Assembly (NCBI GenBank): GCA_035570235.1
Contig: DATMML010000103.1
Span: 1-64,000, forward strand
Length of the DNA stretch: 64,000 nucleotides
Direction: 5' to 3'
DNA from: Vicinamibacteria bacterium
GTDB lineage: Bacteria; Acidobacteriota; Vicinamibacteria; Fen-336
Position numbers and translations under genes: made by a program. Under the pieces are notes generated by a model, which saw only the letters and a list, made by a program, of their open reading frames with translations, ran no database searches and was not told where the DNA came from. How positions within the stretch are numbered: position 1 is the first letter of the stretch; the number at the start of each line of letters is the position of its first letter. Below are positions 1 through 64,000 of this stretch, in pieces.

Positions 1-2
1 GC

Positions 3-947
3 GACGTGCTCAAGGAGTTGGCCGAGGCCTGCCGGCGCCACCAAATGCGGCTCGGGTTCTACTACTCGCAGGCCCAGGACTGGCACGAGCCCAACGGGGC
101 GGGCAACGACTGGGATTTCGGCCCCGACGAGCGGAAGGACTTCGACAAGTATCTGCGCGGGAAGGCGGAGCCGCAGGTGCGCGAGCTCCTGACCGGCTAC
201 GGGCCCGTCGCTCTCGTCTGGTTCGATACCCCTCGCATGATGACGGGGGAGCGGGCCCAGCGCTTCACCGACATCGTCCGCTTCCTCCAGCCCGACTGCC
301 TCATCGACGGCCGCCTCGGGGCCACCGGCGACTACCTCACCACCGGGGACAACGTGATCCCCCCCGAGGTGCAGGCCCAGGCTTGGGAGACTCCGGCCAC
401 CATCAACCACACCTGGGGCTACCGGAAAGACGATCAGGACTGGAAGGCGCCCGGCGACATCATCTTCAAGCTCCTGGACATCGTGAGCAAGGGCGGTAAC
501 TACCTGCTCAACGTCGGACCCACGGCGGAGGGCGTCCTCCCTCCCCCCAGCCAGGACGTGCTGCGCACCGTCGGACGCTGGCTGAAAACCAACGGCGAGG
601 CCGTCTACGGCGCCGGGCCGACTCCCTTCGGGGATGAGCTGGGCGAGCCCAGCGCCCGGGGCACCCGGGATCTGCGCGGCCAGCCCCTTTTCCTGGTCCG
701 CAAGGAATGGCGGGTGACGACCAAGCCGGGAAAGCTGTACCTCACCTTTTTCGAGGAGCCGCGCGTGCCCTTCCCCCTTCCCGCCATCAAGAACAAGATC
801 GGGCGCGTCTATCGCCTCGCGGACGGCGTCGCCGTCGAGACCAAGGTAGAGGACGGACGCACGCTCCTGGTGATTCCGCGGCCGTTCTACGATGCCACCG
901 CCACCGTGGTCGTGGTTGAGTTCGAGGGAGAACAAGTCGAGCGGTAG
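3..947 (+). CDS. alpha-L-fucosidase (GH29), C-terminal part
   Basis: Glycoside hydrolase family 29 enzyme that releases L-fucose from glycans. The gene enters from the left edge, so the N-terminus and any signal peptide are missing; 314 residues are visible. The motif VALVWFDTP (D about residue 75 of the fragment) fits the GH29 nucleophile region. The block WETPATINHTWGYR and the following LLNVGPTAEG are typical of the end of the GH29 barrel. The last ~100 residues look like the C-terminal beta-sandwich. It is convergent with the fucose uptake and oxidation operon that starts at 8190, which fits a role in supplying free fucose. Family assignment is strong; substrate is inferred from family and context. 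Confidence 0.9.
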   Translation, partial: DVLKELAEACRRHQMRLGFYYSQAQDWHEPNGAGNDWDFGPDERKDFDKYLRGKAEPQVRELLTGYGPVALVWFDTPRMMTGERAQRFTDIVRFLQPDCLIDGRLGATGDYLTTGDNVIPPEVQAQAWETPATINHTWGYRKDDQDWKAPGDIIFKLLDIVSKGGNYLLNVGPTAEGVLPPPSQDVLRTVGRWLKTNGEAVYGAGPTPFGDELGEPSARGTRDLRGQPLFLVRKEWRVTTKPGKLYLTFFEEPRVPFPLPAIKNKIGRVYRLADGVAVETKVEDGRTLLVIPRPFYDATATVVVVEFEGEQVER

Positions 948-974
948 GGGTTGGGCGGTTCCCTCCCCCCGGAG

Positions 975-1003
975 CCGTGGGCCGAGGGCGGTCGCGCCCA
1001 CGG
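975..1003. terminator. hairpin between convergent fucosidase and fucose operon
   Basis: An 8-bp perfect inverted repeat, CCGTGGGC at 975-982 and GCCCACGG at 996-1003, lies in the 102-bp gap between the convergent fucosidase and fucose-dehydrogenase stop codons. There is no clear T-tract, so termination is only inferred from position and symmetry. Confidence 0.4.
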
Positions 1004-1049
1004 CGAGCACCCGACGAGGGGGATGGCGCTCCCCGGGAGGAGGGCGCCT

Positions 1050-1835
1050 CTAGCTCTTGCGCGTCTTGCGCCCGTAGCCAAGCTCCGCGCCCCCGGACTG
1101 GATGTGGTCGACACCGGTCGTGAAGGTCGCCTCCGCGGCCAGAAAAAGGCATAGCCTTCCGGTCTCCTCGATGGTACCCATGCGCCCCAGGAGCTGCGCG
1201 GCCTCCCCGTCGGCCCGGCACTGCGCGGGATCGGGGGCGGCGTCGATCGCTTCCTGCCAGAGGGGGGTATAGATGTTCCCCGGAGAGACGGAGTTGACGC
1301 GAACGTCGAAGGCGGCCTCGTCCACGGCCAGGGCTTTGGTGAAGGCCGTGATCGCCCCCTTGGTCGCGACGTAGGTCGTGGCGTGGAGCTGGCCCATGCT
1401 CCCCACCAGGCTCGAGAGATTGATGATGTTGCCCTGGGTTCTGCGCAGGTGGGGCAGCGCGAACTTGCAAGCCGCGAAGACGCTCACCAGATTCAGGTCC
1501 AGCAGGGAGCGAAACTCCTCCACCGAGAAGCCGTCGATGGGCTTGTGGGGGGGATGCCAGCCCGCGTTGTTGATCAGGCAGTCGAGACGGCCGTGGCGCT
1601 CGACCGCCTTTTTGATCAGGCTCTCGATCTCCTCGACCCGGGAGACATCGCCGGGAACGAAGTGCGCCTCCCCGGGGCCCCGCGCGTTTAGCTCCCGGGC
1701 CAGCCGCTCGCCCCCCGCCCGGCCCCGGGCGCAGAACACCACCTTGGCCCCCGCCTCGACGAAGACGCGCACGCAGCCTTCGCCGATCCCCTTGCTGCCC
1801 CCCGTTACGACCACGACCTTGTCCGCGTAGCGCAT
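1050..1835 (-). CDS. SDR oxidoreductase, probable L-fucose dehydrogenase
   Basis: Short-chain dehydrogenase of 261 residues, expected to oxidise L-fucose to L-fuconolactone with NAD(P)+. The cofactor motif TGGSKGIG is at residues 11-18, NNAG at 89-92, and the catalytic set is S141/S142, Y155 and K159 (YVATK). The N-terminus (RYADKVVVVTGG), the SSLVG segment and the C-terminal GGAELGYG resemble, from memory, human HSD17B14, which has been reported to act as an L-fucose dehydrogenase. It is the last gene of the minus-strand fucose operon, 16 bp after the ABC permease. SDR assignment is certain; fucose specificity is inferred from resemblance plus operon context. Confidence 0.8.
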   Translation of the reverse strand: MRYADKVVVVTGGSKGIGEGCVRVFVEAGAKVVFCARGRAGGERLARELNARGPGEAHFVPGDVSRVEEIESLIKKAVERHGRLDCLINNAGWHPPHKPIDGFSVEEFRSLLDLNLVSVFAACKFALPHLRRTQGNIINLSSLVGSMGQLHATTYVATKGAITAFTKALAVDEAAFDVRVNSVSPGNIYTPLWQEAIDAAPDPAQCRADGEAAQLLGRMGTIEETGRLCLFLAAEATFTTGVDHIQSGGAELGYGRKTRKS

Positions 1836-1851
1836 AGGCTTCTCCCCCGCC

Positions 1852-2805
1852 TCAGCTGCCGGGCAGGCCCTGGCGCCAACGGTCGAGGGTCACGGCGGCC
1901 ACGATGACCCCGCCCGTGACAATCTGCTGCACCCAGTTGGGCAGTCCCTCCTGCGAGCAGCCGATCTGGATCACGGTCATCAAGACCGCCCCCACCAGGG
2001 TCCCGAACACCGTTCCTTTCCCGCCCGTGAGGCTGCCGCCGCCGATGATCACGGCCGCGATCGCGTCCAGCTCGAGGCCGATGCCCACGGTGGGGTCCCC
2101 CACCGAGAGCTTCGCGAACTCCATCACCCCCGCCACCCCGGCGAGCGCGGAGGCGATGGTGTAGACCGCAATCTTGCACCCCTCCACGGGCACGCCGCAC
2201 AATCGCGCCGTCCGCTCGTTGGAGCCGATGGCGAGCAGGTGCCTCCCGAAGCGCGTGTAGCCCAGCACCCCCGCCACCAGCAGCGCGAGGGTGAGGAACG
2301 TCCAGATCCCCAAAGGCACGAGCAGGCCTTCGCCCGCGGGCAGCGTCCGCAGGAGGTCGTTGAGCCACGTTCCCGGCGCCTCCAAGCGTTGCTCCTGCGC
2401 CAACCCCTTGGCCGCGCCCCGCACCAGCAGCATCATCCCCAGGGTCACGATGAAGGGAACGAGCTTCAGCTGCGTGATCAGCAGTCCGGTCAAGAGCCCG
2501 CAGAGCGCACCCGCGCCCACCGCGGCCAGGGCCGCCAAGGCCGGGCTCACCTGGGAACGGAGCAAGAGTGCGATCACGATCGTGGAGAGGGCGACGGTGG
2601 ACCCCACCGAGAGGTCGATCCCGGCGGCGGCGATGACCAGGGTCATGCCCAGGGCGGCGATGCCCACGATCGCGGTCTGGCGCGTGATCAGGTCCAGGTT
2701 GGCGGGCCGGAAGAATCCGGGTCCGATCAGGAAGCCGAAGAGAACCGACACCCCCACCAGGCCCAGGAAGGGCCCGCTCCGGGAGAGGAGATCCCGGGCC
2801 TTCAT
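1852..2805 (-). CDS. sugar ABC transporter permease (RbsC family)
   Basis: Inner-membrane permease of 317 residues with about eight to ten hydrophobic segments, of the ribose/xylose/galactose CUT2 class. The segment AAAGIDLSVGSTVAL near residue 60 and GGGSLTGGKGTVFGT near residue 256 are conserved RbsC-type blocks. Its start overlaps the end of the ATPase gene by 4 bp (ATGA), indicating translational coupling. With the ATPase and lipoprotein binding protein it forms a complete importer. Fucose as substrate is inferred from the surrounding catabolic genes. Confidence 0.9.
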   Translation of the reverse strand: MKARDLLSRSGPFLGLVGVSVLFGFLIGPGFFRPANLDLITRQTAIVGIAALGMTLVIAAAGIDLSVGSTVALSTIVIALLLRSQVSPALAALAAVGAGALCGLLTGLLITQLKLVPFIVTLGMMLLVRGAAKGLAQEQRLEAPGTWLNDLLRTLPAGEGLLVPLGIWTFLTLALLVAGVLGYTRFGRHLLAIGSNERTARLCGVPVEGCKIAVYTIASALAGVAGVMEFAKLSVGDPTVGIGLELDAIAAVIIGGGSLTGGKGTVFGTLVGAVLMTVIQIGCSQEGLPNWVQQIVTGGVIVAAVTLDRWRQGLPGS

Positions 2806-4316
2806 GCCGCTCCCGCCCCGCTCGCCTCCAGGATCAACCGGTGCTCATCGAGGGCTTCCGCGGGCCGGGCGGCGGAGAGCCGGCCCCGGTGCATGACGGC
2901 GATCCGGTCGCAAAGGCCGAGAAGCTCCGGCATGTAGCTGCTCACGAGCAGAACCGCTTTCGGAGACCGGCCCTGACCCCCCGAGACGAGGGCGTCGATG
3001 AGGCCGTAGATCTGCGCCTTGCTGGCAACGTCGATTCCGCGCGTCGGCTCGTCGAGGAGAAGCACGTCGACGTCGTGGTGGAGAAGCCGTGCGAAAGCGA
3101 CCTTCTGTTGGTTGCCGCCCGACAGCTCCCCCACCGGCTGCCCGGGGCTCCGGCAAAGGATGCCGAGCCGCCCGATCCAGTCCCGGGCCGCCGCTTCCTG
3201 GGCCCGGGCGAGGACGAACGGCCCCGGGCCCAGTCCCTTTAGGCGGGAGAGGGTCAGGTTGTCGGCGACGGACAGCCCTGCGGCCAGCCCTTCCTCCTTG
3301 CGATCCTCGCTCAGGAAGCCCACCCCTTCCCGCCAGCTCCGTCCCGGGGAGGGATGGCCCGTGTAGGAGGCCACGCGAACGGTGCCCTCCCGTACCGGGG
3401 CCAGGCCGAAGATCCCGCGAAGTAGCCGGGTTCGGCCGGCGCCGAGCAGGCCCGCGATGCCGAGCACTTCACCCCGCCGGAGGGTGAGGGTCGCCCCGCT
3501 CGCTCCGAAGCCTTCAAGAGCGAGGGCCACCTCGCCGGCCCGGCGCGGCGACCGGGGGAACAGGTCGTCCACGGGGCGACCCACCATCATGCCGCCGATC
3601 TCACACGCGCTCACCGGCGCGGTCTCGCCCCCGCCCGCGTTCTTCCCGTCTCGCAGGACCACGAAGCGGTCGGCGACCTCTTTGACCTCCTCGAGGAAGT
3701 GGGAAATGTAGACAATGGCCTGCCCCTGGCCCTTGAGACGGGCGATGAGCGCGAAGAGTCGCTGGACGTCCTCCCGGCCCAGGCTGCTGGTGGGCTCGTC
3801 CAGGACCAGAATCCGGCAGGAGCCGGCCAAGGCGCGCGCGATCTCCACCAGTTGTTGCTCGGCGAGGGACAGGGCGCCGACCACGGCCTGAAGGGGCATG
3901 TCCGCATGCTGGAGCTGCTCGAGCGCCCGCCGGGCCCGGTCTCGCATCTCTTCCCCCCGCAGCAGGCCGAGCCGCGTGGGCTCCTCTCCCAGCACGATGT
4001 TCTCTGCCACCGTGAGATGGGGCGCGAGCGAGAGCTCCTGGTAGATCATGGCCACACCCGCGCGGCGGGCCTCCTGCGGGCTGCGCGGCCGGAAGGGCTC
4101 ACCGTCCAGGCGCATCTCCCCCGCGTCGGGGGCGAGCGCGCCAGCCAGGATCCCCATGAGCGTGCTTTTCCCGGCCCCGTTCTGGCCGACCAGTGCACAG
4201 ACTTCACCCCCGCGCACGGCCAGGTCCACGCCATCCAGGGCCGCGGTGGCGCCGAACGCCTTGCGGATGCCCCGCATGGCGAAGCGCGGCCCGGCGGCCC
4301 CTAGTTCTTCAGCCAT
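2802..4316 (-). CDS. sugar ABC transporter ATPase, tandem domains (RbsA/MglA-transport type)
   Basis: Cytoplasmic ATPase of 504 residues with two fused ABC domains, as in CUT2 importers. The N-terminal Walker A is GQNGAGKST at 44-52, followed by a signature-like LSLAEQQ and VLDEPTSSL. The C-terminal half has the usual degenerate P-loop GLLGAGRTRLL and an intact signature LSGGNQQK with LLDEPTRGID. This asymmetry is normal for the family. The start lies 16 bp inside the 3' end of the binding-protein gene, and the stop overlaps the permease start. It energises uptake of the operon's sugar. Confidence 0.92.
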   Translation of the reverse strand: MAEELGAAGPRFAMRGIRKAFGATAALDGVDLAVRGGEVCALVGQNGAGKSTLMGILAGALAPDAGEMRLDGEPFRPRSPQEARRAGVAMIYQELSLAPHLTVAENIVLGEEPTRLGLLRGEEMRDRARRALEQLQHADMPLQAVVGALSLAEQQLVEIARALAGSCRILVLDEPTSSLGREDVQRLFALIARLKGQGQAIVYISHFLEEVKEVADRFVVLRDGKNAGGGETAPVSACEIGGMMVGRPVDDLFPRSPRRAGEVALALEGFGASGATLTLRRGEVLGIAGLLGAGRTRLLRGIFGLAPVREGTVRVASYTGHPSPGRSWREGVGFLSEDRKEEGLAAGLSVADNLTLSRLKGLGPGPFVLARAQEAAARDWIGRLGILCRSPGQPVGELSGGNQQKVAFARLLHHDVDVLLLDEPTRGIDVASKAQIYGLIDALVSGGQGRSPKAVLLVSSYMPELLGLCDRIAVMHRGRLSAARPAEALDEHRLILEASGAGAA

Positions 4317-5296
4317 TTCGAGAGGTCAGGGGAGAGCAGCTCCTTCATCTCCGGCTGGTCCATGACCTCGCGGGTGGCCAGGTGGACGCCGGTGTCGATG
4401 CGCTTCTCGACCGTCTGCCCCCGGAGGTGGGCCACCATCGTTTTGACTCCGAGGTAGCCCATGCGCACCGGGTCCTGGAGGACCAGCCCGTCGATGTGGC
4501 CGTCGCGCAGCCCCTTGACCAGCTTGGGAGAGGCGTCGAAGCCCACAAAGTGCACCTTCCCCGCCCAGCCGTTGTCCTGGAGCACGCGCAGCATGCCGAA
4601 GGCGGTGGACTCGTTGGGGCAGAAGATCCCGCCCAGCCCGAGGCTGCCGTCGGGCTGCTTGTAGTTGGAGAGAATGGCCTCGGCCTTCTTGTATGCGCTC
4701 TCCACGTCCGACCCCCCGTACTGATTGGAGCTCACCACCTCGAGGCCGGGGTTCTCCTTCATCACCTCCAGAAACCCCTCCTCGCGCTTGTTGGTGCTGT
4801 CGGAGCCCTCCGCGTAGCGCAAAAGCACGACTTTGCCCTTGCCGCCCAGGACCCGGGCCACGTGTTCGCCGCCCAGGCGGCCGCCCTTCTCGTTGTCGGT
4901 GGCCACGAAGCTGACGTAGCCCTCGCCCTTGAGGCCGGAGTCGATGATCACCACCGGGATCCCGCTCTTGGCCGCCGCCGCCACCGGCCGGGCGAGCGCG
5001 GTTTCGTCCAGGGGGGCGAGGACGATGCCCGAGATCCCGCGGCTGATGAACCCCTCGACCTCGGAGACCTGGGAGTCGCGGTCGTCCTCGCGCAGGGGCC
5101 CGCGCCAGATGACCTCCACCCCCAGCTCCGCCGCCGCCTTGCTGGCGCCCGCGTGGATGCTCTGCCAGAAGACGTGCGAGGTGCCTTTGGGGATCACCGC
5201 CAGGATCAGCTTGTCCTTGTCGCGGCGGCCTCCCCCGCAGGCGCCCGCCAAGAGCAGGGCCACGACCGCGGCCGCCTTCCTCAGGGTCTCGTTCAT
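4301..5296 (-). CDS. sugar ABC transporter substrate-binding lipoprotein
   Basis: Periplasmic binding protein of 331 residues, RbsB-like (type-1 periplasmic binding fold). I chose the ATG at 5296 because it gives a lipoprotein signal (lipobox LLAGAC, C20) and overlaps the upstream lactonase stop as ATGA. The longer in-frame extension upstream lies inside the lactonase and lacks secretion features. Blocks such as LAPLDETAL, PVVIIDSG and VGFDASPKLVKG are typical of D-ribose/galactose-type receptors. Expected to deliver L-fucose or a related sugar to the membrane permease. Confidence 0.9.
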   Translation of the reverse strand: MNETLRKAAAVVALLLAGACGGGRRDKDKLILAVIPKGTSHVFWQSIHAGASKAAAELGVEVIWRGPLREDDRDSQVSEVEGFISRGISGIVLAPLDETALARPVAAAAKSGIPVVIIDSGLKGEGYVSFVATDNEKGGRLGGEHVARVLGGKGKVVLLRYAEGSDSTNKREEGFLEVMKENPGLEVVSSNQYGGSDVESAYKKAEAILSNYKQPDGSLGLGGIFCPNESTAFGMLRVLQDNGWAGKVHFVGFDASPKLVKGLRDGHIDGLVLQDPVRMGYLGVKTMVAHLRGQTVEKRIDTGVHLATREVMDQPEMKELLSPDLSKWLKN

Positions 5297-6189
5297 GTCT
5301 TTCCCTCCTGCCGGGCGAGGTTCCAGAAGCGCAGGGCGTTCAGGCCGAGCACGGCGTCGCCCTCCGCCCCCGGGCGGGGGCCGAGATAATCCATCACCAC
5401 CCCCAGGGTGCGGGCGTAGTCGGCGGCCAGCGTGCACACCGGCCAGTCGGACCCGATGAGGAGCCGCTGGGGCCCAAAGCCGTCGAAGGCGACCTCGAGG
5501 CAGGGCACCAGATCCTCGGGGGTCCAGCGGTCCCAATCCGCCTCCGTGACCAAGCCGGACAGCTTGCACACCACGTTGGGAAGAGAAGCGAGAAGGCATA
5601 GATCACGTGCCCAGGCCCGGAGCTCGCCTTTCCGGATCTCGGGCTTGGCCGCATGGTCGAGCACGAAGCGGACGCCCGGGAAGCGCCGGACGAACTCGGT
5701 CGCGACCGGGAGATGGCGAGGGTAGATGAGGATGTCGTAGGCCAACCCGAAAGACTCGAGGAGGGCCACCCCGCGCGCGAACTCGGGCCGGAGGAGGAAC
5801 GACTGGTCGGGCTCGTCCTGCACCCCATGCCGCACGCCCACCAGTTTGGGATGGGGGGCGAATTCCTGGAGCTCCCCGCGCACCGCGGGCGACTGCAGGT
5901 CGACCCAGCCGACCACGCCCAGGATGAAGGGGTGGCGGTCCGCCAACTCCAGCAGCCATCGCGTCTCGGCCAGGCTCGGGCGGACCTGGACGGCCACGCA
6001 GCCATCGAAGCCGACGCGGTCCAGCTCCCCTTTGAGCTCCCCGGGCAGGAAGTCGCGTCGCAAGCCTCCCATCCGCTCATCGATCCAGGCGTACTCCTGC
6101 TGGTCGTACCGCCAGAAATGCTGGTGGGCGTCGATGCGGGGAGGGCGAAGGGCCGGACCGTCCGCGGGCGGCCCCGGACCCGCGGTCAC
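5293..6189 (-). CDS. amidohydrolase, probable L-fuconolactonase
   Basis: Amidohydrolase_2 family protein of 298 residues, likely hydrolysing L-fuconolactone to L-fuconate. The metal-binding pair H22-x-H24 is in RIDAHQHFW, and LDHAAKP and GSDWPVC supply further expected ligands. I chose the GTG at 6189 since it overlaps the mutarotase stop as GTGA; a longer ATG start at 6333 would lie inside the mutarotase gene. Members of this family (COG3618) act as fucono- or rhamnonolactonases. Position between mutarotase and the ABC lipoprotein supports the fucose pathway. Confidence 0.85.
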   Translation of the reverse strand: MTAGPGPPADGPALRPPRIDAHQHFWRYDQQEYAWIDERMGGLRRDFLPGELKGELDRVGFDGCVAVQVRPSLAETRWLLELADRHPFILGVVGWVDLQSPAVRGELQEFAPHPKLVGVRHGVQDEPDQSFLLRPEFARGVALLESFGLAYDILIYPRHLPVATEFVRRFPGVRFVLDHAAKPEIRKGELRAWARDLCLLASLPNVVCKLSGLVTEADWDRWTPEDLVPCLEVAFDGFGPQRLLIGSDWPVCTLAADYARTLGVVMDYLGPRPGAEGDAVLGLNALRFWNLARQEGKT

Positions 6190-6575
6190 GGGTGGGGGCG
6201 CCTTGGCCGCGAGGTGCCCGCGCCGCGGCCGTCCCTCCCCCCCAGGTGGAACACGGGCTCCATGCGCACCCACCATTCCCCGGGCCGCGCCCCCGGCGGC
6301 CTCTTCTGGAAAGTCTTCATCAGCTTCTCCCACTCGGCGCAGCGCGGGTGGGAACGGAGGTGGCGGGCGAAAGCCCTCCGACGGTCGAAGCGGCCCGGGG
6401 TCTCCAGCACCATCACCAGGCGCCGGTCTAGCAGGTAGATGTCCATGTTCCGGATTCCGACCCGACGCAGGCTCCGCTGCACCTCCGGCCAGACCGCACG
6501 GTGATGCTTCCTATAGGCGGCGATGGCGGAGGGATCATCCTTGAGGTCGAGGGTGAAGAGGTCCCGCTTCTTCAC
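6186..6575 (-). CDS. L-fucose/L-rhamnose mutarotase-like protein
   Basis: Small RhaM/FucU-type mutarotase of 129 residues (RhaM superfamily, dimeric alpha-beta barrel fold), interconverting sugar anomers. The block YRKHHRAVWPEV near residues 21-32 carries the family histidines, followed by IRNMDIYLLDRRLV and MVLET; WEKLMKTF near the end is also conserved. The GTG start at 6575 overlaps the upstream stop as GTGA and the gene ends in another GTGA with the lactonase. In this operon it probably equilibrates L-fucose for the dehydrogenase. Confidence 0.85.
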   Translation of the reverse strand: MKKRDLFTLDLKDDPSAIAAYRKHHRAVWPEVQRSLRRVGIRNMDIYLLDRRLVMVLETPGRFDRRRAFARHLRSHPRCAEWEKLMKTFQKRPPGARPGEWWVRMEPVFHLGGRDGRGAGTSRPRRPHP

Positions 6576-7426
6576 CGGGGAGCCACCACTTCCTGGCGCG
6601 ACTCCCCCAGGCCGGTGATGCCCAGCTCCACGAAATCGCCGGCGCGCAGATATTGCGGCGGCTTCATTCCTAGGCCCACCCCGGCCGGTGTACCCGTGCT
6701 GATCACGTCGCCGGGCAGGAGGGTCATGAACTGGGTCACGTAGCTGACCAGGGCCGGGACCCCGAAGATCATGTTCGCGGTCGTGCTGCGCTGCCGGTAC
6801 ACGCCGTTGATCTTCAGCCACATCTCGAGGCGGTGGGGGTCGGGGATCTCGTCGCGGGTGGCGAGAAACGGGCCCACGGGGGCGAAGGTGTCCGCGCTCT
6901 TGCCCTTCACCCACTGTCCGCCCCGCTCCATCTGGAACGCGCGCTCCGAGTAATCGTTGTGGAGCACGTAACCCGCCACGTACTCGTAGGCTTCTGCCTC
7001 CTCCACGTAGCGGGCCGTCTTGCCGATGACAACCGCCAGCTCGACCTCCCAGTCCACCTTGGAGGCCCCACGAGGGATGACCAGAGGGTCGTTGGGACCG
7101 ACCAACGCGGTCGTGGACTTGAAGAAGATGACCGGCTCCCGGGGGATCTCCGCGCCCGTCTCCGCCGCGTGGTCGCGGAAGTTGAGCCCGATGCAGACGA
7201 TCTTGCTGGGCCGCCGGAGGGGAGCCCCGAGCCGGACGCGGGCGTCCACGCGCGGCGCGGAGCCCGCGTTCTTGTCCAGCCAGGCCGGGAGGCGGGAGAG
7301 CCCCCCCCCACCCAGAAAGTCCTCGTCGTAGTCAGAGCCGACTCCGGACGCGTCGACCCGCACGCCGTCCCCGAGCAGCACCCCCGGTCTCTCCCGGCCC
7401 GGCTCGCCAAAGCGGATGAGCTTCAT
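6572..7426 (-). CDS. fumarylacetoacetate-hydrolase family protein, probable 2,4-diketo-3-deoxy-L-fuconate hydrolase
   Basis: FAH-superfamily enzyme of 284 residues. The C-terminal domain shows IGLNFRDHAAETG, PVIFFKSTTALVGPND and DWEVELAVVIGK, the last carrying metal-binding Glu residues of the family. In the Xanthomonas/Burkholderia-type non-phosphorylative fucose route, the last step is hydrolysis of 2,4-diketo-3-deoxy-L-fuconate to pyruvate and lactate, done by a FAH-family enzyme. The gene overlaps both neighbours by 4 bp. FAH membership is certain; the exact substrate is inferred from context. Confidence 0.82.
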   Translation of the reverse strand: MKLIRFGEPGRERPGVLLGDGVRVDASGVGSDYDEDFLGGGGLSRLPAWLDKNAGSAPRVDARVRLGAPLRRPSKIVCIGLNFRDHAAETGAEIPREPVIFFKSTTALVGPNDPLVIPRGASKVDWEVELAVVIGKTARYVEEAEAYEYVAGYVLHNDYSERAFQMERGGQWVKGKSADTFAPVGPFLATRDEIPDPHRLEMWLKINGVYRQRSTTANMIFGVPALVSYVTQFMTLLPGDVISTGTPAGVGLGMKPPQYLRAGDFVELGITGLGESRQEVVAPR

Positions 7427-8190
7427 GTGCCCAAGACACCTCCATCAATAGGATAGGCCTGGCCGGTGACGAAGGCGGCTTCGTCCGAGCAGAGGTAAAG
7501 GGCCAGAAGTGCCACCTCCTCCGGCGTGCCCATCCGGCCCATGGGCTGGGAGGCCGAGAGTTTCTCGAACATTTCCTTCTCCCGCCCCGGGTAGTTCTTG
7601 GCCAGGAAACCGTCCACGAAGGGGGTGTGGACGCGGGCGGGTGAGATGCAGTTGCAGCGGATCTTCTTCATGTAGTCCGTGGCGATGGACATGGTCATGG
7701 TGTGGACTGCGCCCTTGCTCATGGAGTAGGCAAACCGGTCGGGGAGCCCGATGTGCGACGCGATGGAGGCCAGGTTCAGGATCACGCCTGCGCCCTTCGT
7801 CAGCATGTGCGGGAGGGCGGCCCGGGAGCACAGGTAAACGCCCTTCACATTGACACGGTAGACGCGGTCGAATTCTTCCTCGGTGGTGCTGAGCACGCTC
7901 CCGACGTGGGCGACGCCCGCGCTGTTGACGAGGATGTCGATCAGCCCTTGCTCCGCGACTGCTCGCTTAAACGTCGCCTCCACCTGAACGGCGTCTGCCA
8001 CGTCGCAAACCAGGGTCGCCGCCTTACCCTGGGCGGCGCGGATGTTCTCGGTGGTGGCCTGGGCCGTGGTCGGGTTGTGGTCGAGCACCCCCACTTGCGC
8101 CCCCTGGCGGGCAAAGAGGAGGGCGATCGCCCGCCCGATGCCCGAGCCGGCGCCCGTCACCACCGCAACCTTGCCGTCCAGACGGAACAT
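7423..8190 (-). CDS. SDR oxidoreductase, probable 2-keto-3-deoxy-L-fuconate dehydrogenase
   Basis: Short-chain dehydrogenase of 255 residues and the first gene of the fucose operon. TGAGSGIG lies at 12-19, NSAG at 89-92, S142 and Y155-S-M-S-K159 form the active site, and the C-terminus GGVLGT is typical. I chose the ATG at 8190, which gives the usual SDR length; the ORF extends upstream without homology. By position and family it should oxidise 2-keto-3-deoxy-L-fuconate to the 2,4-diketo acid that the next enzyme cleaves. No strong Shine-Dalgarno is visible apart from GAGG two bases before the ATG. Confidence 0.8.
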   Translation of the reverse strand: MFRLDGKVAVVTGAGSGIGRAIALLFARQGAQVGVLDHNPTTAQATTENIRAAQGKAATLVCDVADAVQVEATFKRAVAEQGLIDILVNSAGVAHVGSVLSTTEEEFDRVYRVNVKGVYLCSRAALPHMLTKGAGVILNLASIASHIGLPDRFAYSMSKGAVHTMTMSIATDYMKKIRCNCISPARVHTPFVDGFLAKNYPGREKEMFEKLSASQPMGRMGTPEEVALLALYLCSDEAAFVTGQAYPIDGGVLGT

Positions 8191-8407
8191 GGCCTCTTCG
8201 TCTCCCGCTACGGCGTGAACCGTACCACCAGACTCCCGGCGGCGGAAGCGACCTCCCGCCCCCCTCCGGCGGGGCGGGGCCGAGCGCAAGACGGGACGTC
8301 CATGCAGGGGAGGCACGCCCGCGAGGGCTCGCGGCGCGGAAGCATATACCATATGTGCCGCGGGGCCGCGGCCGAGAGCCGTGGTTGCATCCGCGCCCAC
8401 GGGCAGA
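8191..8407. other. intergenic control region of the fucose operon
   Basis: Non-coding stretch upstream of the fucose operon. The only clear departure from GC-rich background is the AT-rich near-palindrome at 8342-8358 (listed separately). I see no convincing -35/-10 pair reading toward 8190. Confidence 0.4.
8342..8358. promoter_or_regulatory. AT-rich imperfect inverted repeat, candidate operator
   Basis: GCATAT and ATATGTGC flank a central ACC, giving an imperfect dyad in otherwise GC-rich DNA about 150 bp upstream of the fucose operon start. It could be a binding site for the GntR-type regulator whose remnant lies just downstream. The match is short and functional assignment is speculative. 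Confidence 0.3.
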
Positions 8408-8644
8408 ATGGCGACCACGAATCGAGACGGAATCTCGCCGGGCCAAGCCGTCCGTCGGGCCATCATGCACCGCCGGCTGGCGCTCGGGCGGCGTTTGCTG
8501 ATCGACGCGGTCGCGCTTGATCTGGCGGTGAGCGCCATCCCCGGAGCCTTTCGCGCCTGCGCTCACCCCCTCCCCCCGAGTGTCCCCCGGGCCACTCCCG
8601 CCGGGGGCCAGGCGCGAACCGTTCCTCCTGCGCGACGCCTGTGA
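8408..8644 (+). pseudogene. GntR-family regulator, N-terminal remnant
   Basis: A 78-codon reading frame starting MATTNRDG. Residues about 13-50 follow the GntR winged-helix pattern: AVRRAI, RLALGRRL, then A..LDLAVSAIP, to be compared with the family consensus for A-I-L-x-G-R-L-x-P-G-x-R-L and L-A-x-x-L-G-V-S-R-T-P. The glycine of GRL and the R-T-P of the recognition helix have drifted, and no wing or effector domain follows; the rest is low-complexity Pro/Ala/Arg. The stop overlaps the MFS start as GTGA. FCD-type GntR proteins often regulate sugar-acid operons. I read it as a decayed regulator; a real short protein is possible. Confidence 0.5.
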
Positions 8645-9957
8645 CGGCCACCGGCCCGGCTCCGCCCTGGGCAGACGGGGCCGAGGTTCAGGGCCTGGGG
8701 ACCCTGCGGCCCGAGCAGTGGAAGTCCGGCATCGCGGCTTGGCTGGGCTGGCTGTTCGACGGCCTGGACATGCATCTCTATACGCTCGTGGCGGCGCCGT
8801 TCGTGATGCAGCTCCTTCAGGCAGCAAGCCCCGCCGATCCCCTGGTCAAGCGGTACAGCTCTTGGATCCAGGCCGCGTTTCTCATCGGCTGGGCGCTGGG
8901 CGGGGGTTTCTTTGGCCGGCTGGGCGATCTTCTGGGGCGCAGCCGCGCGCTGAGCCTGACCATCGGGACTTACGCCCTCTTCACCGGGCTCTCGTCCTTC
9001 GCTCAGACTTGGTGGCACCTCCTGGCCTTCCGCTTCCTGGCCGCGCTCGGGGTGGGAGGCGAGTGGGCGGTGGGCTCTTCGCTGTTGGCCGAGACCTGGC
9101 CGCGCCGGTGGGGACCCTGGATCGCCGCCGTCCTGCAGCTGGGCGTCAACATCGGAACCCTTCTCGCCTGCGTCACCGTCTACTTGATGGCGGACCAGAA
9201 CCCACGCTGGGTCTTCCTGGTTGGGGTTGCCCCCGCCCTCCTCGTTTTCTGGATCCGCCGGGCCGTACCCGAGCCCGCGGAGTGGCGGGAGGCCAAGTCC
9301 AGGGCGGGCCACGTGCGGCCGCCGGTCTCCGCGCTTTTCGCGGGCGAGGTGCGTGCCGTCACCCTGAAGACGATCCTCGTTTGCTCCTTGACCCTCAGCG
9401 CCTGGTGGGCCTTTCTGTTCTGGAACCAGCAGCACCTGCGGAACCTGCCCGAGGTGGCAGGCTGGCCGACGGCTCGCGTCGAGCAGCTCGTCAGCCGGTC
9501 TTTCTTCATCGTGATCGTGGCCTCGTGCTTCGGGAACTTTCTGGCCGGCCTCCTTGCCCACTGGCTCGGCTACCGTCGCGCCATCGCCCTCACCTGCTTC
9601 GGCCTGTTCGGTTCCTATTGCGCCGCCTATGCCGTCCCCCGCGAGCACGCCTCCCTGATCTTCTGGCTGGCCGTCATCGGCATCTTCTCGGGCGTCTTCG
9701 CGCTCTTCACCATGTACCTGCCGCCCCTCTTCCCGACCCTCCTTCGCACCACGGGCGCCGGTTTCTGCTACAACATCGGACGCATCGTGGCCGCCTTGGG
9801 CACCGTCTTCTTCGGCTTTTTCGCGCAGGTGGGGGATTTCCGCCTGGCCCTGCTCTACGCCGGCTTCCTGCTCTTCCCCGCTGCCCTCTTGGCCTGTCTC
9901 CTGCCGGAGCTGAAGGTCGACCGCCCCGGCCGGCAAGGGGGGGTGGCGGGGCTCTGA
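8641..9957 (+). CDS. MFS transporter (sugar/metabolite:H+ symporter type)
   Basis: Inner-membrane carrier of 438 residues with about 12 hydrophobic segments. The FDGLDMHLY stretch in TM1, GGGFFGRLGDLLGRSRAL after TM2 and GGEWAVGSSLLAETWP in TM4 are characteristic of the AAHS/SHS metabolite:proton symporters, which carry small acids and sugars. The GTG at 8641 overlaps the preceding GntR-like remnant stop (GTGA). It is divergent from the fucose operon, so fucose, fuconate or lactate are plausible substrates, but the sequence does not settle this. Confidence 0.85.
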   Translation: MTATGPAPPWADGAEVQGLGTLRPEQWKSGIAAWLGWLFDGLDMHLYTLVAAPFVMQLLQAASPADPLVKRYSSWIQAAFLIGWALGGGFFGRLGDLLGRSRALSLTIGTYALFTGLSSFAQTWWHLLAFRFLAALGVGGEWAVGSSLLAETWPRRWGPWIAAVLQLGVNIGTLLACVTVYLMADQNPRWVFLVGVAPALLVFWIRRAVPEPAEWREAKSRAGHVRPPVSALFAGEVRAVTLKTILVCSLTLSAWWAFLFWNQQHLRNLPEVAGWPTARVEQLVSRSFFIVIVASCFGNFLAGLLAHWLGYRRAIALTCFGLFGSYCAAYAVPREHASLIFWLAVIGIFSGVFALFTMYLPPLFPTLLRTTGAGFCYNIGRIVAALGTVFFGFFAQVGDFRLALLYAGFLLFPAALLACLLPELKVDRPGRQGGVAGL

Positions 9958-9983
9958 GCCCGACCCGGGGTCAGGGGGCTCAG
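9954..9983. terminator. hairpin shared by convergent MFS and GH97 genes
   Basis: CTGAGCCC at 9954-9961 pairs perfectly with GGGCTCAG at 9976-9983, with an inner GACC/GGTC extension. The symmetric hairpin contains the stop codons of both convergent genes, and so could act on both strands. There is no T-tract on either side. Confidence 0.5.
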
Positions 9984-11965
9984 GGAAGTGGAGACAGCCG
10001 CGCCGCGAACCCCCCGCCCTCCGCGAGCCCGACCTTGAGCGTGGTGGTCCGGTCCACTTCCCCCTTCACGCGCTTGTAGTCGCTCGCCCAATGGCCGGCG
10101 TTCACGCCGTCTTGGTAGGAGTCCAGTCCGAAGCGCCCGGGGGGGAGAAACGAGAGGTCCAGCTCCAGGTCGCGCGCGCTCTCGTCGGTCATGGCGCCGA
10201 CCCACCAGTCGCGCCCTCGGCGCCGAGCCACGGCCACGTAGCTGCCCATTTTCGCGGCCAGGACCCGCGTCTCCTCCCAGACGGTGGGGACCGGTCCCAG
10301 GAACTCCATGATCTCCGACTCGCGCAGGTAGCTGGAGGGCGTGTCCGCCAGCATCTGCAGGGGGCTCTCGTACACGACGTACATGGCGAGCTGCTGGCAG
10401 CGGGTGCCGAGGCTCATGGGCTGGTCGAAGACAGGCACGAAGCTCTTCCGGGCGGCATTGCGCATGGCCCCCGGCGTGTAGTCCATGGGGCCCGCGAAGA
10501 GGCGGGTGAAAGGCAGGGTGACCGCGTGCTGGGGATCCGAGTTCGCGCTCCATTTGGAGTGTTCCAGACCGAGTACCCCCTCCGTGGTCAGCAGGTTCGG
10601 CCAGGTGCGGGTCATTAAGGCGGGCCTGATCGCCCCGTGAAAGTCGACCAGCAGCTTCCGCTTCGCGGCCTCCCGACAGGTGCGCTCGTAGAAGTTCATC
10701 AGCTTCTGGTCGTCCCGCTGCATGAAATCGATCTTCAGCCCTTTGACGCCCCACTTCTCGAACTTGTCGAGGACGGCCTCGAATTGGTCGTCGAGCGTCT
10801 TCCACACCACCCACAGGATCAGGCCAACGTTTCTCTCCTTGGCGTAGGCCAGAAGGGTCTCCATGTCTATGGTGGGTACCACCTTCAGCAGGTCACCCAG
10901 GGGGTACCAGCCTTCGTCCAGGATCACGTACTCGATGCCGTAGTGGGAGGCGAAGTCGATGTAGTACTTGTAGGTCTCGGTGTTGAGGCCGGCCTTGAAG
11001 TCCACGCCGTAGAGATTGTTCGCGTTCCACCAGTCCCAGGCCACCTTGCCGGGGCGGATCCAGGAGGTGTCACCGATCGCAGAGGGCCGAGCCAGCAGGT
11101 AGACAAGGGAGTTGGTGAGGAGATCCTCGTCCTTCTCCGCAAGGCCGAAGACACGCCAGGGATAGCGGCGGTGGCCGCGGGTGAGGGCGATGTACTCGGC
11201 GGCTTTGGTCACCCGGTAGTCGCGGTCCCGCTCCAGCCTCTCCTCGAGCGGGTAGGGCGGGAACGTTCCCGCGAGGCCATTCCCCTTGGTGCCGCGCAGC
11301 CAGAGACCCGGATAGTCCTCGACGTCCGACTCCGCGAGCGCGATCTTGATCCCCCCCGCGAGCTCCACCACGGCGGGCAGGGAGGCAATCTGCGTCTCCG
11401 CGATGTCCTTCAGGGGAAGGCGGAGATAGTGCCTCTCGTTGTGGGAGAAGAAGCTCTCCTCCTGGGGGTAATAAGCCTGGCCCTCTCCGGCAAAGCGGAG
11501 GCCCACTTCCTCGGAGCGGACCTTCACTGCGGAAGCGGGCAGCGCGGTCTCAAAACGGTAGGCGACCCCCTCATCGTAGGCTCGGAAGATGACCGCGTAG
11601 CCGCCGCGCATTTCCAGGCGCAGTTCGTTGTACCGCTCCCGCAGCCGGGCGGCCCGCCGGGGCACGGGGACTTCGATCTCGTGCTCGACGCTCTGCCGCC
11701 TGGCCGCGCTCAGCCGGGGGGCCAGGCCCAACGTCTCTTGATCAACGGTGAGAGACAGAGTGGCGTCCTGGAGCTGGGGCTGGCCCCGGAGGAGGAGGCT
11801 CCAACGCAGACGGTCGCCCGCCTCGATGCGAACTTCAAGACGGCCGTCCGGCGAGCTTAGGCTTTGGGGGGCGGCCGCCTGAACGCTCCCGTTCGCCGAG
11901 ACCAAGAGCACGCCGATGAGAACTCCCCGCCAGCGAATGACCGACTCTGGAACCGCAAGCTTCAT
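9980..11965 (-). CDS. glycoside hydrolase family 97, probable retaining alpha-galactosidase type
   Basis: Secreted enzyme of 661 residues with an N-terminal signal peptide (about 1-31, ending VQAAA). The layout is GH97: N-terminal super-sandwich (about 35-290), TIM barrel (about 295-560) and C-terminal sandwich. WDWWNANNLYGVDF near 310-322, YVILDEGWY near 346-354 and GLKIDFMQRDDQ with D413 are family blocks. An Asp at this position is the nucleophile in retaining GH97 alpha-galactosidases, whereas the SusB-type inverting alpha-glucosidases use other residues. Proximity to galT, galK and a sodium/sugar symporter supports an alpha-galactosidase. Start has AGGAGA about 9 bp upstream. Confidence 0.85.
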   Translation of the reverse strand: MKLAVPESVIRWRGVLIGVLLVSANGSVQAAAPQSLSSPDGRLEVRIEAGDRLRWSLLLRGQPQLQDATLSLTVDQETLGLAPRLSAARRQSVEHEIEVPVPRRAARLRERYNELRLEMRGGYAVIFRAYDEGVAYRFETALPASAVKVRSEEVGLRFAGEGQAYYPQEESFFSHNERHYLRLPLKDIAETQIASLPAVVELAGGIKIALAESDVEDYPGLWLRGTKGNGLAGTFPPYPLEERLERDRDYRVTKAAEYIALTRGHRRYPWRVFGLAEKDEDLLTNSLVYLLARPSAIGDTSWIRPGKVAWDWWNANNLYGVDFKAGLNTETYKYYIDFASHYGIEYVILDEGWYPLGDLLKVVPTIDMETLLAYAKERNVGLILWVVWKTLDDQFEAVLDKFEKWGVKGLKIDFMQRDDQKLMNFYERTCREAAKRKLLVDFHGAIRPALMTRTWPNLLTTEGVLGLEHSKWSANSDPQHAVTLPFTRLFAGPMDYTPGAMRNAARKSFVPVFDQPMSLGTRCQQLAMYVVYESPLQMLADTPSSYLRESEIMEFLGPVPTVWEETRVLAAKMGSYVAVARRRGRDWWVGAMTDESARDLELDLSFLPPGRFGLDSYQDGVNAGHWASDYKRVKGEVDRTTTLKVGLAEGGGFAARLSPLP

Positions 11966-12008
11966 GGGATCGGATCTCCTGGTCCTCGTACGTGATTACG
12001 CCCCGGCT

Positions 12009-13034
12009 CTAGAGGTTGCGCAGCCGCTCGGCCGCCTCCTCCGGGGTCAGGTCACGCTGGGGTTCCGCCGTCATCTCGTACCCGACCAGGAACTTCCGCA
12101 CCGTGGCCGAGCGCAGGAGGGGCGGGAAGTAGACGCCATGGAGGCGCCAGTACGGATGCTCGCCCCCATCGCTGGGTCGGCCGTGCCAGCCCATGGAGTA
12201 GGGGAAGGCGGTCCCGAAGAGAGCGTCGTAGCGCCGGTTCAGCTCCTTGAGCGCCTCCGCGAGGGCATCGCGCTCGGGGGGAAGGAGCGACGGCAGGTCC
12301 GGCACCCGCCGGCTCGGGAGGAGCATGGTCTCGAACGGCCACACCGCCCAGAAGGGCACGAGAAGGGTCCAGTGGTCGTTGCCCCAGACGATGCGCTCCC
12401 CGTGGCTCCGCTCGCGTTCCAGATAGGCCCCGAGTAGATCGCGGCCCTGGGCCTCGAGGTACCCGCGCTGGGTGGCCGTCTTGCGGGCCGGGATCTGGGG
12501 CACGTGCCCCGTGGCCCAAACCTGGCAGTGCGGGTGCGGGTTGGAGCAGCCCATCATGGCGCCCTTGTTCTCGAAGACCTGGACGTACTGGATGAAGTCG
12601 CGCCCGCCGAGCCTGGCCACCTCCTCCGCCCAGGCGTCCACGACCGAGCGGATCGCGCCAACCTCCATCTCGCCGAGGGTGAGATCGTGCCGGGGGGAAA
12701 AACAAAGCACGCGGCAGAGGCCGCGCCCTGGGCGCGCCACCAGCAACCCGTCCTCGTCCAGGGTCTCCGGGGAGGCGCTCGGAAGTAGCGCCGGGAAATC
12801 GTTGTCGAAGACGTGGGTCGCGGTGTAGTCGGGGTTGCGCTCGCCGCTCGCCCGCAGGTTGCGCGGGCAGAGATAGCACTCCGGGTCGTAGGGGGGCAGA
12901 GGGCTTTCCCGCGTCGCCTCCACCCTTCCCTCCCACGGCCGCGAGAGGCGCTGCGGCGAGCACAGCACCCACTCCTCCAGCAACGGGTTGTAGCGGCGAT
13001 GCGGGCCGATCACATCCAGGACCTCGGGGCGCAC
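12009..13034 (-). CDS. galT: galactose-1-phosphate uridylyltransferase
   Basis: GalT, 341 residues, Leloir pathway: UDP-glucose plus galactose-1-phosphate to glucose-1-phosphate plus UDP-galactose. The active-site motif is NPHPHCQ, with the nucleophilic histidine at about H169. A CxxC pair at C53/C56 (ECYLCP) fits the zinc site, and FENKGAMMGCSN precedes the active site. The start is a GTG without Shine-Dalgarno; a TAGAAT -10 lies 17 nt upstream. It is divergent from the symporter-galK unit. No galE or galM is visible in the window. Confidence 0.93.
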   Translation of the reverse strand: MRPEVLDVIGPHRRYNPLLEEWVLCSPQRLSRPWEGRVEATRESPLPPYDPECYLCPRNLRASGERNPDYTATHVFDNDFPALLPSASPETLDEDGLLVARPGRGLCRVLCFSPRHDLTLGEMEVGAIRSVVDAWAEEVARLGGRDFIQYVQVFENKGAMMGCSNPHPHCQVWATGHVPQIPARKTATQRGYLEAQGRDLLGAYLERERSHGERIVWGNDHWTLLVPFWAVWPFETMLLPSRRVPDLPSLLPPERDALAEALKELNRRYDALFGTAFPYSMGWHGRPSDGGEHPYWRLHGVYFPPLLRSATVRKFLVGYEMTAEPQRDLTPEEAAERLRNL

Positions 13035-13051
13035 CCCCGCGCCCAGGGGGG

Positions 13052-13077
13052 ATTCTAACCGGGCCGCGTGCTAGGAT
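13052..13077. promoter_or_regulatory. divergent -10 elements for galT and the symporter
   Basis: In the 53-bp gap between galT and the symporter, a TAGAAT element reads toward galT (reverse complement of 13052-13057) and TAGGAT at 13072-13077 reads toward the symporter, ending 10 nt before its ATG. Neither gene has a clear Shine-Dalgarno. The compact arrangement suggests divergent promoters, with the symporter mRNA leaderless or nearly so. Confidence 0.45.
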
Positions 13078-13087
13078 CGCTGCCGCC

Positions 13088-14797
13088 ATGACGGGGATTA
13101 AGCTCGCCCTCGTCGACCACGTCATCCTCGGCCTCTACTTCGCCTTCGTGCTCGGGATTGGCTGGGCGCTGAGGCGCCACCAGAAGACGAGCGAGGACTT
13201 CTTCCTCTCCGGGCGTTCGATCCCGGCCTGGATCGCGGGCCTGGCCTTCCTCTCCGCCAACCTGGGCGCCCAGGAGGTCATCGGCATGGCCGCCTCCGGG
13301 GCCAAGTACGGCATCGCCACCAGCCACTTCTACTGGGTGGGGGCGATCCCGGCCATGGTGTTCGTGGGTGTCTTCATGATGCCCTTCTACTATGGCTCGC
13401 GGGCGCGCTCCGTGCCCGAGTATCTGAAGCTGCGCTTCGACGAGAAGACGCGGGGGCTCAACGCGGTCTCCTTCGCCACCATGACCGTCTTCTCCTCGGG
13501 GATCTCGATGTACGCGCTGGCCCGCTTGCTGGAGATCGTGCTCGGCTGGGACTTCAACTTCAGCGTCTGGATCTCGGCTTTGATCGTGCTCCTCTACATC
13601 TACCTGGGGGGCCTCACCTCCGCCATCTACAACGAGGTGCTCCAGTTCTTCTTGATCGTCCTGGGCTTCCTCCCCCTCGTCTTCCTGGGCCTCAAGGACG
13701 TGGGGGGCTGGGCCGGGCTCGACTCCCGCCTGGCCCGGGTCGCGGTCGCGAACGGCTTCGCCCCCGGGGCCTGGAGCCAGTCCTGGTCGCACCTGACAAC
13801 TCCGCAGGCGAATCCCATGGGCGTCGAGTGGTTCGGCCTCGTGATGGGGCTCGGCTTCGTGCTCTCCTTCGGCTACTGGTGCACCGACTTCTTGGTCGTC
13901 CAGCGGGCCATGGCCGCGCGATCGCTCTCCGCGGCCCGCCGGACCCCGCTCATCGCCGCCGTCCCGAAGATGCTCTTTCCCTTCCTCGTGATCCTGCCCG
14001 GCATGATCGCGATCGCCCTCACCTTCACGGGGGACAGCGGATTCGCCCTCCCCCGCAAGGGCGAGGGGTTCGACTACGACCTCGCCATGCCCATGATGCT
14101 GGCCCACTACTTCCCGCCCGGGCTCCTGGGGCTGGGCCTGACCGCCCTCATGGCCTCTTTCATGTCGGGGATGGCGGGCAACGTCACCGCCTTCAACACC
14201 GTGTGGACCTACGACATCTACCAGGGCTATATCCGCCGCCAGGCTTCCGATGTCCACTTGCTCTGGGTCGGGCGCATGGCCACCGTGTTCGGGGTGCTCC
14301 TGAGCGTGGCCACTGCCTACCTCGCCACCCGCTTCAACAACATCATGGACTTCCTGCAGCTCGTGTTCGCCTTCGTCAACGCCCCCCTCTTCGCGACTTT
14401 CCTGCTCGGCATGTTCTGGAAGCGGGCCACCGGGCACGGCGCCTTCTTTGGGCTGCTCCTGGGCACCCTGGCCGCCGCCCTCCACCATGGCTTGACCCTC
14501 CCTGCGCACGCGATGGCGGGAATCAAGGGCGGCTGGCTCGGCGCCTATGGCGCCTACCCCAGCGAGATGGCCCAGAACTTCTGGACCGCGATCTGCGCGT
14601 GGACGACCTGTTTCGCCCTGACCATCGTCATCTCCCTCATGACCCGCCCCACCAAGAGCGAAGCCGAGCTGAAGGGGCTCGTCTACGCCCTCACCCCCCG
14701 GGCCGAGGACGAGCACGTTGCCTTCTGGAAGCGGCCGGAGGGGCTGGGCGTCGTCATCCTCCTCCTCGCCATCCTGCTCAACGCCGTCTTCTGGTAG
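13088..14797 (+). CDS. sodium/solute symporter (SSS family), probable galactose/glucose transporter
   Basis: Membrane protein of 569 residues with about 14 hydrophobic segments, SGLT/vSGLT-like. FFLSGRSIPAWIAGLAFLSANLGA near residue 38 and the VPEYLKLRF block near 114 are hallmarks of sodium/sugar symporters. It is followed 10 bp later by a small membrane protein and then galK, so galactose import coupled to phosphorylation is the natural reading. The ATG is preceded by a -10-like box but not by a ribosome-binding site. Confidence 0.9.
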   Translation: MTGIKLALVDHVILGLYFAFVLGIGWALRRHQKTSEDFFLSGRSIPAWIAGLAFLSANLGAQEVIGMAASGAKYGIATSHFYWVGAIPAMVFVGVFMMPFYYGSRARSVPEYLKLRFDEKTRGLNAVSFATMTVFSSGISMYALARLLEIVLGWDFNFSVWISALIVLLYIYLGGLTSAIYNEVLQFFLIVLGFLPLVFLGLKDVGGWAGLDSRLARVAVANGFAPGAWSQSWSHLTTPQANPMGVEWFGLVMGLGFVLSFGYWCTDFLVVQRAMAARSLSAARRTPLIAAVPKMLFPFLVILPGMIAIALTFTGDSGFALPRKGEGFDYDLAMPMMLAHYFPPGLLGLGLTALMASFMSGMAGNVTAFNTVWTYDIYQGYIRRQASDVHLLWVGRMATVFGVLLSVATAYLATRFNNIMDFLQLVFAFVNAPLFATFLLGMFWKRATGHGAFFGLLLGTLAAALHHGLTLPAHAMAGIKGGWLGAYGAYPSEMAQNFWTAICAWTTCFALTIVISLMTRPTKSEAELKGLVYALTPRAEDEHVAFWKRPEGLGVVILLLAILLNAVFW

Positions 14798-14807
14798 GGG
14801 GAGAGTC

Positions 14808-15026
14808 ATGCTGGACATCCGCCTCCCCATCGGCCTCCTCTTCCTACTCCTGGGCGCCTTGCTCACGGGCTACGGACTCGTCTCCGACCCTTCCCTGTAT
14901 GCGCGCTCGCTGGGCATCAACGTCAACCTCGACTGGGGGGCGGTCCTTCTCGCTTTCGGGGCGGCCATGCTGTACCTGGGCCGGTCGCGCGCGCGGAAGG
15001 AGGGGCGCGACAAGGGCGGGCCGTGA
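14808..15026 (+). CDS. small two-helix membrane protein
   Basis: A 72-residue protein with two hydrophobic segments (about 6-22 and 42-60) and a basic C-terminus (RSRARKEGRDK). GGGGAGAG precedes the ATG. Its end overlaps the galK start as GTGA. It sits between the symporter and galactokinase, so a subunit or stabiliser of the transporter is possible. I do not recognise a named family. Confidence 0.8.
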   Translation: MLDIRLPIGLLFLLLGALLTGYGLVSDPSLYARSLGINVNLDWGAVLLAFGAAMLYLGRSRARKEGRDKGGP

Positions 15027-16168
15027 GCCTGCCCCCGGAGGTCGGGGAGGCCTTCGCGCTTCGTTTTGGCGGGCGGCCCGCTTGGCTCGCCCGGGCCCCC
15101 GGCCGCGTGAACCTCGTGGGCGAGCACACCGACTACAACGAGGGCTTCGTGCTCCCCATGGCCATCGACCGCGCGGCCTGGATCGCCTTCCGGCCCCGCC
15201 CCGACGGGCGCGTGCACCTTCTCTCCCTGGAGTTCGACCAGGCCACCGAGTTCGATCTGGAGGGGCTCTCCAAGACGGGCCCCGCCTGGGCCGAGTACGT
15301 GAAGGGCGTCGCCTGGTCGCTGGGCGAGGAGGGGCATTCCCTGCGCGGGTTCGACGGCGTGCTCGGGGGCGACGTGCCCATGGGGGCGGGGCTCTCCTCG
15401 TCCGCCGCCGTCGAGCTCGCGGCGGCCCGCGCCCTCGCCGCCAGCAGCGCCCTCCCGTGGGAGCCGAGGCCGATGGCGCTGGTGGCCCAGCGAGCCGAGA
15501 ACGCCTGGGTGGGGATGAAGTGCGGGATCATGGACCAGCTCGCATCCGCGGCCGCGGTCGCGGGCTCCGCCCTCCTCATCGACTGCCGATCCCTGGCCAC
15601 GACCCCGGTGCCGCTGCCCCCGGCGGCAGCGGTGGTCGTCCTCGACACCTCGACGCGCCGGGCCCTCGTGGACTCGGCCTACAACGAGCGGCGCGCCCAG
15701 TGCGAGGAGGCGGCGCGGGGCCTCGGGGTGAAGGCCCTGCGCGATGTGACCGCCGAGCAGCTGGCCCGATCGGAGGTCGCGCTCGAGGCCACGGTCCTTC
15801 GGCGGGCCCGGCACGTGGTGGCCGAGAACGCGCGCACGCTGGCCGCGGCGGAGGCCATGCGGCGCGGGGACGCCGCCACCCTGGGCCGGCTCCTCAACGC
15901 CAGCCACCAGAGCCTGCGCGAGGACTTCGAGGTCTCGAGCCCGGCTCTGGAGGCGATGGTCGCCTGCGCCCAAAGCGACGCCGCGGCCTACGGGGCCCGC
16001 CTGACGGGGGCCGGTTTCGGGGGCTGCGCGATCGCCCTGGTGCGGGGGGAGGAAGCCGAAGCCTTCTCGGCTCGGGTCTCGGCGGCCTTCCGGGAGCGCA
16101 CCGGCCTCACGCCCCAGGCCTACGTCTGCCGGCCGGCCGGGGGCGCTTCCCTCGAGGCCCTCGCCTAA
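15023..16168 (+). CDS. galK: galactokinase
   Basis: GHMP-family kinase of 381 residues, phosphorylating galactose at C1. The galactokinase signature GRVNLVGEHTDYNEG lies at 27-41, the ATP-binding GHMP motif MGAGLSSSAA at 120-129, KCGIMDQLAS near 170 carries the catalytic Asp, and LTGAGFGGC is motif 3 near 330. The start is GTG, overlapping the small membrane protein by 4 bp. Together with galT it provides two Leloir steps. Confidence 0.95.
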   Translation: MSLPPEVGEAFALRFGGRPAWLARAPGRVNLVGEHTDYNEGFVLPMAIDRAAWIAFRPRPDGRVHLLSLEFDQATEFDLEGLSKTGPAWAEYVKGVAWSLGEEGHSLRGFDGVLGGDVPMGAGLSSSAAVELAAARALAASSALPWEPRPMALVAQRAENAWVGMKCGIMDQLASAAAVAGSALLIDCRSLATTPVPLPPAAAVVVLDTSTRRALVDSAYNERRAQCEEAARGLGVKALRDVTAEQLARSEVALEATVLRRARHVVAENARTLAAAEAMRRGDAATLGRLLNASHQSLREDFEVSSPALEAMVACAQSDAAAYGARLTGAGFGGCAIALVRGEEAEAFSARVSAAFRERTGLTPQAYVCRPAGGASLEALA

Positions 16169-16175
16169 CTCCCCT

Positions 16176-16190
16176 CGCCGCTCAGCGGCG
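16176..16190. terminator. hairpin between convergent galK and propeller-SGNH gene
   Basis: CGCCGC and GCGGCG pair around TCA, which is the complement of the stop codon of the minus-strand gene. Short and without a T-tract; position between convergent genes suggests a termination role. Confidence 0.3.
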
Positions 16191-17882
16191 GGCCAGGGCT
16201 TCCGAGATTGCCTTCTCCGCCCGCGGCGCCATCACCGCGTAGCCCGCCGCGTTCGGATGGAGGCCGTCGTCGTTCAGCTCCGGCTTGAAGGCCCCGTTGG
16301 AGTCCGCCATGGACGAGAAATAGTCGAGGTACACCCCCCCCGTCGCGGAGGCGTAGGCGGTCATCCACGCGTTGAGCGCGCGCAGACTCTCCGGCGGCCG
16401 GTCCTTGGTGCGCAGGATGGGAGCGCCCCTCTGGTCCCGCTTGTCGTCGGACACGGGCAGGAGGGAGGCGAGCACGACCCGGATGTTGTGCTCCCGCGCC
16501 AGCTCCGCCATGTTGGACAAGTTCTGCTCGACGACGTCGAGCGCGACCGGACCCGAGTTCCCGGCGATGTCGTTGGTCCCGGCCAGGATCACGACCACCT
16601 TGGGCTTGACCCCGATCACGTCGGCCCGGAAGCGGAGCAGCATCTGCGACGTGGATTGGCCGCCGATCCCCCGATTCAGGTAGGGCTTGCCGGGGAAGAA
16701 GCCCCCGTAGCCCGCCTTGGACCAGTTGTCGGTAATGGAGTCCCCGAAGAAGACGACCCTGGCCTCCCGGGGGCGGGGCGGGCCGAGGGCGGCGTTGGCG
16801 GCGGCGTAGCGGGAGAGCCGGCCGTAGTCGAGGGCCACGAACTCGAGGCAGGCCTTCTCTTCCCCGGGAAAGCGGCGACACCCGGAAGGCCACACGGGGA
16901 ACCTCCAGTCCGGGGGCGAGGAAGCGTACTGGCCGGGAAAGGCGATGACGGGCGGGGCCGGCGGGGGGGAGGGGGGGGAGGGAGCCGGGCGGTGCCACGG
17001 AACGTCGAGGCCCGCCGTGTCGTGCTGGAACCGGCGGATCCCCTGCCCGACACCGGCGATGTACATGTCCGTGCAGGCGAGGGCCCCCGCCCCGAACTCT
17101 ATGTTCGCGCCCGCGGTGCGGCCGAGCGGATGGACCTCCTTGCCGTCGGGGCTGATCTCGTAGAGGGTCGAGGAGGCCGTCGCGTAGACGCGGCCCCGGG
17201 CGTCAAACGCGATCCCGTCCCCCTTCACCTGGGGAAGGGTGGCGAACAGCACGCGGCCCGTTTCGACGCCGTTCGCAAGGTCCAGGCGCGTCACCTCGGT
17301 GGTCGCCCAGGACACCACGTAGAGCTTGCCGTCGGGGCCGAACGCGATCCCGTTGGGCTCCGTGATCGGGCTGGCCGTCACGCGGGTCTTCGCCCCCTCG
17401 GGGTCCACCCGGTAGAGATGGCCGCCGTCCTGATCGCTGTAGTACACCGCCCCGTCTTCGCCCAGGGTGACCCCGTTGATGCCCCCCTCGACGTCGGCGA
17501 GGGGCCGCAGGGTGGGGGGGTCGGTCAGGGTCACGCGGAGCAGCTTCTTCAGGGTCCGCGAGCCCGCGTAGAGTACCTTGCGTTGGGGATCGAGGGCGAT
17601 CCCGAGCGCATTGGTGCCCCCCATGTCCACCCACTGCGTCTCCGGGGGCTGGTCATAGGGGGGGCGGTAGCGGCCCAGGTATTGCGTGTTCGGGCCCACG
17701 AAGGGCTGCGAGAAATAGATGGTGCCGTCGGGGGCGATGACCAGCCCCTCCGCGTTGGAGATCAGCTCCAGGCCGGGTCGAGCGGCTCCACAAGGGATGC
17801 TCCCCGCCGCGGCCGGGCCCGAGGGAATGGCGGCGAGAGCGGCCACGAGTGCGAGTCTTCCCATCCTGCGACCTTGTCCCAT
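16182..17882 (-). CDS. secreted SMP-30-like beta-propeller fused to SGNH/GDSL hydrolase
   Basis: Two-domain secreted protein of 566 residues. I chose the ATG at 17882 because AAAGGA lies five bases upstream; a signal peptide follows. Residues about 35-295 form an NHL/SMP-30-type propeller with repeats such as NGIAFGPDGKLYVVSW and KGDGIAFDARGRVYAT. After a Pro-rich linker (about 300-320), residues about 370-566 are an SGNH hydrolase: FFGDSITDNW (catalytic Ser), NRGIGGQST, LAGTNDIAGN and DDGLHPNAAGY (Asp/His). SGNH enzymes deacylate or hydrolyse esters, often on glycans. The fusion is unusual; substrate unknown. Confidence 0.8.
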   Translation of the reverse strand: MGQGRRMGRLALVAALAAIPSGPAAAGSIPCGAARPGLELISNAEGLVIAPDGTIYFSQPFVGPNTQYLGRYRPPYDQPPETQWVDMGGTNALGIALDPQRKVLYAGSRTLKKLLRVTLTDPPTLRPLADVEGGINGVTLGEDGAVYYSDQDGGHLYRVDPEGAKTRVTASPITEPNGIAFGPDGKLYVVSWATTEVTRLDLANGVETGRVLFATLPQVKGDGIAFDARGRVYATASSTLYEISPDGKEVHPLGRTAGANIEFGAGALACTDMYIAGVGQGIRRFQHDTAGLDVPWHRPAPSPPSPPPAPPVIAFPGQYASSPPDWRFPVWPSGCRRFPGEEKACLEFVALDYGRLSRYAAANAALGPPRPREARVVFFGDSITDNWSKAGYGGFFPGKPYLNRGIGGQSTSQMLLRFRADVIGVKPKVVVILAGTNDIAGNSGPVALDVVEQNLSNMAELAREHNIRVVLASLLPVSDDKRDQRGAPILRTKDRPPESLRALNAWMTAYASATGGVYLDYFSSMADSNGAFKPELNDDGLHPNAAGYAVMAPRAEKAISEALARR

Positions 17883-17978
17883 ACGAGTCCTTTCTGCCCC
17901 GCCCAAAGGCGGCCAGCCCGATTCGCCACCGGGGGCGGGGGGGTCACCGCTCCCGAGCGCGGCTTCGCGTTTGCGGGC

Positions 17979-18995
17979 TCACGGGCGGGCGACCGCCCAC
18001 GCCAACCCGTCCGCCAACGACCCCGCCTCGATCAGCCGCTCGACTTTCCATGTCTCCAGGTCCACGACCGCCACTTGGTGGCTGTGGTCGCAGGAGACGT
18101 AGGCAAACCGGCCGTCCGGCCGCACCACCACCTCCTGCGGGGTCCGCGGCACGTTGATGGTGCGCGAGAGCTTCAGGGACGGCAGGTCGAGCACACCCAG
18201 TCCGTTGACGCCGAGGAGGGTGATCAGCAGCCGACGGCCGTCCGGGGTGGGGGCGGTGCCGTAGGCGATGCCGGGGAGGCTCACCCACTCCTTCAACTGG
18301 TTGGTGGCGGTGTCGATGACCGCGAGCCGCGGCTGGGTCTGGTCGGCGGTGAACACCCAGCGGTCGTCCAAGGAGAGGGAGATGCGCTGGGCGCGGCCGG
18401 AGACGGGTATGACCGCCGAGACCTTCCGGGCCACGAGGTCGATGGCGCTGACCGTGCCCACGCCCACGTTCGAGGTGTAGGCGCGTTTGCCGTCCCGGGT
18501 CAGGGCCAGCATGTGCGACTCCGGCTGGCCGGTCGGGATCCGCTCCACGATCTGGCGGGTCTTGGGATCGATCACGGTCACGGTGTTCGTGAGCTCGGTG
18601 GTGACGTAGAGCCGACCGTCGGTCCCGAACAGGGGACAGTGGGGCCGCTCGGGACGGCCGAAGTCAATGGTGGCCAGGCGGCGCCCGGACGCAATGTCGA
18701 TCACGTCCAGGGTCTGCCCATCCGTCCCCGGCCGCCCCACGCCGGAGTCGCCGTAGATGGGCACGTAGGCGGTGCGCCCGTCCGGGGAGGCGATCACCTC
18801 GTGCCCGGTGACGCCGCTCTCCTCTACCGTGGCCAGCTGGCGGCTCTGCTGGGGATCGATGATCCCCAGGGTGTGGTCGCCCTTGTTGGCCACCAGCAGC
18901 AGGCCCCCGGGGGGGCTCGACGCTTTGATCGGAGGCGGCCCCTCCGCGGTCGTCATGGCCAAGCCAAGAAACAACAGGAGCCCGATCCGCGGCAT
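17979..18995 (-). CDS. secreted YncE-like beta-propeller (YVTN repeats)
   Basis: A 338-residue protein with signal peptide (MPRIGLLLFLGLAMTTAEG) and repeats of the YVTN/40-residue type, for instance GRFAYVSCDHSHQVAVVDLETWKVERL and KRAYTSNVGVGTVSAIDL. These seven-bladed propellers are periplasmic or extracellular and are often ligand-binding without known catalysis. A strong GGAGGAGG lies before the ATG. It precedes the propeller-SGNH gene on the same strand with a 96-bp gap and follows the cupin gene, so the three may be co-transcribed. Confidence 0.8.
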   Translation of the reverse strand: MPRIGLLLFLGLAMTTAEGPPPIKASSPPGGLLLVANKGDHTLGIIDPQQSRQLATVEESGVTGHEVIASPDGRTAYVPIYGDSGVGRPGTDGQTLDVIDIASGRRLATIDFGRPERPHCPLFGTDGRLYVTTELTNTVTVIDPKTRQIVERIPTGQPESHMLALTRDGKRAYTSNVGVGTVSAIDLVARKVSAVIPVSGRAQRISLSLDDRWVFTADQTQPRLAVIDTATNQLKEWVSLPGIAYGTAPTPDGRRLLITLLGVNGLGVLDLPSLKLSRTINVPRTPQEVVVRPDGRFAYVSCDHSHQVAVVDLETWKVERLIEAGSLADGLAWAVARP

Positions 18996-19047
18996 GGAAC
19001 CTCCTCCGTAGCTGACCCCCGGGTCGCGCGAAGCCCCACCGGGTCCC

Positions 19048-19485
19048 CTACCCCTGCCGGGCTTTGAGCATGCCAGGGGAGTTCCACTTGATCACGTGGT
19101 ACACGGCCGGTACGTCGCCCACGTTCTTTATGGTGTGGAGCTGACCGGCGGCCTGGAAGATGACGGAGCCCGCCCCCAGCCGGCGGGTCTCGCCGTTGAC
19201 GATGGCCTCGACCGTGCCTTCCTTGATAATGATGATCTCCTCGTCCGGGTGCTTGTGGGGGGGATGGGGCGCTTCGCCGGGGGGCAGGGTCGTCACGTGG
19301 ACCTCAAGCTCGTCCAGGGTGGCGGTGGGGGCCTGAAACACGGGCCGAGACAGACCCTTGGCCGGCTTGGCCACGATGTCCTCCCAGGCGACGGCGGCCG
19401 AGCCCATCACGGCTGGCTTCGCGGGTCCGTCGGCCGAAGCCAGGGCGGAGGCGGCAAGAATCACGGAAAGGCTGAGGGGCTTCAT
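19048..19485 (-). CDS. secreted cupin-domain protein
   Basis: A 145-residue protein with a signal peptide (about 1-19) and one cupin barrel. Motif 1 is seen as PPHKHPDEEIIIIKEG and motif 2 as GAGSVIFQAAGQLHTIKNVG, which keep His and Glu metal ligands. GGAGG precedes the ATG by 8 nt. Small secreted cupins include sugar-binding and dioxygenase-like proteins; no specific function can be given. It heads the minus-strand group with the two beta-propellers. Confidence 0.8.
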   Translation of the reverse strand: MKPLSLSVILAASALASADGPAKPAVMGSAAVAWEDIVAKPAKGLSRPVFQAPTATLDELEVHVTTLPPGEAPHPPHKHPDEEIIIIKEGTVEAIVNGETRRLGAGSVIFQAAGQLHTIKNVGDVPAVYHVIKWNSPGMLKARQG

Positions 19486-19635
19486 GACCGGACCTCCACT
19501 GATTCACCCGGGCTCCGGGGGAGTGCAGAGTGTACCGCCAAAAGCGAGCACCCCCGCGGCGCGGCTCCACCCGGGCCTCGGACGAGCCGCCTCGCCGGAG
19601 GCGGGATCCCCCGAGGACGCTATTTACACTTATTT

Positions 19636-19666
19636 GCGAGCGCTCGCCACGGGCGTGACCTATAGT
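19636..19666 (+). promoter_or_regulatory. palindrome and -10 upstream of the small haem-motif protein
   Basis: A perfect 12-bp palindrome GCGAGCGCTCGC (19636-19647) is followed by TATAGT at 19661-19666, 20 nt before the ATG at 19687. The dyad sits where a repressor would block the promoter. The surrounding 30 bp is unusually AT-rich for this genome. No good -35 is seen. Confidence 0.35.
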
Positions 19667-19686
19667 TGATTGCAGCAAGAGCTCCC

Positions 19687-20106
19687 ATGAGTTCACGGCC
19701 GCTCGAGGTCGCGGCGGTCATTTTCTTGATCACGGGCACCGTCTCCTGCCTGCCCAGGGCGGCTCCGTCCCGTACCCCCTTGGCCTCCGAGACCGCGGCC
19801 CGCCCGCCCGCGGAGAGCGCGCCCACGCCGGCCCCCGCGGGTACGCCCAGCGCAACCGCCCCCAGCCCGGTGGCTCTCGCCGCGAGGAGCTCGGGTGACG
19901 ACTCTTTCCGGAGCCGCGTCCAGCCGATCCTCGAGCGATGCTGCATGCCCTGCCACTTCCCGGGCGGCCAGATGTACGAGCGCCTCCCCTTCGACCGTGC
20001 CGCCGTGGTGCGGTCGAAGTCGGAGCCTCTCCTGCGCCGGCTAAAGGTGGCGGAGGAGCATCGGGTGGTGGAGGAGTGGCTCCGCACCCCGTCCCCCGCG
20101 CCCTAG
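19687..20106 (+). CDS. small exported protein with a CxxCH haem motif
   Basis: A 139-residue protein. The N-terminus has a hydrophobic segment ending VSC, so it may be a lipoprotein, followed by a Pro/Ala-rich linker of about 50 residues. The C-terminal part, SRVQPILERCCMPCHFPGG, has a CMPCH motif like the mono-haem c sites found in planctomycete/acidobacterial cytochrome-like domains (PILxxxCxxCH). The ligand Met is not obvious. It overlaps the downstream convergent gene by 4 bp. Electron transfer is inferred only from the motif. Confidence 0.65.
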   Translation: MSSRPLEVAAVIFLITGTVSCLPRAAPSRTPLASETAARPPAESAPTPAPAGTPSATAPSPVALAARSSGDDSFRSRVQPILERCCMPCHFPGGQMYERLPFDRAAVVRSKSEPLLRRLKVAEEHRVVEEWLRTPSPAP

Positions 20107-20909
20107 CCGACCGGCCGGGGGCGAGGGACGGTTGAGCGCCGCGCGAAGCACAGGCCCGACCAGGTCTCGTCGATCGCGCAGATCTTGTAGTCGACGAACC
20201 CGGCTTGGAGCCCGAACTCGCGAACCGCGCGCTCGTCGAGGTCGGTCTTTGCGCCCGAGGCCTTTTTCCGCCAGGCGATCCAGAGCGCGCCGCCTTCCGA
20301 AAGAGCACGGGCGGGAGCGGGAAAGCGCCGGGCCAGGTCCGCCCGGGAGAGGGCAAAAAGGACGATGACGCGGGGGCGTGGCCGGGTCCGCCTCTGCAGA
20401 CAAACGCCGTCCGGGAGGGCACCGAGCTTCCGCTCGAAGCCCGGCGGGGCGCCGAGAAGGGCGACCAGGCTGCCCGGTCGCAAGCCCAGCTTCTTCGGCA
20501 AGGGCGTGCCGGAGTACCCCGCCATCGTGGAGGGGACCAGGGGGCGCGCGGGAGGCGCGGTCAGCGCTCGTTTCAGGGCGCCGCGGATCCCCCGCCACTC
20601 CGCGTAGGTTGCGTCGGACAGGAGGCCTCGGACCCGGGCCACCTTCTCCGGCTCGCCCCCGGCAAAGACGATGGGCACCCCGCGCGTCGCGCGCCGCTGA
20701 CGAAGCAAGACCGCCACTCCACACCCCTGGGAGGGGAGGCGGCCGAGATCGATCACGAAGGCGTAGGGCGGGCGGTCCTGCAGGGGTTTGATCTCGCCGC
20801 CATTCTGGGGCGCCCGGACCTCGACGAGGTAGCCCGCATCCCTGAGCCACCGCGCATGGCGGGCGGCCGAGAGCGGCGGACTCCAGTCGATGAGGACCAC
20901 GCGGTGCAC
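20103..20909 (-). CDS. receiver-like domain fused to DUF3052-like domain
   Basis: A 268-residue cytoplasmic protein with GTG start. Residues 1-115 look like a CheY-type fold (VVLIDWSPPLSAARHARWLRDAGY, then AFVIDLGRLPSQG) in which D53-like Asp is followed by L-G-R rather than the usual pattern. Residues about 130-255 resemble the DUF3052 family, recognised by GYSGTPLPKKLGLRPGSLVALLGAP. That family has no known function. The gene is convergent with the haem-motif protein and upstream of, but not overlapping, the KdpE-like regulator on the same strand. Confidence 0.65.
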   Translation of the reverse strand: MHRVVLIDWSPPLSAARHARWLRDAGYLVEVRAPQNGGEIKPLQDRPPYAFVIDLGRLPSQGCGVAVLLRQRRATRGVPIVFAGGEPEKVARVRGLLSDATYAEWRGIRGALKRALTAPPARPLVPSTMAGYSGTPLPKKLGLRPGSLVALLGAPPGFERKLGALPDGVCLQRRTRPRPRVIVLFALSRADLARRFPAPARALSEGGALWIAWRKKASGAKTDLDERAVREFGLQAGFVDYKICAIDETWSGLCFARRSTVPRPRPVG

Positions 20910-20980
20910 CTTGCCGCAATCCTACCCGAGAGCGGGGCGGCCGGCCGGGGGGAGCCGGCTTTGGCGGCGCTCCTAGGTCC

Positions 20981-21718
20981 CTACTCCAGCCGGAGCCGAT
21001 AGCCGACACCGGGCTCCGTGACCAGGTACCGCGGCCGCGCGGGATCGGGCTCCAGCTTGTGGCGGAGCTGGCCCATGTAGACGCGCAGGTACTGGGTCTC
21101 GGAGGCGTAGGCCGGGCCCCAGGCTTCCTTGAGCAGGTGGCGGTGGGTCAGGACCTTCCCCGCGTTGCGCACGAGGGCGGCCAGGAGGCGGTACTCCGTG
21201 GGCGTGAGGTGCTTCTCCTCGCCCCCCACGAAGACCTGCCGCCGGGCGAGGTCCACCCGGATCTCGCCGCGCGTGAAAACCGCCTTCTCGTCTCCGCCCG
21301 CGAGGGCCTCGTGGTGGCGCTGGGCCACCCGCATGCGGGCCAGCAGCTCGTCCACTCCGAAGGGCTTGGTCAGATAATCGTCCGCCCCCGCGTCGAGCGC
21401 GGTCACCTTGTCCTTTTCCTGGCCCCGGGCCGAGATCACGATGATGGGTATTTGCGACCACTCGCGCAGCCGTCGCGTGACCTCGATTCCGTCCATGTCG
21501 GGCAGACCCAGGTCCAGGAGGACCACCTCCGGGTTCCGGGTGGCGGCCTCGGTGAGGGCCGCGGTTCCGGTCTCCGCCTCCGCGAGGCGGTAACCGTGCC
21601 CCACGAGGGCCGCGCGCAGGAAACGGCGCATCTGGGGCTCATCCTCCACCAGGAGGACCAACCGCTCGGGGGCAGTGTCGAGGGCAGTACCCCCTCCGGA
21701 GCGGCCCGAGTTGACCAT
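20981..21718 (-). CDS. kdpE: OmpR-family response regulator, KdpE-like
   Basis: A 245-residue two-component regulator. The receiver domain (about 19-130) has VEDEPQMRRFL, the phospho-acceptor Asp in VVLLDLGLPDMDG and K in LTKPFG. The winged helix (about 145-245) has HLTPTEYRLL, VLTHRHLLKEAWG and YLRVYMGQLRHKLEPD, which is close to KdpE proteins from many phyla. No KdpD kinase or kdpFABC genes are in the window, so it is an orphan here. In other bacteria KdpE activates the high-affinity potassium pump. Confidence 0.85.
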   Translation of the reverse strand: MVNSGRSGGGTALDTAPERLVLLVEDEPQMRRFLRAALVGHGYRLAEAETGTAALTEAATRNPEVVLLDLGLPDMDGIEVTRRLREWSQIPIIVISARGQEKDKVTALDAGADDYLTKPFGVDELLARMRVAQRHHEALAGGDEKAVFTRGEIRVDLARRQVFVGGEEKHLTPTEYRLLAALVRNAGKVLTHRHLLKEAWGPAYASETQYLRVYMGQLRHKLEPDPARPRYLVTEPGVGYRLRLE

Positions 21719-21749
21719 GCCCTATGCTACTGCCAGGAGGACCCCACCC

Positions 21750-21755
21750 TATACT
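21750..21755 (+). promoter_or_regulatory. -10 element of mpg (leaderless arrangement)
   Basis: TATACT ends seven bases before the ATG at 21763 and no Shine-Dalgarno lies between, so transcription would start at or next to the start codon. Confidence 0.5.
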
Positions 21756-21762
21756 GCGGGCC

Positions 21763-22407
21763 ATGCCCCGGCTCCGAGACCCTCCGCGCGGTCGCGAGCG
21801 GCAGCGCCTGCGGGCGCTGCTCACGAAGCCTCCCGCGGAGGCGGCGCGGGGCCTCCTGGGACAGATCCTCGTGTCGGGGCGCGGCCGGCAGGCGCTCGCG
21901 GTAAGGATCGTGGAAACCGAAGCCTACCTCGGACAGTCCGATCCCGCCGCCCACGTCTTCCACGGCCGCACGCCCCGCACGGATCCGCTCTGGGGTCCGA
22001 CCGGAACCATCTACGTCTACTTCGTGTACGGCATGCACCATTGCCTCAACTTGACCGCGGACCGGCCGGGCGTGCCCGGCTGCGTGCTGATCCGGGCCGC
22101 GGAGCCCCTCCCCCTGACTCCCCTGCCCCGCCTCTCCTGCCGCGGGCCGGGGCGGCTCTGCCGGGCGCTGGGAATCGACACCCGCCTCTCCGGCTCCAAC
22201 CTCTTCGCTTCCGACGCCGCCCTCACCCTGCGGGCGGGACGGGCCCCGGCGGAGGTTAAGGTCTCTCCGCGCGTGGGCGTCCGCCTCGCCGCGGAGGAGC
22301 GGCTGCGCTTCTTCGATCCCGCAAGCCCCGCCGTCTCCTCGCCCCGTTTCGCCCGCCCGCGCCGGCGGCGGGCGGCGCCCGCACCCCCGCGCGGGGAACG
22401 AGCCTGA
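21763..22407 (+). CDS. mpg: DNA-3-methyladenine glycosylase (AAG/Mpg family)
   Basis: Base-excision repair glycosylase of 214 residues removing alkylated purines. [17 protein letters not shown] holds the catalytic Glu, and [16 protein letters not shown] and [11 protein letters not shown] are conserved blocks of the mammalian-type AAG fold. ATG at 21763 is chosen over an upstream in-frame ATG because of the -10 box seven bases before it. The C-terminus is Arg/Pro-rich and probably disordered. Divergent from kdpE. Confidence 0.92.
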
Positions 22408-22460
22408 CTCGTCCCTGGGACGCGCCGCGGATCGCGCCCCTGGTGTAAGCTGGAAGCTCC

Positions 22461-22948
22461 ATGCGTGGAGCCCTCTTTCTGCTCTCCCTCCTGGCGGGCG
22501 CGGCCGCGGAAGAGCCGGCGACGCGGGGAGACCAGCTCGCCGAGTTCACCTCCCCCGCTCCCGCGGGTGTCGACAACGTCTCCGAATGGGAAGTGGTGGA
22601 GGGAAAGTTCGAGAACACGCACGCGGCCGGCGCCTACCGCTTCTACGTGAACCCCGGACGCCAGGCGCTCTACCAGCTCATGCGCTACCGGGTGGCCTTC
22701 CGGGCCCCCCTCACCGAGGAAGAGAGACAGAATCGGTCCACGGAGAAGCTCGTTTGGAACGGGCATCCCGGCGAGCGGGTCCCGCTCCTTTGCTGGGAGA
22801 GGGTGGTGGCGACGGGCGGCGCCCCTGCGTACTGGCGAGAACTCAGTCCGGGCTCGACGGAGTATATCTGGGAGATGCGGGTCCTCATCCAGGTCCTGTC
22901 CCTGCATCAGACGGCGCGGAAGGCGGAAGGGCCGGGCGAAGGAGATCC

Positions 22949-22952
<4 letters not shown>
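22461..22952 (+). CDS. secreted protein of unknown function, coupled to aconitase
   Basis: A 163-residue protein with a signal peptide ([16 protein letters not shown]). The mature part is mixed and aromatic-rich ([50 protein letters not shown]) without a family I know. Its stop overlaps the aconitase start as ATGA, so translation of the two should be linked although the products act in different compartments. TAAGCT lies nine bases before the ATG. Confidence 0.7.
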
Positions 22953-25651
<2,699 letters not shown>

Positions 25652-25665
25652 GGAGCCCTCGATCC

Positions 25666-27072
25666 ATGGCACGGCTTAGCTTCCTGGGCGCGGCCAAGAC
25701 CGTAACCGGGTCGCAGTACCTCCTGGAGACGGGGACCGCCCGCGTCATGATCGACTGCGGGATGTTCCAGGGCGACAAGGCCCTGCGCGAGCGGAACTGG
25801 GCCGAGCCCAGCTACGCACCCGCCTCCGTGCCCCACCTCGTCCTCACCCACACCCACATGGACCACATCGGCCGCGTTCCGCGCCTGGTGAAGCAGGGCT
25901 TCCGGGGGACCATCCACTGCACGCCCCCCACCCGGGAGCTCGCGGAGATACTTCTCCTGGACGCGGCGCGCCTGCAGCAAGAGGACGCGGAGTATCTCAA
26001 TCGCAAGGGGCTGACCAAGCACCAGCCTGCCCTGCCCCTCTTCACGGAGGCGGACGTCGCGGAGAGCTTGAAGCTCTTTAGCACCCTCCCTCTGGGCCAG
26101 CGGCGCGAGCTCACGCCCGCCTTCGCTTTCTCCTACCGCGAGGCCGGCCACCTCCTGGGCGCGGCCTCCGTGGAGCTCGTCGTCCGCGGCGAGGGGGGGG
26201 AGACCAAGGTTCTCTTCAGCGGGGACGTGGGCCGCTTCGACGCCGTCATGACCCGGGACCCCGCGCTCTGCCCGGAGGCCGACTACATCGTGGTGGAGAG
26301 CACCTACGGGAACCGGACCCACGCCGCAGTGCCCATCCTGGACCAGCTGGAGGGGGTGCTGCAGCGGACGTTCGCGCGCGGGGGCGTGCTGCTCGTCCCC
26401 GCCTTCGCGGTTGGGCGGGCCCAGCAGATGATCTTCCTCATGGACGAGCTGGTGACCCAGGGACGGCTGCCACCCTTCCCTATCCACCTCGACAGCCCCA
26501 TGGCCGTGGATGCGACCCGGATCTACAGCGAGTTTCCCGACGCCCAGCGGGTGAGCCTGAACGACATCGGGGGCCGGAGCCTGCTCTACGGGAAGTGGGT
26601 GCACCTGCACCGCACGCAGGCGGAGTCGGAGGCCCTGAACACCCTCCGGGGCCCGGCCGTGATCATCTCCTCGAGCGGGATGCTCTCGGGGGGCCGCATC
26701 CTGCACCACTGCCGGGTGCGCCTGCCCCGGGCCGAGAACACTCTTCTCATCACCGGCTACCAGGCCGAGGGCACCCTGGGGCGCGCCCTCTTGGACGGGG
26801 CGCGGGTCGTGCACATCCACAAGGACGAGGTGCGGGTGCTGGCGGAGGTGACGAGCCTGAAGGGGATGTCCGGCCACGCCGACGGCGGGGAGTTGTTGCG
26901 CTGGCTGTCCGCGGTCTCCCGCCCGCCCAAGTGCGTCTACGTGACCCACGGCGAGGCGGACGCGGCGGAGGCCCTGGCGGCGAAGATCGTCAAGGAGCGC
27001 GGCTTCCCCGCCCACGTGCCCGACTTGAACGAGACCGTCGAGCTCGCCCCCGGAGGGGGGAGCGGCGCTTGA
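25666..27072 (+). CDS. metallo-beta-lactamase/beta-CASP RNA nuclease-like protein
   Basis: A 468-residue enzyme. The metallo-beta-lactamase motif HTHMDH is at 62-67, GHLLGAASVEL and FSGDVGRFD follow, the beta-CASP insert is at about 210-330, and the RMMBL end has GMSGHADGGELLRWL. It belongs to the bacterial CPSF/Ysh1-like exonuclease group, acting on RNA in the cytoplasm. It starts 14 bp after aconitase with GGGAG upstream, and ends as TTGA overlapping the NagD-like gene. Confidence 0.9.
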   Translation: MARLSFLGAAKTVTGSQYLLETGTARVMIDCGMFQGDKALRERNWAEPSYAPASVPHLVLTHTHMDHIGRVPRLVKQGFRGTIHCTPPTRELAEILLLDAARLQQEDAEYLNRKGLTKHQPALPLFTEADVAESLKLFSTLPLGQRRELTPAFAFSYREAGHLLGAASVELVVRGEGGETKVLFSGDVGRFDAVMTRDPALCPEADYIVVESTYGNRTHAAVPILDQLEGVLQRTFARGGVLLVPAFAVGRAQQMIFLMDELVTQGRLPPFPIHLDSPMAVDATRIYSEFPDAQRVSLNDIGGRSLLYGKWVHLHRTQAESEALNTLRGPAVIISSSGMLSGGRILHHCRVRLPRAENTLLITGYQAEGTLGRALLDGARVVHIHKDEVRVLAEVTSLKGMSGHADGGELLRWLSAVSRPPKCVYVTHGEADAAEALAAKIVKERGFPAHVPDLNETVELAPGGGSGA

Positions 27073-27839
27073 AGGCGCTCATCCTCGACATCGACGGAGT
27101 GATGCTGCGAGACGATCGGGCGCTGCCGGGGGCCCCCGAGCTCGTGGACTGGCTCCTCCGGTCCTCCCACCCCTTCCTGTTCCTGACCAACTACTCCTCT
27201 CAGACCCCGGCTGACCTCGCTAACCGGATGCAGGCCGCCGGCCTCAAGATCCCCCTCGAGCACTTCTACACCTCAGCCATGGCCACCGCGGAGTTCCTCG
27301 ACCATCAGGCGGGGGACCGGCGCCGGGCCTACGTGGTGGGAGAGGGCGCCCTCGTCCACGCCCTCTATCAGGCCGGCTTCACCCTCACCGAGACCGACGC
27401 CGACTTCGTGGTCCTGGGGGAGACCCGGGCCTACAACTTCGACATGATCCAGCGTGCGGCCCAGCTCGTGCTCCAGGGCGCCCGCTTCGTGGCCACCAAC
27501 CCCGACGTAGCGGGTCCCGGGGGGCGGCCCAGCTGCGGGGCCTTCGCGGCCCCCATCGAGCGCATCACGGGCAAGCGCCCCTTCTACGTGGGCAAGCCCA
27601 GCGCTTTCATGATGCGGGCCGCCCTGCGCCACCTGCAGGCCCACTCCGAGGAAGCCTGGATGGTGGGCGACAACATGGAGACCGACATCATCGCCGGCCT
27701 CCAGACCGGGCTGGTGACGGTGCTCGTGCTCTCCGGGGTCTCCCGAAGGGAAGACCTGACCCGCTACGCCTACCGCCCGGACCACATCGTGCCGGACGCC
27801 TTCGCCCTCACCGCCCTCCTGGAGAGCCAGGGGACCTGA
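27069..27839 (+). CDS. HAD-IIA phosphatase (NagD-like)
   Basis: A 256-residue haloacid-dehalogenase phosphatase. Motif I is LDIDGVML, motif II FLTNYSSQTP, motif III GKPS and motif IV GDNMETDIIAG; the cap between motifs II and III is of the NagD/4-nitrophenylphosphatase type. Substrates of such enzymes are small phosphates (nucleotides, phosphoglycolate). The start is TTG, overlapping the nuclease stop (TTGA). Confidence 0.88.
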   Translation: MKALILDIDGVMLRDDRALPGAPELVDWLLRSSHPFLFLTNYSSQTPADLANRMQAAGLKIPLEHFYTSAMATAEFLDHQAGDRRRAYVVGEGALVHALYQAGFTLTETDADFVVLGETRAYNFDMIQRAAQLVLQGARFVATNPDVAGPGGRPSCGAFAAPIERITGKRPFYVGKPSAFMMRAALRHLQAHSEEAWMVGDNMETDIIAGLQTGLVTVLVLSGVSRREDLTRYAYRPDHIVPDAFALTALLESQGT

Positions 27840-27857
27840 GCCGCCGGGCCGGGCGGC
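27840..27857. terminator. hairpin between convergent NagD-like and lipase genes
   Basis: GCCGCC and GGCGGC flank a GGGCCG loop in the 27-bp gap between convergent stop codons. There is no T-tract. Confidence 0.3.
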
Positions 27858-27866
27858 CCCCCCCGA

Positions 27867-29186
27867 CTATCGGCCGTCCACCCTCGGGAAGAACGCGCGG
27901 AGCTCGTCGTAGGCCTCCCGCGTGAACTCGAAGGGCGACCCCGCCGCGGGCGCGCCTCTCCCGAAGCTCGTGGCGGCCAGGCGACGCCCCGACCGGAAGG
28001 CGAAGGGGCCGAGGTCGAGAGGGGGCAGGCTCCCGCCGTTGGCGTTGATGACGCGGATCCACTCGTTGGTCAGGAGGGCGTAGCCCATCTCGGTGGGATG
28101 GACCCCGTCGTAGCTGAAGATCCCGCCGGTCAGGAAGGCGCTGCTGTAGGTGATGCCGCCCACGTCCCGGCCCGTGGTCGCGAATTCCCGGAGCAGGCTG
28201 TTGACGTCCAGGACGGGGATGTTGGCCAGACCGCAGATGTCGGCGATGGCCTGGTTGTCCGCGGTCACGTGGTCGCGGATGATGGCCAGCTTGTTGGGAT
28301 CGAGGATGACCTCGTCGGGAAGCGGGGCGCCCGTCCCGCCCAGGCCGGTGGGTATCCCGATTCCTTGGGCCAAAAACTGGGTGGCGTTCAGGGTCACGAA
28401 GGAGCCGCTGCTGAGCGGCCCGCTCGGCCCGATGAGGGGCACCGGCTGACCGTTGACGAGCACGGGCTGGCGGGTGGTCGGGTTCACCACCACGGGGGGA
28501 ACGGTGGTGACGAAGGGAATCGTGGTCACGTCGGGCAGGTTGGCGGCCACGATGGGAGCGCCCGCGGTCTTGAGGGCGGTCACGATCTGGCCGTAGACGG
28601 CCCGGAAGGTGGCGGTGGGGGTCAAGGTCACGCCATCGACGGCCTCGCCGGCGATGGCCGCCCCCAGCACGTCGTTGCCACCGATCCAGAGGGTGATGAA
28701 CGTGGGCTTCAAGGCCAGCGCCTGCTGGACGGCAGTGCCCAGGCCCCGCAGCACGAGGTCGTGGGCGCCCCCGCTCGTGGTCGAGAGGCAGTCCACGGAG
28801 GTGGCCCCGGGCACCCCCAGGTTGTTGTAGGGGCGGGGCAGGGTCAGGTTCGCGGGCGTGCCGGGGGTCGAGGCCTTGGGGCCGATCACGGTCGCGGGGA
28901 GCAGGCTGAACAGGGTGAGCTCCGGGGGGAGGCCGGGCTCGGAAACGAGCGGCTCCTGGAAGTCCGAGACGCCCGCCTGGCCCGCGATGAGGGCGGGGAA
29001 GGACTTCACCTGGTGGGTCTTCACGAGGCTCGCAGAGACGACGCCGGCGGTGAGGCTGTCGCCCAGGGCCACGTAGCTGAGGAAGCTCGGAGGGGTGGTG
29101 ACGGTGCCCGTCTGAGCGTGGCTAAAGACGGCGGCGAGGGCGAGGCCCCCGAGGGCGGCGAGGGTGAGGCGGCCGTGGTTCTTCAT
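27867..29186 (-). CDS. secreted SGNH/GDSL lipase/esterase
   Basis: A 439-residue secreted esterase with signal peptide (ending SHAQT). Block I is VALGDSLTAGV (nucleophile Ser), block II VPGATSVDC (Gly), block III WIGGNDVL (Asn) and block V FSYDGVHPTEMGY (Asp/His). The middle carries long Val/Pro-rich inserts. AAGGGGA lies six bases before the ATG. It is 14 bp downstream of the FadL-like porin on the same strand, which suggests that released fatty acids are taken up by that porin. Confidence 0.85.
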   Translation of the reverse strand: MKNHGRLTLAALGGLALAAVFSHAQTGTVTTPPSFLSYVALGDSLTAGVVSASLVKTHQVKSFPALIAGQAGVSDFQEPLVSEPGLPPELTLFSLLPATVIGPKASTPGTPANLTLPRPYNNLGVPGATSVDCLSTTSGGAHDLVLRGLGTAVQQALALKPTFITLWIGGNDVLGAAIAGEAVDGVTLTPTATFRAVYGQIVTALKTAGAPIVAANLPDVTTIPFVTTVPPVVVNPTTRQPVLVNGQPVPLIGPSGPLSSGSFVTLNATQFLAQGIGIPTGLGGTGAPLPDEVILDPNKLAIIRDHVTADNQAIADICGLANIPVLDVNSLLREFATTGRDVGGITYSSAFLTGGIFSYDGVHPTEMGYALLTNEWIRVINANGGSLPPLDLGPFAFRSGRRLAATSFGRGAPAAGSPFEFTREAYDELRAFFPRVDGR

Positions 29187-29200
29187 CGTGATTCCCCTTG

Positions 29201-30496
29201 CTAGAAGCGATAGCCCAGCGACAGGCCGCCGTTGATGGCCGAGCTGTGGTAGGTCCCGTTGTAGCCGTCCCGGTCGAGCCCCTGGGTCGACCGGTCCTGG
29301 AAGCGAACGTACCAGCCCCCGGCGTCGAGCCGGAGCCGGCCCGACGTCCAGGAAACGCCGAGGGCGAAGATGTCGCGGGTGGAATCGGGGAGGAGAGGGG
29401 TGACGGAGCTCGCGGGCACGGGGGTGTTGTCGCGCGCGTAGCCCGCGCGCACGGCCCAGCTGTCGTTTAGGCGACGCTCCAGCCCGAAGCGGAACTGCCA
29501 GGAGTCCGCGTAGTTCTCGGGGAGGGATTGGCTGAGGTTGGGCTGGTCGGCGAAGACGAAGGTGAGACGGCTGAAGGTGGACCACTGGTACCAGTCCGCG
29601 TCCACGGCGAAGGTCCAATCCTTCCAGGTGTAGGCCGCGCCGGTGGTGACGATGGACGGGAACTCGATGGAACTCGTGAGGGCGGGGGGTGTCGCGGGGA
29701 GGCTGGGCGTGACCAGGGTGTCGAACTGGGTGTTGCCGGTGGGGATCTGCTTGAAGGTGGCGGCGCCGTCGTAATCGATCTTGACCCGGTGGCGGTAGCC
29801 CACGCCGAGGGCGAGGTTCTCGCTGGGCTTGGCGAGCAGGCCCAGGTTGAAGCCGAACCCGGTGTTGGTGTTGCTCTGCAGCGTGACCTCCGCGATGTCG
29901 ACCACCTTTTGGGTGAAGGGGCTCACGCTGGGAACGCGGCGCCTCAGGCTCACGCTCGAGAAGCGCACGTCGAGGCCGGCCCCGATGGAGAGGCGGTCGG
30001 CCAGCTTGTAGGCCAGGGTGGGGTTCAAGGAGATCGACTTCACCTCCGCTTCGAGCGAGATGTAGCGCCCGCTGTAGGTGTCGGGGTTGGCCCACTGGGT
30101 CCGGAGCCCGAACGGCGAGTCTATCCCGACCCCCAGGACCAGGCCCGGCGAGAGGTGCTGGGTGTAATAGACGGCGGGGACGGGGATCACCCCTACCGCC
30201 CCCGTCTCCGTCACCGCCGGCCCCGGGAAGGGGGCGTCGCCCGTGAAGTCGGAGCTGGGATGGATCAGGGTTCCCCCGATGTAGATCTGCGTCCCCTTGA
30301 GGAAGGCGATGCCGGCCGCGTTGTAGAAGATGGCGGACCCGTCCTGGGTCTGGGCGGTGTAGGCCCCCGCGAAGCCCATCCCCCGGGCCCCCTCCTCGAA
30401 GATGGCAAAGCCGGCGGCGGAGGCGGAGACGGGAACGAGGCCGAGGGCCGCGGTCGCGAGGACGGCACCCCGGAGGAGCAAACGGATCAAGCGCAT
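29201..30496 (-). CDS. FadL/OmpP1/TodX family outer-membrane protein
   Basis: A 431-residue outer-membrane barrel for hydrophobic substrates. The signal peptide ends SASAAG, and the mature N-terminus GFAIFEEGARGMGFAGAYTA followed by SAIFYNAAGIAFL is the typical FadL hatch and NPAG-like motif. The rest alternates as expected for beta-strands, ending in an aromatic LSLGYRF C-terminus for BAM recognition. AGGAGG precedes the ATG. Operonic with the GDSL lipase. Confidence 0.9.
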   Translation of the reverse strand: MRLIRLLLRGAVLATAALGLVPVSASAAGFAIFEEGARGMGFAGAYTAQTQDGSAIFYNAAGIAFLKGTQIYIGGTLIHPSSDFTGDAPFPGPAVTETGAVGVIPVPAVYYTQHLSPGLVLGVGIDSPFGLRTQWANPDTYSGRYISLEAEVKSISLNPTLAYKLADRLSIGAGLDVRFSSVSLRRRVPSVSPFTQKVVDIAEVTLQSNTNTGFGFNLGLLAKPSENLALGVGYRHRVKIDYDGAATFKQIPTGNTQFDTLVTPSLPATPPALTSSIEFPSIVTTGAAYTWKDWTFAVDADWYQWSTFSRLTFVFADQPNLSQSLPENYADSWQFRFGLERRLNDSWAVRAGYARDNTPVPASSVTPLLPDSTRDIFALGVSWTSGRLRLDAGGWYVRFQDRSTQGLDRDGYNGTYHSSAINGGLSLGYRF

Positions 30497-30605
30497 GGAA
30501 CCTCCTGATCGGCGGGAAAGGAGAGGGCGAACCGAGCCCCCCTCTCACCGCTTCGTGGTGTCCGGCTGGGGGCGACTTTGGAACAGCGGCACGAGACGAG
30601 AGGGG

Positions 30606-32189
30606 TCATGCCGCGGGCAGGAAGACGCGGGTCTCGAGAGATCCCCCGGGCAGGGGCGCGAAGCGGAGGAAGCCCCCCAATTCCCGGACCAGGCGGTAGG
30701 CCTCACCCAGGGGACCGGGATCCGTCCCTTGAAGCAGCCGCTGCTGGTCTTCGGGGGAAAGGATCCCCCCGTGGCCGAGGGCGACCATGAGGAAGTCCCG
30801 CTTGACGTCCCCCTCCTTGCTGCGCAGGAGAACGGGTTTTCGTTCGCTACGCACGTGGATCGAGGCCCCCGGCGGAGAGACGGCGGCGATCCCGTGGAGG
30901 AGAGAGGTAGCCATGCGGCGCAGGCTGGGCGGCGGGCAGCGGGGCAAGGCGGTGCCGGGGGCGACGCGAAGGTCGACGGTGACGCCCCGAGCCCCCAGGA
31001 TGGCCCGGGCCGCGTCCATCGACTCCCGCAACAGTCCTTCCAGGCCGGACGCGGGCGGAGACTCCCGCGACACCGCGACCAGGCCGACCGGAGTCTCCCG
31101 CGACGACGCCGCCACCGGGGAGGGCCGAGCGGGGGGGGTAGGAGTGGGGGTCGGGGCGGGGGCGGGGGCCGCCTCCGGGCGCGCCCGAGCCGAGGATGCC
31201 AGCCCCCTCATGATCTGGCGCAGGCGCGAGGCCTCCTTCTGGATGGTGCCGATGCCCGCCGCGCGCTTGCCCTCGTCCCGGTAGGAAAGCGCCAGGTCGG
31301 CGTGGGACAGGATCGTGGCCAGGCCGAGGTTCATCTCCTCCACGAACCCGGACAGGGCCTCCGCCAGCTCCACGTTCGAGCGGATGGCCCGGTGGAGCAG
31401 CTCTTCCGAGACCAGCCCTCCGTCGGGCGTGGCTTGGACGGGGTAGGCGCGCTCGGAGTCTGCTCCCTGGGTCACGATCACGCGGGGGGGAGCGGCCACC
31501 GTCTCCCCCGGAGAGGGGGGCGGGACCTTCTTCAGCAGGGCGGAGAAGGCCTGCTCCACCACCTCCGGCACGCTGGCAGGATCGAGACCCTTCTCCTTCA
31601 AGTTGTACTTCACGGCGATAGCGGCCAGCATCTCCTGGACCACGGCCACGAAGGTCTCGAGGACGCCCTCCCCCCGCGCCGCCACCGCCGGGAAGGCCTT
31701 GCGGCCCCAGAAGTTCAAGGCCCGATCCATCTCCGGGCGGGGCTGCAGATCGGACAGGTCCTGCTTGTTGTACTGGAGGACCAGGGGCACCTTCTCCGGG
31801 ACCAGGCGGTTGGCCAGCAGGTTGACCTTCATGTTCTCGAAGGCGGACACGTTCTCCTTGTGCAGCGCCTTCTGGCTGTCCGCCACGAACACCACCGCGT
31901 CCGCCCCCGCCAGCACCACCCGCCGGGTGGCGTTGTACTGCACCTGGCCGGGCACGGTGTAGAGCTGGATCTTGAAGTCGTAGCCGGACACCGCCCCCAG
32001 GCTGAAGGGGAGGAGGTCGAAGAAGAGGGTCCGGTCCTGGGCGGTGTTGAGCGAGATCAGACGGTTGGCGCTCTCGGGGTCCGTCAGGCGGTGGATCTGC
32101 TCGAGGTTGGTGGTCTTCCCCGACTGGGCAGGGCCGTAGTAGACCACTTTGGCCTTGATGGTCCGTTCGCTGAAGTTGAACTGGACCAT
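30606..32189 (-). CDS. MglA-type small GTPase fused to a degenerate histidine-kinase module
   Basis: A 527-residue fusion. Residues 1-200 are an MglA/Ras-like GTPase: P-loop GPAQSGKTTN (19-28), switch TVPGQVQYNATR (78-89) and NKQDL (141-145). Residues about 275-335 align with a HisKA helix pair, but the H-E-L-N-N-P-L site reads VEEMNLGL, with E284 in place of the phospho-accepting His. After a Pro/Ala linker (340-380), residues 385-527 resemble HATPase_c but lack the N-box Asn (SLLHGI) and the G1 Asp (VALGHGGI), keeping the GPLGEAYRLVRELGG tail. Kinase activity is therefore unlikely; a GTPase scaffold for polarity or motility is my inference. Confidence 0.8.
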   Translation of the reverse strand: MVQFNFSERTIKAKVVYYGPAQSGKTTNLEQIHRLTDPESANRLISLNTAQDRTLFFDLLPFSLGAVSGYDFKIQLYTVPGQVQYNATRRVVLAGADAVVFVADSQKALHKENVSAFENMKVNLLANRLVPEKVPLVLQYNKQDLSDLQPRPEMDRALNFWGRKAFPAVAARGEGVLETFVAVVQEMLAAIAVKYNLKEKGLDPASVPEVVEQAFSALLKKVPPPSPGETVAAPPRVIVTQGADSERAYPVQATPDGGLVSEELLHRAIRSNVELAEALSGFVEEMNLGLATILSHADLALSYRDEGKRAAGIGTIQKEASRLRQIMRGLASSARARPEAAPAPAPTPTPTPPARPSPVAASSRETPVGLVAVSRESPPASGLEGLLRESMDAARAILGARGVTVDLRVAPGTALPRCPPPSLRRMATSLLHGIAAVSPPGASIHVRSERKPVLLRSKEGDVKRDFLMVALGHGGILSPEDQQRLLQGTDPGPLGEAYRLVRELGGFLRFAPLPGGSLETRVFLPAA

Positions 32190-32247
32190 ATCGTGGGCAG
32201 AAGACCCGCTAGAGACTCCTAGGGATGCGCACGGATGACGGCCTGTG

Positions 32248-32276
32248 ACTATAGCATGGGGCCCAGGGGCCCACAA
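32248..32276 (-). promoter_or_regulatory. promoter of the GTPase/pseudo-kinase gene
   Basis: Reading leftward, TTGTGG (32276-32271), a 17-bp spacer and TATAGT (32253-32248) lie about 60 bp before the ATG at 32189. The spacer holds a GGGCCC-type tandem repeat. Confidence 0.5.
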
Positions 32277-32303
32277 TTCACGGGCCGACCCCGGGCGCCG
32301 CGC

Positions 32304-32332
32304 TTTGCACCCGGCGGCATCCTGGCTATAAT
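32304..32332 (+). promoter_or_regulatory. rpmB promoter
   Basis: TTTGCA at 32304-32309, a 17-bp spacer and a perfect TATAAT at 32327-32332 precede the rpmB ribosome-binding site. The two divergent promoters of this gap are separated by only about 30 bp. Confidence 0.7.
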
Positions 32333-32377
32333 CGCAGTTTACCGTCCGGGCCGAAAGGGGCCCCCAAGGAGGACGTG

Positions 32378-32593
32378 ATGGCCCAGCGATGCGACATCTG
32401 CGGCAAGGGACCCCAGTTCGGGAACCGGATCAGCCACGCCCACAACGTCACCCACCGCCGCTTCAACCCGAACCTCCAGCGGGTGCGGGCGGTCCTGAAG
32501 GGCGTGCACCACAAGCTCAGGGTCTGCACGCGCTGCCTCCGCTCCGGGCTCATCACCAAGCCCACCCGCCAGCCCAAGCCCTCCGCGGCCTGA
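32378..32593 (+). CDS. rpmB: 50S ribosomal protein L28
   Basis: Ribosomal protein L28 of 71 residues, large-subunit assembly. CDICGKGPQFGNRISHAHN is the family start and the two CxxC pairs (CDIC and CTRC) are the zinc-binding form of L28. AAGGAGGA at 32366-32373 positions the ATG at 32378; the GTG three bases earlier is too close. It has its own promoter and is convergent with ridA. Confidence 0.96.
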   Translation: MAQRCDICGKGPQFGNRISHAHNVTHRRFNPNLQRVRAVLKGVHHKLRVCTRCLRSGLITKPTRQPKPSAA

Positions 32594-32670
32594 ACCGAAG
32601 CTCCCCCCCTACGCCGCCTTCCAAAGATGGCGTGGCCCTGCGCCCGCCCGCGCGCACCTCACCCTAGTAG

Positions 32671-33051
32671 CTAGTAGGACGCGACCAAGTCGATCTCTAT
32701 CCGGGCCCCCCGGGGGAGGGCCGCGACCTGTACCGTGGAGCGGGCGGGCGGCAGCTTGCCGAAGTAGCGCCCGTAGACCTCGTTCATGCGCGGGAAGTCG
32801 GCCAGGTCGAGCAGAAAGACGGTGGTCTTGACCACGTTCTGGGGCCCCATCTTGGCCTCCTTGAGGACGGCCAGGAGGTTCTTCATCACCTGGTCGGTCT
32901 GGGACTCGATGTCTCCGGCGACGGGCTCGCTCGTCTTGGGATCGAGGGGGATCTGTCCGGAGGCGAAGAGCAGCCCCCCGGAGATGACACCCTGGGAGTA
33001 GGGCCCGATCGGCTTCGGAGCGTGGCTGGTCGTGACTTGTTTTCTGGGCAG
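32671..33051 (-). CDS. ridA: RidA family reactive-intermediate deaminase (CTG start)
   Basis: YjgF/RidA protein of 126 residues, hydrolysing enamine/imine intermediates from amino-acid metabolism. KPIGPYSQG near the N-terminus, FASGQIPLDP, and the C-terminal AALPRGARIEIDLVA (with the key Arg and Glu) are diagnostic. No ATG, GTG or TTG fits the N-terminus; a CTG at 33051 lies four bases after a strong CAGGAGGA, and gives the family's usual length. It follows rsh by 68 bp on the same strand. Confidence 0.88.
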   Translation of the reverse strand: MPRKQVTTSHAPKPIGPYSQGVISGGLLFASGQIPLDPKTSEPVAGDIESQTDQVMKNLLAVLKEAKMGPQNVVKTTVFLLDLADFPRMNEVYGRYFGKLPPARSTVQVAALPRGARIEIDLVASY

Positions 33052-33055
33052 TGGG

Positions 33056-33063
33056 TCCTCCTG
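33056..33063 (-). promoter_or_regulatory. Shine-Dalgarno that selects the CTG start of ridA
   Basis: CAGGAGGA on the minus strand, four bases before CTG. The only upstream in-frame alternative, TTG, lies before this site and so cannot use it. Confidence 0.7.
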
Positions 33064-33119
33064 CGGGGCGCCCAAGCCTATCGGCAAGTAGCACCGGATA
33101 GCAAGGGGGAGGGTGGCCT

Positions 33120-35291
33120 TCAGCGGGGAACGGCCTGCCGCTCCACGTCGATCACCCCCGCCACCCCCCGCACCGATTTCACGACCTTGTCCAGGTGCTT
33201 CAAGTCGTTGATGCGAAGGGTGAGCTCGATGGAGGCGGTGCGATCGTCGAACGTGCGCACCTGCGCGTCGCGGATGTCCGTGCTCATGCCCGCGAGCACG
33301 GCGGTGATGGCGGCCAGGAGGCCGGGCCGGTCCTCCACGTCCACCGCGATGCGGACATCGTAGGCCCCTTCGCTGCCGTGCTCCCACTCCACCGCCATCC
33401 GGCGCTCGGGGTCGTAGAGCAGGTTCACCACGTTGGGGCAGCTCTGGCTGTGCACGGAAACCCCCTTGCCCCGCGTGATGTAGCCCACGATGGGCTCGCC
33501 CATGATGGGGTTGCAGCACTTGGCCCGGTAGACGAGGAGATCGTCGGTCCCCCGGACCTTGATCCGCTCCTCCCCCACCCGGAGCAGGCGCTTCACCGCC
33601 TCCGCGAGCGGGCGCGGCTTGTCGGGGGCGGGCGGAGCCTCCAGCTTTTCCGCGGGAACCAGCCGGGCAAGGACCTGGCGCATGGAGAGCTTGCCGTAGC
33701 CGACGGCGGCGAAGAGGTCGTCGAGCTTGGTCCCCACCCCGAGGTCCTGGGCTAGGGCCTCGACCTTGGCGGGATCGGCCAGGAGCTTCTTGAGAGTGAT
33801 GTCGTAGCGCTTCAGCTCCCGCTCGCAGTGCTTCTTGCCGATGTCCACGGCCTGCTGCTTCTCCGCCACGTTGAGGTAGTGACGGATCTTGGCCCGCGCC
33901 TTGTTGGTCACGGTCAGGGCCAGCCAGTCGCGGCTGGGATGGTGGCCGCTCCCGGTCAGGATCTCGACGATGTCTCCGTTCTTGAGCTTGTAGCGGAGGG
34001 GGACCATCTTGCCGCTGACCCGCGCCCCCACGCACTGGTTGCCGACCTCGGTGTGGATGGCGTAGGCGAAGTCCACGGGGGAGGCGCCGCGGGGCAGGGT
34101 CTTCACCTCTCCCTTGGGGGTGAAGCAGTACACCTCCTCCGGATACAGATCCAGCTTCAACGAGTTCAGAAACTCGTGGGGGTCCTTGACCTCCTGCTGC
34201 CACTCCAGGAGCTGGCGCAGCCAGGAGAAGGCGTGGTCCTCCTTGTCGAAGCCGGTGCGGCCTTCTTTGTACTTCCAGTGGGCGGCGATCCCTTCCTCCG
34301 CCACCCCGTGCATCTCCTGGGTCCGGATCTGGATCTCGAAGGGGTGGCCCTCCTCCCCGATCACGGAAGTGTGCAGGGACTGGTAGCCGTTCGGGCGCGG
34401 CATGGCGATGAAGTCCTTGATCCGGCCGGGCACCGGCCGCCACATGTTGTGGAGCACCCCCAGGGCGGCGTAGCAATCCGGGATGGAGCGAACCAGGATG
34501 CGCAGGGCCACGAAGTCGTAGACCTGGTCGAGGTCGATCCGCTGCCGGCGCAGCTTGTGGTGGATGGAGTAAAGGCGCTTGATGCGCCCCTCCAAGCTGG
34601 CCTCGATGGCGGCCACCTTCAGCTTCTCCGCCACTGTGGCCTTCACCTTCTCGATGAACGCGGTAGCCTGCTTGCGGCGCTCCTCCACCCGGACCGAGAG
34701 GTCCTTGTAGGCCTCGGGTTCCAGGTACTGGAAAGAGAGATCCTCCAGCTCGTTCTTGATCTTGCTCATCCCCAGGCGTCCGGCCAGGGGAGCGTAGATG
34801 TCCATGGTCTCGCGCGCGATGCGAACCCGGCGGTCCTCTGGCAGGTACTGGAGGGTCCGCATGTTGTGGAGGCGGTCGGCGAGCTTGACCAAGATGACGC
34901 GAATGTCGTCCACCATGGCCAGGAGCATCTTGCGGTAGTTCTCGGCTTGGCGCTCCTCGGAGGTAGAAAGGGGGATCTTGCCGATCTTGGTGACCCCCTC
35001 CACGATGTGGAGGACGTCGGCCCCAAAGTACTCCTTGATCCGCTCGGGGTCGGTCAGGGTGTCTTCGAGCACGTCGTGGAGCAGGCCCACCGCCACGCAG
35101 GCGGGGTCCATGCGCAGCTCGGCCAGAATGGCGGCCACTTCCAGGGGGTGCACAAGGTAGGGTTCGCCCGAGGCGCGGGTCTGTCCCTTGTGCTCGACCG
35201 CGGAGAAAACGTAGGCCTTGCGCAAAATCTCCAGGTCGGCGCCCGGGTGATGGCGCTTGACGGTCTCGTAGATGTCCTCGAACCTGATCAT
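33120..35291 (-). CDS. rsh: bifunctional (p)ppGpp synthetase/hydrolase (Rel/SpoT family)
   Basis: A 723-residue stringent-response enzyme. The HD hydrolase domain is intact (H48 in LVHPLE, H72-D73 in LLHDVLEDT). The synthetase domain has IKDFIAMPRPNGYQSLHT and EIQIRTQEMH. TGS follows (CFTPKGEVKTLPRGASPVDFAY), then the zinc-finger/helical region with CCNP and a C-terminal ACT domain (about 645-720). Both activities should therefore be present. ridA lies directly downstream. Confidence 0.95.
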   Translation of the reverse strand: MIRFEDIYETVKRHHPGADLEILRKAYVFSAVEHKGQTRASGEPYLVHPLEVAAILAELRMDPACVAVGLLHDVLEDTLTDPERIKEYFGADVLHIVEGVTKIGKIPLSTSEERQAENYRKMLLAMVDDIRVILVKLADRLHNMRTLQYLPEDRRVRIARETMDIYAPLAGRLGMSKIKNELEDLSFQYLEPEAYKDLSVRVEERRKQATAFIEKVKATVAEKLKVAAIEASLEGRIKRLYSIHHKLRRQRIDLDQVYDFVALRILVRSIPDCYAALGVLHNMWRPVPGRIKDFIAMPRPNGYQSLHTSVIGEEGHPFEIQIRTQEMHGVAEEGIAAHWKYKEGRTGFDKEDHAFSWLRQLLEWQQEVKDPHEFLNSLKLDLYPEEVYCFTPKGEVKTLPRGASPVDFAYAIHTEVGNQCVGARVSGKMVPLRYKLKNGDIVEILTGSGHHPSRDWLALTVTNKARAKIRHYLNVAEKQQAVDIGKKHCERELKRYDITLKKLLADPAKVEALAQDLGVGTKLDDLFAAVGYGKLSMRQVLARLVPAEKLEAPPAPDKPRPLAEAVKRLLRVGEERIKVRGTDDLLVYRAKCCNPIMGEPIVGYITRGKGVSVHSQSCPNVVNLLYDPERRMAVEWEHGSEGAYDVRIAVDVEDRPGLLAAITAVLAGMSTDIRDAQVRTFDDRTASIELTLRINDLKHLDKVVKSVRGVAGVIDVERQAVPR

Positions 35292-35379
35292 GAGGGACGG
35301 GGCGTTTCTGCCGCTCCCTCTTCAGTTTAGGGGCCGCTCGCAGGTCGGTCAACCGAGCGTTGACACCGCGTCCGATTCC

Positions 35380-35409
35380 TTGACTTGCTTCTCCCAGTGA
35401 GTCTATAAT
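35380..35409 (+). promoter_or_regulatory. promoter of the TPR lipoprotein
   Basis: TTGACT at 35380-35385, an 18-bp spacer and TATAAT at 35404-35409, close to the sigma-70 consensus, about 60 bp upstream of the ATG at 35471. Confidence 0.7.
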
Positions 35410-35470
35410 CCGCGCCTTCGAACGGATGTCCGAGTTTCTTTACTCTCAATCCTTTCCGGGGAGCCGGCTG

Positions 35471-36481
35471 ATGAGAACCCGCTATCAGGCCTTGGCGATC
35501 GTCGCGCTCGTGCCCCTCCTGGCGGGCGTGGGTTGCAGTCGGGTCAAGGCCAAGGCCGCGTTCAAGGACGGCAACCGGCTCTACAAGGAAGAGAACTTCC
35601 GGAAGGCGATGGAGGTCTACGAGCGGGCGGTGACCCAGGATCCCAGCATGGCCGAGGCCCACTTCTACTTGGCCAGCTCGGCGCAGGCCCTCTACCGCCC
35701 CGGCAAGGAGGGGGCCGAGAACAAGGAGCTCTTGGACAAGTCGATCGAGCACTACAAGCTGGCCCTGGACGGGAACAAGGCCGACAGCGTGAACCTGAAG
35801 AGGCTGCGCCTCAACACTCTAGGCGCCCTCACCGGCATCTACTCGGAGCCGCCCTACCAGGACTTCGAGAAGGCCTTGAGCTACGCCCAGCAGCTCCTCA
35901 AGGACAACCCCAACGACACCCGGAACCTCTACGCCATCGCCAACCTCTACGAGAAGTTCGGCAAGATCCAGGAGGCGGAGGAGACCTACAACAAGGTCGT
36001 GGAGCTGAACCCCAAGGACGTCAAGGCCTGCGGAGCCCTGGCCGCCTTCTACAACAAGCCCCTCTGGGACGGAAAGTCGAAGTTCGACCAGGCCATTCAA
36101 GTGCTCGAGCGCTGCGCGAGCCTAGATCCCAACGATGCCTCCGGCTATTACAAGGTGGCGACCTTCTACTGGGACAAGGCCTACCGGGATCCTCTCCTGA
36201 CCGACGCCCAGAAGGACACCTACTCGGACAAGGGGCTGGAGGAGATCGAGAAGGCCCTGAAGATCCGGCCCGAGTACTGGGAGGCCATCATCTCGAAGGG
36301 CCTCCTCTACCGGGTGAAAGCCCAGGTGGCCAAGAACCCCAAGCAGCGGCAGCAGTTCCTGGAGCAGGCCCAGACGCTCCAGAAGCAGGCGATGGAGATG
36401 CGCAAGGAGCAGCAGGCGCAGGGTGGACCGGGAGCGGTGACCCCGACCCCCGGGTCTCCCGAGGCGCCGGCCCCCCACTAG
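35471..36481 (+). CDS. TPR-repeat lipoprotein
   Basis: A 336-residue protein with a lipoprotein-like signal (LLAGVGC, C22) and five or more tetratricopeptide repeats between about 30 and 290, e.g. AFKDGNRLYKEENFRKAMEVYERAV and NLYAIANLYEKFGKIQEAEETYNKVVELNPKD. The C-terminus is Gln- then Pro-rich. I chose the ATG at 35471 because of GGGGAG upstream and the signal peptide. Such proteins scaffold envelope complexes; it is convergent with the ExbD-ExbB operon. Confidence 0.85.
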   Translation: MRTRYQALAIVALVPLLAGVGCSRVKAKAAFKDGNRLYKEENFRKAMEVYERAVTQDPSMAEAHFYLASSAQALYRPGKEGAENKELLDKSIEHYKLALDGNKADSVNLKRLRLNTLGALTGIYSEPPYQDFEKALSYAQQLLKDNPNDTRNLYAIANLYEKFGKIQEAEETYNKVVELNPKDVKACGALAAFYNKPLWDGKSKFDQAIQVLERCASLDPNDASGYYKVATFYWDKAYRDPLLTDAQKDTYSDKGLEEIEKALKIRPEYWEAIISKGLLYRVKAQVAKNPKQRQQFLEQAQTLQKQAMEMRKEQQAQGGPGAVTPTPGSPEAPAPH

Positions 36482-36500
36482 TCGGGCGGTCCCTCGCCCC

Positions 36501-36534
36501 CACAAACAAGAAGGGCCTCGGCTCGCCGAGGCCC
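36501..36534 (-). terminator. intrinsic terminator of the TonB-ExbB-ExbD operon
   Basis: A perfect 10-bp stem (36513-36522 with 36525-36534) closes a 2-base loop. Reading leftward it is followed by TTCTTGTTTGTG, a T-rich tail, so it terminates minus-strand transcripts after the last exbD. Confidence 0.75.
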
Positions 36535-36565
36535 CTGGCCGGGAACGGCGGCTCCGCGCTGCGCT

Positions 36566-37069
36566 CTAGGGCGCTCCGCCCGGCACCACGCCCCCCGCCT
36601 CCTCGATCATCTTCTCCGAGATGATCCCGATCCGCTCCACCCCCGCCCCCCGCGCGATGTCCATGGCCTGGACGACCTTGCCGTAGGGGACTTTGCCGGA
36701 GGCGCGGACGAAGATTGTCTTGTCCGACCGGGTCTGGAAGATGTCTTTGAGGCGCGCCTCCAGCTCCTCGAGGGCCACCGGGTTCTTGTTCACGGTGATG
36801 GCCCCCTCCTCGATGCCCAGGACCACCGGGTTCTGCTTCTGCGGCTGCTCCGGCTGGTTCGGCGGGGGCGGCTGGGGGAGGGCAATGTCCAGCCCCCTCT
36901 GGGCGAGCGGCGTCACCACCATAAAGATGATGAGCAGCACCAGCATGACGTCGATCAAGGGGGTGATGTTGATATCGGACTTGGAGCCGACGGACTCGGG
37001 TTGGGTGGCCTCGTGGGAGTGGACGATCCACCTTCGCTTTCGGCCATGCTTCGCGTTGGCCATGGTCAC
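36566..37069 (-). CDS. exbD: ExbD/TolR family biopolymer transport protein (second copy)
   Basis: A 167-residue energy-coupling protein with one N-terminal transmembrane helix. INITPLIDVMLVLLIIFMVVTPL near residues 33-55 contains the proton-carrying Asp. The periplasmic part ends VERIGIISEKMIEEAGG. It overlaps the preceding exbD by 4 bp (ATGA). With ExbB it drives TonB-type outer-membrane import. Confidence 0.92.
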   Translation of the reverse strand: MTMANAKHGRKRRWIVHSHEATQPESVGSKSDINITPLIDVMLVLLIIFMVVTPLAQRGLDIALPQPPPPNQPEQPQKQNPVVLGIEEGAITVNKNPVALEELEARLKDIFQTRSDKTIFVRASGKVPYGKVVQAMDIARGAGVERIGIISEKMIEEAGGVVPGGAP

Positions 37070-37491
37070 CCCTGGACCGCCCTCTCCGCGATGAGGGCCA
37101 CTTCCTCCACCCCCGCCTCGCGACAGAGGTCCATAACCTTCATGACCTCGGAGTAGGGGAGGCCCTCGTCCGCCTTCAGGAACACCATGCGCTGCCCCTC
37201 GGGCAAGTCCTGCAGGCGTTCCTTGATCTGGGGCACGAGGTCGGCCTGGCTGGCGAGCTTGATGCCGCTCAGGTAGGTCGTGGTGTCCTTCCGCACCGCC
37301 ACCATGATGGTCTTGGGCTCGTCCTTCCGGTCCTTCGTGTTCCCGGCCACCGGGAGCTTCACGTCGATTCCCTTCTGGAGCATGGGCGTGATGACCATGA
37401 AGATGATGAGAAGGACGATCATGATGTCAGCCATGGGGGTGACGTTGATGTCCGCCATCGCCGCCCCCTTCTTGCCGACCGCCATTGACAT
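37066..37491 (-). CDS. exbD: ExbD/TolR family biopolymer transport protein (first copy)
   Basis: A 141-residue protein with INVTPMADIMIVLLIIFMVITPM near residues 15-37, including the conserved Asp, then a periplasmic domain with GQRMVFLKADEGLPYSEVMKVMDLCREAGV. Two non-identical ExbD copies in tandem after one ExbB are common in Acidobacteriota and Bacteroidota. An intergenic hairpin separates it from exbB. Confidence 0.92.
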   Translation of the reverse strand: MSMAVGKKGAAMADINVTPMADIMIVLLIIFMVITPMLQKGIDVKLPVAGNTKDRKDEPKTIMVAVRKDTTTYLSGIKLASQADLVPQIKERLQDLPEGQRMVFLKADEGLPYSEVMKVMDLCREAGVEEVALIAERAVQG

Positions 37492-37510
37492 GTGGACTTC
37501 TCCCGCTAAC

Positions 37511-37533
37511 GGCGGGGGCTTCTCGCCCCCGCC
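37511..37533. other. hairpin between exbB and exbD
   Basis: GGCGGGGGC (37511-37519) and GCCCCCGCC (37525-37533) form a perfect 9-bp stem with a 5-base loop in the 45-bp gap between exbB and the first exbD. Without a T-tract it more likely sets the exbB:exbD ratio by pausing or mRNA protection than terminates fully. Confidence 0.45.
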
Positions 37534-37536
37534 CGG

Positions 37537-38217
37537 TTAGGCGCCCTTCTTGATGAAGTAGTCGAGGAGCTCGGAGCTGCTGTTGTCCATCTCCACGTTG
37601 AACCCCTCGACCTTGCCCCCGAAGTAGTTGTAGGCCCAGACCGCGGGCACGGCCACGAAGAGCCCGAAGGCGGTGGTGATGAGGGCCTCCGCGATCCCCG
37701 CCGAGATCGCGGCGATGCCGCCGGAGCCGGTCAGGGCCATGCCCGAGAAGGCGTTGATGATCCCGAAGGTGGTCCCGAAGAGACCCACGAAGGGGGCCGT
37801 GGACCCGATGGTGGCCAGGCCGGAGAGACCGCGCTTGAGGTCGGCCAGGTTGACCGCGGTGGCGCGCTGGATGGCGCGTTTGGCCGCGTCCACCGCCGCT
37901 TCCTTGTCCCTCTCCGCCTCCCCCATCTCCTGCTGGTACTGCCACTCCTGCAGGCCCACCACCAGAACCTTGGCCAGATGGGAGTACTTCACCCCCACGC
38001 CATGGGACGCGTCGATGGCCTCCTTGATCTTCCCCTGCTTCAGGAAGCGGGCCACCTCGGGGGCGTACTGGCGCGATTGCTTGGTGGCCTGGGAGTAGGT
38101 CCAGTACCGCTCGATCATCACCGCGATTGAGTACATGGACATGATCAAGAGCACGATGACGACGCCCCACGCAACGCCTCCCATGTGCTCGAACATGGTC
38201 CTAATATCGAACTGCAT
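37537..38217 (-). CDS. exbB: ExbB/TolQ/MotA proton-channel family protein
   Basis: A 226-residue inner-membrane protein with three hydrophobic segments: about 12-33, about 125-150 and about 165-190. GLSGLATIGSTAPFVGLFGTTFGIINAF and the following AGIAEALITTAFGLFVAVPAV are the conserved ExbB transmembrane blocks. It uses the proton gradient to energise the TonB proteins encoded next to it. Confidence 0.93.
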   Translation of the reverse strand: MQFDIRTMFEHMGGVAWGVVIVLLIMSMYSIAVMIERYWTYSQATKQSRQYAPEVARFLKQGKIKEAIDASHGVGVKYSHLAKVLVVGLQEWQYQQEMGEAERDKEAAVDAAKRAIQRATAVNLADLKRGLSGLATIGSTAPFVGLFGTTFGIINAFSGMALTGSGGIAAISAGIAEALITTAFGLFVAVPAVWAYNYFGGKVEGFNVEMDNSSSELLDYFIKKGA

Positions 38218-38263
38218 TTTGCGTCCTCCTGGACTCTGGTTTTTTCTTGAGTTCGACGGGCCC

Positions 38264-38998
38264 TTAATTAAGCTTGAAGTTGACAGTGACGGTCATGATC
38301 ACGGGGACGGGGACGCCGTTGAGCAGGGTCGGGGTGTAGACCCACTGCTTCACGGCCTCGACGGCGGAGGCGTCCAGCAGCGGAAGTCCCCGCAGCACTT
38401 TCACGTCCGTGACCCTGCCCTGGGGGCTGATCGTGCACTCGAGGATGACCATGCCCTGAACCCGGGCCTGTTTCGCGATGTCGGGGTAGACGGGGTTGAC
38501 GTGCTTGAGCTTCTTGGGCTCCTTGATCTGCCCCCCCACGCGCACGGCCTGCACGGGAGCGGGGGCATCCGGGAGTCCGCCCACGACTCCGCCCACCACC
38601 CCGCCAGGGACGCCGCCCTCAACCCCGCCCGCCACGCCGCCCTCCACGCCCAGGTCGAGGCCCTCCTCGGGCTTGATCTGCTCGGGAACGTCCACCGGAG
38701 CCTGGAACTTGGGGGTGGTATCGATCTCCGGCTTGGGCGGGGTCTTGACTATCGTCGCCTTGGGGGCGGGCGGAGGTGGGGGGGGCGGAGGCGCCGGAGC
38801 CGAGACCGGATCCACGAAGAAGGCCTTCACCGCCGCCGCCGGCTCGGGCAGCTCGGCCGGGCTCAGGATCGGCACCACGATGATGACGAGAAGAAGGATG
38901 GCATGAAGGGTGAGGGAGACAGGGATCGTCTTCGATTGCGAGGTTTTGTGCGCCACCACGTCCGACTCGATAAGGTCTTCGAAGAGCCTGCGTTCCAT
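38264..38998 (-). CDS. TonB family energy transducer (GGV-linker type)
   Basis: A 244-residue TonB protein. One transmembrane helix (about 23-42), a Pro-rich stretch (PPPPPPPAP near 70), a Gly-Val linker (GGVAGGVEGGVPGG and more, about 118-145) and a C-terminal TonB domain (about 160-244) with PVYPDIAKQARVQGMV and PLLDASAVEAVKQWVYTPTL. The GGV linker replaces most of the usual Pro/Lys rod. Located directly upstream of exbB. Confidence 0.9.
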   Translation of the reverse strand: MERRLFEDLIESDVVAHKTSQSKTIPVSLTLHAILLLVIIVVPILSPAELPEPAAAVKAFFVDPVSAPAPPPPPPPPAPKATIVKTPPKPEIDTTPKFQAPVDVPEQIKPEEGLDLGVEGGVAGGVEGGVPGGVVGGVVGGLPDAPAPVQAVRVGGQIKEPKKLKHVNPVYPDIAKQARVQGMVILECTISPQGRVTDVKVLRGLPLLDASAVEAVKQWVYTPTLLNGVPVPVIMTVTVNFKLN

Positions 38999-39187
38999 CG
39001 ACGCCTCGCTTTCCCGCTCCCGAGCCTTCTTGGAAAGAGACCGGATTCTAATCCCGGGTTTTGGGGGGTGTCAAGGTCGAAGCCGGCCACCGCCCGCGCG
39101 CCCCACAAAAGGGGCTCCTCTGTTTTGACACCGGAAGGGATGGTTGGGTTCCACCCGCGGGGGTGTCCCCCTCCGGCCGAGGCGGCT

Positions 39188-40021
39188 CTAGAAGATGCGG
39201 AAAACGACGGGGGCGTTGGCGATGATCATCACCGGCCGGCCGTGCTTCAGGGCGGGGGCGAAGACCCATTTCTTGACCGCATTGATGGCGGCAGCGTCCA
39301 GCAGGGGAATGGATTGGATGACCCGCTCCCGCACCACGTACCCGTTGGCGTCGATGACAATCTCCAGGACGACGGTGCCCTCTATCTTCTTTACGAAGGC
39401 CTCCTGCGGGTATATCGGCTTGGCGCCCAAGATGAGCCGCGGGGGCTGGTCGTAGTCCAGGACGGGTCCCGTCCCGGTGCCGCCGATCACGCCCCCCAGC
39501 TGTCCGCCGAGCACGCCCCCCACCTGCCCGCCGTCGACGCCGCCCTCCTGCCCCTCGTTGAGGCCCATCTCGCTGCCCGTCTCGCTCCCCGTCTGCTCGG
39601 ACTCGGGAGCCTTGTCCTCGGGGGTGAGCTTCTCCTCTTTCTTGGGGGTCTCGATCTGGACCGAGAACTTGGGGTCCTCCGGCTTGGTATCCGGCGTCAC
39701 CGGCTTGGCGCGCTCGATCTTCTTGACGAGGGAGCTGCCCTTGGGCAAGGGGGGCGGGGGCGGCGGGGGCGGATCGTAGAGCAGGGCGCGAATGTAGTCC
39801 GGCTGCTCGGGGGAGGAGCCGGGCCAGAGCAGAGGAACCAGGATGAGCAGGGCCACCGCGGTCACGTGGAAGACCATGGAGACCTCGACCGCCCGCCAGG
39901 GCCGGCGCGGGGGGGGCCCCGAGACGACGAGCTCCGAGAAGAGCCTGTCTTCACGGGGCCACTGGGGCGGCGGGGGCTCGAGGGGTGCCGGATGGTGCGC
40001 CGCACCGCTCATAGCAGACAT
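39188..40021 (-). CDS. second TonB family energy transducer (GGV/GGQ linker)
   Basis: A 277-residue TonB paralogue of the neighbouring gene, sharing layout but with a longer cytosolic N-terminus and an acidic segment (KPEDPKFSVQ, TPEDKAPESEQ). The linker is GGVDGGQVGGVLGGQLGG. C-terminal domain blocks are PIYPQEAFVKKIEGTVV and PLLDAAAINAVKKWVFAPAL. I chose the ATG at 40021; a longer ORF start at 40093 is possible. Separated from the first TonB by 189 bp. Confidence 0.88.
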   Translation of the reverse strand: MSAMSGAAHHPAPLEPPPPQWPREDRLFSELVVSGPPPRRPWRAVEVSMVFHVTAVALLILVPLLWPGSSPEQPDYIRALLYDPPPPPPPPLPKGSSLVKKIERAKPVTPDTKPEDPKFSVQIETPKKEEKLTPEDKAPESEQTGSETGSEMGLNEGQEGGVDGGQVGGVLGGQLGGVIGGTGTGPVLDYDQPPRLILGAKPIYPQEAFVKKIEGTVVLEIVIDANGYVVRERVIQSIPLLDAAAINAVKKWVFAPALKHGRPVMIIANAPVVFRIF

Positions 40022-40130
40022 TTTATCACCCCGCTGCCCTCTGGATGGGACGCCGGATGTCCGCGGGAAGTTCCGCTTTCCCGGGGTCGACACCCCCCCG
40101 CCCGTTCCCTAGCAAGAGACGGGCCAGCCT

Positions 40131-41060
40131 CTACAGCGCGGCCTTGATGGCCGGCGGCCGCCGCCTCTGGGAGATGACGTTCCACCAGAGCACGAGGGGG
40201 GTGGCGATAAAGATCGTGGAGTAGGTCCCCACCAGGACACCCACCACCATGGCGAAGCCGAAGGCGCGCAGCACCTCGCCCCCGAAGAGGTAGAGGCCGA
40301 GCACGGCCAGGAAGGTGACTCCGTTCCCGATCATGGTGCGCGACAAGGTCTGGTTGATGGAGTCGTTCAGGACCTTGGCCAGGGGTTCCTTACGCCGCTG
40401 GCGCAGGTTTTCGCGCACGCGGTCGAAGATCACGATGGTGTCGTTCACGCTGTAGCCCACCAGGGTGAGGAGGGCGGCGATGACGTTCAAGGTGATCTCG
40501 TAGTTGAAGAAGGCCAGGAAGCCCACGCAGATGAGGACGTCGTGGAGGGCGGCCAGGGAAGCCGCGGTTCCCCAGATGAAGCCCTTGAAACGGAACCAGA
40601 TGTACAGGAGCTGGAAGAGGAGGCCCCAGGCGGTGAGCTGGATGGCCTTCTGCCTGAGCTCCTGGCCCACGATGGGGCCCACGATCTCCGAGGAGGACTC
40701 GATCACCTTGTTCTCGGAGTAGTTCTTGTCCAGGGACTCGAGCACGCGCCGGGCGTGGGTGTCCAGCTCCGCCTCGTTGATGCCCGCGATGCGGATGAGG
40801 ACCTGGTTCTTGGCCGCCTCGCCATAGGTCTGGATGACGGCCCCGGGGGCCTCTTTGTCTGCCGCCCCCCGCACCCTGTCGGTCTGGGGCGGGGCGCTGA
40901 ACCTGACGATGAGAGAGGTCCCCCCCGAGAACTCGACCCCGTAGTGGATTCCCCGTGTCTTGATGGTCAAGAGGCCGGAGGCGATGAAGAGGATGCTCAG
41001 GGTCACGAAGAACTTCGTCTTGCCCAGGAAGTCGTAGTGGGGGTTCTTGAGGATCTCCAT
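40131..41060 (-). CDS. secF: protein translocase subunit SecF
   Basis: A 309-residue integral membrane protein with six hydrophobic segments. GIHYGVEFSGGTSLIVRF in the first periplasmic loop and YSVNDTIVIFDRVREN are SecF hallmarks. It pairs with SecD to use proton motive force to complete Sec export. It starts 9 bp after secD ends. Confidence 0.95.
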   Translation of the reverse strand: MEILKNPHYDFLGKTKFFVTLSILFIASGLLTIKTRGIHYGVEFSGGTSLIVRFSAPPQTDRVRGAADKEAPGAVIQTYGEAAKNQVLIRIAGINEAELDTHARRVLESLDKNYSENKVIESSSEIVGPIVGQELRQKAIQLTAWGLLFQLLYIWFRFKGFIWGTAASLAALHDVLICVGFLAFFNYEITLNVIAALLTLVGYSVNDTIVIFDRVRENLRQRRKEPLAKVLNDSINQTLSRTMIGNGVTFLAVLGLYLFGGEVLRAFGFAMVVGVLVGTYSTIFIATPLVLWWNVISQRRRPPAIKAAL

Positions 41061-41069
41061 GGCCGGGCC

Positions 41070-42719
41070 TTAGATGCTGAGGGTGGCGACCTGGCGCTTG
41101 CCCAGGACCCACTCGAAGAGGAACTTGCTCATGAAAAAGGATGCGACCACGTTGGCCAGGAGGCCGATGACGAGGGTGACGGCAAAGCCCTTGATGGGGC
41201 CGGTGCCGAACTGGAAGAGGAAGGCGGCGGCGATGAGCGCGGTGGCATGGGTGTCGATGATCGTGATCAGCACGCGGTCGAAGCCGTTCTGGATCGCCAC
41301 CCGCACCGTCTTGCCGTTGCGCAGCTCCTCGCGGATGCGCTCGAAGACGAGCACGTTGGTGTCCACCCCCACGCCAATGGTGAGGATGACGCCCGCGATG
41401 CCGGGCAGGGTGAGGGTGGCCCCCAGGTAGGCCATGGCCCCGAGCAGCATGAGGAGGTTGGCGGTCAGGGCCACCACCGCGTTCAGGCCCGAGAGCCGGT
41501 AGTAGACGAGCATGAACACGGTGATGAAGGCCATGCCGAAGACGGAAGCGACCACCCCGGAGCGGATGGAGTCGCGGCCCAGGGAGGCCCCCACCGTCAA
41601 TTGCTGCAGGTACTTGAGGGTGGCGGGCAGGGCCCCCGCCCGCAGCACCTTGGCCAGCTCGTCCGCCTGCTCCAGGCTGTAGCGGCCGGTGATGCGGCCC
41701 GAATCCGAGATCTGGCCCTGGATCACCGGGGCCGACTCGACGCGGCCGTCGAGGATGATGGCCAGGTGGCGGCCGATGTTGGCGCCGGTGGCGCGCTTGA
41801 ACTTCTCCGCCCCCTGGGGGTTCAGCCCGAACGCCACCTCGCGCCCGTTGGTCTGGGGATCGACGGCGGAGCGGGCGGTCTTCAGGTCGCGCCCGGTGAT
41901 CACGGCCTCGCGACGCACGAGGTAGAAGGCCGGCTGGCCGGGGGTCTCGCCCTGGCCCTGGACCACCTCCATGTTGTCGGGGAGCTTGCCCTGGAAATTC
42001 TGCAGCAGGGCCTCGCGGCTGGGGGCCTGGTCCTCCACGAGCTTAAGCGAGAGCTGGGCCGTGCGCTTGATCACGGACTTGGCCTGCTCCACGTCGGTCA
42101 CGCCCGGGAGCTGCACCAGGATCTGGTCACCGTTCTTGCCCTGGGCCGCGATCACCGGCTCCGCCACCCCCAGCTCGTTGACGCGGCGTTCCAGCGTCCT
42201 TATCGCCTCCTTCACCGTTCGGTCCTTGATGTTGCGTTGCTGCAGCTCCGTCATCTGGACCTGGAAGCTCCCCTCCGCGGGCTCCCGGATATCCCAGCCG
42301 TCGCGGAAGAAATCCTTCAGGATGTCGCGGGCATCCTTGACCCGCGCCGGCTCCACCCCATCGAGCGAGAAGGCGGTGCTGCTCACGCGCTGGGCGGAAC
42401 CGAAGACGATGCCCTTGCGGGTGCACTGGTCGCGGGTAGTCTGCACGGCGTCGTCGATGGTGGCGTTGTAGGCGTCGTCCACCACCACCTGGAGCACGAG
42501 GTGCATCCCCCCGCGCAGGTCCAGGCCGAGCTTGATCTTTCCGGGCCGGCCATCCCGGTCGAAGGGGGGCCAGACCAGGACCAGGCAGCCGGTGAGGAGG
42601 GCGCCGTATGCGGTGGCCCGAACGTGAAGTTCCTTGCGCAGGAAGGCGTAGGCCAGGCCGCCCAGGGCGGCCGAGACCACGAACCACAGCACGAGGGGGT
42701 TCTCGAGCGCGGGGGGCAT
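41070..42719 (-). CDS. secD: protein translocase subunit SecD
   Basis: A 549-residue RND-type membrane protein. GLDLRGGMHLVLQV after TM1, the P1 head with LDGRVESAPVIQGQISDSGRITG near 340, and GVDTNVLVFERIREEL between TM helices are diagnostic. Its start directly abuts the yajC stop, with no gap. Order yajC-secD-secF is the conserved bacterial operon. Confidence 0.95.
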   Translation of the reverse strand: MPPALENPLVLWFVVSAALGGLAYAFLRKELHVRATAYGALLTGCLVLVWPPFDRDGRPGKIKLGLDLRGGMHLVLQVVVDDAYNATIDDAVQTTRDQCTRKGIVFGSAQRVSSTAFSLDGVEPARVKDARDILKDFFRDGWDIREPAEGSFQVQMTELQQRNIKDRTVKEAIRTLERRVNELGVAEPVIAAQGKNGDQILVQLPGVTDVEQAKSVIKRTAQLSLKLVEDQAPSREALLQNFQGKLPDNMEVVQGQGETPGQPAFYLVRREAVITGRDLKTARSAVDPQTNGREVAFGLNPQGAEKFKRATGANIGRHLAIILDGRVESAPVIQGQISDSGRITGRYSLEQADELAKVLRAGALPATLKYLQQLTVGASLGRDSIRSGVVASVFGMAFITVFMLVYYRLSGLNAVVALTANLLMLLGAMAYLGATLTLPGIAGVILTIGVGVDTNVLVFERIREELRNGKTVRVAIQNGFDRVLITIIDTHATALIAAAFLFQFGTGPIKGFAVTLVIGLLANVVASFFMSKFLFEWVLGKRQVATLSI

Positions 42720-43052
42720 CTACTTCTTCTCCGTTTCCGTAGGCTGGCCCTGGAGCCCGGACACCGCGCTTTTCAGGACCTTGATCCGGGTCTTCTCGTC
42801 GATGCGCACCTGGAAGGCGTCGTCTTCCACCCCCACGATGGTCCCGAAGATGCCCGGGTTCAGGATGACCTTGTCCCCGGCTTTCAGGGCCTTCACCAGC
42901 TCTTCCAGCTTCTTCTGCTTGTTCCGCATGGGCATGATGAGAATGAAGTAGAAGATGGCGAAGATGAGCCCCATGAGGATGAGGCTCCCGAAGGGGTTGC
43001 TCTCGCCGCCTTGGGGCGAGCCGGCCAGGGCCAGGAGCATCCGTGGATCCAT
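42720..43052 (-). CDS. yajC: preprotein translocase subunit YajC
   Basis: A 110-residue protein with one N-terminal helix (about 28-46) and a basic MRNKQKKLEELVKALKAGDKVIL block, then GIFGTIVGVEDDAFQVRIDEKTRIKVLKSAV. Accessory of SecDF. Lies 47 bp downstream of tgt, the common tgt-yajC-secDF order. Confidence 0.93.
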   Translation of the reverse strand: MDPRMLLALAGSPQGGESNPFGSLILMGLIFAIFYFILIMPMRNKQKKLEELVKALKAGDKVILNPGIFGTIVGVEDDAFQVRIDEKTRIKVLKSAVSGLQGQPTETEKK

Positions 43053-43099
43053 AGCTTCTCTAAGATCTGGGGGGCGCGGCCGGGATCAACTCCGCCGGG

Positions 43100-44224
43100 C
43101 TATGCGGGATCGTCCCCCTCGCTGGAGAGGGCGCGCAGGGTGTCGGACCGGAACTCTTCGAATCGACACAAACGGATACTCTGCCTCATCCCCCGGAGGG
43201 TGTCAAGGTAGAAGAAAAGGTTGTGGATCGTGATGAGGGTGGCGGCCGTGATCTCCCCCGCGAGGTGGAGGTGGCGCAGGTAGGCGCGGGAGGCGGTCCG
43301 GCAGGTGGGGCAGGGGCAGTCCGGATCGGGGGGCCGGGGGTCGCCGCGGAAGCGGGCGTTGCGGATGGAGAGGCGGCCTTTCCGGGTGAAGAGCTGCCCA
43401 TTGCGCGCGTTCCGCGTGGGCAGCACGCAGTCGAAAAGGTCGACCCCCCGGGCCACCGCCTCCAGAATATCTCCGGGGGTGCCCACGCCCATCAGGTAAC
43501 GCGGCTTCTCATGGGGCAGGGTGCGGTCCATGAGCTCCAGCACCGGGGCCCGCGAGTCGCTCGGCTCTCCCACCGAGACCCCCCCGATGCCGTGGCCGGG
43601 AAAATCGAGGGCCACGATCTCGCCCGCGCTCCGCTCGCGGAGGTCGAGGTGGGTCCCCCCTTGGACGATCCCGAACAGCCACTGGTCGCGGCGGGCGTGG
43701 GCTTCCCGGCTGCGCCGCGCCCAGCGAGTGGTGCGGGCCACCGCCTCCTCCACCACCGCGCGCTCGGCATGTCCGGGGGGGCACTCGTCGAAGGCCATGA
43801 TGATGTCCGCCCCCAACCGCTCCTGGATCTCCACCGACCGCTCGGGAGTGAGGAGGTGCGCGGACCCGTCCAGATGGCTCTTGAAAGTCACGCCCTCCTC
43901 GGTCAGCCGCCGGAGATTGGCCAGGCTGAAGACCTGGTAGCCCCCGCTGTCGGTGAGGAAGGGGCCGGTCCAGCCGGTGAAGCCATGCAGACCGCCCAGC
44001 TCCGCCACTTGGGCGTCGCCGGGCCGGAGCATGAGATGGTAGGTGTTGGCGAGGAGGATCTGGGCGCCCACCTCCCGGAGGTCCCGCCCCGTCACCGCTT
44101 TCACCGCCCCCGCCGTCCCCACCGGCATGAAGGCCGGCGTCTCCACCGTCCCGTGCGGGGTCTCGAGCTTCCCCGCCCGGGCCCGACCGTCCGTGGCCTC
44201 GAGGGCGAAGGAGAACGTGGTCAT
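43100..44224 (-). CDS. tgt: queuine tRNA-ribosyltransferase
   Basis: TGT of 374 residues that swaps guanine 34 of GUN-anticodon tRNAs for preQ1. DSGGYQVFSL near residue 90 carries the catalytic Asp, DLFDCVLPTRNARNG near 265 the nucleophile region, and CPCPTC plus a downstream His the zinc site. I chose the ATG at 44224: TATACT lies eight bases upstream and the sequence fits family length. An upstream in-frame ATG at 44281 would overlap ddl. Confidence 0.95.
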   Translation of the reverse strand: MTTFSFALEATDGRARAGKLETPHGTVETPAFMPVGTAGAVKAVTGRDLREVGAQILLANTYHLMLRPGDAQVAELGGLHGFTGWTGPFLTDSGGYQVFSLANLRRLTEEGVTFKSHLDGSAHLLTPERSVEIQERLGADIIMAFDECPPGHAERAVVEEAVARTTRWARRSREAHARRDQWLFGIVQGGTHLDLRERSAGEIVALDFPGHGIGGVSVGEPSDSRAPVLELMDRTLPHEKPRYLMGVGTPGDILEAVARGVDLFDCVLPTRNARNGQLFTRKGRLSIRNARFRGDPRPPDPDCPCPTCRTASRAYLRHLHLAGEITAATLITIHNLFFYLDTLRGMRQSIRLCRFEEFRSDTLRALSSEGDDPA

Positions 44225-44232
44225 GGAGGCGG

Positions 44233-44269
44233 AGTATAGCTGGCCCCGTGTCCGCCCCTCGCGTAGACT
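44233..44269. promoter_or_regulatory. divergent -10 elements of tgt and ddl
   Basis: In the 55-bp tgt-ddl gap, TATACT reads toward tgt (complement of 44233-44238, eight bases before its ATG), and TAGACT at 44264-44269 reads toward ddl, ten bases before its ATG. Both suggest leaderless transcripts. Confidence 0.5.
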
Positions 44270-44279
44270 GACCGAGGCC

Positions 44280-45359
44280 ATGCGCCTGAAGATCGCGCTC
44301 CTCTTCGGCGGCCGCTCCGGTGAGCACGAGGTGAGCGTGCGCTCCGCGGCCTCCGTAGCCGCCGCCCTCGCCGATCGCTACGACGTGCTGCCCGTCTACA
44401 TTGACCACTCCGGCCGCTGGTTCCTGCGAGGGGGCCTGGACGCGGGAGACGGCACCCCCGTCTTCCTAGCCCCGGAGCCGGCGGAGGGTGGCCGGCTGCG
44501 CCGGCGGCAAGACGCGGTGGAGGTGGCCCGGCCCGACGTCTACTTCCCGGTGCTGCACGGGACCTACGGTGAAGACGGCACCGTGCAGGGACTGCTGGAG
44601 CTGGCCGCCGTGCCCTACGTGGGGGCGGGGGTGGCGGCCTCGGCCGCGGCCATGGACAAAGAGCTGGCCAAGGCGCTCTTCGCGCACGCGGGCGTCCCCC
44701 AGGGCCCCTACCGGGTCCTCCGCCGGCGCGACCCGGGGCAGGAGGCGCGCCTCCTCGCCGAGCTGGGCCTGCCCCTCTTCGTCAAGCCCGCCAACCTGGG
44801 GTCCAGCGTGGGCGTGACCAAGGTCAAGGAGGCTGCGGGCCTCGGCCCCGCCCTCGAGGCCGCTCTCGCCTATGACCTCAAGGCGGTGATCGAGGCCTCA
44901 ATCGACGCGCGGGAGATCGAGGTCTCCGTCCTCGGCAACGACGATCCCGAGGCCTCCCTCCCGGGCGAGATCCTGCCCGACCGCGAGTTCTACGACTACG
45001 ACTCAAAGTACTCGGCCCAGAGTCGCACCGAGCTCAAGATCCCCGCCCCTCTTGCCCCCGGAGCGGTGGCGGAGGCCCAGCGTCTGGCCAAGGCCGCCTT
45101 CCGGGCCGTGGATGCCTGCGGCTACGCCCGGGTGGACCTGTTCCTGGAGAGGGAGAGCGGCCGGCTCCTCGTGAACGAGATCAACACTATCCCCGGCTTT
45201 ACCTCCATCAGCATGTTCCCCAAGCTTTGGGAGGCGAGCGGGCTCCCCTACCCCGATCTCCTGGGCCGTCTCGTGGATCTCGCCCGCGAGCGCTACGCCC
45301 GACGCGCCGGGCTGCGCACCGACTATCGGCCCCCGGGGAGGGACCCGGCCCCTGCATGA
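44280..45359 (+). CDS. ddl: D-alanine--D-alanine ligase
   Basis: ATP-grasp ligase of 359 residues making D-Ala-D-Ala for peptidoglycan. LLFGGRSGEHEVSVRSA is the N-terminal signature, FPVLHGTYGEDGT the second, VKPANLGSSVGVTKV the ATP-binding loop, and VNEINTIPGFTSISMFPKL the metal-binding end. The EFYDYDSKYS loop is of the Ddl (not VanA) type. ATG at 44280. The end overlaps the next gene by ATGA. Confidence 0.95.
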   Translation: MRLKIALLFGGRSGEHEVSVRSAASVAAALADRYDVLPVYIDHSGRWFLRGGLDAGDGTPVFLAPEPAEGGRLRRRQDAVEVARPDVYFPVLHGTYGEDGTVQGLLELAAVPYVGAGVAASAAAMDKELAKALFAHAGVPQGPYRVLRRRDPGQEARLLAELGLPLFVKPANLGSSVGVTKVKEAAGLGPALEAALAYDLKAVIEASIDAREIEVSVLGNDDPEASLPGEILPDREFYDYDSKYSAQSRTELKIPAPLAPGAVAEAQRLAKAAFRAVDACGYARVDLFLERESGRLLVNEINTIPGFTSISMFPKLWEASGLPYPDLLGRLVDLARERYARRAGLRTDYRPPGRDPAPA

Positions 45360-46903
45360 TCGGCCTCTTCCTGGCCGCGGGCCTCAGCGTGGCCGCGCCC
45401 GGGGACGAGGCCTATCGCGCGGCCTTGGCGCTCGTCTACAACGGGGCCTTCGATGCCGCGCGAGAGCGGCTCTCCGCCCTCTCCGCCTCCGCGCCCGCAG
45501 ACCCCGTCGGCCCCTACCTCCAGGCCTTGGCCCTCTGCTGGAAGCTGGAGCAGCGACCGGAAAGCACGGCCCTCGACGACGCCTTCCTCCAGAAGACGGA
45601 CCAGGCTCTCGCCCTCGCGGAGGCGCGTTTGAAGAGAGACAAAGACGACGCCCGCGCGCGGCTGGCGCGCGGCGCCGCCTACGGGGTGCGGAGCCGCTAC
45701 CACATCTTCCGCCAGCACCGGAGCGACGCCGCCAAGGACGCGGTCCGGATGCGGGAGGACCTGCTCAAGGCGCGCGCGCAGGGAGTCACGGACGGCGACG
45801 TTCGCTTCGGCCTGGGCCTTTACGACTACTACACGGACGTGCTGCCCAAGGTCGTGAAGCTGCTGCGCTTCTTCTCGGGGATGCCGGGGGGCGACCGCGA
45901 ACGGGGGCTGGCCCTCTTGGAGGAAGCCCAGGCGGGGACGCTCTTTCACGACACCGAGGCCCGGGTGCAGCTCTACGGGATCTACGCCTTCTACGAGGAC
46001 AAGCCCGACCGGGCGCTCGTGGAGATCCGGGCCCTCTGGGCCCGCTATCCGGGTTGGCCGCGCTGGGGCTTGAGCCTGGCCGAGCACCTGCGCGACCGGC
46101 TCGGCCTCTACGAGGAAAGCGCGGCGGTGGCGCGCACGGTCCTGGAGATCGCGGAGGAAGGGAAGCACTCCAACTACCAAGCCGTTGTGGCGGCCATGGC
46201 CCGCGTCTCTCTGGCCGAGTCGCTGCTCCTCGACGGGCGCTTCGCGAAGGCGCGGGCCTCCCTCCTGCCCGCGCAGGAGGGCTCTCCCGAGGCCCCCTGG
46301 ATCGCGCCCCGCGTCCACTTTCTCCTGGGCCGGAGCCTGGAGCGGGAAGGGGACCGCGACGCCGCCCTCTCGCACTACCGCGCGGCCGCGCAAGGGCCGG
46401 ATCGCGAGCTCCGCCGCCGCGCCCAGGCCGCGCTCGCCTCTCCCCTCCCCGCCGGGGAGCTAAGCGCCGACCAAGCCCTGGCCGCCGCGCGCCGGGAGCG
46501 CGAGGCCGGGCACGAGGAAGAGGCGGTGGCCTCCTGCCGACGCGCGCAGGCGGCCTGGCCGCGCAGCACGGAAGCCGCTCTCTGCGTGGCGGAGTCCGAT
46601 CTCAAACGCGGCCGTCGGGACGAGGCGCGCGAGATCCTCGAAGGCCTGGGCGAGGACAAGGGAGTCCGCCCTCCCTGGGCCCGGCCCTGGGCCGCGCTCC
46701 TCTACGGCCAGCTCCGGGATCTGGAGGGCCGCCGGGAGGAAGCCGTTCAAGAATACAAAAAGGTATTGCAGGAACCATACGGGCGCGAGGCCTTGCGCGC
46801 GCGGGCCGCGGAGGGGCTGCGGCGTCGCTTCACGCCGGAGAGCGGTCCCTCTCCCGTCCCGAGCGCGTCCGGCGATTTGTTTGCTATCCAAAGTAGTATA
46901 TAA
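45356..46903 (+). CDS. exported TPR-repeat protein
   Basis: A 515-residue protein with a short signal-like N-terminus (MIGLFLAAGLSVAAPGD) and helical repeats of the TPR kind, e.g. YNGAFDAARERLSAL, YEDKPDRALVEIRALWARYPGW, and REREAGHEEEAVASCRRAQAAWP. DALYYTD-like FGLGLYDYYTDVLPKVVKLLRFFSGMPGGD is a conserved block I associate with acidobacterial TPR proteins. It overlaps ddl by 4 bp, so envelope-related work is likely, but function is unknown. Confidence 0.8.
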   Translation: MIGLFLAAGLSVAAPGDEAYRAALALVYNGAFDAARERLSALSASAPADPVGPYLQALALCWKLEQRPESTALDDAFLQKTDQALALAEARLKRDKDDARARLARGAAYGVRSRYHIFRQHRSDAAKDAVRMREDLLKARAQGVTDGDVRFGLGLYDYYTDVLPKVVKLLRFFSGMPGGDRERGLALLEEAQAGTLFHDTEARVQLYGIYAFYEDKPDRALVEIRALWARYPGWPRWGLSLAEHLRDRLGLYEESAAVARTVLEIAEEGKHSNYQAVVAAMARVSLAESLLLDGRFAKARASLLPAQEGSPEAPWIAPRVHFLLGRSLEREGDRDAALSHYRAAAQGPDRELRRRAQAALASPLPAGELSADQALAAARREREAGHEEEAVASCRRAQAAWPRSTEAALCVAESDLKRGRRDEAREILEGLGEDKGVRPPWARPWAALLYGQLRDLEGRREEAVQEYKKVLQEPYGREALRARAAEGLRRRFTPESGPSPVPSASGDLFAIQSSI

Positions 46904-46982
46904 GGACGAACATTTCCGCTTTGGGAAGCTCTCAAGGCGCGTCCTCGCGGAAGGCCCTGCGGGACAGCCATTTCCCCGCATG

Positions 46983-47023
46983 GAATCGCTGAAACGCCCA
47001 TCTGGCGCGGGTTTCAGCGATTC
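46983..47023. repeat. 13-bp perfect inverted repeat (large hairpin)
   Basis: GAATCGCTGAAAC (46983-46995) pairs with GTTTCAGCGATTC (47011-47023) around a 15-base loop that itself holds GCC/GGC. It lies 80 bp after the TPR gene, in DNA that is visibly less GC-rich than the coding regions. A second, weaker stem TCCACA/TGTGGA follows at about 47036-47065. It may end transcription of the ddl operon, be part of a small RNA, or bind protein. Confidence 0.6.
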
Positions 47024-47094
47024 TGACATTTCCTTCCACAGGCTAAGCCCCTTCAGTTGTGGAGCATGGGACGGGCCGCCCACTCAAAAAAAGC

Positions 47095-47123
47095 TTGACA
47101 AGGTATGGCTTGATCCCTACGCT
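47095..47123 (+). promoter_or_regulatory. promoter of the lysine-rich micro-ORF cassette
   Basis: A perfect TTGACA (47095-47100), 17-bp spacer and TACGCT (47118-47123). GCTTGACA at 47093-47100 recurs inverted as TGTCAAGC at 47134-47141, so the -35 lies in one arm of an 8-bp dyad, a plausible operator. Transcription would start near 47130 and give a leader of about 85 nt before the first micro-ORF. Confidence 0.6.
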
Positions 47124-47214
47124 ACCCCTAGTATGTCAAGCCCCTTAGTACGCGAGATGTTGAAGAGGGGTGCGCTCAGCGTCCAGTCCTGGACCGAAAG
47201 GGGGGATCTCAGGA

Positions 47215-47265
47215 ATGCCGGCGAAGAAGAAGGCGTCTAAGAAGGCGACGAAGAAGAAGAAGTAG
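47215..47265 (+). CDS. lysine-rich 16-residue micro-ORF 1
   Basis: ATG to TAG, 16 codons: MPAKKKASKKATKKKK. Nine of 16 residues are Lys, all encoded AAG, with Ala, Ser, Thr and Pro between, like the tail of histone H1-like proteins. A G-rich AAGGGGGG ends about 8 nt upstream and AGGA touches the ATG. A promoter lies about 90 bp upstream and an intrinsic terminator follows 14 bp after the stop. Nothing known to me has this size. It is either a real nucleic-acid-binding micropeptide, a leader peptide, or an mRNA element. Confidence 0.5.
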   Translation: MPAKKKASKKATKKKK

Positions 47266-47279
47266 GCGCCCAGGGAAGA

Positions 47280-47310
47280 GGGGGGGTGAAGTCACCCTCC
47301 CCGTCTCTTT
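47280..47310 (+). terminator. intrinsic terminator 1 after micro-ORF 1
   Basis: Stem 47280-47289 with 47292-47301 (ten pairs, one G-T), two-base loop AG, then CGTCTCTTTC. The core GGGGTGA/TCACCC is the same as in terminator 2. The tail is only moderately T-rich, so read-through into micro-ORF 2 is plausible. Confidence 0.6.
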
Positions 47311-47366
47311 CGTGAGCTGACGGCGCCCATCGCCGGCAGATCACTCCGTACGGTTTGAGAGGGGGG

Positions 47367-47417
47367 ATGAAGGCGATGAAGAAGAAGAAGAAGGCAGCTC
47401 CAAAGAAGAAGAGGTAA
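47367..47417 (+). CDS. lysine-rich 16-residue micro-ORF 2
   Basis: ATG to TAA, again exactly 16 codons: MKAMKKKKKAAPKKKR. Nine Lys, all AAG, plus a C-terminal Arg. GAGAGGGGGG runs directly to the ATG. Its start is 152 bp after that of micro-ORF 1. A small GGCCG/CGGCC hairpin sits directly after the stop (47418-47431), then terminator 2. I see no separate promoter, so expression probably depends on read-through from micro-ORF 1. Confidence 0.5.
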   Translation: MKAMKKKKKAAPKKKR

Positions 47418-47437
47418 GGCCGCCGTCGGCCACGATT

Positions 47438-47469
47438 GGGGGGTGAGCAATCACCCCCTTTTGTTTTTT
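47438..47469 (+). terminator. intrinsic terminator 2 after micro-ORF 2
   Basis: GGGGGTGA (47439-47446) pairs perfectly with TCACCCCC (47451-47458) around a GCAA tetraloop of the GNRA class, followed by TTTTGTTTTTT. This is the best intrinsic terminator in the window. Confidence 0.85.
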
Positions 47470-47489
47470 GCGGAATCGCGGGGCCGATG

Positions 47490-47544
47490 TGGCGGACGCC
47501 GCGGGAAGCGTGAACGGCACATTCAGGACGCCGACTCCGACGAC
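47490..47544 (+). repeat. 55-bp dispersed repeat, copy A
   Basis: Matches copy B at 57067-57121 in about 41 of 55 positions without gaps, with a shared central core CGTGAACGGCAC. It lies in the gap between terminator 2 and the convergent secreted-protein gene. In one frame both copies read VNGT..TP.P, so they may be remains of a coding sequence. Confidence 0.45.
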
Positions 47545-47553
47545 CCCGCTTCG

Positions 47554-48090
47554 CTACTTGAGCACGGCGAAGGTGACGTCCAGCTTCAGAAGCTCTCCGC
47601 TCAGGGGGTCCGCGGCCAGCACGTGGGAGGCGCTCTGGCCATCCCTCAGAAACTCGGTGAAGCTGGCGTTGAAGGAACGGAAGAGGGGGCTGTCCGAGTT
47701 CGTCTTGTCTCCCTCCGGAGCATAGATCGACGACTGCTCGACGGTGAGCTCTAGCCGGTAGCGGCCGTCCTCAAGCGGCTCCGCCGAGCAGTCGAGGTTG
47801 GCTCCCACGTTCTTGTACTGTAGCGTACCCGTCCCCTTGCCGACCGATACCGGGACTTCGATGCCCATGCGAAGGCGCGCCGGCCGCCCGGGCGCGCCGA
47901 GGGAGAGGGCGTAGGGCAGGTTGCTGATCTTCTTCTCGCCCGCGTAGCGGGCGAAGACCACCTGCACCTTGATGGGGATCGGGTTCTTGCGGGTCGGGGT
48001 CGGGGTTGGGGTCGGCTCCGCTTTCTCCTGTGCCCCAGCGGGAATGCTGAGCAGGCTGAGCCCCAGCAAAGCCACCATCGTCTCCCTCAT
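47554..48090 (-). CDS. secreted protein of unknown function, third gene of a sigma-factor operon
   Basis: A 178-residue protein with a signal peptide (ending PAGAQE), a short Pro-Thr linker (TPTPTPTRK) and a beta-rich domain, ending DPLSGELLKLDVTFAVLK. It overlaps the anti-sigma gene by ATGA, so it is co-expressed with the ECF sigma factor and may be its main effector. Family not recognised. Confidence 0.75.
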   Translation of the reverse strand: MRETMVALLGLSLLSIPAGAQEKAEPTPTPTPTRKNPIPIKVQVVFARYAGEKKISNLPYALSLGAPGRPARLRMGIEVPVSVGKGTGTLQYKNVGANLDCSAEPLEDGRYRLELTVEQSSIYAPEGDKTNSDSPLFRSFNASFTEFLRDGQSASHVLAADPLSGELLKLDVTFAVLK

Positions 48091-48767
48091 GACGGCCTCC
48101 TTCCTTCACCTGTGTTCTCGGCGTCCCCCGGCTGCGGCTCCGGCGCGGGGAGGGCTTTGACCTCCAGCGGCGGCACGCCGAGCTCCGCCGGCTCCAGGGG
48201 CGCCTGTCCCGCCTCCTCGGCGGCGAGCAGCGACGTCGGCGAGATCTCGCGCCCACGGAGCGCCTCCCGGAAATGAAGGAGGGCCAGCTCCTGCCCGGGG
48301 GGGACCAGGACCACCGGCTCCCCCTTCGCGGGGCGCGCTCCCGGGGTGACGGCCGGGAAGGGCACCGCCCGCGGAGGCGGGGCGCTCGTCTCCGGCGGCA
48401 CGGGCCGCGCGGCCCGGGTGGCGCTCGGGATCACGAGCGTCGGCTCTCCCAGCGGTCGATCGTTGCCGCCCCCGCGGATCAGGAGGCCCACCCCCACGGC
48501 CAGGGCCGCCATGCCCGCCGCGAGGGGGAGCCACGAGCGCGCGTGATCGTTCTCCGCCCCACGCCGCACGCGGGCCGGAAACGTGGGGGAGGGCTCGATC
48601 CCGAGCCCGGCGGCCAGTCCCTGATCGATCGCACGCAGGAGCGACTCCTCCTCCCCAAGGGCGGCCCGGCAGGAGAGGCAGCCTTCGAGATGGGACTCGA
48701 GCTCCACCGAGAGCGGCGCCCCCAGGGCCGCCTCCCTCAGGTCCGATTCGTGCCGGTCACAAGCCAT
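48087..48767 (-). CDS. zinc-finger anti-sigma factor
   Basis: A 226-residue membrane protein. The N-terminal zinc-binding anti-sigma domain has HLEGCLSC (HxxxCxxC) near residues 26-33, followed by one transmembrane helix (about 80-98) and a Pro-rich periplasmic tail of about 120 residues. I chose the ATG at 48767; GGAG lies nine bases upstream. It overlaps the sigma gene by 31 bp and should hold that sigma factor inactive at the membrane. Confidence 0.85.
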   Translation of the reverse strand: MACDRHESDLREAALGAPLSVELESHLEGCLSCRAALGEEESLLRAIDQGLAAGLGIEPSPTFPARVRRGAENDHARSWLPLAAGMAALAVGVGLLIRGGGNDRPLGEPTLVIPSATRAARPVPPETSAPPPRAVPFPAVTPGARPAKGEPVVLVPPGQELALLHFREALRGREISPTSLLAAEEAGQAPLEPAELGVPPLEVKALPAPEPQPGDAENTGEGRRPS

Positions 48768-49300
48768 CGCAATTTCTCCGCCAGGGCTCTCCGCGCGAGG
48801 TGGAGCCTCGACTTCACTGTGCCCTCGGGCAAACGGAGGAACCGCGCCGCCTCCCCGACCCCGTGCTCCTCCATCGCGCAGAGGATCACCACCACCCGCA
48901 GCTTCTCCGGCAACTCCCCCACCGCATCCCAGAGGTGGGACTGGAACTCGGCCCGCGCCGCCACCTCCTCGACGCTGGGCTCCGGAACGAGGTCGACCGC
49001 CGCCAGCTCCCGCCGCGCCCGGCGCCGGTCGGCGCGCTGGCGGTCGAGGGCCAGCCACCAGGAAATGCGGGCGAGCCAGCCGCGAAAGCGCTCACGGTCC
49101 CGCAGGAGGTAGAACCGGCGGTAGGCCCGGGTGAAGGCCTCCTGCGCCACCTCTTCCGCGTCCGCCCGGTTGCGCAGAACGCCGTAGGCCACGCGCACGG
49201 CCAAGGTCGCGCAGTCGGCGAGCCGGGCCTCGAAGTCGCTCTCTCCCGAGCCACCGAGGCTCACCAGGCTCCCGGGGTAGCGGCCGGCCACCTCATGCAT
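48737..49300 (-). CDS. ECF RNA polymerase sigma factor
   Basis: A 187-residue extracytoplasmic-function sigma-70. Region 2 spans about 35-95 (ADAEEVAQEAFTRAYRRF, ERFRGWLARISWWLALDRQR), and region 4 about 130-180 (LPEKLRVVVILCAMEEHGVGEAARFLRLPEGTVKSRLHLARRAL). The ATG at 49300 follows GGAGGAG by three bases. It heads a three-gene unit with an anti-sigma factor and a secreted protein. Confidence 0.92.
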   Translation of the reverse strand: MHEVAGRYPGSLVSLGGSGESDFEARLADCATLAVRVAYGVLRNRADAEEVAQEAFTRAYRRFYLLRDRERFRGWLARISWWLALDRQRADRRRARRELAAVDLVPEPSVEEVAARAEFQSHLWDAVGELPEKLRVVVILCAMEEHGVGEAARFLRLPEGTVKSRLHLARRALAEKLRWLVTGTNRT

Positions 49301-49341
49301 CGCTCCTCCAATGAGCCAGACGCCGCCGAGAGCGGCTCGGT

Positions 49342-50199
49342 TCACGAAGAGGCGGCGCCGGCCCCGGATAGGATGTGGGTTTCGATGGCCACCGCCACGC
49401 CGTCCTCGTCGTTGGTGGGGAGGACGGGCAGACCCAGGCGCCTGAGCTCGGGATCGGCGTTGCCCATGATGAGGCCGAGCCCCGCCCCCTCCAGCATCTC
49501 GTGGTCGTTCCAGTTGTCGCCGATGGCCAGGGTCTCCTCGGCCCTGAGCCCCCACCGCTCCTGCAGGAAGGCGAGCGCCTCGCCCTTCCCCACCGAGCCC
49601 TGGAGCACGTCCAGGAGGCCCACTCCGCTCTGGGGATAGACGGTGCGCACGACCTTGGCCTCCTCCCCCAGGACCGACTCCAGTCCGGGCCGAAGAGCGT
49701 CCATCTCCGCCTGGGGGCCCCCGAACATGACCTGGATGGGAGCCTCCGGGAGCGCGGCCGCGAGGTCTTGGACCGTGGACACGTCGGGAGAGGATCGGTC
49801 CAGGTAGTAGGCCACGAGCGTGCTCCCGCGCGCCGAGCTCTGCACGAGCAGCTGCCCCTCGCCGTCGAGGCCGCAGTGGACCACGGGGGTCGCGCCGTGA
49901 TCGTGGCCGTAATGGACGGCCCGGAGCGCGGCCTCCCGACGCAGCGGCCGGCAGCGGATCACGGCCCCCCGCTCGATGACCAGGGCCCCGTTGTGTAGCA
50001 CGAGCGGGATCTCGCCCCCCAAGTCCTCCGCCACGCGCCGCGCGGAGGGATAGCGCCGGCCCGTGACCAGGACGAGATGCACGCCCGCCGCCCGCGCCGC
50101 CCCGACCGCCGCGCGCGTGCGGGGCGACAGGCCCTTCTCGCTCGTGAGCAGGGTCCCGTCGATGTCGAGGGCGAGGAGCCGGAAGCGAGCTCCCCTCAG
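49342..50199 (-). CDS. Cof-type HAD hydrolase (CTG start)
   Basis: A 285-residue HAD-IIB phosphatase. Motif [11 protein letters not shown], motif II VLVTGRR, and motif [16 protein letters not shown] are intact; the cap lies between about 90 and 190. Substrate unknown, usually sugar or flavin phosphates. Between the cyclophilin stop and motif I the only possible initiators in frame are CTG codons. CTG at 50199 overlaps the upstream stop as CTGA, the same geometry as the ATGA/GTGA/TTGA junctions elsewhere here. Confidence 0.85.
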
Positions 50200-52238
50200 C
50201 GGCCGCCCCAGATCTCGATCCGCTCGATCACGTCGCCGGGGCGGATCTTGTCCACCACCTCCATCCCGCTCACCACCTGCCCGAAGAGGGTGTAGCCCCC
50301 GTCCAGGTGCGGCTGCGGGGAGTGCGTGATGAAGAACTGGCTCCCCCCCGTATCCTTTCCGGAGAGGGCCATGCCCACCGCCCCCCGCCCGTAGGGCCGC
50401 TCGCCGATCTCGTCCCGGAGCGTGTAGCCGGGCCCGCCGTTTCCATCGCCGCGCGGGCAGCCGCCCTGGATCACGAAGTTTGGCTCTACGCGGTGGAAGG
50501 AGAGGCCGTTGTAGAAGCCACGGCGGGCGAGGGCTATGAAGGAGGCGCACGTCAGGGGGGCTTCCACGGTGTCGAGGTGGATCTCGATGGCGCCGTAGGC
50601 CGTGTGGATGAAGGCCCGCGGGGTGAAGAGCGGGAGGCTGGGGACGGGTTCGTAGGGAGCCATGGCCAGCCGGTAGTCCAGGGGGGGGCGCTCCACGCTC
50701 TCCGCGCCGGGCGGGGGCGGAGAGGCGTCCCCCCGAGCCTTGAGGGCGGCGGCGGCCTGGGCGCGCACCGGCCGCGCGGGATCGCTCTTCGCGATCTCGA
50801 GGAGGGTGGCGTGGGCGGCCTCGTCTTTCTGCACGGCCAAGGCCGCCACCTGGCCCAGCCGGGCGTCGAGGTCGGCGTCCTCCAGGGACCGGCGGTAAGC
50901 GGCGAGGAGGGCCGCGGATTGGCCAGGAGCCTTGAGCGCGGCCAGGCCCTCCGCGGCCGCCGCCCGCACCGCGAAGTCCGGATGCTCGAGGTGGCGGCGT
51001 AGGGTGTCCACGGCGTCGTTGCCTCGGGCCTTGCGGAGGGCCTCGAGCACCGATGGGAGGACGCGCGTGTCCTCGTCTTTGAGCATCCCCAGGAGAGTGA
51101 CCAGACTGGCCTCGTCCCCCGCCTCCCCCAGAGCGGAGGCGAGGGCGGCCCGCACTATCCAGTCCGGGTCGGGGTCGAGGCCGGAGAGGACGAGGGCGAA
51201 CTCCTCGCGGTCGGTGCGGGCGAGGGCGGGCAGGGCGGCGGCCCGGATCCACGCCTCCCGGGCCCCGACGTAGGGCACGATCTTCGAGCCCAGAGCGGGG
51301 TCCGGGGGGAGCAGGGCCAGCGCCTTCAGCGCCTCGCGCTTGATGATGAGCGGGGCGGTGGCGAGGGCAGCGGCCACGGCGGGAACCCCCTTGGCGTCGC
51401 CGATGGTGGCCAGGCCGCGGAGGGCGGAGACCACCACCCTCTCATCCTTGTCGCGGCTGAGGCTGGCCAGGATCTCGACCGCACTGGCGTCCTTGAGGGC
51501 CCCTAGGCCGCGCGCGGCCAGGGCCCGGCTCAGGGGATCGCCGGAGGAGGCGGAAGCGACCAGCACCGGGCGAAGGGACGGCAGCTCGACGCGCATGGCG
51601 ACGTAGGTGGCCGCCCACCAGTCGAAGCGTGGCCGACCCCCGGCGAGGAGGGCGGTCTCCACGGCTCGTGCGTCCTTGAGGCGGGCCAGGGCTAGGAGTC
51701 CCAGGCGCAGCTCTAGCCAGGGATCGGCGGGGCTGCCCGGGTCATCGCCGCGCACGGTCACGAGGCCGGCGCCCTTGGGCACCGCGGCCAGCACGAGCTT
51801 GGCCACCTCCCCCGCCGCGCGCGCATCGCCGATCCGACCCAGCGCCTCCGCGGCGCGGCCCCGCACCACGGGGTCCGAGTCGGCGAGGGAGGCGACCAGC
51901 CGGTCCACCGCCGAGGTCTCCCCGATGAGGCCCATCGCGAATGCGGACACCTGCCGCACCTCGGGCTCGGGATCGTTCATGAGGTCCACGAGGGTGGGCA
52001 CGAGCGCGGGGTCGGCAACGCGCCCCGCGGCGAGGGCGGCTCGCCGGCGCAGGCTCCGGTCAGGATCGCGCAGGTAGCGGTCCAGCTCACCCCCCCCCGT
52101 GCTCCGCGTGTCCTCGAGGGCAAGGATCCGCGTGAGTTTCTCCGGGCGGCGGCGTGGCGGGGGAGCGACCGCCAAAAGGACCGGCGCGGTCAGGAGAAAC
52201 AGGAAGGCGGCGCGGCGCGGGAAGGAAAGCGCGGGCAT
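50196..52238 (-). CDS. HEAT-repeat protein fused to cyclophilin peptidyl-prolyl isomerase
   Basis: A 680-residue exported protein. After a signal peptide (about 1-25) come HEAT/PBS-type repeats from about 40 to 490 ([29 protein letters not shown] and similar). Residues about 525-680 are a cyclophilin domain: [19 protein letters not shown] and [20 protein letters not shown] keep the catalytic Arg and the Q-x-F-I-T core. A periplasmic chaperone with an extended protein-binding solenoid is the likely role. TATAAT lies ten bases before the ATG. Confidence 0.9.
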
Positions 52239-52248
52239 GGAGAGGTCG

Positions 52249-52254
52249 ATTATA
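52249..52254 (-). promoter_or_regulatory. -10 element of the HEAT-cyclophilin gene (leaderless arrangement)
   Basis: A perfect TATAAT on the minus strand, ten bases before the ATG, with CGACCTCTCC between. No Shine-Dalgarno is possible in that space. Confidence 0.55.
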
Positions 52255-52286
52255 GCAAGCGCGCTCTTAGGGGCCGCGTAGGGGGC

Positions 52287-53294
52287 TCAGGCCACGGCCA
52301 GGAGGTCCCGTCCTTCCTGGAGGCCCCGCCGACGCGCCTCCTCGCGGATGCGCGCCCGCGCCCCCGCCTGCCCCACCGCGGCCAGATGGAGGGGTCCCCG
52401 GAACGCCGCCGCCGCCTCTACCGAGACCACGGGGGCCCCGTGGATTGACCCCCCGATCTTCCGGGGGTCCACCTCCACAAAGGCCGCCACCTGGTGGCCG
52501 TGGCGAGCGAGGGCGCGGGACCAGCCCTTCCCCACCGGCCCCGCCCCCCAGATCACGACCCCTCGGCGCCCGGCCAGGGGCCCGCGCGCGAGGGCCTCAA
52601 GCTTCAGGTCCAAGAAGCGGTCGGACGCGTAGCGGGGATCGGTACGGCTGAGCCGATCCGGGCGATCCCGCCAGAGGAGCAGGGTCTTTGCGAGCTTGGC
52701 GAAGCGGAGACCCGCCGCGTGCGCGCGCAGCCAAAGATCGTAGTCTTCGGGGCCGTCGAAGGCGCGGTAGCCGCCCAGGGCGAGGAGGGCCGTGGTCCGC
52801 ATCATCACGCTGGGATGGGCGAGGGGGGACTCCACGAAGAGGTCGCGCGTGATGGCCTCGTGGTCGAGGAGGGAGTTGAGCCAGGCCACGTAGGCGCGCA
52901 TGCCGTGGTTGCGCGCCCCTCGTTCCGCGAGCAAGCTCACCCGGCAGCCCAGGACGTCGACGCCGGGGTCCGCGGAGAGCCGCGCTACCTGGCGCTCGAG
53001 CCGCTCCCGGTGGGCCAGGTCGTCGGCGTCCATGCGGGCCACGAGGGGAGCGCGCGCCTCCCCGAGGGCGGTATTGAGGGCGGCCACCAGTCCCCGGGCT
53101 TCCGTCCGTACCACGCGCAGGCGCGGGTCGGTGCGGGCGTGCGCCTCCAGCCGCTCCGCGCTCCCGTCCCGGGAGCCGTCATCCACCGCCACCACCTCGT
53201 GGTCCTCCAGGGTCTGCGCGCCCAGGGAGCGCAGGCAGTCCGCGAGGGTGGGGAGGGCGTCGCGCACGGGGAGGAGCACACTGACCCGCGGCAT
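52287..53294 (-). CDS. GT2 glycosyltransferase with C-terminal Rossmann-like domain
   Basis: A 335-residue protein. Residues 1-220 are a family 2 glycosyltransferase: SVLLPVRDALPTL, VVAVDDGSRDGSAERLEAH, and MDADDLAHRERL with the DxD-type metal site. Residues about 235-335 add a nucleotide-binding-like fold with VVIWGAGPVGKGWSRAL (GxGxxG) and a VDPRKIGG loop. Starts one base after the PilZ gene's stop. Sugar donor and acceptor unknown; a surface-glycan role is inferred. Confidence 0.85.
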   Translation of the reverse strand: MPRVSVLLPVRDALPTLADCLRSLGAQTLEDHEVVAVDDGSRDGSAERLEAHARTDPRLRVVRTEARGLVAALNTALGEARAPLVARMDADDLAHRERLERQVARLSADPGVDVLGCRVSLLAERGARNHGMRAYVAWLNSLLDHEAITRDLFVESPLAHPSVMMRTTALLALGGYRAFDGPEDYDLWLRAHAAGLRFAKLAKTLLLWRDRPDRLSRTDPRYASDRFLDLKLEALARGPLAGRRGVVIWGAGPVGKGWSRALARHGHQVAAFVEVDPRKIGGSIHGAPVVSVEAAAAFRGPLHLAAVGQAGARARIREEARRRGLQEGRDLLAVA

Positions 53295-53295
53295 C

Positions 53296-54231
53296 TCAGG
53301 CTTGGCGACCCACGAAGTCGCGGGCCGAGAGGAGGGCGACCTCCGGCGAGCTCCCCTCCACCACGTAGAAGGGGCCGGAGAGGCCCGGCCGCCATCCCTC
53401 GCGCGGACCTCGGCGTATCTCCACCAGGTAGCCAGCCGCGTAGCGCACGGGCTCGAGGATCTCGTAGATCCAGATCCGGTGGCGGAGGGTGGCCCGGATG
53501 CGCGCGGCCGGGCCTTCGGGGGTGAGCGCGCTCAGGCTGGCCACCTTCGACACTAGGGCGTCAATGGCGGCCAGGCTGTCGGGGGGCACGAAGAGGAACT
53601 CGAGGCCGTAGCCCAGGTAGGGCCAGGCCACCTCCCCCGCCTCCCTCACCACGCGGCCGAGGGCGCGCACGCGGCTCATGCCGTCGGGGAGCTGGAACTC
53701 GAGGTCCAGGTCCGGGGACTCCGCCAGCCGTACCGGGCTCGCGATCAGCATGCCGTGGACGCTGAGGTTGTAGCTGAGGCCGTAGAAGTGGCCGGTGTTC
53801 GAGGTGCGGGGGGTGCCCACGACCTGGCCGTGCACCGGCACCCGAGCCTGCACCCGGCGGGGGACGGCCAAGAGCTTCGCGATCCAAGACTCCAGCCGCG
53901 CCGGCTCCAGGGGCCGCCGCAGCACCGCGTTCGCGCCCGCCGCGGACACGATCTCGTCCAGCTCCAGGGGCTCACCCGCGGGGAGGAGGACCAGCACGGA
54001 CACGTGGCGCGTCAGGGGCAGGGCGCGGATCCGCCGGATGACCTCGGGGAGGGGGAGGTCGGGCAGGAGCGGACCGAGCATCACCAGCCGGGCGCCCCCG
54101 CGGCCCAGGTCGTCGATGAGCTCGCGGGCGGAGGCCTTCTCCTCCAGGGCCTCGCCGTTGCGCAGCAGCACGGGGACCTCGAGGACGAGGCTGCGGCTGT
54201 CGAGTCCGGCCGCGAGGATGGGAGGCGTCAT
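53296..54231 (-). CDS. PilZ c-di-GMP-binding protein with degenerate receiver domain
   Basis: A 311-residue cytoplasmic protein. Residues about 15-125 have a receiver-like fold, but the phospho-acceptor segment reads LVMLGPLLPD (Asp replaced by Gly) and the switch Lys is Arg (LRRPLEP). Residues about 130-225 are a PilZ domain with RRVQAR and NLSVHGM, the two halves of the c-di-GMP-binding motif. A further domain of ~80 residues follows. It likely couples c-di-GMP to the adjoining glycosyltransferase, with no phosphorylation. Confidence 0.82.
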   Translation of the reverse strand: MTPPILAAGLDSRSLVLEVPVLLRNGEALEEKASARELIDDLGRGGARLVMLGPLLPDLPLPEVIRRIRALPLTRHVSVLVLLPAGEPLELDEIVSAAGANAVLRRPLEPARLESWIAKLLAVPRRVQARVPVHGQVVGTPRTSNTGHFYGLSYNLSVHGMLIASPVRLAESPDLDLEFQLPDGMSRVRALGRVVREAGEVAWPYLGYGLEFLFVPPDSLAAIDALVSKVASLSALTPEGPAARIRATLRHRIWIYEILEPVRYAAGYLVEIRRGPREGWRPGLSGPFYVVEGSSPEVALLSARDFVGRQA

Positions 54232-54249
54232 GGCATAGGGCGGAGAGGG

Positions 54250-55794
54250 TCAGGTCACGATGCGCTGGCTACTGCGGCGGAGGCGGAAGGCCCGCTGGAA
54301 GGCGTCGGGCAGGATCGACTTGAGGCCGAGCAGGGAGGGGACGTGGTCGTAGTAGAGGACGAGGCGGGCGTCCTTGCGCCCACCCCGAGCCACATCCTTG
54401 ACCACGAAGCCGTAGCGCCCGACCCGCGCCAACGCTCCCGGCAACAGCTCCACGCGACGCGCATCCTTCCCGTAGCCCTGGAGGTAGGCCCGAGGCTCGG
54501 TGAGCTTCCGGCGCAGGGTGTCGTTGGTGATGAGATGGGCCTTGGCACGCAGGAAGTCCACCGCCGACATCCGGCGTCGGTCGGCGGGGGCCGCGGTCAG
54601 GAGGCGCTCCGCGTCCGCCCCCGTCATGTTCTTGGCCATGTAGTCGAGGTTCAGGGCGTAGATCCTTTCCTCTTTAGAGCCCTGGTCGGCGTAGGTTTCG
54701 AGGGCCTTCTTCAGATCGTCGATGCTGAAGGAGAGCAGGTGCTGGGTCGTTCCGTCCGCCACGCTCAGGTCGAGGCCCTGTCCCGTCAGGTCCTGGCCCG
54801 GGGGCTGGTAGGTGAGGGAGGCGGCCGCCTCCTTCGCGTCGCCCAGGAGGGACAGACCCGTGGAGCCCCACCCCCCGGCCTCCACCTTGTGCAGACGGTC
54901 GACCGCGATGTGGACGGGGACCCCGAGCTTCATCTCCACGATCTCGACGTCCCCCGGGCCGGGGAACGAGCGCACCAGCACGCCCAGGAGCAGCACCAGG
55001 AAGAGGACGAGGGGGAGAACGAGGAAACCGAGGAAGCGCAGCTCCACCCCCGCGCGGGGAGGGGCCACGATCCGCCGCACCACGGGCTCGATCTTCCTGA
55101 GGCCCTCGTGGGGGGCCACCCGAAAGACGAACTTCTTCAAGAGGACGCCGTCGTCGCCGAAGAAGGAGGCCAGGCTCTGGGCCATGGGCGTGGCCTTGAC
55201 GCCGTTGGCGGCGCGCACCATATCCAGGACCAGCCCCGGGGCCGGCTCCCGCGCGCCGGGGGCCTCCCCTTCCTTGGCCGCCTCCCCCACCAGGATCACG
55301 TAGAGGGGGACCTTCATCTCCCCGATCAAGCCCAGGAGCTTCTTGGCCACGAAGGCTTTTAGGTCCTCGCCCTTGGGGACCCCCATGTCCTCCCAGTCCT
55401 GCGCGCTCGGGTCCAGGAGGGCGTCGGTGAGCAGGATGATGCGAAAGTCGGTGCTCGGGGGGTACTCCCGGATGAGCTCCCGGGCCCTGGCGAATGCGAA
55501 GTAGAAGTCCGTCCATTGCCCGTTGTTGCGGTACTTGGTGACGTCGTCCACGAAGATCTCGTGCCGACCGCCGAAGAGGATCATGCGGTAGCGCTGCCCT
55601 TTGAGGAAGGTGAACATCTTCTCCAGCGCCGCCACCCGCTTCTCGTCGGGATCGAGGGGGGGCAGGGAGGCGGAGTTGTCGATGAGGAATAGGATGAGGG
55701 GCCCCTCGGGAGCGGGAGCGGCCGCGGAGGGCGTCATCTTGGGGCTCGGGCTCGCGGCCATCAGCAGCAGGCCGAGGAGAGGCAGGGCGTCCAT
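54250..55794 (-). CDS. von Willebrand factor A domain membrane protein
   Basis: A 514-residue protein with signal peptide, then a VWA domain (about 30-215) whose MIDAS site is FLIDNSASLP (DxSxS), with ILLTDALLDP as the third ligand. A transmembrane helix follows at about 250-275, and a cytoplasmic region with no family I recognise. It heads a unit with the PilZ and glycosyltransferase genes (18-bp and 1-bp gaps). TAGAAT lies 12 nt upstream of the ATG. Confidence 0.82.
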   Translation of the reverse strand: MDALPLLGLLLMAASPSPKMTPSAAAPAPEGPLILFLIDNSASLPPLDPDEKRVAALEKMFTFLKGQRYRMILFGGRHEIFVDDVTKYRNNGQWTDFYFAFARARELIREYPPSTDFRIILLTDALLDPSAQDWEDMGVPKGEDLKAFVAKKLLGLIGEMKVPLYVILVGEAAKEGEAPGAREPAPGLVLDMVRAANGVKATPMAQSLASFFGDDGVLLKKFVFRVAPHEGLRKIEPVVRRIVAPPRAGVELRFLGFLVLPLVLFLVLLLGVLVRSFPGPGDVEIVEMKLGVPVHIAVDRLHKVEAGGWGSTGLSLLGDAKEAAASLTYQPPGQDLTGQGLDLSVADGTTQHLLSFSIDDLKKALETYADQGSKEERIYALNLDYMAKNMTGADAERLLTAAPADRRRMSAVDFLRAKAHLITNDTLRRKLTEPRAYLQGYGKDARRVELLPGALARVGRYGFVVKDVARGGRKDARLVLYYDHVPSLLGLKSILPDAFQRAFRLRRSSQRIVT

Positions 55795-55841
55795 ACTCCG
55801 GCCCGCATTCTACTACGCCCGTCGTGGCCGCCTTCGATCGG

Positions 55842-55847
55842 TATAAT
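55842..55847 (+). promoter_or_regulatory. -10 element of ychF (leaderless arrangement)
   Basis: TATAAT ends eight bases before the ATG at 55856 (CCCCAGAC between), so the message would begin at the start codon. Divergent from the VWA gene. Confidence 0.6.
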
Positions 55848-55855
55848 CCCCAGAC

Positions 55856-56929
55856 ATGAAAGCGGGAATCATCGGACTTTCCTCCGTCGGCAAGAGCACC
55901 CTCTTCCAGCTCCTTACGGGAGCGGCCGCTCCCGCCGCGGGACGACCCGAGGCCCGGGTGGGGATCGCCCGCGTCCCTGACCCCCGCGTCCATGCCCTGG
56001 CCGAGATGTACAAGCCCAAGAAGAGCACTTGGGCCACCGTGGAGTACGTGGACGTGCCCGGAGTGGCCAAGGGGGAGGGCGCCGCCCTCGTTGACCTCCC
56101 CGCCTTGCGGGGGGTGGATGCCCTCCTGCACGTGGTGCGCGCCTTCGCGTCCGAGACCGTTGCCCACCCCGACGGCTCCGTCGACCCCCTCCGCGACGCC
56201 AAGATGCTGGAGCTGGAGCTGATCCTGGCCGACCTCGGCGCCGTGGAGCGACGCCTCGAGCGCCTGGAGGGGAACATCAAGAAGGCCAAGAAGCCCGAGG
56301 ACGTGGCCGAACGCGCCGTCTTCATTAAGATGAAGGACTGGCTGGAGGGGGAGCGGCCGCTGCGCGAGCTGGTGCTGGAGGAGGACGAGCGCCGACGCCT
56401 GCGCAGCTACTCCTTCCTCTCCGAGAAGCCTGTCCTCCTGGTGGTGAACCTGGGGGAAGACGGGATCCGGGGGGCGGCAGCCTTTCTCGAGAGCTCCGGC
56501 CTCGTCAACTTAGCGGCCCGCCCCGGCCTCGCCCTCTGCCCCGTCTCCGCCCCCATCGAGGCCGAGATGGGCCTGCTCTCCCCCGAGGACGCCCGCGCCT
56601 TCCGGGAAGACCTCGGCCTCAGCGAGCCCGGCTTGGACCGGGTGATCCAGACATCCTACGCGCTGCTCGGGCTCATCTCCTTCCTGACCGCGGGGGACGA
56701 CGAGTGCCGGGCCTGGACCATCCGCCGCGGGACCCGCGCGCAGGTGGCGGCGGGAACCATCCACTCCGACATCGAGCGCGGCTTCATCCGGGCGGAGGTG
56801 GTGGCTTTCACGGACCTCATGAGCGCGGGCTCCCTCGCCGCCTGCCGGGAAAAGGGGACGCTGCGCCTGGAGGGGAAGGACTACGAGGTCCAGGACGGCG
56901 ACGTCATCAATTTCCGGTTCAATGTCTGA
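55856..56929 (+). CDS. ychF: YchF/OLA1-type GTPase
   Basis: A 357-residue Obg-like P-loop ATPase/GTPase. The P-loop is GLSSVGKSTLF (8-18). DVPGVAKGEG is G3. A coiled coil lies at about 120-195, and the C-terminal TGS domain has TIRRGTRAQVAAGTIHSDIERGFIRAEV and DGDVINFRFNV. The NKxE-type specificity motif reads VNLGED, in the OLA1 style. Ribosome-associated stress protein in other bacteria. Confidence 0.92.
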   Translation: MKAGIIGLSSVGKSTLFQLLTGAAAPAAGRPEARVGIARVPDPRVHALAEMYKPKKSTWATVEYVDVPGVAKGEGAALVDLPALRGVDALLHVVRAFASETVAHPDGSVDPLRDAKMLELELILADLGAVERRLERLEGNIKKAKKPEDVAERAVFIKMKDWLEGERPLRELVLEEDERRRLRSYSFLSEKPVLLVVNLGEDGIRGAAAFLESSGLVNLAARPGLALCPVSAPIEAEMGLLSPEDARAFREDLGLSEPGLDRVIQTSYALLGLISFLTAGDDECRAWTIRRGTRAQVAAGTIHSDIERGFIRAEVVAFTDLMSAGSLAACREKGTLRLEGKDYEVQDGDVINFRFNV

Positions 56930-56954
56930 AGCGGCCAAAAGCGGCGGGACCCGA

Positions 56955-56984
56955 TTTGGAGTCCAAAGGGGGTGCGTGGCACCC
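56955..56984. repeat. REP-like pair of adjacent palindromes
   Basis: TTTGGAGTCCAAA (56955-56967) is directly followed by GGGTGC-GTG-GCACCC (56970-56984), two near-perfect dyads after ychF. This resembles REP elements in form; it may also end ychF transcription. No T-tract. Other copies outside the window would be needed to call it REP. Confidence 0.45.
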
Positions 56985-57066
56985 TGACTCGCACACATGA
57001 CGGCCGCTACGGCCAGGAGGGCCGGACGTAGACGCGCGGCGGGCGGCCAGAGCCCCGCCGACGCCC

Positions 57067-57121
57067 TGGCGTACGCCGCGAGAGCCGTGAACGGCACGCC
57101 GTTGACGCCGATTCCTTCGAT
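57067..57121 (+). repeat. 55-bp dispersed repeat, copy B
   Basis: About 41 of 55 bases match copy A at 47490-47544. It lies 24 bp before the ATG of the zinc-ribbon gene that starts the glycan operon. Confidence 0.45.
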
Positions 57122-57145
57122 TTCCTTTTCCGGGCGTGGGCGCTG

Positions 57146-57994
57146 ATGGACTGTCCCGCCTGTCATCGCCCCCTCAGCCGGGTGCGGCCGCGATGCCTCT
57201 ACTGCGGGGCGGCCGTGCCCGCCGACCTCCTGGCCGCCGCGGCCCCGACACCCGCTCCCGCCGTTCCCGCCCCCGAGCGCCTGCTCCTCGTGCTCGACCT
57301 CTCGAGGGTCACCGCGGAGACGCTGGCCCCGGCCCTCGGCTTGCTCCCCGCCGAGGCGGCCCGGCGCGTGCGGCGTGGAGGCTACCAGCTCCACCGCATC
57401 GCCTTTAGGGAAGCCGCGTCCACGGAAACGGACCGGCTGCGGGGGGCCGGGCTCTTCGTGATTGAGGTGCCGGAGGCGGAGGCCCACGTGCGGCCCCTCC
57501 TGGCCAAGGGCGGCACGCAGGATGCGGACGGGCTGAGCCTGCGGGCCGAAGGGGGAGCCCTGCGGGTCTCCCCCGGCCAGGTCCTCCTGGTGGTTCGGGG
57601 CCCGATCGCCCGCGAGTACCAGGCGCTTCCCACCCACAGGCGGGTCTCGGCCGCCCGGCCCGAGGAGGGCCACCGGATCCACCTCCACCTTCGGGGCGAG
57701 CCGCGGCCGCTCGAGCTGGACCCCGCGAACTTTGAGTTCGGACGCGCGCCCACGGCGGGGTCCTCGCTGCTGGAGCTGAACGCTTGGGTCGAGGCCATCG
57801 CCCCCGAGGCCCCCCGCGACGAGGCCTTCCGCCAGGAGCCCCCGGCCTTGAGCCTGGCCGCGCCCGCGGAGAGGGAGGTCGCGGCCCGCGCGCTAAACCC
57901 CCCGCGCGAGAAGGAGCCCCCCCCGATCCTGGAGAACCTCGAGCAGTTCCGCTTCTATTCCGCGTGGCGCGCGGCCGTGGAGCGAAGGCGTTGA
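57146..57994 (+). CDS. zinc-ribbon protein of unknown function
   Basis: A 282-residue protein with a short treble-clef-like zinc ribbon (CPACH at 3-7 and CLYCG at 18-22), a Pro/Ala linker, then an alpha/beta domain (about 45-215) with LLLVLDLSRVTAETL and a C-terminal FRFYSAWRAAVERR. Its stop overlaps the YfhO-like start as TTGA, so it belongs to the glycan operon. No family is recognised; a regulatory or adaptor role is a guess. Confidence 0.75.
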   Translation: MDCPACHRPLSRVRPRCLYCGAAVPADLLAAAAPTPAPAVPAPERLLLVLDLSRVTAETLAPALGLLPAEAARRVRRGGYQLHRIAFREAASTETDRLRGAGLFVIEVPEAEAHVRPLLAKGGTQDADGLSLRAEGGALRVSPGQVLLVVRGPIAREYQALPTHRRVSAARPEEGHRIHLHLRGEPRPLELDPANFEFGRAPTAGSSLLELNAWVEAIAPEAPRDEAFRQEPPALSLAAPAEREVAARALNPPREKEPPPILENLEQFRFYSAWRAAVERRR

Positions 57995-60618
57995 GGGAGG
58001 GATGGGGACGGCGCGACGTCCTGCTCCTCGCCCTCCTGGCCCTCTTCCCGCTCCTGGCCTACGCCCCGGCCTGGACGCAGGGGCGGCTCTTGGGTCCGGG
58101 CGATGGGGCGGCCCTGCACTACCCGCTCCGGACCGAGGTCTGGCGGGCCTATGACCGCGGCGAGGTCCCCTCCTGGAACTCCGGGATCTTCTCCGGCACG
58201 CCCCTGCTCTCCTCCTATCGGCCAGGGGCCTTCTACCCGCCCATGGCCCTCCTCTTCCTCCTCCCTCCCTTCACCGCCTTTCAGGTGCTCGTTCTCTTGT
58301 CGCTCTCCGCGGCCTCTGTCCTGACCTTCCTCTACGTGCGACGCCTGGGCGGAGAGCGGGCGGGGGCGTATGTTTCCGCGCTCGCCTTCGCCCTCGGCCC
58401 CTACCTCGTCGGGCACCTGGGCGACACCGCCACCATCGTCGCGGCTCCCCCGCTCCTCCTGGTCTTGCTGGCCGCGGAGGCACACATGGCGGACGCGGGC
58501 CGCGCGATCCGCCTCGCCGCGGCGGTGGCCTTGCTCCTCCTCGCCGGCTCGCCGGAGGCGGCCCGCGCGGGAGGGGCTCTCCTCCTCGGCCGCCTGGTGG
58601 TGGGCCACGTTTTTGCCCGCGGCGTTCCCGGCCCCTCCTTGCGGGCCAGCGGGCTCGCCCTTCTCTCGGGCGTCCTCCTGGCCGCCCCCCAGCTCCTGCC
58701 CACCCTCATGGCCGCCCGCGAGGCCGGCCCCCCCCCGACCGGGCTGGCCACGGCGGAAGTCGGCGTCCTGCCGGGGGTGACCGGCTTCGTGCTCCGCTAC
58801 GTGTCCCACACCCCCGCCCCCGCGCTGGCCCTGGCCGCCCTGCCCCTCGCCCTCGCCCGGCCCAGCGTCCGCGTGCTGGGCCTCGCCCTCGCGGCATGCC
58901 TCGCCCTTCAGGGAAGTCGGGAATCCCTCTCCGCGCCGGGAGCGGCCGCCCTCGTCTTCGACCTCGCACTCGCGGTCCTGGCCGGCCTCTCTCTCTCCAC
59001 CCAATGGGTGGCGCGGCGGGAGGGGCTGGGCCGGCGGATGCGGGCCCACTTCCTGCTCGCCGCCCTGGCCTCCGCCGCCGCCCTCTCCGTGGCGGCGGCC
59101 GTGGTCGGTCCCCTGCCCCAGACCCTGGCCGGCGCGGTGGGCGTTCTCGCTCTGGCCCTCATCCTTTATTTCACCCTCGCGGAGTCACCCAACCCCGTGA
59201 AGGCCTACCTCTGGCTGCTGCCCCTCAGCGTGTCCTTCCTCCTCCAGCCCCACGGCCGCGAGGCCTGGGCGGGAGCGCCCACCCAAGGAGACCTCCTGCG
59301 CGGCACGCCCACCCGCGAGGCCATCGACCGGGCCATGGCGGGACGGCCGGAGGAGCGGATCCTGGCCCTCGTCCGGGAGTGGCCGCGGGAGGAGGCCAGC
59401 GACCTCGCCTACGCCAACCTGGGCGCGCTCGCGGGACGCCGGAACGCCAACGGCTACGACCCGCTCGTCCCCCGGCTGCGGCTCTCGGTCTTCGACGGGA
59501 TGGACGCAGGGGGGGCCCTGCCCGCCGGCTTCTTCCGCACCGACCCCGGGCGCCTCGAGCTCCTGGGTGTCCGCTGGGTGGAGGTGCCCTCCTCCGCTCT
59601 CACCACGACCGCGGATCCCGAGGGGCTCGGCGATCTCGTCGACCTCCCCCTGGAGCCGGAGCGCCCCCGCTTCTTTCCCCTTCCCCTCACCCGCGCCACC
59701 GAGGTCCGCCTCTCCTCTTGGCTCTCCTACGCGGTCGAGGTGCCCCAGGAGACGCCGGTCGCGGAGGTGCTCGTGCGGCTGGCCACCGGACGCGAGGTAG
59801 CGCTCTCCTTCCGGGCGGGGGTCGATACCGCGGAGTGGGCTTACGACCGGCCGGACGTGCTCCCGCGCGTGCGCCACCAGCGCGCGCGGGTCCTGGAGAG
59901 CTTCCCCGGCCCGGAGGGCGGCTTTGAGGGCCATCACTACAAGGCCATCCTCATGCTCCCCGCCCGCTATCTCTTGGACGGGGTCCGCATCCGAACCCTC
60001 CCCGGCCCCTGGCGGCTTTCCCTCGGACGACTGGGGGTCTTCGACGCGGTCAAAGGGCGCGCGGTTGCGGTCTCCGTTACCGGGGCCTACCTGAGCGACA
60101 CCGTCCGGCTCCGCGAGGCCGCGGCCACGCCCCTCGTCAAGCTCTACCAGGTGCTGCGCGGCCTCGGCCCCGCCCGGGTGGTGGACGGCCTCCGCCGCTT
60201 CCCCGAGGAGGAGGCGCTGCTCAGCGCCCTGCGCGCACCGACCCGCGCCGGCATCGACTCGCGCCGGGAAGCCCTGATCACGCTGGCGGACGCGCAGGGG
60301 GTGGTTGTGCCCGAGGAGGGCCGCCGCACGATGCGGGCGGAGGTGGTGCGGGCGGTGGGGACCCGCCTCGAGGTGCGCGCGGAGGGGGCCGGCGTCCTGG
60401 TCATCACGGAAGGATGGGACCCCGGGTGGTCGGCAGAAGTGGACGGGGTGGGAGCCCGGATCCTCCGGGTCAACGGCACCCACATGGGGGTAGTGCTGTC
60501 GGCGGGGACGCACCGGATCGTGCTCCGCCATCACGCGCGCGGACTCATGGCGGGGACGCTGCTGGCCGCTCTTGGTGCGGTGGGCCTCCTTCTGGCCCGC
60601 CGCGGGTGGCGCATTTGA
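57991..60618 (+). CDS. YfhO-like polytopic membrane glycosyltransferase
   Basis: An 875-residue membrane protein with about 12 helices in the N-terminal half and a soluble C-terminal region. GDGAALHYPLRTEVWRAYDRGEVPSWNSGIFSGTPLL is the YfhO-type first loop, and EGWDPGWSAEVDGV near 810 is the typical C-terminal block. YfhO proteins act in lipid-linked sugar transfer to teichoic acids or other glycans. The TTG start overlaps the previous stop (TTGA). Confidence 0.82.
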   Translation: MREGWGRRDVLLLALLALFPLLAYAPAWTQGRLLGPGDGAALHYPLRTEVWRAYDRGEVPSWNSGIFSGTPLLSSYRPGAFYPPMALLFLLPPFTAFQVLVLLSLSAASVLTFLYVRRLGGERAGAYVSALAFALGPYLVGHLGDTATIVAAPPLLLVLLAAEAHMADAGRAIRLAAAVALLLLAGSPEAARAGGALLLGRLVVGHVFARGVPGPSLRASGLALLSGVLLAAPQLLPTLMAAREAGPPPTGLATAEVGVLPGVTGFVLRYVSHTPAPALALAALPLALARPSVRVLGLALAACLALQGSRESLSAPGAAALVFDLALAVLAGLSLSTQWVARREGLGRRMRAHFLLAALASAAALSVAAAVVGPLPQTLAGAVGVLALALILYFTLAESPNPVKAYLWLLPLSVSFLLQPHGREAWAGAPTQGDLLRGTPTREAIDRAMAGRPEERILALVREWPREEASDLAYANLGALAGRRNANGYDPLVPRLRLSVFDGMDAGGALPAGFFRTDPGRLELLGVRWVEVPSSALTTTADPEGLGDLVDLPLEPERPRFFPLPLTRATEVRLSSWLSYAVEVPQETPVAEVLVRLATGREVALSFRAGVDTAEWAYDRPDVLPRVRHQRARVLESFPGPEGGFEGHHYKAILMLPARYLLDGVRIRTLPGPWRLSLGRLGVFDAVKGRAVAVSVTGAYLSDTVRLREAAATPLVKLYQVLRGLGPARVVDGLRRFPEEEALLSALRAPTRAGIDSRREALITLADAQGVVVPEEGRRTMRAEVVRAVGTRLEVRAEGAGVLVITEGWDPGWSAEVDGVGARILRVNGTHMGVVLSAGTHRIVLRHHARGLMAGTLLAALGAVGLLLARRGWRI

Positions 60619-60700
60619 CCCTCCGCGAGCACGCGTGCTACGGTCGCCCATTCTCCGGCGCGCGGGCGTCGCGACCCGCCGCCGGCTGGAGCATCCCCGC

Positions 60701-61471
60701 TTGACTGCGTCCCGACCCAGCCTGTCCATCTTCTTCCCGGCTTACAACGACGCCGGCACCATCGCCAGCCTCGCCCTCGTCGCCCACATGACGGCCCGCA
60801 CCCTCACCGACGATCACGAGGTGATCGTGGTCGACGACGGGAGCCCCGACCACACCGGCCAGATCCTGGACGAGATGACGCGGCATTTCCCCTGGCTCAA
60901 GGTGGTGCATCACGACAAGAACCGGGGCTACGGGGGCGCTCTGCGCACCGGCTTCCGCACCGCTTCGAAGGAGCTCATCTTCTACACAGACGGGGACGCG
61001 CAGTACGACCCCCGGGAGATGGTGAAGCTCCATGCCGCCCTCCTGCCGGGGGTGGACTTCGTGAACGGATACAAGATCTGGCGGCATGACCCCCTGCACC
61101 GGTTCATCATCGGAAAGATCTACCACTGGTTCGTGAAGCTCGCCTTCGGACTCAGGCTCCGGGACGTGGACTGCGACTTCCGCCTGATGCGGCGGGAGGT
61201 CTTCCGCAAGGTGGAGCTCACCCGCTCCTCCGGCGTTATCTGCGTCGAGCTCATGAAGAAGGTGCAGGACCACGGCTTCCGCCTGGCCGAGGTGCCCGTC
61301 CACCACTACCACCGCACGTACGGGAAGAGCCAGTTCTTCAACTTCCCGCGCGTGGCCCGCACCCTGGTGGATCTGACCCGGCTCTGGTGGGAGCTCGTGG
61401 TGCGCCGCGACCACCTGAAGGAGGCCCCCGCTCCCGTCCGCGAGCCCGCCCCCGACCCCAAAGAGCGCTGA
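60701..61471 (+). CDS. GT2 glycosyltransferase, polyprenyl-phosphate sugar transferase type
   Basis: A 256-residue DPM1-like enzyme. FFPAYNDAGTI, EVIVVDDGSPDHTGQI, YTDGDAQYDPREM and DCDFRLMRREVF are GT2/dolichyl-phosphate-mannose-synthase blocks. There is no membrane segment. No ATG or GTG is available before the first motif; TTG at 60701 has GGAG about 10 bases upstream. The stop overlaps the epimerase start by one base (TGATG). Confidence 0.88.
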   Translation: MTASRPSLSIFFPAYNDAGTIASLALVAHMTARTLTDDHEVIVVDDGSPDHTGQILDEMTRHFPWLKVVHHDKNRGYGGALRTGFRTASKELIFYTDGDAQYDPREMVKLHAALLPGVDFVNGYKIWRHDPLHRFIIGKIYHWFVKLAFGLRLRDVDCDFRLMRREVFRKVELTRSSGVICVELMKKVQDHGFRLAEVPVHHYHRTYGKSQFFNFPRVARTLVDLTRLWWELVVRRDHLKEAPAPVREPAPDPKER

Positions 61472-62463
61472 TGGCGGACCACCGGGACTTCTACCGGGGC
61501 CGGAGAGTCCTCGTCACGGGCGGTCTCGGCTTCATCGGCAGCAATCTCTGCCGGGCCCTGGCCGACCTGGGGGCGGAGGTCCTGGCCGTGGACAGCCTGC
61601 TCCCCGACTACGGCGGGAACCTTTTCAACCTCGCCGGCTACGAGCAGCGGGTGCGCATCAACATCGCCGACGTGCGCGGCCACGGCATGGAGTACCTGGT
61701 GCGGGACCAGGAGGTGCTCTTCAACCTGGCCGGGCAAGTGAGCCATCTGGATTCCATGAACGACCCCTTCACGGACCTGGAGATCAACTGCCGGAGCCAG
61801 CTCTCGATCCTGGAGTCGGTCCGCAAGAGCAACCCCGGGGTGAAGATCGTCTACGCGGGCACCCGCCAGGTCTACGGCAAGCCGATGCGGCTGCCCGTGG
61901 ACGAGAGCCACCTCCTGAACCCGGTGGACGTGAACGGGATCAACAAGATCTCGGGGGAGTTCTACCACCTCGTCTACCACTCGGTTTACGGCATCCGGGC
62001 CTCCTCCCTGCGCCTCACCAACACCTACGGCCCCCGGCAGCTCATCAAGCACAACCGACAGGGCTTCATCGGCTGGTTCATCCGCCAGGCCGCCTTGGGC
62101 GAGCAGATCCAGATCTTCGGCGACGGGCGCCAGAAGCGCGACTTCAACCACGTGGACGACGTGGTAGACGCCTTCCTCCGCGCGGGGGCCATGGACGCGG
62201 CCGACGGGCAGGTTCTGAACCTGGGCTCGTCCCCCCCCGTCGCGCTCTTGGACTTGGTGAAGCTCATGATCGAGGTGGCGGGCGCGGGGTCCTTCATCCT
62301 CACCCCCTTTCCCCCCGAGCGGAAAAGGATCGACATCGGCGACTTCTACGCGGACACCACCAAGATCCGGAAGCTGCTGGGCTGGGAGCCGCGGGTGGCG
62401 CTCCGCCAGGGGCTCGCGGACAGCATCGCCTTCTACCGCGCGCACAAGGAGCATTACCTTTGA
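61471..62463 (+). CDS. NAD-dependent nucleotide-sugar epimerase/dehydratase
   Basis: A 330-residue extended SDR. The cofactor motif is TGGLGFIGSN (about 16-25). Y in the GINKISGEFYH segment replaces the classical YxxxK layout, so the catalytic Tyr needs checking. RLTNTYGPRQ and GDGRQKRDFNHVDDV are strongly conserved in UDP-glucose/CDP-sugar epimerases. Supplies an activated sugar for the adjacent transferases. Overlaps its neighbours by 1 and 4 bp. Confidence 0.85.
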   Translation: MADHRDFYRGRRVLVTGGLGFIGSNLCRALADLGAEVLAVDSLLPDYGGNLFNLAGYEQRVRINIADVRGHGMEYLVRDQEVLFNLAGQVSHLDSMNDPFTDLEINCRSQLSILESVRKSNPGVKIVYAGTRQVYGKPMRLPVDESHLLNPVDVNGINKISGEFYHLVYHSVYGIRASSLRLTNTYGPRQLIKHNRQGFIGWFIRQAALGEQIQIFGDGRQKRDFNHVDDVVDAFLRAGAMDAADGQVLNLGSSPPVALLDLVKLMIEVAGAGSFILTPFPPERKRIDIGDFYADTTKIRKLLGWEPRVALRQGLADSIAFYRAHKEHYL

Positions 62464-63581
62464 CCGTCCCCTTCGTGGACCTGAAGGCGCGGGTGGCCGC
62501 CCTGCGGGGGGAGTTGGACGGCGCCCTGGCCCGGGTGCTCGACTCCGGCCGGTTCATCCTGGGGCCGGAGGGGGAGGCCCTGGAGGAGGAGCTGGCCCGA
62601 GCGCTCGGGGCCGAGCACGCGGTGGGGGTGGCCAGCGGCACCGACGCCCTCCACCTGGGCCTGGCCGCCCTGGGGGTGGGGGCGGGGGACGAGGTCGTGA
62701 CCTCGCCCCTCTCCGCCGCCTTCACCGCTCTGGCCATCGTGGCCGCGGGTGCTCGGCCCGTCTTCGCCGACCTCGACCCCCTGACCCTCAACATCTCCCC
62801 CGAGGCCACGGAGCGGGCGGTGACGCCGAGGACCAAGGCCATCGTGCCCGTCCATCTCTACGGCCATCCCGCGGACATGGACCCCATCCTGGCCCTGGCC
62901 CGCGACCGCCGCCTCCACGTCCTGGAGGACGCCTGCCAAGCGCACGGGGCTCTCTACAAGGGCCGGCCGGTGGGCACCCTGGGGGGGCTGGGGGCCCTCT
63001 CCTTCTATCCCACCAAAAACCTGGGCGCGCTCGGCGATGGGGGGGCCCTGCTCGTGGCGGACCGATCACTAAGGGACCGCCTCCGCCGCTTGCGCAACGG
63101 CGGCCAGAGCGACCGCTACCGGCACGAGACGCTGGGCGCCAACAGCCGCTTGGACGAAATGCAGGCCGCGATCCTGAGGGTCGGGCTCCGCCACCTTCCG
63201 GCCTGGACAACGAGGCGGCGGGCCCTGGCCGCCCTCTACTCTTCCGCGCTTCAGGGCGCGGGGGTGACCCTGCCCCGCGAGCAGCCCTACGCGCACGCGG
63301 TCTATCATCTCTACGTGGTCCGCCATCCTCGGCGCGACGCCCTGGCCGCGTCCCTTAAGGAGCGCGGGGTGGGCACCCTCATCCACTATCCCATCCCCCT
63401 CCATCTCCAGCCCGCTTTCTCCGACCTGGGTGGACGGGAGGGCGACTTTCCGGTGGCGGAGAGAGCGGCCCGGGAGATCCTCTCCCTGCCCCTCTACCCC
63501 GAGCTCAGCGACGCCCAAGCCCAGGCGGTGGCGGCGGCCGTGCGCGAGGCCACCGCCCACCCCACGGTCGGTGCGGGGTGA
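62460..63581 (+). CDS. DegT/DnrJ/EryC1/StrS aminotransferase
   Basis: A PLP-dependent sugar aminotransferase of 373 residues. PFVDLKARV, SGTDALHLGL, VPVHLYGHPADM, EDACQAHGA and FYPTKNLGALGDGGAL (the K of PTKN is the PLP lysine) are all diagnostic. It makes amino-sugar nucleotides for surface polysaccharide. TTG start overlaps the epimerase stop (TTGA), and its end overlaps the next gene (GTGA). Confidence 0.92.
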   Translation: MTVPFVDLKARVAALRGELDGALARVLDSGRFILGPEGEALEEELARALGAEHAVGVASGTDALHLGLAALGVGAGDEVVTSPLSAAFTALAIVAAGARPVFADLDPLTLNISPEATERAVTPRTKAIVPVHLYGHPADMDPILALARDRRLHVLEDACQAHGALYKGRPVGTLGGLGALSFYPTKNLGALGDGGALLVADRSLRDRLRRLRNGGQSDRYRHETLGANSRLDEMQAAILRVGLRHLPAWTTRRRALAALYSSALQGAGVTLPREQPYAHAVYHLYVVRHPRRDALAASLKERGVGTLIHYPIPLHLQPAFSDLGGREGDFPVAERAAREILSLPLYPELSDAQAQAVAAAVREATAHPTVGAG

Positions 63582-64000
63582 GGGGCCGGATCCTGGTCGT
63601 GGTCCCCACCTACAACGAGCGGGAAAACGTGGGCCCGCTCATCCGCGAACTCCTCGCCCAGGGGGAGGAGATCGACGTCTGGGTGGCCGACGACGGCAGC
63701 CCCGACGGCACCGGGGAGGCCGTCCGCGCCGCGGGGGCCGAGTTCCCCGGGCGGGTGGAGCTCCTCGAGCGCAGGGAGAAGGGGGGACGGGGTGCGGCCG
63801 TGATCGCGGCCTTCAAGCGGGGCCTGGCCGATCCCCGCCGCTACCGGATCCTCTTCGAGATGGACGCCGATTTTTCCCATCATCCCCGGGAGATTCCCAA
63901 GTTTCTGGAGAGGCTCGAGGCCTGCGACATGGTCATCGGCTCCCGCTACGTCCCGGGGGGGGGAACGTCGGAATGGGGCCTCGCGCGGGCCGTCCTCTCC
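63578..64000 (+). CDS. GT2 glycosyltransferase, polyprenol-phosphate mannosyltransferase-like, partial
   Basis: The first 141 codons of a DPM1-type transferase; it runs off the right edge. VVVPTYNERENV, VWVADDGSPDGTGEA, and FEMDADFSHHPREIPKF (DxD metal site) are the family blocks. GTG start overlapping the aminotransferase stop (GTGA). It is the second polyprenyl-phosphate-type transferase in this operon. Confidence 0.9.
   Translation, partial: MRGRILVVVPTYNERENVGPLIRELLAQGEEIDVWVADDGSPDGTGEAVRAAGAEFPGRVELLERREKGGRGAAVIAAFKRGLADPRRYRILFEMDADFSHHPREIPKFLERLEACDMVIGSRYVPGGGTSEWGLARAVLS

Follow-up and report, generated by a model that had tools for sequence, protein, structure and literature searches.

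A Vicinamibacteria protein combining an MglA-type GTPase with a histidine-kinase core that lacks catalytic residues

The gene described here, from a Vicinamibacteria genome, encodes a protein that is almost certainly, judging by its sequence and predicted structure, an MglA-type GTPase fused to a histidine-kinase core without catalytic residues. Sequence analysis and structure prediction establish the fusion, the fold, the loss of the catalytic residues, the retention of the GTPase residues, the purifying selection and the presence of the protein throughout its order. The best overall explanation, with a probability of roughly 0.55, is a catalytically complete switch carrying a dead core that serves as its docking or sensor input. 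The window, the whole stretch of 64,000 nucleotides that was analysed, covers positions 1-64000 of contig C103 in a host genome of 5.72 Mb that is 99.6% complete. The features of the gene are collected in Table 1.

Table 1. Gene and protein features, in window coordinates.
Feature	Position	Strand	Evidence
Entire gene (527 aa and stop codon) for MglA GTPase with pseudo-histidine-kinase	30606..32189	-	ORF; orthologues at 16 further loci, one frameshifted
MglA-family GTPase domain, residues 1-195	31605..32189	-	phmmer 7e-49 to MglA 6hjh; orthologue alignment
P-loop GPAQSGKT, residues 19-26; Ala at 21, equivalent to Ras Gly12	32112..32135	-	sequence, orthologue comparison
R53, arginine of DRTLF motif, invariant	32031..32033	-	orthologue alignment
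Q82, catalytic Gln of TVPGQ, invariant; Thr78 rather than Asp	31944..31946	-	orthologue alignment
Linker 196-259, partly helical, then disordered	31413..31604	-	AF2; alignment
DHp-like two-helix hairpin, 260-336	31182..31412	-	AF2; HisKA match in 7/15 orthologues; hhalign
E284, phospho-His position; R/Q/H in other species	31338..31340	-	hhalign; species survey
Pro/Ala-rich linker 337-382, poorly conserved	31044..31181	-	AF2; dN/dS up to 1.5
CA-like domain of Bergerat fold, residues 383-527, without its ATP-binding motifs	30609..31043	-	VIA Z up to 17.5; hhalign; motif loss
G433 at N-box Asn position	30891..30893	-	profile alignment
Extended beta-hairpin ERKPVLL..G..RRDFLM, 449-468	30786..30845	-	alignment; conservation
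G472 at G1-box Asp position	30774..30776	-	profile alignment

The open reading frame spans exactly the interval given in the first-pass annotation, which had named no strand; it lies on the minus strand and opens with the ATG at 32189, giving 527 residues. Read on the plus strand, 30606-32189 yields a GC-rich shadow frame. Starting from the in-frame TTG at 32276, the protein would have 556 residues; the ATG is taken as the right start because all orthologues, which come from metagenome-assembled genomes (MAGs) titled Acidobacteria or Vicinamibacteria, begin with MVQFNF.

In the N-terminal part, residues 4-189 align without a gap to residues 4-189 of MglA (PDB 6hjh) in a phmmer comparison (E = 7e-49, 170 bits), and the P-loop GxxxxGKT, R53, T78, Q82 and the NKxD motif are invariant in all 15 full-length orthologues, in agreement with the earlier assignment of the first ~200 residues to an MglA GTPase. 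A Thr at position 78, where Asp is usual, is a hallmark of MglA (PMC3000849), and the Q82L variant of M. xanthus MglA has lost hydrolysis (PMC2907295). The GTPase domain, R53, Thr78, Q82 and NKxD are thus shared with MglA, the Group 1 Ras-like GTPase of M. xanthus and T. thermophilus, whereas MglA has ~195 residues and Gly21 and the window protein is multidomain, has Ala or Pro at position 21 and is encoded without an adjacent mglB. At 527 residues it also exceeds the single-domain size of at most 240 residues applied to the MglA family (PMC4316618).

Residue 21 is Ala in 13 and Pro in two of the 15 orthologues, and never Gly; in T. thermophilus MglA, G21V lowers kcat about sevenfold (reported in PMC3000849). 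Ala or Pro is present at this position in 15/15 window-type proteins, in 18/18 motif-complete MglA-kinase fusions, in 9/10 fusions that have lost only the phospho-His and in 13/13 members of two GAF pseudokinase types, against 1/24 MglAs that carry only a tail. As independent evidence for slow hydrolysis this correlation between Ala21 and fusion was set aside, since it amounts essentially to one branch of the tree, a clade character.

The C-terminal half, residues 260-527, is a histidine-kinase DHp+CA module by both profile alignment and structural model. A Pfam search with the C-terminal half of the window protein gives no match, the HisKA and HATPase_c gathering scores not being reached, and HisKA is matched by 7 of 15 orthologues (best E = 2.1e-5). 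In hhalign, the orthologue profile aligns to 23 histidine kinases from the host genome along the whole DHp+CA (probability 98.9, E = 2.7e-17), and one reversed and five column-shuffled control profiles reach a probability of 1.2 at most. The AF2 model of the C-terminal half alone, built on orthologues only, has a pLDDT of 84 (~90-96 in the CA, ~83-93 in the DHp), with helices at fragment residues 2-43 and 47-77 followed by an alpha/beta sandwich at 122-268. Structural matches by Foldseek and VIA comprise HK853, DivL, RetS, VanS, CusS and PhoQ; the best VIA score is a Z of 17.5 over 129 residues to the VanS CA, followed by DivL, HK853, RetS, CusS and PhoQ. The agreement of AF2, VIA/Foldseek and hhalign is the ground for assigning the fold, and the controls together with the structural matches rule out a chance similarity to kinases. 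The earlier reading of this half as DHp and ATPase domains, for which a failed structure prediction would have been fatal, is therefore upheld. In the full-length AF2 model the GTPase part has low confidence, and contacts between domains are not claimed from it.

The module has nevertheless lost what a kinase needs, as read from its sequence, and yet is maintained. The phospho-acceptor His, N-box Asn, G1 Asp, G2 glycines and ATP lid by which histidine kinases are recognized are all wanting. Profile alignment places E284 at the phospho-His site and glycines at the N-box Asn and G1 Asp sites, with the GG near the C-terminus (505-506) kept; the first-pass annotation had likewise read a Glu at the His site, loss of the Asn and Asp, and a retained GG. 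The N-box Asn and G1 Asp are absent in all orthologues. Relative to kinases, the ATP lid is ~10 residues shorter and the hairpin formed by strands 443-473 is ~12 residues longer in the profile alignment, and its extended part, 449-468, is possibly a new interface. Close homologues also lack the His and the catalytic residues, except that one keeps the acceptor His only. The refuting condition named in the first-pass annotation is thus not borne out, and the reading as a pseudokinase holds.

The further proposal that Glu imitates a phosphorylated His, holding the module permanently in its signalling-on form, gains from the alignment of E284 with the acceptor and founders on the species survey. 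Among 17 species (16 aligned sequences plus the frameshifted L019, which reads R), the acceptor position is Arg in 11, Gln in four, His in one (L007) and Glu in the window genome only; neither the residue is fixed nor its charge conserved. Glu is, moreover, a poor mimic of phospho-His, and the idea retains very little probability. Phosphorylation of the module in trans by a motif-complete kinase, within a heterodimer or an HPt-like relay, would be in line with the acceptor His of the L007 orthologue and with the 58 places in the host genome that match HATPase_c, but no His or Asp is invariant anywhere in 255-527 across the family, which excludes a family-conserved phospho-site and makes this route most improbable.

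The pseudokinase module is under purifying selection at the sequence level. The dN/dS values are 0.02-0.32 for the CA, 0.05-0.52 for the DHp and 0.03-0.18 for the GTPase, rising to as much as 1.5 in the Pro-rich linker, those of the very close pair L010/L011 being based on few changes. All genomes sampled from the order have the module joined to MglA: 14/14 in the family to which the window belongs and 3/3 in another family. The module occurs in 0/176 genomes of the rest of the class. One of the 17 orthologues (L019/L063) is frameshifted inside the DHp, in a MAG, where an assembly error could be the cause. That the C-terminal half is a decaying, functionless relic would fit the lost kinase motifs and a DHp that evolves faster than the GTPase. 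With the fusion present in 17/17 genomes of the order (the frameshifted MAG included), specific motifs conserved and dN/dS well under 1 outside the linker, this is scarcely credible.

Within the module, conservation is highest at 263-278, 449-468 and 503-525 (GGFxRFA...E.R.F.P), and helix 279-286 belongs to the less conserved stretches of the DHp. A simpler role, in which the pseudokinase merely pairs or targets the MglA domains and receives no signal, is possible but doubtful: the DHp hairpin is confidently predicted by AF2, and the strongest DHp conservation falls at 263-278, the N-terminal part of helix 1 and a dimerisation segment in kinases, but such a scaffold has no need of a conserved CA-like domain with the invariant extended hairpin 449-468 and GGFxRFA. 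Conservation of the CA-like domain and its extended hairpin tips the balance modestly towards receiver docking and away from a plain scaffold.

In the preferred explanation, the dead core would keep dimerisation through the DHp helical hairpin and would offer a docking surface to response-regulator receiver domains, or to other kinases by heterodimerisation. Once a partner binds, the GTPase in the same chain would shift its state, whether by way of hydrolysis of GTP, exchange or access of effectors, and signals would presumably pass from the phosphorelay to the GTPase, much as the DivL core reads phosphorylated DivK. On this analogy, the odds that the dead kinase is a dimerising docking or sensor module regulating the attached GTPase are a little short of even. 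In Caulobacter DivL the phosphorylatable His is absent and the kinase core is repurposed to sense phosphorylated DivK (PMC4211667). DivL and the window protein share the DHp+CA fold and the replaced phospho-His, and the DivL structure 4q20 is among the best structural matches. Against the analogy, DivL is attached to PAS domains and retains the N, G1, F and G2 motifs, whereas the window protein is attached to a GTPase and has lost its ATP motifs. The part of the DHp that contacts response regulators, 279-302, is less conserved than the preceding helix 263-278 and so does not suggest a single, constant response-regulator partner.

The genomic neighbourhood also speaks against docking, as no MglB, receiver/response-regulator or kinase gene lies beside the window gene. 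Rsh and RidA genes are found upstream in 11/13 loci of the family; in the window, a divergent ORF stands between them and the gene. In several loci, genes of FadL-like and GDSL-like type come after it. The host genome has a canonical mglB-mglA pair on contig C9; Robl_LC7, the domain of MglB, is found in three places in the genome, one of them in this C9 pair and none on contig C103. Elsewhere in the window, at 50196-52238 on the minus strand, a HEAT-repeat array is fused to a cyclophilin-type prolyl isomerase.

In Streptomyces conservons, the kinase CvnA, the GAF protein CvnF, the MglB-like CvnB and the MglA-like CvnD are separate products acting in one pathway, CvnF driving CvnA autophosphorylation (PMC13343842). 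The conservon (CvnA-D plus CvnF), an actinobacterial G protein system, thus resembles the present family in bringing a histidine kinase, a GAF protein and an MglA-type GTPase into one pathway. It differs in that its components are separate operon proteins that include an MglB homologue, whereas the window protein holds the GTPase and the kinase core in one chain. No cvnA-B-C-D operon surrounds the window gene, whose neighbours are those of the Rsh, RidA, FadL-like and GDSL-like types.

Searching with the GTPase through the class and the phylum Acidobacteriota returned many MglAs in long frames. In other families of the phylum, 40 long-frame MglAs were retrieved, 32 of them with a kinase core; the sample was picked for long frames, so these counts are not frequencies. 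The His, Asn, G1 Asp and G2 are all kept in 18 of the 32, another 10 have lost the His and keep most ATP motifs, and the remaining ones are partial, L155 among them. In examples such as L159, GAF, HisKA and HATPase_c score above the Pfam cut-offs. Like the window protein, the MglA-GAF-HisKA-HATPase fusions have an N-terminal MglA, a C-terminal kinase core and Ala21; unlike it, they are ~690-800 residues long, carry a GAF (or PAS) in between and have complete motifs in 18/32. The motif-complete form (L159, L149, L152, L153, L156, L160-L162, L165, L178, L179 and others) is more general than the window protein and apparently undescribed. Fusions in which the phospho-His is lost (A, D, G, Q or unaligned) and the ATP motifs are kept include L150, L171, L173, L148, L157 and L163; ATP-binding, non-phosphorylating switches are one possible description of this form. 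Two more degenerate types occur within the class, of the form MglA-coil-GAF-degenerate HATPase and ~630-750 residues in length; the copy in the host genome, L002, runs off a contig end.

The claim of a new architecture therefore holds in part: proteins that combine MglA with a kinase occur widely in the phylum, most of them having a GAF domain and a motif-complete kinase, and no paper describing such a fusion was found in the open-access full-text literature, where absence is not proof. The family seems to have been overlooked because the main survey, which defined the MglA groups, removed sequences of more than 240 residues (PMC4316618).

The GTPase tree gathers the window-type proteins in one clade (100/97) and the tail-only MglAs in another (100/99). 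The window type is not placed among the fusions, whose mutual relations are weakly resolved, and on this weakly resolved tree the acceptor state has to change six or more times. An earlier quick tree had grouped the window type with the intact and GAF fusions (SH-aLRT 90). In the kinase-core tree, the window type lies nearer the NtrB-like kinases of the genome, and AU tests (p = 0.37 and 0.67) do not reject its grouping with the fused kinases. Neither origin is thus rejected, and decay of the dead core from the kinase of the widespread MglA-GAF-HK fusions is one of the two possibilities.

In Acidobacteriota, a single chain thus unites two signalling systems that are commonly regarded as distinct. 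For Myxococcus (Frz, RomR) and Streptomyces (conservons), the way in which two-component systems connect to MglA-type GTPases has still to be worked out, and natural fusions are direct evidence that GTPase and kinase modules act together, testable in one purified chain. The series of motif-complete, His-lost and fully dead cores in one family provides ready comparisons for the role of the kinase core for the GTPase. Only tentatively, these proteins may be read as an undescribed Acidobacteriota family of one-protein hubs, MglA with a motif-complete or dead kinase, in which, in the window's order, the dead kinase would serve as an input reader through which response regulators of the phosphorelay set the state of the GTPase. 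If this hub reading is true, the usual direction of flow through the kinase core is reversed.

Several other long MglA proteins were observed in the search. The paralogue at L113:277-2022 is MglA-GYF_2-response regulator receiver-DUF4388, a second kind of direct fusion between MglA and a two-component protein. By Pfam, L155:104-2494 is an MglA-PAS-HATPase-REC hybrid; L174, L176 and L180 cluster with it on the tree. These proteins come from one family with several complete genomes, and they keep Gly21. In the MglA paralogues L003, L005, L091, L093, L094 and L096, a long tail rich in Pro and Ala finishes with a short stretch that looks beta-rich, as in SVPIELNLEPGTTLVNLSLRLVLKIK.

Follow-up and report, generated by a model that had tools for sequence, protein, structure and literature searches.

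The question raised by this locus is whether two lysine-rich reading frames of 16 codons each, lying one behind the other in a window of 64,000 nucleotides (by window we mean the whole stretch of DNA analysed), are genes, and if so, what their products might do. The cassette (window 47093-47470, plus strand) comprises a promoter, a structured leader of ~85 nt and two micro-ORFs, each followed by a hairpin (Table 1). It is carried by a 166-kb contig of a Vicinamibacteria MAG (assembly of 5.7 Mb, 99.6% complete). Each ORF contains nine AAG lysines, and their starts are 152 nt apart. No other ORF of 10-45 codons that starts with ATG reaches 33% Lys on either strand of the contig, and a chance origin of the pair is excluded because 20 contigs simulated with a first-order Markov model yielded no comparable Lys-rich ORF. 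Two longer frames, 46881-47240 (plus strand) and 46460-47083 (minus strand), overlap the conserved promoter and leader and were set aside as presumed chance frames. The first-pass annotation had proposed two real micro-ORFs missed by annotation, and direct reading, conservation and simulation all agree with that proposal.

Table 1. Features of the micro-ORF cassette and of the region upstream of it (window positions)
Feature	Position	Strand	Conservation and remarks
Conserved upstream block TTCCACAGGCTAAG	47034..47047	+	Few changes among 14 family members; ~50 nt 5' of the -35 element
A-tract, UP-element-like	47086..47092	+	AAA core invariant or nearly so in alignment A2; just 5' of the -35 element
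Promoter: TTGACA, 17-nt spacer, TACGCT	47095..47123	+	TTGACA and TAC.CT core invariant in 14 genomes
Leader 5' stem-loop GCCCCUU ... GAGGGGU, conserved AUGUUGA loop	47140..47171	+	Covariation, folding
Second leader hairpin GUCCA-GUCC-UGGAC	47181..47194	+	94% of cells paired in alignment A2; just 5' of the SD
Shine-Dalgarno (SD) region of ORF1, AAGGGGGGAT	47198..47207	+	GAAAGGGGGGAT block conserved
Micro-ORF 1, MPAKKKASKKATKKKK, stop TAG	47215..47265	+	Frame and lysines conserved in the family and three sister-family genomes; pN/pS 0.21 (indicative)
Terminator-like hairpin 1, weak T-tract CGTCTCTTTC	47280..47311	+	9-pair stem, 7 G-C; hairpin proper 47280-47301
Micro-ORF 2, MKAMKKKKKAAPKKKR, stop TAA	47367..47417	+	Second copy, dispensable; pN/pS 0.36 (indicative)
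Terminator 2, GCAA loop, strong U-tract TTTTGTTTTTT	47438..47470	+	9-pair stem; hairpin proper 47438-47459

DNA similarity to the cassette extends to all 14 genomes of the window's family (f1), and a sequence model of the promoter, leader and ORF start, termed R1, matches all 17 genomes of the order, i.e. 14 of 14 in f1 and three of three in the sister family (f2). Among 193 genomes of the class, R1 recovered the same 17 plus four genomes of a third family (f4), three of which have two matches, and a relaxed version of the promoter pattern, searched in the genomes of 84,980 species (257 Gb), matched 13 records, which correspond to the 13 other genomes of the window's family. Among the ORF1 peptides of f1 and f2 are MPAKKKAAKKATKKKK, MAAKKKAKKAAKKKK, MAAKKKAAKKGGSKKKK, MPAKKKARKKTAKKKTTKKKAAKKR and MAAKKAAKKAAKKKK. 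The micropeptides of the cassette are 15-41 aa long, about half of their residues are lysines, and their indels are whole codons. Summed over pairs, pN/pS is 0.21 for ORF1 and 0.36 for ORF2, values that are indicative, the sequences being short and repetitive. Alanine codons change freely at their third base, and the core Lys columns show hardly any variation. Lysine is encoded by AAG nearly throughout f1, and AAA appears in f2 and f4; selection therefore appears to act on the peptide rather than on a string of AAG codons. According to the first-pass annotation, loss of the frame in relatives, or Lys codons disrupted as often as kept, would have spoken against a coding function, and we found instead whole-codon indels and Lys columns that are held. 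Judged by frame conservation and purifying selection, the cassette is a protein-coding micro-gene, and we strongly infer that the micro-ORFs are translated. A profile search with the micropeptide alignment matched only two of 60 genomes, being too insensitive for low-complexity sequence.

The number of ORFs differs between loci. Two are present at 10 of the 14 family loci (L003, L004, L005, L009, L010 and L012-L016); at L006, L007 and L008 no ORF2 was found and the GGGGGTGA..TCACCCCC hairpin is still present downstream, and the sister family has one ORF only. Since the sister family has one ORF and several relatives are without ORF2, ORF1 is by this distribution ancestral, and ORF2 is a lineage-specific copy. 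In genome G010, ORF2 is merged or replaced, and a single 64-codon Lys-rich ORF, MPAKKKLTKTQKKKVVKKLAKTKKGRKVLKKAAKKKISKMTPAQKKAAKKKVRKAVKKKAAKKK, lies within the same promoter/leader and final terminator; this ORF is a reading across two overlapping contig ends that share the same DNA, not finished sequence. The duplication of the cassette suggested by the first-pass annotation is probable, as ORF1 and ORF2 are near-identical to each other in several relatives, while the weight it placed on two tandem ORFs of exactly 16 codons is not upheld, given peptide lengths of 15-41 aa and the frequent absence of the second copy. The GGGGGTGA..TCACCCCC terminator core recurs in f1, f2 and f4. A pattern joining Lys-Lys-stop to a GGGGTGR..YCACCCC hairpin matched 16 of the 193 class genomes, all of them f1, f2 or f4, and the reversed-pattern control matched none of the 193. 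An intrinsic terminator had been predicted after each ORF: both hairpins are present, the second with the GNRA loop foreseen for it and a strong U-tract, but the T-tract of the first is weak. Because of this weakness read-through past terminator 1 into ORF2 is plausible; no second promoter was seen ahead of ORF2.

The -35 hexamer of the promoter (TTGACA, 47095-47100) is perfect, whereas the -10 hexamer (TACGCT, 47118-47123) matches TATAAT at only three of six positions, so that the "good promoter" claimed earlier stands for its -35 half and has to be qualified for its -10 half, which is nevertheless conserved. Because of the poor -10 fit a simple sigma-70 promoter scan of the cassette region reported no promoter; the case for a promoter is its conservation and not its fit to the consensus, and transcription probably starts near 47130. 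The TTCCACAGGCTAAG block, present also in all three sister-family loci, is possibly a site for an activator or another protein. Together with TATATA it lies in window 46892-47060, 5' of the cassette, and similar elements occur near the L094 locus. The idea that TTCCACAGG and TATATA mark a replication origin was dropped: dnaA with a box pair is ~87 kb off, and the GC skew has no clear turn. The dnaA gene (G000:C103:134269-134751) lies outside the window on the same contig, and two DnaA-box-like sites are found near it at 135189 and 135212. A 16S rRNA gene, sought for comparison with rRNA promoters, was not found in the assembly.

The leader was given as 85 nt in the first-pass annotation, which agrees with the ~85 nt of structured sequence seen here. 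Its first 46 nt fold as a stem-loop in most of 19 leaders (mean z of about -1.5), the structure being weak or absent in a few. The 5' stem-loop has a covariation score of 0.215, against 0.140 in shuffles (0 of 500 as high) and 0.232 in a control in which the structure was slid by one column (+1); because the slid structure scores as high, covariation lends the stem-loop moderate support. The sister family keeps it, with arms altered in compensating ways. The invariant positions of the leader alignment are TTGACA, TAC.CT, GTATG, ATGTTG and the SD. In a six-sequence consensus fold the SD is sequestered by the leader, but in L013, L014 and L016 both the SD and the segment it pairs with are different, and we do not claim sequestration. 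A lysine riboswitch or another known RNA was rejected, as the whole window gave no Rfam match at the gathering threshold.

Within the window, tgt and ddl lie upstream of the cassette, and a HAD-like frame (within the ORF 49342-51252, minus strand) is parted from it by genes including one for an ECF-type sigma factor. Downstream, the gene convergent with the cassette is identified by Pfam as a Cof-type HAD phosphatase in L004, L005, L008, L009, L012 and L058; the f4 locus L063 also has a convergent Cof-type HAD gene, recognised by motifs, and tgt upstream. As a Cof-type HAD gene is faced in f1, f2 and f4 and tgt lies upstream in f4, the cassettes of the three families are most likely orthologs that have kept their position. 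In other members of the family the genes opposite the cassette encode cyclophilins or HEAT-repeat proteins; at the second f4 locus they are VWA, M20 or PfkB genes. On the minus strand of the window, 50196-52238 encodes a protein that joins HEAT repeats to a cyclophilin-type peptidyl-prolyl isomerase domain. Pfam hits were obtained for 19 genes flanking the loci on the downstream side; 17 of these are convergent, the two co-directional exceptions encoding a GDP-mannose dehydratase-type epimerase (L088) and a 2Fe-2S protein (L093), and no shared function was found among the flanking genes across the profiled loci. As the neighbours share no function and nearly all are convergent, a product acting in trans would be the simplest reading.

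Two patterns (SD, ATG, Lys-rich, stop) searched over 396 Acidobacteriota genomes matched 13 and 8 of them, in about a dozen families outside the class. Such strict patterns find these ORFs in ~5% of the sampled Acidobacteriota, i.e. the micro-ORF is not universal in the phylum, or is often too diverged to detect. Each inspected analogue outside the class is a stand-alone ORF of 15-27 codons with an SD; in most of them a G+C-rich hairpin and a T-run follow the stop, although not all are clear and that of L112 is weak. L106 encodes a different kind of peptide, which contains FNRKHPRKADGTF. The flanking genes differ between loci; the ORFs of L108 and L109 come after what we take, from reading of CYKC.NCGSTSGCS, to be the C-terminus of a ribonucleotide reductase, and this stretch had no Pfam match. 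The analogues of other classes have the peptide and the SD in common with the f1 cassette, but not the f1 leader, and the two groups could be homologs or convergent.

The reading that we favour, at a probability of roughly 0.55, is that these are real micro-genes whose trans-acting cationic peptides are ligands of nucleic acids, like the C-terminal tail of H1 or AlgP without a globular domain. The conserved promoter would give a short mRNA with a stem-loop leader, from which ORF1 would be translated from its SD site and ORF2 likewise, via read-through or a promoter of its own not seen here, each transcript ending at its own hairpin terminator. The predicted products, lysine/alanine peptides with a net charge of ~+9, would act in trans as cationic ligands of DNA or RNA, polyphosphate also being possible; polyanion binding we infer from composition and net charge alone. 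A cationic micropeptide had been one option of the first-pass annotation, and it is the likely product. Points against the favoured reading include the following: the leader is more strongly conserved than a plain constitutive gene would require, and a 16-residue peptide may be short-lived. No Pfam/NCBIfam family was found at E 0.1 for the 25-, 29- and 41-aa members, a weak test with such short, low-complexity queries; the 57 visible residues of the G010 protein gave only two weak, unrelated Pfam hits, and the PDB held nothing meaningful for this 64-aa protein. Because low-complexity peptides fit no profile family, the likeness to H1 tails is one of composition. No description of these peptides was found in the literature searched.

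If the target were the ribosome or another RNA and not the nucleoid, the product would be a micro ribosomal accessory protein, a role that suits its small size and extreme basicity as well as the conserved promoter with A-tract and SD, as expected of an abundant product. The proteins bTHX, bL36 and bL34 are likewise very small and very basic, but they have a fixed sequence and a fixed binding site, whereas the micropeptides keep composition and repeat only; their variable length (15-64 aa) and repeat number are easier to reconcile with a loose polyelectrolyte than with a fitted ribosomal protein and their distribution is patchy, and we regard this role as unlikely. Somewhat less probable still is that the RNA is the active part, as a dual-function or regulatory small RNA with an incidental ORF: the leader stem-loops are conserved in sequence and partly covarying and the transcript is short, with a terminator, yet the ORF is clearly constrained as coding sequence (indels of whole codons, a pN/pS of 0.2, Ala codons free at the third base), the other-class analogues have the peptide and SD but not this leader, and the window has no Rfam match. 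We give little credence to an AlgP-like role in which the peptide would attach to polyphosphate or storage granules and help to position them. AlgP, with its H1-like KPAA tail, organises polyphosphate granules (PMC9239181), and the convergent neighbour at L090 is a Ppx/GppA phosphatase, but the profiled loci have no consistent linkage to polyphosphate genes, and AlgP itself is long and has an N-terminal domain.

Attenuation of transcription by a lysine-sensing leader peptide or a pausing ORF would match the textbook layout, a run of Lys codons directly ahead of an intrinsic terminator. The leader peptides of the his, trp and ilv attenuators are encoded by short ORFs rich in the codons of one amino acid and followed at once by a terminator, as here, but the cassette has no regulated downstream gene. 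No plus-strand gene follows in the window, as the first-pass annotation had remarked; across the loci the downstream genes with Pfam hits are convergent in 17 of 19 cases, the neighbours differ between loci, and ORF2 is lost in several genomes while ORF1 stays. As the terminator is not followed directly by a biosynthetic or transport gene in the same orientation, attenuation is already largely refuted and must be rated highly improbable, and the pausing leader that the same annotation had offered as its second option finds no support, the downstream genes being convergent and unrelated. A secreted antimicrobial peptide, RiPP precursor or toxin deserves just as little weight. The peptide is cationic, and elsewhere in the same genome a Lys-rich peptide lies beside a RiPP-type radical SAM protein, but the micropeptides have neither a signal peptide nor a core motif after the Lys-rich stretch, and modifying or export genes are absent among the profiled neighbours. 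A RiPP precursor was rejected for the cassette, which has no core and no nearby enzyme; the peptide on contig C42 has a candidate core and an enzyme. The latter peptide (L002, G000:C42:117546-120592, positions 1566-1474 of the locus, minus strand; 30 aa, Lys-rich, MAKKKKAAKKKTTKKPAKKKKKTAACIGPG) adjoins a radical SAM protein assigned to TIGR03975, a RiPP maturation C-methyltransferase subfamily (E 2e-135), and is likely a RiPP precursor with a Lys-rich leader.

The nucleic-acid ligands that we favour could belong to something broader, and we offer this tentatively: an Acidobacteriota gene class in which a 15-40-residue H1-type tail is the whole product, serving as a genetically encoded, polyamine-like counter-ion of the nucleoid, expressed from dedicated, conserved, structured transcripts, and in which the locus can expand to encode a longer protein of H1-like type, as in G010 (64 aa). 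If so, G010 would show one stage in the emergence of linker-histone-like proteins that consist of a tail only, and its Lys-rich protein in place of two micropeptides would form part of a natural series on the origin of linker-histone-type proteins. If the peptides do bind DNA or RNA, few stand-alone gene products that bind RNA or the nucleoid would be as small. Genes so small and of such low complexity fall below annotation length limits and are barely visible to profile search, and a class of basic micropeptides could be absent from the annotation of many soil bacteria.

Among known systems, the nearest in the close relatives themselves are small proteins of 73-84 aa at L018 and L022 with KKAAKKK-type tails, which, unlike the micropeptides, add an N-terminal part of ~45-50 residues and are encoded at different loci. 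The pair (G009:C10 and G010:C88) shares the N-terminal part ARRTTHRS.AGKKLYAVRD.. and the KKAAKKK-type tail, and its 73-aa protein had no NCBIfam match. The features of H1-like proteins are found in part: the Lys/Ala(/Pro/Thr) repeat composition with repeat-unit variation is there, and a Pfam/NCBIfam profile match is not, which is a weak test for short, low-complexity sequences. AlgP is the best-studied analogue that we found; its KPAA tail resembles histone H1, and AlgP-type KPAA peptides bind DNA in vitro (PMC9239181). For Hc2, a length that varies by repeat units is reported (PMC2848022). Like AlgP/AlgR3 and PhaF of Pseudomonas and Hc2 of Chlamydia, the micropeptides consist of Lys/Ala(/Pro) repeats, vary in length by repeat units, are basic, and are expected to be disordered and to bind polyanions. 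Unlike them (~165-350 aa, in AlgP with an N-terminal domain), here the tail is the whole product, which mostly measures 15-41 aa and whose gene has a promoter, an SD and a terminator to itself.
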